Source: a virus
IMG/VR virus record: IMGVR_UViG_3300008107_000735
Coordinates: 1-20,255 of that record
DNA length: 20,255 nt
Strand: one strand, 5' to 3'
In this document: one piece after another, positions 1 through 20,255 of the stretch
How the letters are laid out: each line of letters begins with the position of its first letter
Position numbering within the stretch: position 1 is the stretch's first letter
Program-made: the position numbers and the translations under genes
Notes under the pieces: generated by a model
What the model saw: the letters and a program-made list of their open reading frames with translations, nothing else
What the model was told of the DNA's origin: nothing
Database searches by the model: none

Positions 1-159
1 TGGGCAATAGTTTCTGAAATTGTAAACATTCATTGTAAAATGTATTCTGATTTGAGTAAGAAAATCTTTGAGGTAAATGTTCAGTCGTAGCACTTCTGCC
101 CTATTGCCTATAACAAGTTTATATCGGAGACTAATTTTGACCTAGCCGTTTAAAAACGC
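1..159. other. Non-coding left edge downstream of the lysis genes
   Basis: No gene of convincing length lies here. Two minus-strand ATGs near the edge (at 33 and 29) open short frames that run off the window, too short to judge. The stretch lies just past the last lysis gene, where temperate siphophage late modules often end, so it could hold the prophage end, host DNA or the start of another phage gene. It contains two inverted repeats, listed separately. No tRNA gene or clear rho-independent terminator is visible. Confidence 0.5.
3..108. repeat. Inverted repeat, arms 3-10 and 101-108
   Basis: The octamer GGCAATAG at 3-10 is exactly complementary to CTATTGCC at 101-108, with about 90 bases between. 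The right arm runs directly into TATAACAAG (109-117). Long-spaced inverted arms flanked by a TAAC/GTTA core recall the outer boxes of integron attC-like repeats, but the canonical core is not matched and the left part is cut by the window edge. A chance match of 8 bp is possible. Confidence 0.3.
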
Positions 160-162
160 CTA
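143..162. repeat. Near-perfect palindrome overlapping the last stop codon
   Basis: On the minus strand TAGGCGTTT-TT-AAACGGCTA forms two 9-nt arms pairing at 8 of 9 positions (one G-G mismatch). The first three bases are the TAG stop of the spanin-like gene. No T-run follows, so it does not look like a standard intrinsic terminator. It could protect the mRNA 3' end, act in factor-dependent termination, or bind a protein. Confidence 0.35.
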
Positions 163-768
163 TTTGACTAAAATCGTCTGGACGGAATCAACCTTAATCA
201 ATCGGTTAAGGTTGGTTACCTGACCTGTGAACTCCCAGCGGCTCCACTGCAATTTCAGAAACCACCGCTTTGGCCTTGCGCGCGTTACTACTACATAATA
301 ACGATCTCTTATTTCAAGTTTTGGCGTGTCTAAAACTGTGGCCTTGATGTTGTTGTAATCATCTCGGTAATACCAACGAAATGATCGGATTGAGTCTTTA
401 CATGGTATGTAAACCGTGTCCCTCACTATCTTATCTTCTGGCGCAAAAAACGAATCAAAAGACGAAGCCGATTGGGTGTTCTTGTAATTCTTGAATTTCT
501 TAATCCATGCCAGATCGTTACTTTCTAGCGCCTTTTTAAAATTAGCCCTATCCAAAGAAATAGCCAGTGACATGGTAACTACATCGCCTTGCGCGTTAAC
601 GTATTTTGTCGATATGTTTCGGAAGTCTTTTATGGCCGCGTCCCGGCCTATCTCGGCCTGAACTGCTCTATTTTTTTGAGCGGTTCCCCATTGAAACAAA
701 AACCAAATGACGGCCAATAGAACCGCAATGGCTACCAGTTCACGATAACGCCAGATTAATGTCATCAT
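160..768 (-). CDS. Membrane-anchored protein, probable spanin-like lysis protein
   Basis: The 202-aa product has one N-terminal membrane helix (about residues 10-27, rich in L/A/V/I/W) after a short positive start (WRYRE), then a charged, largely helical region to about residue 100 and a mixed C-terminal domain rich in aromatic and basic residues. This N-in, periplasm-out layout fits an inner-membrane spanin (Rz-like), which links the inner to the outer membrane in the last step of lysis of Gram-negative hosts. Its ATG overlaps the stop of the endolysin gene (ATGA), so the two are probably translated together. It is the last gene of the module. I recognise no catalytic motif. The role rests on topology and place in the lysis cassette; no separate outer-membrane spanin was found. 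Confidence 0.6.
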   Translation of the reverse strand: MMTLIWRYRELVAIAVLLAVIWFLFQWGTAQKNRAVQAEIGRDAAIKDFRNISTKYVNAQGDVVTMSLAISLDRANFKKALESNDLAWIKKFKNYKNTQSASSFDSFFAPEDKIVRDTVYIPCKDSIRSFRWYYRDDYNNIKATVLDTPKLEIRDRYYVVVTRARPKRWFLKLQWSRWEFTGQVTNLNRLIKVDSVQTILVK

Positions 769-1229
769 AATATATTGACAAAAGAAACTACGTGTTCGAT
801 CTTTCTCTCTCTTTGTTGAACTTGTCCACCGTTGCTATCATTCCCTTTTGACGTGTTGCCTTCAATAGTGGCAAATGTTTTGTCTTTGATTATCCAATTT
901 AAGAAAATGCCTATGTGATCTTCTTTCTTGTCAGCGTTCCAATCAAAAATAATTAAGTCCCCCGGCTGTGGGTCAAACGTTCTTTTGTAAAACTGTGGAA
1001 ACTGACGAGCGCGAATCAGTACGATAGGAACCCAAATTATGCCTTTGGCAGAGTCCATTTGTTTTGGCCATTTATAGCCAGCCATGAAATAAACCCATGA
1101 AACAAAAGCCCCACACCACGCGACACCGTTTTTTCCAAACCACTCACCATACTTGTTTAGGTTAGAACCTGCGGGTGTTTCCTTGTAGCCTATTTCTGCT
1201 TTCGCTATCTCAATTATTTTGTCTCTCAT
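765..1229 (-). CDS. CHAP-domain endolysin (peptidoglycan hydrolase)
   Basis: This 154-aa protein is a single-domain CHAP (NlpC/P60-like cysteine) amidase/endopeptidase that would cut peptidoglycan at lysis. The family signature is clear: WCGAFVSW with the putative catalytic Cys39, PGDLIIFDW (about 89-97), then DHIGIF with the putative catalytic His105, and TIEGNTS (121-127) supplying the third polar residue. The N-terminus (IAKAEIGYKETP) is also typical of phage and bacterial CHAP proteins. No signal peptide or cell-wall-binding domain is present, so release probably depends on a holin. It overlaps the holin gene upstream and the spanin-like gene downstream by ATGA, forming a tight lysis operon. 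The exact bond cleaved cannot be told from sequence. Confidence 0.9.
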   Translation of the reverse strand: MRDKIIEIAKAEIGYKETPAGSNLNKYGEWFGKNGVAWCGAFVSWVYFMAGYKWPKQMDSAKGIIWVPIVLIRARQFPQFYKRTFDPQPGDLIIFDWNADKKEDHIGIFLNWIIKDKTFATIEGNTSKGNDSNGGQVQQRERKIEHVVSFVNIL

Positions 1230-1549
1230 TTGCTATGAAAAATTTTTATCAATGCGTCTAATGCCTCTTGAAAGTTTATCTTGTAAAGAACATATTCGAC
1301 AATCTTTTCACCAGAGATTGCAATGACCGCGATAATCATTGGCTGGTATTGATGGGAGTAGTTCAATATTACATAGTCTGCAAATATCCAAGCCGAACCG
1401 ATACCGGCAAGGAAAGAGGTAATAACTATACTAACGGTTAACTTTTCCTTTTTGGATTGTACAGCAAGTTTTACCGAAACCGCCATCATAGCCCAAATCA
1501 AAGGCTTGACAATCCATGATTTTATTTCCTCACTTACGTTCTCGAACAT
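1226..1549 (-). CDS. Probable holin
   Basis: The 107-aa product has about three hydrophobic segments (about residues 12-29, 38-58 and 69-86) and a basic C-terminal tail (LIKIFHSK). The FLAGIGSAWIFADYV and IAISGEKIVEY stretches resemble small holins of Gram-negative phages, with a GxGSAW-type helix and a conserved SGEK turn. The stop overlaps the endolysin start by ATGA, the usual holin-endolysin arrangement. Such proteins form inner-membrane pores that time lysis and let the endolysin out. The start overlaps the end of the preceding membrane-protein gene by 20 nt; an internal Met-Met at residues 21-22 would give a shorter form, but the first ATG keeps the first helix intact. Confidence 0.72.
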   Translation of the reverse strand: MFENVSEEIKSWIVKPLIWAMMAVSVKLAVQSKKEKLTVSIVITSFLAGIGSAWIFADYVILNYSHQYQPMIIAVIAISGEKIVEYVLYKINFQEALDALIKIFHSK

Positions 1550-1871
1550 AAATAATGCCTGATAAAATGAATGAAATAATTATTAACAAAACATCGCTTT
1601 TTAGATACCATGTTATGCCCAAACACTTGTCTATAACACTTCCAAAAGTCAGCACAAAGAAGAAGCAAGCAACCGCCTTCATAAACTTTTCAGAAAGCAG
1701 ATAAGCGAGCAAGAAAAATAACCCGAACATCAACTCATACACTAGATTTCTAGTAGCGACAAACGAAACATATTGATCGTAGTCGGTCGAAACGTTAGGA
1801 TACACCCAACCCAATACTATTGAGTTGAGTGTATAAGCTAGTCCTAAAAGTATGAGTATTGTCAGTCTCAT
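1530..1871 (-). CDS. Small multi-pass membrane protein (possible second holin or antiholin)
   Basis: The 113-aa product is almost entirely hydrophobic: helices at about residues 3-23, 43-61, 64-78 and 91-108, ending in a basic tail (VRERK). I do not recognise the family. It sits between a 26-aa Lys-rich ORF, whose stop overlaps its start (ATGA), and the probable holin gene, which it overlaps by 20 nt, so it belongs to the lysis operon. A second pore former, an antiholin or a superinfection-exclusion protein are all possible; sequence alone does not decide. Confidence 0.6.
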   Translation of the reverse strand: MRLTILILLGLAYTLNSIVLGWVYPNVSTDYDQYVSFVATRNLVYELMFGLFFLLAYLLSEKFMKAVACFFFVLTFGSVIDKCLGITWYLKSDVLLIIISFILSGIIYVRERK

Positions 1872-1948
1872 TTTCCTTTTGGCGGCTTTGGATCAGGGTT
1901 AACTGTTTTAGTCGTAACTTTTTTCTTTGGTTTGTTTTTCTTTGCCAT
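1868..1948 (-). CDS. 26-aa Lys/Pro-rich peptide ORF
   Basis: The ORF begins ATG GCA AAG AAA AAC and encodes 26 residues: a MAKKNKPKKK start, a short Thr/Val stretch and a PDPKPPKGK end. It fills the gap between two membrane-protein genes, and its TGA overlaps the next ATG as ATGA, which argues that it is translated and couples to the downstream gene. The product has no hydrophobic segment and a high positive charge. It could be a leader peptide or a small nucleic-acid- or membrane-surface-binding peptide. The 57-aa gene between portal and protease has a similar MAKKKQQPK start. Confidence 0.5.
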   Translation of the reverse strand: MAKKNKPKKKVTTKTVNPDPKPPKGK

Positions 1949-1960
1949 ATAGATTTAAAT

Positions 1961-2233
1961 TTATTGAGTATCAGTTTTCTTTTTAAACACGTTTAGGAAA
2001 GCTCCGAATATCTGCTTGAAATATTCATCTGACATATAGCAGAGCAATAGGCCAATGAATAGCATAACTCCAGGGATCCAATCGGAGTAATTCACCTCTT
2101 GTTTCAAAGTAATAAACAACGGGGCAAGATATTTGACCGTGTACATTACAATCGATAGAACGATGAACATGATGCCAGGGTAAGTGGTCATCGGGTTTTT
2201 TTTTGGGTTTGAATTTTCTGTTAATGCTGCCAT
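1961..2233 (-). CDS. Small two-TM membrane protein (holin candidate)
   Basis: The 90-aa product has two membrane segments (about residues 19-41 and 52-67), a short polar link between them and a Lys-rich C-terminus (FKKKTDTQ). Two helices with a charged tail are common in phage holins, and it is the first of three small membrane proteins before the endolysin. I see no family-defining motif. The ATG just after the gene for the exported 111-aa protein (2 nt apart) is used; an internal Met at residue 15 (MTTYPG) is a plausible alternative start that keeps both helices. Confidence 0.55.
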   Translation of the reverse strand: MAALTENSNPKKNPMTTYPGIMFIVLSIVMYTVKYLAPLFITLKQEVNYSDWIPGVMLFIGLLLCYMSDEYFKQIFGAFLNVFKKKTDTQ

Positions 2234-2235
2234 GT

Positions 2236-2571
2236 TTAGTTTATGTTTATAGTTGGTTCTGGAACTGCTTTAATGTTCTGTTCTTTTTTATAATTCTTGT
2301 AGACCGCTCTCACAAACTCCCCAAGTACACGCTCAAACATTTGCGGTGCTGTTTCGGGGTTAATTATTTTAGGCTTGTTTACCTTGTCGGATATGCCCGT
2401 GTAAAGCGGATTGGCTACACTATCTGGATAAGGTGCGCTTGTCAATTGCTGCACCATTACACGGCTCACCTCTTGGATGTTTGTGTCTTTGATCTGCAAT
2501 TTGATCGTAGTCTTTTGAGCAAATGCCACAGAGACTATCAATGTGGCTATGAGTGTTAGTAGTGTTTTCAT
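2236..2571 (-). CDS. Small exported protein of unknown function
   Basis: The 111-aa product starts with a classic Sec signal peptide: a Lys at position 2, a hydrophobic core to about residue 15, then AFA|Q with cleavage expected after Ala18 and Gln at +1, the pattern usual in Bacteroidota. The mature part (about 93 residues) is polar, with no Cys, no further membrane segment and a helical stretch near FERVLGEFVRAVYKNYKK (83-100). It lies between the large exported fibre-like gene (1 nt upstream) and the membrane-protein genes of the lysis region. Function unknown; periplasmic or outer-surface location is inferred from the signal only. A periplasmic partner of the lysis or fibre genes is possible. 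Confidence 0.6.
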   Translation of the reverse strand: MKTLLTLIATLIVSVAFAQKTTIKLQIKDTNIQEVSRVMVQQLTSAPYPDSVANPLYTGISDKVNKPKIINPETAPQMFERVLGEFVRAVYKNYKKEQNIKAVPEPTININ

Positions 2572-2572
2572 G

Positions 2573-4417
2573 TTAAAATCCTCTGTATCCGTTTGAAGTT
2601 ATGTAAATCGTTCCGCTCGTCATTGTTGTAGGTATCAAAAAGTTAGTAATCATATTTGCTATACCTCTTAATGGGTTAGGAAAAGTAATTATAGTTGATT
2701 GCGGAATACCTGACGATCTAAAGTGTTGTTGGTATAATATTCTATACATGGTCGTTCCCGTGTAAGCTACCGATGGGACTACGTTTGAACCTCCAATTGT
2801 TAAGGCAAAATTGAAAGTAGTTGCAGAGCCTACCGAGGTGACGTAATAGACTGTATTTGTTGATACTCCCGTACCTGCTGCCAACGCTGTGAATACAACC
2901 GCGTCACCTATTTTCAAGTCATGCGAAGTTGATGTAGTGCATAACCCCGTTGTAATGGCAATAGACGAAACTGTCAACGCTCCGTCTAATATCCATGCAA
3001 CCCCACCAGTACCTAGCGCGTCCGTTGATATTACTAATTGACTTATATAATTTCTAACGCTTGCCGTTCCCGATGCTGGAACAAATTGCTGCACCGTTGT
3101 CGTACTTGCAACCGTTGAAAAGTTGAAAGCATAATCTAATTCGGCTGTTGAACTTTGTTTAATAATTAATTGCTGACCTGATGTTACACCAACGTCTGAA
3201 GCCTCACCTGCCACCAATGTATTATCCTGTGTAGCTATGGTTGTAGGAACTACCCTTGCACCAATCCTTACTGGGTTTCCTGTTGATGCAGTTGAATGAG
3301 CAGTTTGTCCACCTGTTAATGTCGTACTTGCTACCGTTGCCGTTACAGTTCCTGAAACTGGCTGTGTAGCCAAAGCAACTCCTCGCATAATCTCAACGGG
3401 TAAGGCTGCGCCTACGTGCATAGGCTTAACATCTTGAATCGCTACATCTGTATTTGCATAATGCGAAACGCTGATTAATCCAATTGTCCAAGTGGTTGCG
3501 GATGGCGCTGTTGATCCGTTGGCAATTCTTATTTGAAGTCTTAGATTCTTATCATCTGGAATATTTTCGTTTCTATTTGCTCTAATTGTTTGCTGAATTG
3601 TGGTGGCGCTGGCCACAAGTTGATCGGCAAAGGTTGAAATAAGATCGTTACCAGTAATTATAGCCATGTGTCCCGGTGAGGCGGTCGTATTAATCGTTGC
3701 TGCGGTTACGCCCGTTGCCCATCCATTTCTTTGAGTGTCAAAGTTAGCGCTTGTAGGAGTTGCACCAGTGTAATGAAGTTGGTAGTAATTCCAACCAAAT
3801 GCCGAACAAGTACCAGTGCCTGCGGCAAATCCTGAAACTGTAAACGTAATGTTGTCACCGCTTACCGATGCGATAGGATAACGACCAGATAAGAATGTTC
3901 CCGTTCCTGAAAACAGTCCTAAGTACATTGATTGCCCCACGTTTTCGGCTGTGAACCCGTGACCACTTGGAAATGTTACTACTATTACCGTGGCCGAGCT
4001 TATGGTATAGGCAAGCCCGTCACCTATTACGTCAACCAGTTCGACAAAAAAGTTATTGTTTGCGTTACGTTGTGATAGCGTTGAACGCGCTCTTAATCGA
4101 ATGCCTCCTATCCAAGATTCATTTGATCGTATAATTGTTTCACTTCTTGCGGTTGTACCTGCTAAAATTACAAGATTACCACCTGTCTGATCTACATCCA
4201 TACCAGCACCTATACCACCTACAATAGTACCCCAGTCTGAATCTACCGAGTTGGAAAGAGCCTTAGTAAATCCGATTCGGTCAATGTCTTGAGGTATCTG
4301 CCTGACTAACATTGCAGACTCATCGCCCTGTGGTGTTGTCGAAAGTTTAGGCGCACCGTTGTAAGGCTGTGATAATGCAGCCGTTGAAATAAGTAAAAAG
4401 AAAAATATTTTTTTCAT
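2573..4417 (-). CDS. Large exported fibre-like beta protein
   Basis: The 614-aa product begins with a Sec signal peptide (Lys-Lys, Phe/Leu/Ile core, LS|Q with cleavage after about residue 16). The rest is rich in Thr, Ser, Gly, Val and Ile with almost no charged clusters, as in phage fibres and appendage proteins. Segments like SGHGFTAENVGQ (151-162) and SHDLKIGDAVVF (about 497-508) look like repeated beta modules, and a PVSGTVTATV stretch links them. The composition and the position behind the tip-protein genes suggest a virion-surface adhesin or fibre, but the signal peptide instead predicts export by the host. It is 3 nt from the 653-aa fibre-like gene and 1 nt from the 111-aa gene. No catalytic motif is seen. 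Confidence 0.65.
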   Translation of the reverse strand: MKKIFFFLLISTAALSQPYNGAPKLSTTPQGDESAMLVRQIPQDIDRIGFTKALSNSVDSDWGTIVGGIGAGMDVDQTGGNLVILAGTTARSETIIRSNESWIGGIRLRARSTLSQRNANNNFFVELVDVIGDGLAYTISSATVIVVTFPSGHGFTAENVGQSMYLGLFSGTGTFLSGRYPIASVSGDNITFTVSGFAAGTGTCSAFGWNYYQLHYTGATPTSANFDTQRNGWATGVTAATINTTASPGHMAIITGNDLISTFADQLVASATTIQQTIRANRNENIPDDKNLRLQIRIANGSTAPSATTWTIGLISVSHYANTDVAIQDVKPMHVGAALPVEIMRGVALATQPVSGTVTATVASTTLTGGQTAHSTASTGNPVRIGARVVPTTIATQDNTLVAGEASDVGVTSGQQLIIKQSSTAELDYAFNFSTVASTTTVQQFVPASGTASVRNYISQLVISTDALGTGGVAWILDGALTVSSIAITTGLCTTSTSHDLKIGDAVVFTALAAGTGVSTNTVYYVTSVGSATTFNFALTIGGSNVVPSVAYTGTTMYRILYQQHFRSSGIPQSTIITFPNPLRGIANMITNFLIPTTMTSGTIYITSNGYRGF

Positions 4418-4420
4418 TTG

Positions 4421-6382
4421 TTAGTTAGTTATAATCCATCGTCCATCAATTCGCTCCATGTGACATGGAACGTTATAAAGTAATTCAGTTACCACCGTCA
4501 CCCGATCTGCTAGGTAAACTGTCGCGCCAGTGAAACTCCACACTCTTGTATCTTCTGTGTTATAAAATTTCATTACGTCACCATTAGCACCCGTTGGAAT
4601 TGTTATCACTCGGTTAGTAGAAGCTACCCCGTCTAAAATATTGTGAACCCCGTTTAGTGTGGCTGTGAAATTTGCGTCCGTTGCGTTGGCTACAAGTGTG
4701 GTAGGTGCGTAGTATGTACCGCCACCACCTGCTGTTAAATCATAAGTAGTACCTCCAGGAACTCTCCACATTGGTAAAAATGTAGATGGATCAGTGTAGA
4801 AGAAAGCACCTGCTGTTGGATTACCTGTTGGCGCGGCTGTGGCTACACCAACAAACATTCCTTTTTGCATTGATTGAAAGTTTACCGTTGGAAGACTTAT
4901 AAGTGATAAATTACCATTGACACCCGTACCCGATTTTTCCCCTATTCCTAAGTAAACATTACCACTACTTCCATTTCCACCGGAAACAGACGCACTATAA
5001 ATTTGGACATCACCAGTAGATCCACCACTTCTAGGGCCTGATCTAAACCATGCAGCCGATCCAGCATTTGATTGAAATATTGCATTACCTGTATTACCTT
5101 GAAATATAGCATCTCCACCAGTAGAGCTTTGTACCTGAAAAGACCCACCCGATTTAACATCTATAATTAATCCAACATTAGTTGCACTTCCTGTTGCAGA
5201 TATTGTTCTTGTTGATCCAGATAAACTTGTTCCTAAATTTAGGTTACCTGTAGCATCAGCAAATACTCCACTTGGTACAGCATTAGTACCATTGCTCATC
5301 ATCAACTCGTTGTTAGCTGCTGTGTTGGTTAAAAAAGAAAATGGTGACCAACCTGTACCATTATGAAAATAAGGTACGTTGGTGTCTACTGTCAACATTC
5401 CGTTTACAGGAGTTGTGATAGATGCTCTAGTAGCCTCTGTGAGTTTTAAAGCAAGCGTTGAACTGGTTAAATCCAATAAAGCACTTGTAGCAGGTGAAGA
5501 TGTGCCTATGCCAAGCTGTCCACTTGAATTTAATGTCATTTTTTCTGCAACACCCACTCCAGTTCCAAATTTAATTTTACCCGAAGGAGTTGCAAAAGCA
5601 ATGTCATCTACGCTATACATATAAGCAGTTGATGATGTGATAACACCAAATGATCCGCTAGCAGAGCCCGCTTTCCCAAAGTCAACAGTTTGACCTATAC
5701 TATTTTTTGCTTGGAAAAAAGAATACCCAGAATTAGACCCACACTCAACCCTTACAACCGCATCAGATGACGTTTTATTTACATGAATACGTGCATCAGT
5801 ATCGGGGGTAGTTCCTACACCTAAATTTTTGTTTGTGTTATCCCAAATAAGATTAGAATCATCCCCTATCGTAGTCCCTGATGTTGCAAATGTTACACGC
5901 CCAGAGGTGAGGCCAGAGATGCCACCACCTCCACCACTTCCAGCAATATTTCGTACCTGAAAACTTGTTCCATCATACCATAACACTTTAGACTCGTTTG
6001 CTAAAATATCTCCTGTTGCCAGATCGGTAGTAACGCTTTTCTTTAATGACTTTGCGCCTAGCGGAGAGCCGGACGATCCGGTTATGTTGATTGTCGAAGC
6101 TCCTGAATTAGCGTTTAGAAATTGAACTGGTACAGTTAGTCCAAATAAATAAGACGTGACGTAAGGTATTGTTACCGTGTATGTGTTCGTTCCGACTGCT
6201 ATAAACGGTTGTATTCTTGACTCCTTACTGTCTGTGATCTGGTCGTTAATCAGCGAGTGATTAGCGCGGGTAACGTTTGTTGAATTACGGATTAAGTTAT
6301 TCGTGTTCGTCTTTATCGTTGCGTCAGGTGTCTGAGCAAACAATGAAAGAGGAAGGAATAAAAGGAAAAGAAGTTTTTTCAT
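4421..6382 (-). CDS. Tail-fibre-like protein with Sec signal peptide
   Basis: The 653-aa product has a strong signal peptide (MKKLLFLLFL..., FA|Q, cleavage after residue 16), then a Thr/Asn/Ser-rich region, a Gly linker at 147-154 and a long repetitive beta region. Two copies of a LGVGTTPD/LGIGTSSP motif (187-194, 290-297), an FHNGTGW motif (339-345) and short FQxN repeats near 427-439 (GDAIFQGN, GNAIFQSN) are typical of trimeric tail fibres. The C-terminus (about 555-653) looks like a separate globular domain, possibly the receptor-binding tip. No chaperone/autoprotease motif was recognised. The signal peptide is unusual for a virion fibre, which is normally assembled in the cytoplasm. Confidence 0.72.
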   Translation of the reverse strand: MKKLLFLLFLPLSLFAQTPDATIKTNTNNLIRNSTNVTRANHSLINDQITDSKESRIQPFIAVGTNTYTVTIPYVTSYLFGLTVPVQFLNANSGASTINITGSSGSPLGAKSLKKSVTTDLATGDILANESKVLWYDGTSFQVRNIAGSGGGGGISGLTSGRVTFATSGTTIGDDSNLIWDNTNKNLGVGTTPDTDARIHVNKTSSDAVVRVECGSNSGYSFFQAKNSIGQTVDFGKAGSASGSFGVITSSTAYMYSVDDIAFATPSGKIKFGTGVGVAEKMTLNSSGQLGIGTSSPATSALLDLTSSTLALKLTEATRASITTPVNGMLTVDTNVPYFHNGTGWSPFSFLTNTAANNELMMSNGTNAVPSGVFADATGNLNLGTSLSGSTRTISATGSATNVGLIIDVKSGGSFQVQSSTGGDAIFQGNTGNAIFQSNAGSAAWFRSGPRSGGSTGDVQIYSASVSGGNGSSGNVYLGIGEKSGTGVNGNLSLISLPTVNFQSMQKGMFVGVATAAPTGNPTAGAFFYTDPSTFLPMWRVPGGTTYDLTAGGGGTYYAPTTLVANATDANFTATLNGVHNILDGVASTNRVITIPTGANGDVMKFYNTEDTRVWSFTGATVYLADRVTVVTELLYNVPCHMERIDGRWIITN

Positions 6383-6389
6383 GAAGTAT

Positions 6390-6833
6390 TTAATTGTTTA
6401 GAAATAATTCATCAATGAGTGCGTTTCTAAAAGAATCCCTTTTGTATTCATAGTAATAGGAGCCAGAGTTCATTATGGAAAATGTCAATGTATGCTTTCT
6501 GTTTAGCAACGCATGACCCAATTCGTGCATTACCAACCTTTCCACAAAAATTGTATCTCCATCAGTAAGGAATTTATCATACTGTTTTTTGTTTATGAGA
6601 ACAACTATTTGATCTCCTACCATTTGAACTTCTCCAAGATTTGACGGGTCAACTGCAAGGTCATCTACAATTGCAATCAAATTGCTTTTTTGTAATTCGA
6701 CTCCTCTTTTCTCACCCTCTTGATAGAATTTATCTACAGATTGCTTTAATAAAGGATCGATTTTAAACTCGACCTCTTGATCAAAAGAATCGCATGAAAC
6801 GAAAAGCAAGAAAGCAAACAATACTTTTTTCAT
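6390..6833 (-). CDS. Putative lipoprotein zinc metallopeptidase (HELGH)
   Basis: The 147-aa product starts with a lipoprotein-type signal (KK, hydrophobic core, LLFVSC with the lipidated Cys at 14). Residues 103-107 are HELGH, the HExxH zinc-binding motif, followed by His114 (third-ligand candidate, spaced one residue further than in classical metzincins) and a SIMN Met-turn-like motif at 119-122. The set resembles small Bacteroidota matrixin/metzincin-like lipoproteins. It would sit in the periplasm or on the outer membrane, with an unknown substrate. It lies within the fibre genes, 1 nt after the 197-aa fibre gene and 7 nt before the 653-aa fibre gene, so it could process fibres, receptor or cell-envelope proteins, or act during lysogeny. 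Activity is inferred from motifs only. Confidence 0.7.
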   Translation of the reverse strand: MKKVLFAFLLFVSCDSFDQEVEFKIDPLLKQSVDKFYQEGEKRGVELQKSNLIAIVDDLAVDPSNLGEVQMVGDQIVVLINKKQYDKFLTDGDTIFVERLVMHELGHALLNRKHTLTFSIMNSGSYYYEYKRDSFRNALIDELFLNN

Positions 6834-6834
6834 T

Positions 6835-7428
6835 TTAGTCAGTATAGAATCTAATTGCGTCTAAATTAACTGAAGGCACTACACCTGTTATTCCGTTGTA
6901 TTGTATGTTTCCATTACTTAAAATTTGTAAATTTGAGAATGCTCTTGCAGAACCATTGTAGTACTCAATAGGAAATAGAAGGTCATGAACTGGCCTATAT
7001 CCAGCCGGTAATGTGCCAATAATAAGCGTGCCTCCAGTAACGTTTGTTGGATTTGTCCAAACCTGTCCTTTTAAAGCAACCTCTCCAAAATTATTTTTTC
7101 TGTACTTAGCTTGAAAATTTGCAGTTGTCCAGGGTGCTGTGTAGGTTAAATTTGACCACGCTTCAATAGCAGAATCTGCCTTTAAATCAACCGCTGTCTT
7201 TATCCCTGCCTGACTAACCGCCCCGTCCGCATTTGATGCGGCTAAATTTGCGTATAGCTTTGTTGCTCCCACAACTGTCGGGCTTGCTATCTTGTCAATG
7301 TTCAGTTTGCTATCAATAGCGTCAACCAACATATTGCCCACCCTTGTTGCCGTGTTTGCGCCCGGTGCTGTTTCGTTTTTTATTACGTTTGCGTCCGTAG
7401 TTAATTGTGCGTCCGTTCTTGTTGCCAT
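6835..7428 (-). CDS. Short tail fibre / receptor-binding tip protein
   Basis: The 197-aa product has an N-terminal part with the ANTATRVGNMLVD motif (about 24-36), seen in attachment regions of Bacteroidota phage fibres, then an ASNADGAVSQAGIKTAV link. The C-terminal part from about 92 (WSNLTYTAPW) carries FQAKYRKNNFGEVALKG and TLPAGYRPVHDLLFP, a motif set typical of beta-sandwich tip/knob domains that bind host saccharide in many phages. There is no signal peptide, unlike the genes that follow. It starts 1 nt after the stop of the tip protein gene. The domain roles are from motif resemblance; the receptor is unknown. Confidence 0.72.
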   Translation of the reverse strand: MATRTDAQLTTDANVIKNETAPGANTATRVGNMLVDAIDSKLNIDKIASPTVVGATKLYANLAASNADGAVSQAGIKTAVDLKADSAIEAWSNLTYTAPWTTANFQAKYRKNNFGEVALKGQVWTNPTNVTGGTLIIGTLPAGYRPVHDLLFPIEYYNGSARAFSNLQILSNGNIQYNGITGVVPSVNLDAIRFYTD

Positions 7429-7429
7429 G

Positions 7430-8329
7430 TTAAATAATGTTTCGTATCAAAGTATTTTTTCTGCTTAACCACACCTTGCCAAACTGCCAAGGGTTTCTTT
7501 TGTCGGGGTTGCTGCGCTCGTATCCCTCGGTAACCGTCCACTCAAAGCCATCGATTGAAACCGATCCTCGTACCGCATGAGCTAAAGCCAATTGAATCTT
7601 ATTGTGCATGTAGTCGGGCATCATGTATACCGTCATGTATTGCTGAAGGCTCAAGATTACTGACGTGTTGATAACCTTTGAATTGCTCAATTGCAAAGAT
7701 GACTGACTCGTATTGTTGCGCTGCTCGAAGAACCTACAAGGGATTCTTAAATTGAAGTAATTCCCATTGTTCGGGTAATTCAACCCTGCAAAATTAGACT
7801 GTGAGCCAAAGTTGCCGATTGATTTATACAGGATAAGGAATGTCCCGTAAGCCGGATTCGTCTTTATCTGAGTACTGAATTTTACTAAATCAGATTTGTA
7901 CAAGTAAGTAAGCGATTCGCCAAGAAAAGAGCCATCAAATGTCGCATCAAATGATTCAACGTCACCGCGTAAAATATAAAACTTGAAGTAGGTATCTTCA
8001 CTTGTAAGTAAAGACATATCAAAAGTTAGATCGTAATGAGCGTATCCGGTTTGAAGTGTTTTCGTGAATGACTTGAAATCTACTAGCGTTCCGTTTACGT
8101 CATCAATTCTTAACCAGTACTTGTTATCCGTGTCGACTTCGTTGCTTACCTGTAACTTTATTGTATCGGTGATTGTGAACTCCTGAAAAAAGCATTTGTG
8201 ATCGATAAACGCGTTTGCCCGTTCGTTGTATGTCTCTGATGACATAGGCCAGAATTGAATCGGTAGCGCGTCTGAAACATTCATTATTACAAAGGTAATT
8301 ATTATTCCTAAAAATGGAAATTTATTCAT
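7430..8329 (-). CDS. Tail-tip/baseplate-associated protein
   Basis: The 299-aa product resembles proteins that follow the tape measure and tip genes in Bacteroidota siphophages: an N-terminal domain with FQEFTITDTIKLQVSN, a Phe/Tyr-rich middle and a C-terminal domain with LPRY-like YMTVYMMPDYMHNKIQLALAH and a KVWLSRKN end. The likely place is the tail tip. The frame is open back to 8401, but that start would overlap the upstream gene by 80 nt. The ATG at 8329 gives an 8-nt overlap (ATGAATAA), matching other junctions here, so it is preferred. From this start the first 20 residues are hydrophobic (FLGIIITFVIM) and could act as a signal peptide; a start at 8284 (MNVSDA) would remove this. The function is by context. 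Confidence 0.62.
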   Translation of the reverse strand: MNKFPFLGIIITFVIMNVSDALPIQFWPMSSETYNERANAFIDHKCFFQEFTITDTIKLQVSNEVDTDNKYWLRIDDVNGTLVDFKSFTKTLQTGYAHYDLTFDMSLLTSEDTYFKFYILRGDVESFDATFDGSFLGESLTYLYKSDLVKFSTQIKTNPAYGTFLILYKSIGNFGSQSNFAGLNYPNNGNYFNLRIPCRFFEQRNNTSQSSLQLSNSKVINTSVILSLQQYMTVYMMPDYMHNKIQLALAHAVRGSVSIDGFEWTVTEGYERSNPDKRNPWQFGKVWLSRKNTLIRNII

Positions 8330-10709
8330 ATTGGGACTCGTAGAAATCCTCGTAATACCTAGTAGGGCTATCGTCAACAAAGTCAGGAACCACAATATCA
8401 AACGGCTCTTTTGGCCATGCTATCAACTTGACTAGACCTGTCCCAATTTGGTACTCAAGAGATTTTATAAAGAACTTTTTGAAATCGGCCTCGGTCTGGC
8501 TTATTCCTATGCACCTGTTTTTGTTGTCTCGTATCAATTTGTAATGATCCCATGTCATGAAATGGTTAATCTCATAAGGCATTGGGATAAACAAAAAGTC
8601 GCTTGTTACCGCAAAATTGCCCTTTTCGTCTACAAAAGTACCGTCACCAAGGCAAGAAGTAGACATTAGCGAGGTCATATCAAAGTTCCCCTCGCCAGAT
8701 GCGAACTTAAAAACGCTGCCAATGTAGGACTGAAGGCATCCGTTAAGATAGTTTGCCCAGCGCAAAAAGTTCCTCCCCGGTGTAAGTCGGCTATTGTAGC
8801 GCGTCTCTTTGTTGGTTAGGTTGGTTAGCGTGGTGAAATTCTCGTCTAGTTCCGGGGTGAAACTGCCAGCGCCTAACGATCTCAAGGCTATCACAAAGGT
8901 TTCATCGTCATAGGTGTAGTTCGATGACTTCAATACACCTACCCTTCGAGTCGTTTCGAGCGTCAAAGAAGCCGCTACCCACTTGGAAAACAACGTAATT
9001 TTTTTACCTATACGCCTAAATCGGCTATTATACGTGTGCTTTGTTTGCGGATCGTCAATACCGGAAGCCGTACCCGTTCCGGTCGCGGCCTGACTTTGCC
9101 ATTTGTCGTAACCTATTTCTACCTGATTGAAATGATGCTCGCTGTCATAGGATCGCTTTATTGAATAAACGTTCGAAAGGTTCACCAATGGCGTTCCGTC
9201 ATCGTAAAAATGCTCCTTTCTTTCGACCCTGATAATATCTACCCCGGCCAATTTCTCATAACCAAGTCCAAGGTTATGAATAGGGTTTATCCCTTGCCAC
9301 CATTCTTCAGCAGATTTAAAGAAAGGCTTTGCCGTTAGCGTGTAGCCTCGTATATGAAGCCCTTTGGCGTTTGCTACTAGCGATCCGCAACCTGTAACAC
9401 CGTAAACGCGTGACGTAAACGCGTTACCAAGATATTCAGAATACAAAGAGGATTCGTTGTCGGTTATCCGCTTTGTAATGGCGTCCATTACGTCATGTGT
9501 GAGGAATGCTTTTGTAGTTGTCTGTGGCGTAACCGTCTGGGCTATAACCTTAAAATAAGTCGGGATTGAAACGGCTGAATTTGGAATCGTTATCGTGACT
9601 GTTTGGGTGTTGAACATTCCCTCAGGAAGGAAAACGCACTGATCGGGGAATCCAATAGGATCAAATGTTGGTGTTTTTCTAAGTATCTCTACGGTTTTAT
9701 TTACACCGTGAAAGACTAATGCGGCCTTGTCTGTAAATGATGGCTGCGTGAATACCGTACCAAGTTCACCATAGATAAATATTTCGTCCCCAGCGTTCAG
9801 CGTTATGGTATTTGATAGCGTGAATACAGATGACTCGCTAGTATCGGTTTGGGTAAAAGGAACTACCGCCTCGTTATTCCTTTTGAAATTAAAGTCTACT
9901 TCAGTAACCGGATTGTAAGCCGCGTTAACCGTACAGCTTGCGGAGTCAGGTGGTATTGGCACCTGATTTCCGCTATTAGGAATTGTCCTAGTGTAGACTG
10001 ATGCCTCAATTCTAAAGTCAAAGGTATATTCCCCGGCCTCTAGCATTACCCATTTTGCAATTAATGTAGATGACGATCCGATCAATACCACTGACTTATT
10101 TTGAACCTCGTCTAAGTTTACCGTGTCCGTTTCTACCTGTATGTAAAGGTTATCAACCGCGTTTTGTAGTTGGTTTCTAATTATTGCAGCCGTATCGTTT
10201 AAAAACGAATCGTGTTTTTTTGTGATTACTTGACTAGGCAAAGGCAAGGTAATATCACTAGCAGCCGTCACAGCGTCACCGCTTTCCGTAACTGTTGACT
10301 TTATATTTACCTTGTTCTTGTAGCGTGAAATAAATTTAGTCCAAAAACCATTCTGGGTAAACACCATTTGCAGCATGTGGTCGGTGTCCAAACTTTCCAC
10401 GAACATCGAAACCGCTAGTTGCCCGGTGTATAGTGTTTCAAATGATCCGGTTTCGTCCTCGTCAATCTCTACTAGAATATCTACCTCGGCATCTTGCCCG
10501 TGTAGCTTTTCAACGTTTAATAGCCACGACCTACCACCGTCCTCGGTTCCGTTTGATCCGTAAGCCTGAAAAGAACTTTTGAAATACTCGACCAGAGAAT
10601 GAAATTCAGGATGGCGCTCAAATCCCAAAGTGGATTTTTCCCAGCCGTCAGGCTCTGAAATTACCTTACTACCTTCGACCGCATGTGTAAGCGTGAACTT
10701 GTATATCAT
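8322..10709 (-). CDS. Large tail-tip/baseplate (hub-like) protein
   Basis: The 795-aa product is encoded directly after the tape measure gene, where siphophages place distal-tail and tail-hub proteins. Its N-terminus (MIYKFTLTHAVEGSKVISEPDGW) opens a domain rich in beta predictions with GGRSWLLNVEKL (58-69) and DILVEIDEDE. Long middle and C-terminal regions contain no signal peptide, membrane helix or peptidase motif that I can see. Its ATG overlaps the tape measure stop (ATGA), so synthesis is probably coupled. The most likely role is the initial tail-tip complex on which the tape measure and tail tube assemble. The assignment rests mainly on gene order, length and general similarity to Bacteroidota phage proteins. 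Confidence 0.68.
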   Translation of the reverse strand: MIYKFTLTHAVEGSKVISEPDGWEKSTLGFERHPEFHSLVEYFKSSFQAYGSNGTEDGGRSWLLNVEKLHGQDAEVDILVEIDEDETGSFETLYTGQLAVSMFVESLDTDHMLQMVFTQNGFWTKFISRYKNKVNIKSTVTESGDAVTAASDITLPLPSQVITKKHDSFLNDTAAIIRNQLQNAVDNLYIQVETDTVNLDEVQNKSVVLIGSSSTLIAKWVMLEAGEYTFDFRIEASVYTRTIPNSGNQVPIPPDSASCTVNAAYNPVTEVDFNFKRNNEAVVPFTQTDTSESSVFTLSNTITLNAGDEIFIYGELGTVFTQPSFTDKAALVFHGVNKTVEILRKTPTFDPIGFPDQCVFLPEGMFNTQTVTITIPNSAVSIPTYFKVIAQTVTPQTTTKAFLTHDVMDAITKRITDNESSLYSEYLGNAFTSRVYGVTGCGSLVANAKGLHIRGYTLTAKPFFKSAEEWWQGINPIHNLGLGYEKLAGVDIIRVERKEHFYDDGTPLVNLSNVYSIKRSYDSEHHFNQVEIGYDKWQSQAATGTGTASGIDDPQTKHTYNSRFRRIGKKITLFSKWVAASLTLETTRRVGVLKSSNYTYDDETFVIALRSLGAGSFTPELDENFTTLTNLTNKETRYNSRLTPGRNFLRWANYLNGCLQSYIGSVFKFASGEGNFDMTSLMSTSCLGDGTFVDEKGNFAVTSDFLFIPMPYEINHFMTWDHYKLIRDNKNRCIGISQTEADFKKFFIKSLEYQIGTGLVKLIAWPKEPFDIVVPDFVDDSPTRYYEDFYESQYE

Positions 10710-13141
10710 AACCCAAAGTCACCCATTGATAAAGCCCGTACTTTTTTAGTCATCGTGTCGTTAACCTTTCGGCTCTCGTAAACCGTTGCCATGTTTCTGG
10801 TGAGGTTTGTATTTCTAGGCTTGTTTTTGGCCGTAATGTCTTTGAGTTCTTTAAGTTCGTTCAATAGCCTGTTATCTTTTCGGGACTCCATCATTTCAGG
10901 TCTGCTTATTCCAGCCATCGCCAGCATGCGCATGGTTTCAATGTTTGGTATAACCTCGGTTCCACGTGGAAGGTCTACTACCGTTGCATGTGATGGACTT
11001 AGTTGTAGATTGCCCGATGGCATTACCATTAACTCAGCTCCCTTTTCCCCTACTATTGCCCGGCCTCCGGGGTGGTTTTTAGTACCTACTTCATATCTTG
11101 GTATTTGTTGACTTGCAATTGCTGCAACTTCTATTGCTCCTATGGCTCCAGCGGCAGCGGCTCTAGCGAACGCGGTGTAAGGATCACCACTAGATAATTG
11201 ATTAAGTACAGCCAATGCTGTTTTAATTACTCCACTTATAACCCCTAATGTTCTCGCCTGTTCGGCTGCATCCCTTTCCTCTTTTCGCTTCTTTTTTTCA
11301 AGTGCCTGAACCCTTAAATCGGATTGAGCCTGAATCCTAGCCTTTGCCTCTGCGTTCCCTCCAGCTAAAATAATTTCATTGTTAGCCCGTTCCCTTTCCT
11401 TGTTGATTTCACTGTCAATATCTACAATCCTTTGAGCCGTCAAGGCGTTGCTCAAATTCAAAATTGCGCTGCTGAATTGTTGGTAATATCCGTTTGCCTC
11501 TGAAAGCCCGTCTCGAATTTCGACTACTTGCTGACGTAATAAAGCCCTTCTGTTTTCATGATAACTTAAATCAGATTTTAGAAGGTTGGCATCATGAGCG
11601 GCCTTGTCTTGTAGCTCCTGATTGTAAGCCTGATCAATAACATTTTTTGTTTTACCAAATAGATCATCTAGTTGGTCAAGTATTGCCTGACTTGTTTTCT
11701 CGTCACCGAAAATAATTGTATTGAATGGATCAATGTCGGCTTCTTCTTCAGCAAGCAAAGCCTTTATTTTCTTGATCCTTTCCTGACCTTCTTTTATTAA
11801 TTTGTCGGTTACCTCTTTAGCATCGTCAATTTGTTTTTGCTTTCTTCTGGCCTCGATCAATTCAATTTCATTTTCTGCTGCTTTTTTAGCCTCATTAAAC
11901 TCTTTTAACTTTGACATCTTTTCTTCATTGACAGTAAAGACAATAGACCTAGCCGCCAAACTTGCCAAGTAGTCTATTTTCATTGTGTCACCAGCTGACT
12001 TAATAGCTGTTTCCGCTGTCCTGATAATTGCTCTTTGCTTTTCAAGTTCCAGTTCGGTTGCATCTTTGTGAGCTATCTCCATTAGCTTTATCTCATGGTC
12101 GTACCTTTTTGTCAAAGCATCCATTTCTCTTTTTGACCTCTCAATCATTGAAGTGGTTAGTTTTTCGGCTTGCGCCTCAAAATATTTGAAAGCGATTACA
12201 GCAGCAGCAATTGCTCCGGCAATCAAGAAAATAGGATTTGTCAATAGAGCCTTACCTAATTGACCCAACGCAGAACCAAACCCACCAAGCCCGGCAATAG
12301 CTTCCTTAAAAGTCATTTCCTTTGAAATGTCGGCAATACCCCTGATTTGTGTTGCTGCACCTTTAAAGTCTAGGCTTTTGACTTTATCGCCTAATAATCC
12401 AAATCTAGTTCCTAAGTTTTCAATTGCGGTATCTCCTTGGAAGGCTTTGGCCTCGTCTTTTGCGTCTGCTATCTTGTCTCCTATTTCCCCTGCTCTCTTT
12501 GCTGCTGCCTGATATTCTTTTGAAGATTGGCCTAGCGTGTCGGCAATTGCCACCATTTCCCCACGCGCTGCCTTTAGTTCGGCTTTCAATCCCGTCAATG
12601 CTCCCTCGTAATTTCCAACGGTGTCTTTGTGCACACCCATTCCCTTATTCAGCTTTACGACTTCATCATATTGTTCGTTGATCGCCTTGCTTAAATCCTT
12701 TCCGGTTTTACTTGCCCTTTCTTCCTCGGTTCTCAAGGCAGCATAGGCCGCCCGGTTGGCCTTCAATGCGGATTCTAATTCTTTGAGTGATGAATTTTGC
12801 GCCCGAACATTTATCGCCTCTTTCTCGCCTAATGTGTTACGTTGCTTTTGTTGTTCCTTCAAATCCTTTAAGATCGTGGCCTGTTTCTGAAACTCTGCGC
12901 TCTGCTTTGCGGTTTCGGTTGCGATCTGTTTACTCACTGTGGCAAGTACGCGCTGCTCGTCTGTCAGCTTCTTAGTGCTTTCCTGTGATTCTTTTAATCC
13001 CGCGCTTCCACCTATCAATGTCTTGCTAGTCTCTTTCACCTGACCGGCAACAACCAATAGTTTTTCAAGCTCCTTAGTCAATAGTGCCGGGGCTTGCAGC
13101 GCGTCATCGCTAATCAGGTCTTGTCTGGTAATTTCAGCCAT
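10706..13141 (-). CDS. Tail tape measure protein
   Basis: The 811-aa product has the hallmarks of a tape measure: a long helical, Lys/Glu/Ala/Gln-rich N-terminal half (about 20-235), a hydrophobic segment at 299-319 (LLTNPIFLIAGAIAAAVIAF), a second coiled-coil stretch (325-630), a hydrophobic Ala/Gly-rich region (632-678) and a C-terminal part with HPGGRAIVGEKGAELMVMP (690-708) and DLPRGTEVIPN (723-733), conserved in Bacteroidota phage tape measures. It sets tail length and takes part in DNA entry. By the usual rule of about 0.15 nm per residue the tail would be roughly 120 nm (inference). It overlaps the upstream gene by 8 nt (ATGGCTGA) and the downstream gene by ATGA. Confidence 0.93.
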   Translation of the reverse strand: MAEITRQDLISDDALQAPALLTKELEKLLVVAGQVKETSKTLIGGSAGLKESQESTKKLTDEQRVLATVSKQIATETAKQSAEFQKQATILKDLKEQQKQRNTLGEKEAINVRAQNSSLKELESALKANRAAYAALRTEEERASKTGKDLSKAINEQYDEVVKLNKGMGVHKDTVGNYEGALTGLKAELKAARGEMVAIADTLGQSSKEYQAAAKRAGEIGDKIADAKDEAKAFQGDTAIENLGTRFGLLGDKVKSLDFKGAATQIRGIADISKEMTFKEAIAGLGGFGSALGQLGKALLTNPIFLIAGAIAAAVIAFKYFEAQAEKLTTSMIERSKREMDALTKRYDHEIKLMEIAHKDATELELEKQRAIIRTAETAIKSAGDTMKIDYLASLAARSIVFTVNEEKMSKLKEFNEAKKAAENEIELIEARRKQKQIDDAKEVTDKLIKEGQERIKKIKALLAEEEADIDPFNTIIFGDEKTSQAILDQLDDLFGKTKNVIDQAYNQELQDKAAHDANLLKSDLSYHENRRALLRQQVVEIRDGLSEANGYYQQFSSAILNLSNALTAQRIVDIDSEINKERERANNEIILAGGNAEAKARIQAQSDLRVQALEKKKRKEERDAAEQARTLGVISGVIKTALAVLNQLSSGDPYTAFARAAAAGAIGAIEVAAIASQQIPRYEVGTKNHPGGRAIVGEKGAELMVMPSGNLQLSPSHATVVDLPRGTEVIPNIETMRMLAMAGISRPEMMESRKDNRLLNELKELKDITAKNKPRNTNLTRNMATVYESRKVNDTMTKKVRALSMGDFGL

Positions 13142-13796
13142 TGTCTAACTTTTGGTTACGTTCGCTTATAATCTTTTTGTACTCGTTAAACCTTGACAGC
13201 TTTATATCTTCAGGAACCGCAAACTTTAAAGCCAGACTAAGCCCTGCCATTATCTCCTCGAACGTGGCACCCTTTGAGCCTCCATCCCTTCCTATCATGT
13301 CACTGATCTCGTTAGACTTCATCTTCATTCTGGTAATCAGGTTTTCAGATCGCCTCAATGCGTTGCTGATGCTCTCCGCATACTTGAGTGAATCCGTTGT
13401 ATCGATTCTGTAGCCCTTATTCCTTAGTTCCTCAATGTAGTTGTCATCTACAACAAACATCAACTGTATCAACGTAGCCCGTACATAGTTGTAATCTGAT
13501 AGTAACGAATTATATCCGTCTATCAGATCGCAATAGTTTATATAATCGAAGCCTCCGTTAACCTCATAGTTCTTTCTAATAATAAACTCCCATGCCTCAA
13601 CCAATTCACTTTCCCTTGCCTTGCCATTGATGACTAGCCGCTTGAAGTCTAGCGATGCGGCTATCTCTAGGTAAAGTTTTAGCGTGATGTCCTCATAGGT
13701 GTAAAATGTCGCGGTAGAGGTCTTGAACCTCTGGCTTAATTTCTTGCCTAAATTCTTCGAGGTTGTTTTGATCGAGTCCAAATATTTCTTTACCAT
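13134..13796 (-). CDS. Pre-tape-measure protein, possible tail assembly chaperone (start uncertain)
   Basis: The ORF from the first ATG encodes 220 aa. It lies between a gp10-like gene and the tape measure gene, where siphophages encode tail assembly chaperones. The first 100 or so nt overlap the upstream gene in another frame; the residues encoded there (about 1-31) are Lys/Thr/Ser-rich and look like an out-of-frame by-product, whereas the compact domain seems to begin at TFYTYEDITLKLYLEIA. Yet no in-frame ATG, GTG or TTG exists near that point. So either the first ATG is used, giving a 104-nt dual-coding overlap, or the frame is entered by +1 (or -2) frameshifting from the upstream gene, or a rare start codon is used. 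The region EDIKLSRFNEYKKI near the C-terminus is helical. No family is firmly recognised. Confidence 0.6.
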   Translation of the reverse strand: MVKKYLDSIKTTSKNLGKKLSQRFKTSTATFYTYEDITLKLYLEIAASLDFKRLVINGKARESELVEAWEFIIRKNYEVNGGFDYINYCDLIDGYNSLLSDYNYVRATLIQLMFVVDDNYIEELRNKGYRIDTTDSLKYAESISNALRRSENLITRMKMKSNEISDMIGRDGGSKGATFEEIMAGLSLALKFAVPEDIKLSRFNEYKKIISERNQKLDNG

Positions 13797-14127
13797 ATTT
13801 TTGCATTAACTCACCTGTCTTTTCATCACTACTTGAAAACATTACTGGGAAGCTGTCTGTCTTAGCAAAAAAGCTCTCGTGAAAACTACCTGTCAATTTT
13901 AAATCCGTCACCCCTGCTGGGTTCAATGATCTTTTGAAAGCCGCGTATTGCGGATTCCTGTAACCCATTAAACTTTGACCTTGTGAATCGCGCCCTTGGA
14001 ATAACTGCTTTGTGTTTAAGTCTATTGCTTGGTTCTTTGATTCTTCGACAACTTTCAATAAGCCTTTCTCAATTACTTCTGGGGTAATCGTTTTCAGTTT
14101 ATTGTAGTAGTCAGTAATCTTTCCCAT
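13693..14127 (-). CDS. gp10-like neck/tail-completion or virion morphogenesis protein
   Basis: The 144-aa product has a helical N-terminus followed by LFQGRDSQGQSLMGYRNPQYAAFK, DLKLTGSFHESFF, a SSSDEKTGELMQKYG segment and EIFGL. This LTGxF / sSdeKt..L..kYG..IFGL pattern is seen in small morphogenesis proteins (HK97 gp10-like or virion morphogenesis type) of Bacteroidota phages. These sit at the head-tail joint or complete tail assembly. The frame is open to a TTG at 14148, but that lies inside the terminator hairpin; the ATG at 14127, just past the T-tract, is preferred. In this window the gene follows the tail tube gene rather than preceding it. Its end overlaps the next ORF by 104 nt. Confidence 0.65.
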   Translation of the reverse strand: MGKITDYYNKLKTITPEVIEKGLLKVVEESKNQAIDLNTKQLFQGRDSQGQSLMGYRNPQYAAFKRSLNPAGVTDLKLTGSFHESFFAKTDSFPVMFSSSDEKTGELMQKYGKEIFGLDQNNLEEFRQEIKPEVQDLYRDILHL

Positions 14128-14129
14128 GT

Positions 14130-14162
14130 AAAAAAAGGAGACCGCCAAACTAGACGGCCTCC
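14130..14162 (-). terminator. Rho-independent terminator after the tail tube gene
   Basis: On the minus strand GGAGGCCGTC (14162-14153) pairs with GGCGGTCTCC (14146-14137) over 10 bp (two G-T wobbles), with a 6-nt TAGTTT loop, and is followed by seven T residues (14136-14130). It starts 12 nt after the tail tube stop codon. The T-run ends 2 nt before the ATG of the next gene, so read-through transcripts carry the stem-loop directly against that start. It likely raises tail tube output relative to the downstream tail genes. Confidence 0.85.
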
Positions 14163-14174
14163 AATTAAACCAAA

Positions 14175-15038
14175 CTAAACCGTTACTTTTCCGCCTGTTG
14201 ACTCGTAGCCAGGTATTGACAGCAAGCTGGCAGCTCTGATGTTTACGATGTCACCAACAGTAAACGCAGCAGATGAGTTGATAGAATAAACACCATCAGT
14301 CGCTTGCGTCACAGTTGTAATAGTTCTAACCGTTCCGCCTGAAGAAACCACCGAGAAGTCAGCCGCAACTAATCCGTCAACGCTTGTTCCATCGCAGTCG
14401 GCTTTGACGGTCACGCGTATCAATGAAGTAGTCGCGCTACCAACTTGGGTAATATTAACGTCAACAATAGAAAACAGCGCGTTAACAAATCCAGCAGTAC
14501 TTACGATAGTCCCGTTCACGTCCATCTCTTTGTTGTCCGAAAGGACAACATAGATAGGTGTCTTGGTAGATACCTTCCCATCGTTGAACTTCAATTTTTC
14601 AACGTTTAATAGCTCAATGTCGAAGCCAACAAAGTTTCCGTTTTCAGTTGTGCCAATGATCTGATTTTCATTGTCAATGAAGAAAACTTTTTGGCTTGCA
14701 TTTCCGCTATGTGTGAACATTGCTTTGTGCAAACAAAGGCTTTCTCTTACCGAAATCTTAAACCTATAGCGGCCATCACGAACTTTCAAAGAGCTTAGTT
14801 CATTTTCTTCATAAACCGCATCCTCTGACGCGTTTTCAAACATCTTAAAGCGAGGCCACAAATAGATTCTGTTTGAGGCAGAAGCCAATAGAGCCGTTTG
14901 CCATTGTGCTTGAATTAGCGCGTTGGCAGGTGACAGGAAGAAGTTTGCCGGGGTCGTAATCATTCCCTTAATTAATTCTGGGAGTGCATTACACTTGGAG
15001 ATTCCAAGATTTTTTTTAAGTATTACGCAATCTGGCAT
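14175..15038 (-). CDS. Major tail (tube) protein with C-terminal Ig-like domain
   Basis: The 287-aa product carries the NLGISKCNALPELIKGMITTP stretch (10-30) seen at the start of tail tube proteins of Bacteroidota siphophages, followed by a beta-rich core with DRGRYRFKISV-like VRDGRYRFKISV (86-97), FIDNENQIIGT and IYVVLSDNKEMD. From about residue 190 a distinct domain (DVNITQVGSATTSLIRVTV ... ILPGYES-like end) has the look of a bacterial Ig-like decoration, which many tail tube proteins carry on the tail surface. The following terminator and the gene position fit a highly expressed structural gene. The tube forms stacked hexamers around the tape measure. The Ig-like boundary is my estimate. 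Confidence 0.82.
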   Translation of the reverse strand: MPDCVILKKNLGISKCNALPELIKGMITTPANFFLSPANALIQAQWQTALLASASNRIYLWPRFKMFENASEDAVYEENELSSLKVRDGRYRFKISVRESLCLHKAMFTHSGNASQKVFFIDNENQIIGTTENGNFVGFDIELLNVEKLKFNDGKVSTKTPIYVVLSDNKEMDVNGTIVSTAGFVNALFSIVDVNITQVGSATTSLIRVTVKADCDGTSVDGLVAADFSVVSSGGTVRTITTVTQATDGVYSINSSAAFTVGDIVNIRAASLLSIPGYESTGGKVTV

Positions 15039-15058
15039 AATGTTTTTTATTTAAAATG

Positions 15059-15595
15059 TTAACATCCTTTTTCTTTCATCGAAAATTGTAAGTCTACTAA
15101 TTCAATGGCATCAACCGGGTCATCAAAAATATTCTTTAGGTTACCTTCCTTTGCTTCTGTTCCCCAAAATGGCCTATCTAGTTTAATGTGAGGCGGATAA
15201 CTTAATTCCCCTTCCCAAAAAAACAAACCTGAATCTGTGAACTGCTTTAAAAATGATTCGTACAATGGGTAAAGTATTGGCTTAAACGTGTTTGTCATGC
15301 GTTGATCTGCCGTACTTTTCACGTCCGATAATGTGGCGAGGACAATATTTAATTTAAAATCGCGCACGTTACCCCTTACCGTTTCCGCTATATCCATCTT
15401 CAAAGCAATCAATGGGTATCTTTTATTCTTGTTGACTCCTTTTGTTTTTTCTGTCAACCGTGACGCTATCTCCATGCGATGCCCGTACATATAGTAAGGT
15501 GAAAGATTAGCGTCATTGTCAGCGTAAGGAAGGAATAACCCACCGTTACGCATCGATTGAACTACCTTTCCAATATCGTCAGAGACTACAATCAT
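15059..15595 (-). CDS. Probable neck/tail-completion protein
   Basis: The product is 178 aa from the ATG at 15595, which overlaps the TGA of the upstream gene as ATGA. The longer frame starting at 15628 would overlap by 37 nt and is less likely. The protein is polar and mixed alpha/beta, with KNKRYPLIALKMDIAE (about 57-72), FKLNIVLATLSD (81-92) and a C-terminal DDPVDAIELVDLQFSMK. Position between the connector and tail tube genes fits a neck or tail-completion (gpU/gp9-like) protein that caps the tail and joins it to the head. I see no motif that proves this. Confidence 0.55.
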   Translation of the reverse strand: MIVVSDDIGKVVQSMRNGGLFLPYADNDANLSPYYMYGHRMEIASRLTEKTKGVNKNKRYPLIALKMDIAETVRGNVRDFKLNIVLATLSDVKSTADQRMTNTFKPILYPLYESFLKQFTDSGLFFWEGELSYPPHIKLDRPFWGTEAKEGNLKNIFDDPVDAIELVDLQFSMKEKGC

Positions 15596-16296
15596 ATACC
15601 CATCGTGTTCATATCCTCTGGCTTGCAAAACTCATAAGAGATGTAATTTTTAAAGTCCGGGTATTCCGGTGTCACATCGCTGTCAAAGTATTCGCAGTAA
15701 TACAGGAAGCCAAAAAAAGTATTTTCAAGCTCATCGTAATCACCAGCCCATTTCGCAAACTCATTCCACCCTCTGACGATCCTTTGCATTGGTGATATTA
15801 CCGTTGAGTTCTCTTTTAAGGAAACCACAACGCCAGCACCTAATTGGGTGTCATAATTGTAAGCCGTCCAAAGTGCATAGATCAAAGGCTTTACCAATCT
15901 GTTCATCCCGTACCATTTTTGAGGATAGCCAGTATATTCGTATGTGTCACCATACACTAACCTCGCCCATCTATTGAATGGCTGCTTTATCCATCCGGCT
16001 ACATTGGAAGGCAATAGTAAGTTTGTGTTAGCGGTAGACGTGTAAATGTCCGCCTTGCCATCAACAACATAAACCACTTGGTTACCTATTGAGTACCCGG
16101 TACCATTTGCAGCTATCCATAAGGCAGGGAGTGCATTGTAACCCGTAACCATTGAATCGTAAAATAAGTTGCCCAAGAGTTTACGCAGCCTTTCTTCCTC
16201 GTGATAGTTTACGAAGTCCTGAAAAATAGTAGACTGATCCGTCTCTATTTGAAGGTTGTAAGGCAATCGGTTATAATCTTGGGCAACTACAAACAT
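15592..16296 (-). CDS. Probable head-tail connector/adaptor protein
   Basis: The 234-aa product starts MFVVAQDYNRLPYNL and continues with FQDFVNYHEEERLRKLLGNLFYDSMV (26-51), the kind of helix-rich beginning found in small adaptor proteins after the capsid gene in Bacteroidota siphophages. The middle (62-105) has a Gly/Val/Thr-rich stretch (GYSIGNQVVYV) that looks like an inserted beta module. After it come Trp/Tyr-rich helices (LIYALWTAYNYD, WNEFAKWAGDYDELENTFFGFLYYCEYF). It should sit under the portal ring and receive the tail. Assignment is by order and helical layout, not a diagnostic motif. Confidence 0.55.
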   Translation of the reverse strand: MFVVAQDYNRLPYNLQIETDQSTIFQDFVNYHEEERLRKLLGNLFYDSMVTGYNALPALWIAANGTGYSIGNQVVYVVDGKADIYTSTANTNLLLPSNVAGWIKQPFNRWARLVYGDTYEYTGYPQKWYGMNRLVKPLIYALWTAYNYDTQLGAGVVVSLKENSTVISPMQRIVRGWNEFAKWAGDYDELENTFFGFLYYCEYFDSDVTPEYPDFKNYISYEFCKPEDMNTMGI

Positions 16297-16309
16297 TTCT
16301 CTTTTGTTT

Positions 16310-16630
16310 TTAGTAAGGCAAAGCCGTCACTGTCTCAATCGTACGAAGTGCATAGAAATTCACTCCGTCAGTAGAACCTAACAGCGAAATAGTACCTCCC
16401 ACAGTTCCAGAAATCTTCGTCACGTTTACCTGGACTACCGTGTACGTTGCACGCTCTTGGTTGATTCTGCGAGTAGTGATAAAGCTGGTTGCCGTGTTCG
16501 TCACCGTGTCAGTCTGCGGAAATACTCCAGCAGTTGACAACGGATTGAAGAACGGTACTGTTTGCGCGTTAGCAGAAAACGCCAGCAAGGCTACCAAGCC
16601 AGCGATTAAAAATAGTTTCATCTTTTTCAT
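16310..16630 (-). CDS. Small exported protein next to the capsid gene
   Basis: The 106-aa product has a textbook signal peptide (KKMK, core LFLIAGLVALLAF, SANA|Q with cleavage after Ala22 and Gln at +1). The mature part is Thr/Val/Ser-rich and contains VNVTKISGTVGGTISLLGS (68-86) and TDGVNFYAL, a beta-sandwich-like motif of the kind seen in phage surface or fibre proteins. It ends abruptly at ALPY, so the domain may be short. It lies 13 nt after the capsid gene and 13 nt before the connector gene, an unexpected place for an exported protein. It could be a capsid decoration with a vestigial signal, or a cell-envelope protein made late in infection. Its function is unknown. Confidence 0.6.
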   Translation of the reverse strand: MKKMKLFLIAGLVALLAFSANAQTVPFFNPLSTAGVFPQTDTVTNTATSFITTRRINQERATYTVVQVNVTKISGTVGGTISLLGSTDGVNFYALRTIETVTALPY

Positions 16631-16643
16631 TTTCGTTTTTTAA

Positions 16644-17879
16644 TTAGTCAAGTAATGAAATTGCAGCAGCGATGTCGGTTACCTTGGCAAACGCATTCAA
16701 GTTCACGTTACGCACTAACAAGGCAGTACGCTTGCGAGCCTTAATAGTCATCATGTCATTGATGAATTGATTGGCGATGAAGCCCATCTCAACCTCAACG
16801 TCACCCATATTAAACTGCTCACCCCAATTGAAATCACCTACCAACATAGTGTTTGCTGTAGGCAAGGCATGAGGGATAACCTTAATACCGTTCACATTTG
16901 CGGTGCCATCTGGCAACAATTGCGCCCATTCAGGACGGACATAGTGACCGTCTACCGCTTTCTTTATCAACAAAGCGTTAAAGTCAGCGTACGAAACAAT
17001 CGCGGTATTGGCGCGGAAATTGCTTTCGCGGCCTGAGTTGATGCTTTCCTGAACCTTTACAATCAAGTCGTACAAGTTAGGGTCATCAAGAGCCAAGTCA
17101 GGAGCACTATACGTTGGCGCATAATCAAAAATACCTCTGATGTTAGGGGCTACTCCGTTGGCATTCCAAAGGTCTTGATCTTCTTTCAATCGCACGTTAA
17201 TCTCAAGCAATGCCTGAATCTCTCCAGCGATGTAGTCAACATCATTGAACGCCTCAACAGATACAGGCACTTGATCGCCAATCTTTTGAAGGTTCAAAGT
17301 GTACTCTTGCCAAGGGAAAGTAGACTCCGGGAACGCGTTGTTTTCCGCTACCGCTGCCGCTGCCCGTGTAGGTGCTGACTGATCAGTGTAACGGATTACC
17401 CCGTTGCTGTTTGGAGCTACAGGACGTTGACGGAACAAAGACGAAAGAGTAAGTCCACGATACGCAACCTGGCCGATGTCATCCAAGCGCATGGCCTGGG
17501 TGCTGTTGGTTACACTTGCACGTAATACAGGAGCCTTAACAGTCATCTTAATGGTTCTATTTTTGTCACCTGATGCCAACGCTTTCAACTCGTCTTTCTT
17601 TTCTTCCAGCATTTGAGCAATCGATTTGTTTTCGCTGCCACCTTTGCCAGAGATAAACTTTTGTAACTCGATGCCTTGCTTTTCAACTGCCTTTGTCAGC
17701 GTCTCGATAGTGTCGGCTTTGATACCGTTTTTCTCTAAAGTTTCGGCTAACTTTTCGCTGGTAAGCAATCCTTTTGTGGCCTCGCTCACAGCATCTTTTA
17801 CAGAGCTTTCAATCTTTGCCCCGTTCTCTTTTCCTATTTTCTCAAATAGGTCTTGAAATTCTTTCATTTCGATTTCCAT
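16644..17879 (-). CDS. Major capsid protein, HK97 fold
   Basis: The 411-aa product has two parts. Residues 1-100 or so form a charged coiled-coil region (KESV.., KAVEKQGIELQKF, MLEEKKDELKAL) acting as the built-in scaffold (delta domain). From about 110 the HK97-fold body begins (IKMTVKAPVLRAS, VAYRGLTLSSLFRQRPV), with AENNAFPESTFPWQEYTLNLQKIGDQVPVSVEA-type E-loop and spine region (178-210), and a C-terminal part with MLVGDFNWGEQFNMGDVEVEM and KARKRTALLVRN. The delta domain is likely removed by the protease encoded just before it; the exact cut is not visible but should lie near 100-120. The protein builds the icosahedral shell. Confidence 0.94.
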   Translation of the reverse strand: MEIEMKEFQDLFEKIGKENGAKIESSVKDAVSEATKGLLTSEKLAETLEKNGIKADTIETLTKAVEKQGIELQKFISGKGGSENKSIAQMLEEKKDELKALASGDKNRTIKMTVKAPVLRASVTNSTQAMRLDDIGQVAYRGLTLSSLFRQRPVAPNSNGVIRYTDQSAPTRAAAAVAENNAFPESTFPWQEYTLNLQKIGDQVPVSVEAFNDVDYIAGEIQALLEINVRLKEDQDLWNANGVAPNIRGIFDYAPTYSAPDLALDDPNLYDLIVKVQESINSGRESNFRANTAIVSYADFNALLIKKAVDGHYVRPEWAQLLPDGTANVNGIKVIPHALPTANTMLVGDFNWGEQFNMGDVEVEMGFIANQFINDMMTIKARKRTALLVRNVNLNAFAKVTDIAAAISLLD

Positions 17880-17883
17880 CTTT

Positions 17884-18672
17884 TCAATTTTTAAGGTTTT
17901 GTGAATAAATACTTATCAACTTGCTGACGTTAAGAGTGGCTTTGATCGGCTCTTTGTCCTTACCAGTGGAAATATCCGGCTGGATTTTATTGTTCAATGT
18001 TGGTGTAAGTTCGTTTGATCCAAGCAATACGGCAGAGACTTCAATCAACTTCGCCTCCCTCACTGCAAAGAAGTATCCCTTTGCGTCTGCTCTGTCTTTA
18101 TTGCCTAGTAATGGGTAGACTTCCTCCCATGTGGCGTATTCTTGTTTGTAGTTCTCGTCATTGATTGCAACGTCTACCTTGACGTAAAGCATCCCGACCG
18201 AGTGCTGATCGATGGCATCCGCTTTGTACTCGTCATATATTCCGGGATTTAGTTTCTGCTCAATCTGGCTTTCCATCAATAGCGCAATGGTGTCCCCGTT
18301 TTTCGCATGACCTAAAGCCCTCCACTTCATATGGGCTTCGGTAAACGATAACGCCCGTCCTACTTTGGCTCCAAGCTCAAACTTATGATCGTGTAGGTGT
18401 GGGATGCGGTTGCCGCGCTCCTGAATAGACTTTGAGAATATGCCAGCAAGATGCACGTCATCGTGCGAGTCCATGTAATTGTAAGTGTTGGCGACAATGG
18501 TTCGCTTTAGGATGCCTTTAGTCTCATCGTTTTCGTAAAGGAACTTTCCTTTGGTTACGGCTTCTTCCGGTTTAAAAATATCGCACGTAAAGGCATCAGT
18601 AAACTTTCGTTTCTGCGTGGTCATACGAAATTCCTTTTCCTGTAAAAGCGATTCGTAAAAGTCCTTTTTCAT
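17884..18672 (-). CDS. Prohead protease, HK97 type (U35/S78)
   Basis: The 262-aa product matches the HK97 prohead protease family. It has the IPHLHDHKFELGAKVGRA region with catalytic-His candidates at 94 and 96, the DQHSVGMLYVK motif with nucleophile candidate Ser158, and AKLIEVSAVLLGSNELTP with Glu211, so the expected His/Ser/Glu residues are present. Such enzymes cleave the capsid delta domain and themselves during head maturation. The C-terminal 40 residues are Lys/Asn/Ser-rich, as commonly seen for a removable tail. It is separated from the capsid gene by 4 nt and uses an A-rich leader (AAAGAAATG), with no separate scaffold gene, consistent with the delta domain of the capsid protein. Confidence 0.93.
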   Translation of the reverse strand: MKKDFYESLLQEKEFRMTTQKRKFTDAFTCDIFKPEEAVTKGKFLYENDETKGILKRTIVANTYNYMDSHDDVHLAGIFSKSIQERGNRIPHLHDHKFELGAKVGRALSFTEAHMKWRALGHAKNGDTIALLMESQIEQKLNPGIYDEYKADAIDQHSVGMLYVKVDVAINDENYKQEYATWEEVYPLLGNKDRADAKGYFFAVREAKLIEVSAVLLGSNELTPTLNNKIQPDISTGKDKEPIKATLNVSKLISIYSQNLKN

Positions 18673-18702
18673 TTCTTTACAATTTGATTGTTAGAAATAA
18701 TT

Positions 18703-18876
18703 TTATCCCTCTTGTCCTTCAAGTCCTTGACCTGCTTTGGCGTTAGCTTTGGCTGCATCTTTTCTTTGTTTACGGTTTTCGATAGCACGATTAAGTCTGT
18801 CGATGTATGACTTTGGCAAAGAGGAAAATTCCTTCTTTGCTTCTGGTGACTTTGGTTGTTGTTTTTTCTTTGCCAT
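18703..18876 (-). CDS. 57-aa Lys-rich small protein
   Basis: ATG at 18876 opens a 57-codon frame ending in TAA. The product starts MAKKKQQPKSPEAKKEF, followed by a basic helix (YIDRLNRAIENRKQRKDAA, about 24-42) and a Gly/Gln/Glu end (GQGLEGQEG). It fits exactly between the portal gene (1 nt upstream) and the protease gene (30 nt), so it is a real member of the operon. The basic helix suggests a nucleic-acid- or capsid-associated role, but I recognise no family. The start is similar to the 26-aa ORF of the lysis region, though that may reflect composition only. Confidence 0.7.
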   Translation of the reverse strand: MAKKKQQPKSPEAKKEFSSLPKSYIDRLNRAIENRKQRKDAAKANAKAGQGLEGQEG

Positions 18877-18877
18877 A

Positions 18878-20203
18878 TTAATCTTCTGTTTCGTCTTCTG
18901 TTTCTATTTCAGTTGAATCTGTCGAGTTATCTTCTTCTTCCTTTTCAATTTCCTTTCCGTCACCTATGCCAATCTTTTGAAGCTCTTGCCTATATTCCTC
19001 GTTTGTGATTTGCTGATCCTGTAAAAGTTTAGACAGGTAGTTGACCTTTGCCATCTTTGAGTCAGACAACATTTTTAAATCTTCATCGAATACTGGCAAA
19101 TGGAAATAGTCGGCAATAATCGAACTCTTTGACGTGTCGATAAATTCAGAAGCGATACCCATTGCCCACTCATTAGCTTCTGGAATGATAGTGCGTATAT
19201 AAAATCCTTTCTCCGCTTGCTTCTGATTTTCGTAAGTACTGCCTTGAGCGCGAACGAACATTTCAGGAGGCACACCGAGCGAGTCAATGATTTTATTAAA
19301 GCCCTCTAAGGTTTCCTCGTATAGTCCAAGGTTCTTTGGATTGTTAACCCCTGCCTGATTCCAAACCAATGGCATTGAAGTCACAATGGTTTGATGTTGG
19401 CCTTTCATTGTGCCATACTTTTTGAACGCTCTTTGAAATTTATCTACTTCATCTGGGTCAATAAATCCAGCGTTACCGATTCCGTCCTTGCCAGCATTAG
19501 TCCACGCCCCGTTTGCGCCTCGGTATTTTAGAATGATGCCCCGGCTCTCGTAGGCCATGCGGATGTTGTTTATCACACACGCCAAAGCAGATAATTTACT
19601 TTCACCATTCAATAGATTTTTGTCGGTAGCGTTTTCGATTACCGATCTGTTATCATTAAAGTGGATAACGTATTTACTGTCAATTTCCAAGTCAGGCTTA
19701 TTGTCCTGTTTGATTTTGTATATTACTTCCGGCCTCTCCGCGTGGTAAAAGAACGGGACTGAATTGTCGTACTTAGATTTTACAATGTTTGCGGGGATGC
19801 TATACAAAGCCTTTACCCGATCTATTTTAGGATCGAACCCTATTGGCGTGGTCTTGTAGATGTACTCATTGCCAAAGGTTTCACGTAATACCTTAGTGTG
19901 AATTAGAAACTCTTTGCCCTGCTGAAACCAGTTAGGCTCTTGAAGCCTTTTGATTAGTGCCTGTCCTTCCGGTGTCTTGATCTCTTGCCCGTCTTTATCA
20001 ACCTCTTTTAGTTTAAGGTTAGAAAAGGCTTTTGACTTTAAATTGATTGGAGCGTTTACTTCTGGGATTTCGCGATAGGCCTTAAGACAATCTACCTCAT
20101 CAAACGTGTCAGTTTTACCATTGATAGCATAGAAATAGCTTCCCGCATACTTACGCACGGTGAGATTATTCCAAGTAGCAATAACCCTGTCAACTAATCC
20201 CAT
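18878..20203 (-). CDS. Phage portal protein, HK97 type
   Basis: The 441-aa product has the features of HK97-family portals: an N-terminal APINLKSKAFSNLKL segment (51-65), a wing/stem region with KVLRETFGNEYIYK (104-117), YSIPANIVKSKYDNS (134-148), VIHFNDNRSVIENA and then GESKLSALACVINNIRMAYESRG (200-222). The conserved core NLGLYEETLEGFNKIIDSLGVPPEMFV (291-317) and STYENQKQAEKGFYIRTIIPEANEW (322-346) is diagnostic. The C-terminus from 418 is strongly acidic (EIEKEEEDN, EIETEDETED). It forms the dodecameric DNA gate in the head vertex. The frame stays open upstream of the chosen ATG to the window edge, so a longer start cannot be excluded. Confidence 0.94.
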   Translation of the reverse strand: MGLVDRVIATWNNLTVRKYAGSYFYAINGKTDTFDEVDCLKAYREIPEVNAPINLKSKAFSNLKLKEVDKDGQEIKTPEGQALIKRLQEPNWFQQGKEFLIHTKVLRETFGNEYIYKTTPIGFDPKIDRVKALYSIPANIVKSKYDNSVPFFYHAERPEVIYKIKQDNKPDLEIDSKYVIHFNDNRSVIENATDKNLLNGESKLSALACVINNIRMAYESRGIILKYRGANGAWTNAGKDGIGNAGFIDPDEVDKFQRAFKKYGTMKGQHQTIVTSMPLVWNQAGVNNPKNLGLYEETLEGFNKIIDSLGVPPEMFVRAQGSTYENQKQAEKGFYIRTIIPEANEWAMGIASEFIDTSKSSIIADYFHLPVFDEDLKMLSDSKMAKVNYLSKLLQDQQITNEEYRQELQKIGIGDGKEIEKEEEDNSTDSTEIETEDETED

Positions 20204-20255
20204 TTTAGGAATATCATGGTTTGGATGGGCTTTTAATTCCCAACAAAGTAAACTA
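20204..20255 (-). other. Right edge upstream of the portal gene
   Basis: These 52 bases precede the portal ATG. The portal frame is open through all of them. Another minus-strand frame ends in TAA at 20235-20233 after a VYFVGN tail and could be the end of the upstream gene, expected by phage gene order to be the large terminase, but six residues are not enough to identify it. No Shine-Dalgarno-like site is visible. Confidence 0.35.

Follow-up and report, generated by a model that had tools for sequence, protein, structure and literature searches.

The window examined in the present study is the whole contig of an uncultured virus (20,255 bp). Its tailed-phage late genes lie on the minus strand and comprise portal, protease, major capsid, head-tail, tape measure, tail-tip and fibre genes, followed by lysis genes with a CHAP endolysin. 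The nearest isolates by major capsid protein, at about 33% identity, infect Flavobacterium and Tenacibaculum, so the host of the window phage, as far as it can be read from sequence, is most likely a member of the Bacteroidota. The genes concerned are the following, where a slash marks the predicted cleavage site.

16644..17879, minus strand: major capsid protein (phrog_10)
16310..16630, minus strand: 106-aa predicted exported protein, signal ANA/Q, directly behind the major capsid gene; not in the earlier sequence-only reading
8322..10709, minus strand: tail-tip protein, 795 aa (phrog_15220), no signal
6835..7428, minus strand: 197-aa fibre, no signal, N-terminal module NETxxGANTAxRVGxxLvD
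6390..6833, minus strand: 147-aa predicted lipoprotein, MKKVLFAFLLFVS/CDSFDQE, with the zinc-protease-like motif HELGHALLNRKH...SIMN
4421..6382, minus strand: 653-aa predicted exported fibre/spike, signal FA/Q, variable middle and constant 93-aa C-terminus
2573..4417, minus strand: 614-aa predicted exported fibre, signal LS/Q
2236..2571, minus strand: 111-aa predicted exported protein, signal AFA/Q

The sequence-only reading had described four consecutive genes behind the tail tip whose products begin with export signals. The four genes (6833-2236, minus strand) were found with the reading frames, lengths and N-termini described, and they are consecutive, but they do not adjoin the tail-tip gene immediately, because a 323-aa gene and the 197-aa gene lie between. 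For the 323-aa gene (window 7430-8401), the listed TTG start yields a false membrane segment, and its homologue in genome G001 begins at the residue-40 ATG (MNVSDALPIQ...). Besides the lipoprotein, the N-termini read MKKLLFLLFLPLSLFA/QTPD in the 653-aa, MKKIFFFLLISTAALS/QPYN in the 614-aa and MKTLLTLIATLIVSVAFA/QKTT in the 111-aa protein; the claim of Gln at +1 in three products and a lipobox in one thus holds, with three signal-peptidase-I sites and one conserved lipobox.

The signals were called with a simple heuristic signal-peptide caller, written and calibrated for this analysis, which gives a small bonus for Gln. Among 18 late genes of the window it flagged five, namely these four and the 106-aa gene. 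The features of Sec export and signal peptidase I (K/R in the N-region, a hydrophobic core and small residues at -3/-1) were present, and Gln stands at +1 in all four of the 653-, 614-, 111- and 106-aa proteins. Of composition-matched random N-termini the caller flagged 0.8%, while calls that also had Gln at +1 made up 0.05%; by our own arithmetic, the binomial chance of 5/18 is about 1e-7. As a control, the caller was run on about 50 lambda and T5 late genes, where its calls were limited to lom, Rz and llp, which are all genuine envelope proteins. Conserved downstream starts that omit the signals, which the sequence-only reading had named as a refutation, were not found: in the relatives L006 and L013 no start codon other than the signal's ATG occurs within the first 60 codons, hence the choice of start is not an artefact.

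Gln at +1 is known as the Q-rule of the Bacteroidetes (PMC5837995, PMC10653852), with a mean of about 71% Gln (PMC5837995). Among 34 distinct signal peptides of fibres and their companions, Gln occupied +1 in 33 and Lys in one, as called by a program that slightly favours Gln. Compared with its closest relative, in G001, the 653-type signal has drifted to 62% identity and the next 44 residues, the mature N-terminus, keep 98%; both sequences stay good signals. In the gp88-type signal of the Cellulophaga phages, discussed below, the codon differences are 12 synonymous and 0 nonsynonymous. At the level of the sequences compared, the signals are present, under selection and in compliance with the Q-rule, and export of these proteins is well supported. 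Type IX secretion was ruled out as the route, since no C-terminal sorting domain was matched by Pfam or NCBIfam profiles.

The sequence-only reading had also called two of the four products fibre-like, which was borne out with outside evidence, namely the shaft and tip homology of the 614-aa protein and a tailspike domain in a homologue of the 653-aa protein. In the 614-aa fibre, residues 17-355 are constant among exported relatives, and the shaft (36-355) matches them at 70-96%. The tip (431-614) has 89-94% identity to signal-less fibres (L003, L011) and no match to exported ones. This indicates the transfer of a receptor tip between fibres of the two classes, exported and non-exported. Contigs of unrelated phages with contractile-tail genes (G003, G004, G008) encode the signal-less versions, and a further signal-less homologue is encoded by Microcystis phage Mae-JY24 (XAI95798); both shaft and tip are homologous to signal-less proteins in the tail regions of other phages. 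A search of 84,980 bacterial genomes with the 614-aa alignment gave no relatives outside viruses, and the AlphaFold model of this fibre was unusable (pLDDT 36). A 148-aa signal-less protein (MATFTIVSEGTPIIPYN...), possibly a chaperone or co-tip, is encoded between the 614-type fibre and the lysis genes in G001, G002, G007 and G014; its gene goes with exported fibres that have the other type of tip, and the window does not contain it.

The 653-aa protein shows conserved ends of two kinds. Its mature N-terminus (17-60) is common to the siphoviruses (window and G001; 98%) and is of another kind in the myoviruses G009 and G011. The last 93 residues keep 91-98% identity in G001, G009 and G011, 86-98% in most relatives and 60% in G006. 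The homologue in the myovirus G009 carries the pectate-lyase-type tailspike domain PF12708, above cut-off. The window and Cellulophaga sets show the pattern expected of tail fibres, a conserved docking end with an exchangeable receptor end. The mature N-terminus is probably the virion-docking end, and its dependence on tail type, drawn from few genomes, fits this assignment. We infer that the 653-aa protein may be an adapter, whose N-terminus suits the tail type and whose C-terminus is matched to the constant part at the N-terminal end of the 614-aa fibre. A common docking module with the 197-aa fibre was rejected, since an HMM of the 197-aa module scores nothing on the 653-aa protein. Tail type was likewise ruled out as the reason for export, since siphovirus and myovirus tails alike have signal-bearing fibres.

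The neighbouring genes give a useful background. The N-terminal module of the 197-aa fibre is common to phi46:1 gp06, an MS/MS virion protein, and this fibre provides a cytoplasmic control within the same operon as the exported genes. The motif of the 147-aa lipoprotein suggests a metzincin-like zinc protease, and a Pfam M54 match was weak and below cut-off. Its homologues have 75-89% identity, and the lipobox Cys is kept in those that cover it. Genes for the 197-aa-type fibre and the lipoprotein zinc protease (window 6390-7428) travel together between siphovirus and myovirus genomes (G009, G013); in G009 the pair lies among head and tail genes, apart from the exported fibres. The 111-aa protein has a 79% homologue with a signal in G001, and its match to the PorU N-domain (18.8 bits against a cut-off of 40) was treated as chance.

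Since the window phage comes without proteomics, we examined instead Cellulophaga phages with MS/MS-marked proteins in GenBank. Eleven signal-bearing proteins, phi19:1 gp101-104, phi10:1 gp91-94 and phi18:3 gp85-87, are marked as virion proteins by 'experimental MS/MS proteomics analysis', in lists of a kind that can contain co-purified envelope material. Phage phi19:1 belongs to the Assiduviridae and phi18:3 to the Pachyviridae; phi19:1 gp101 was called as a lipobox and also reads INA/Q. The only signal-bearing fibre-cassette protein absent from the MS/MS lists is phi10:1 gp95, and the other MS-listed virion proteins tested in these three records (portal, capsid, tail) have no signals. Like the window, the Cellulophaga cassettes (phrog_17619, 11548, 16053) consist of consecutive late signal-bearing fibre or lyase genes with Q-rule sites, conserved in the N-terminal part and variable in the body; in phi10:1 and phi19:1 they lie between the tail and lysis genes. 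The signal and first residues are nearly identical across phage families and the bodies differ (96-97% vs 22-23% in the clearest gp102 pairs). The first cassette protein has a family-specific mature N-terminus, then a 94%-identical segment. Because the near-identical signal-plus-anchor module occurs in unrelated virions, an adapter would be needed if this module docks to them. The pectate-lyase-like body of gp88/gp102 is found signal-less in the virion proteins phi14:2 gp97 (MS/MS) and phi17:2 gp54 (by similarity). Sequence comparison found no homologues of the window fibres in the cassettes. What the two share is architecture, and by this analogy the presence of the window fibres in the virion is moderately supported.

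Signal-bearing fibres are a feature of some lineages only, since the listed virion proteins of the MS-characterised phages phi18:1, phi46:1 and phi14:2 are without signals. A host constraint as the reason for export was ruled out, because phi18:1 (no signals) and phi18:3 (signals) share the host strain. Furthermore, the isolated phages closest by capsid protein, Flavobacterium snork6-1 and Tenacibaculum JQ, have fibres without signals, which shows that a virion of this type can do without export.

A further exported candidate is the 106-aa protein behind the capsid gene. In its 24 viral relatives a signal was called in 23 (22 of the signal-peptidase-I type and L094 of the lipobox type), and a capsid gene was detected upstream in 23/24. 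A 12-row alignment of the family shows poor conservation of the signal region relative to the jelly-roll core. The full length of the family is about 150 aa, and the AF2 model of a 150-aa member (pLDDT 76, moderate) matches generic jelly-roll and carbohydrate-binding module (CBM)-like folds, hence a jelly-roll fold is predicted. Up to residue 105 the window copy agrees fully with L075; a stretch of 46 residues that L075 and the other relatives have is then missing from it, owing either to an in-frame deletion of 138 bp or to a collapse in the assembly. Sequences L075-L098 form an exported jelly-roll family of about 150 aa that many uncultured phages encode in their head module, and it had no match among 50,697 isolated phage records. 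It is possible that this family is an exported capsid decoration protein.

Taken together, we consider it rather probable that the 653- and 614-aa proteins are tail fibres which leave the cytoplasm by the Sec route, are processed according to the Q-rule and become part of the virions in the envelope or during lysis. They would be the tail fibres, or an adapter and a receptor-binding fibre, of a Bacteroidota siphophage. The fibres would be made with Sec signal peptides and exported, and signal peptidase I would cut them so that Gln becomes the first residue, probably to be converted to pyroglutamate by the host. The exported fibres would fold in the periplasm, and otherwise finished virions would receive them in the envelope or at lysis and not in the cytoplasm, with attachment taking place once lysis lets virions and periplasm mix. 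The steps that we infer are the cleavage, the location, the order of docking and an assembly at or after lysis. The reading requires a periplasmic fibre to find a cytoplasmic tail, which it leaves unexplained and which was counted against it, as were the signal-less fibres of snork6-1 and JQ, the near-identical module in unrelated Cellulophaga virions, the signal-less 148-aa gene and the possible envelope material in MS/MS lists.

The sequence-only reading had left a choice between secretion to alter the host surface and capture by virions at exit, and capture fits the data better, given the Cellulophaga MS/MS annotations and the modular build. Its suggestion of a tail-derived surface system found no sign, neither as relatives of the 614-aa fibre outside viruses in the bacterial-genome scan nor as a type IX domain. 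Export without virion membership nevertheless deserves attention: the fibre-like proteins would be secreted late and act on the cell surface or matrix by receptor masking, superinfection exclusion or digestion of capsule or matrix, and the MS/MS hits would reflect sticking to virions or vesicles. Spike-like enzyme domains would be useful outside virions, lambda Lom is an exported outer-membrane protein encoded right behind the tail-tip gene, and Q-rule signal genes of P. gingivalis prophages have been read as envelope modifiers (PMC10367356). We judge this course rather unlikely, because the MS/MS lists of three phages hold 11 signal-bearing fibre-cassette proteins, with phi10:1 gp95 alone missing, and because both the exchange of the 614-aa tip with signal-less virion-type fibres and the tail-type-specific mature N-termini fit virion docking.

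A mixed role, in which part of the exported protein is kept on the host surface as adhesin or enzyme and part is captured by virions at exit, agrees with all data, and the neighbouring 147-aa lipoprotein could be surface-anchored; the sorting signal, a type IX C-terminal domain, was not found, and we hold this role to be improbable. Least probable is that the signal-like N-termini are unused and the fibres fold in the cytoplasm, uncut or from downstream starts. The cytoplasm is where virion fibres normally fold, but the chance rate of 0.05% with Gln, the survival of the signal properties under sequence drift, the lack of a conserved downstream start and Gln at +1 in 33/34 all speak against it.

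In tailed phages, the folding and attachment of fibres are generally assigned to the cytoplasm. The coat proteins of filamentous phages are virion proteins with Sec signals, as proposed for the window set, but they are assembled in the inner membrane during extrusion and the phages are not tailed. Ordinary cytoplasmic fibres and tailspikes, such as the 197-aa fibre of the window and the Mae-JY24 protein (XAI95798), share with the window set the shaft and tip homology, the pectate-lyase spike domain and the position behind the tail tip, whereas their N-terminal module is a different one that begins at Met1, and a signal is absent. Lambda Lom has the same position behind the tail-tip gene and an export signal, but it is an outer-membrane barrel, not fibre-like and not a virion protein. 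Prophages of P. gingivalis have been reported to carry genes with Q-rule signals whose function is unknown, and also capsid proteins whose N-termini resemble signals (PMC10367356); the Q-rule signal genes too are phage genes obeying the host Q-rule, but they were read as envelope modifiers and the link to the virion was not made (PMC10367356). A study of phage diversity-generating retroelements states that the signals found on bacterial target proteins are absent from those of phages (PMC6199706). In the Cellulophaga records, the cassette proteins are annotated as structural protein, tail fibre or pectate lyase, and the export signal is not noted. The literature covered, which is incomplete and does not include the 2013 Cellulophaga proteomics paper, yielded no account of tailed phages whose virion fibres are exported.

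As a tentative generalisation, held with less confidence than the reading of the two fibres, a class of Bacteroidota tailed phages may be built in two compartments. Heads and tails would be assembled in the cytoplasm; the fibres and spikes, and perhaps also a protein associated with the capsid, would be assembled in the periplasm and be added only once lysis opens the membrane. Receptor tips would be swapped between exported and non-exported fibres. If the export of virion fibres is true, there would be a maturation step outside the cytoplasm and a dependence on host Sec, signal peptidase and glutaminyl cyclase. Isolated phages and existing virion MS data would allow a test of it. Such export would also give a period in which fibres of co-infecting phages could mix, and Q-rule phage genes that are now read as host-surface modifiers would get another explanation.
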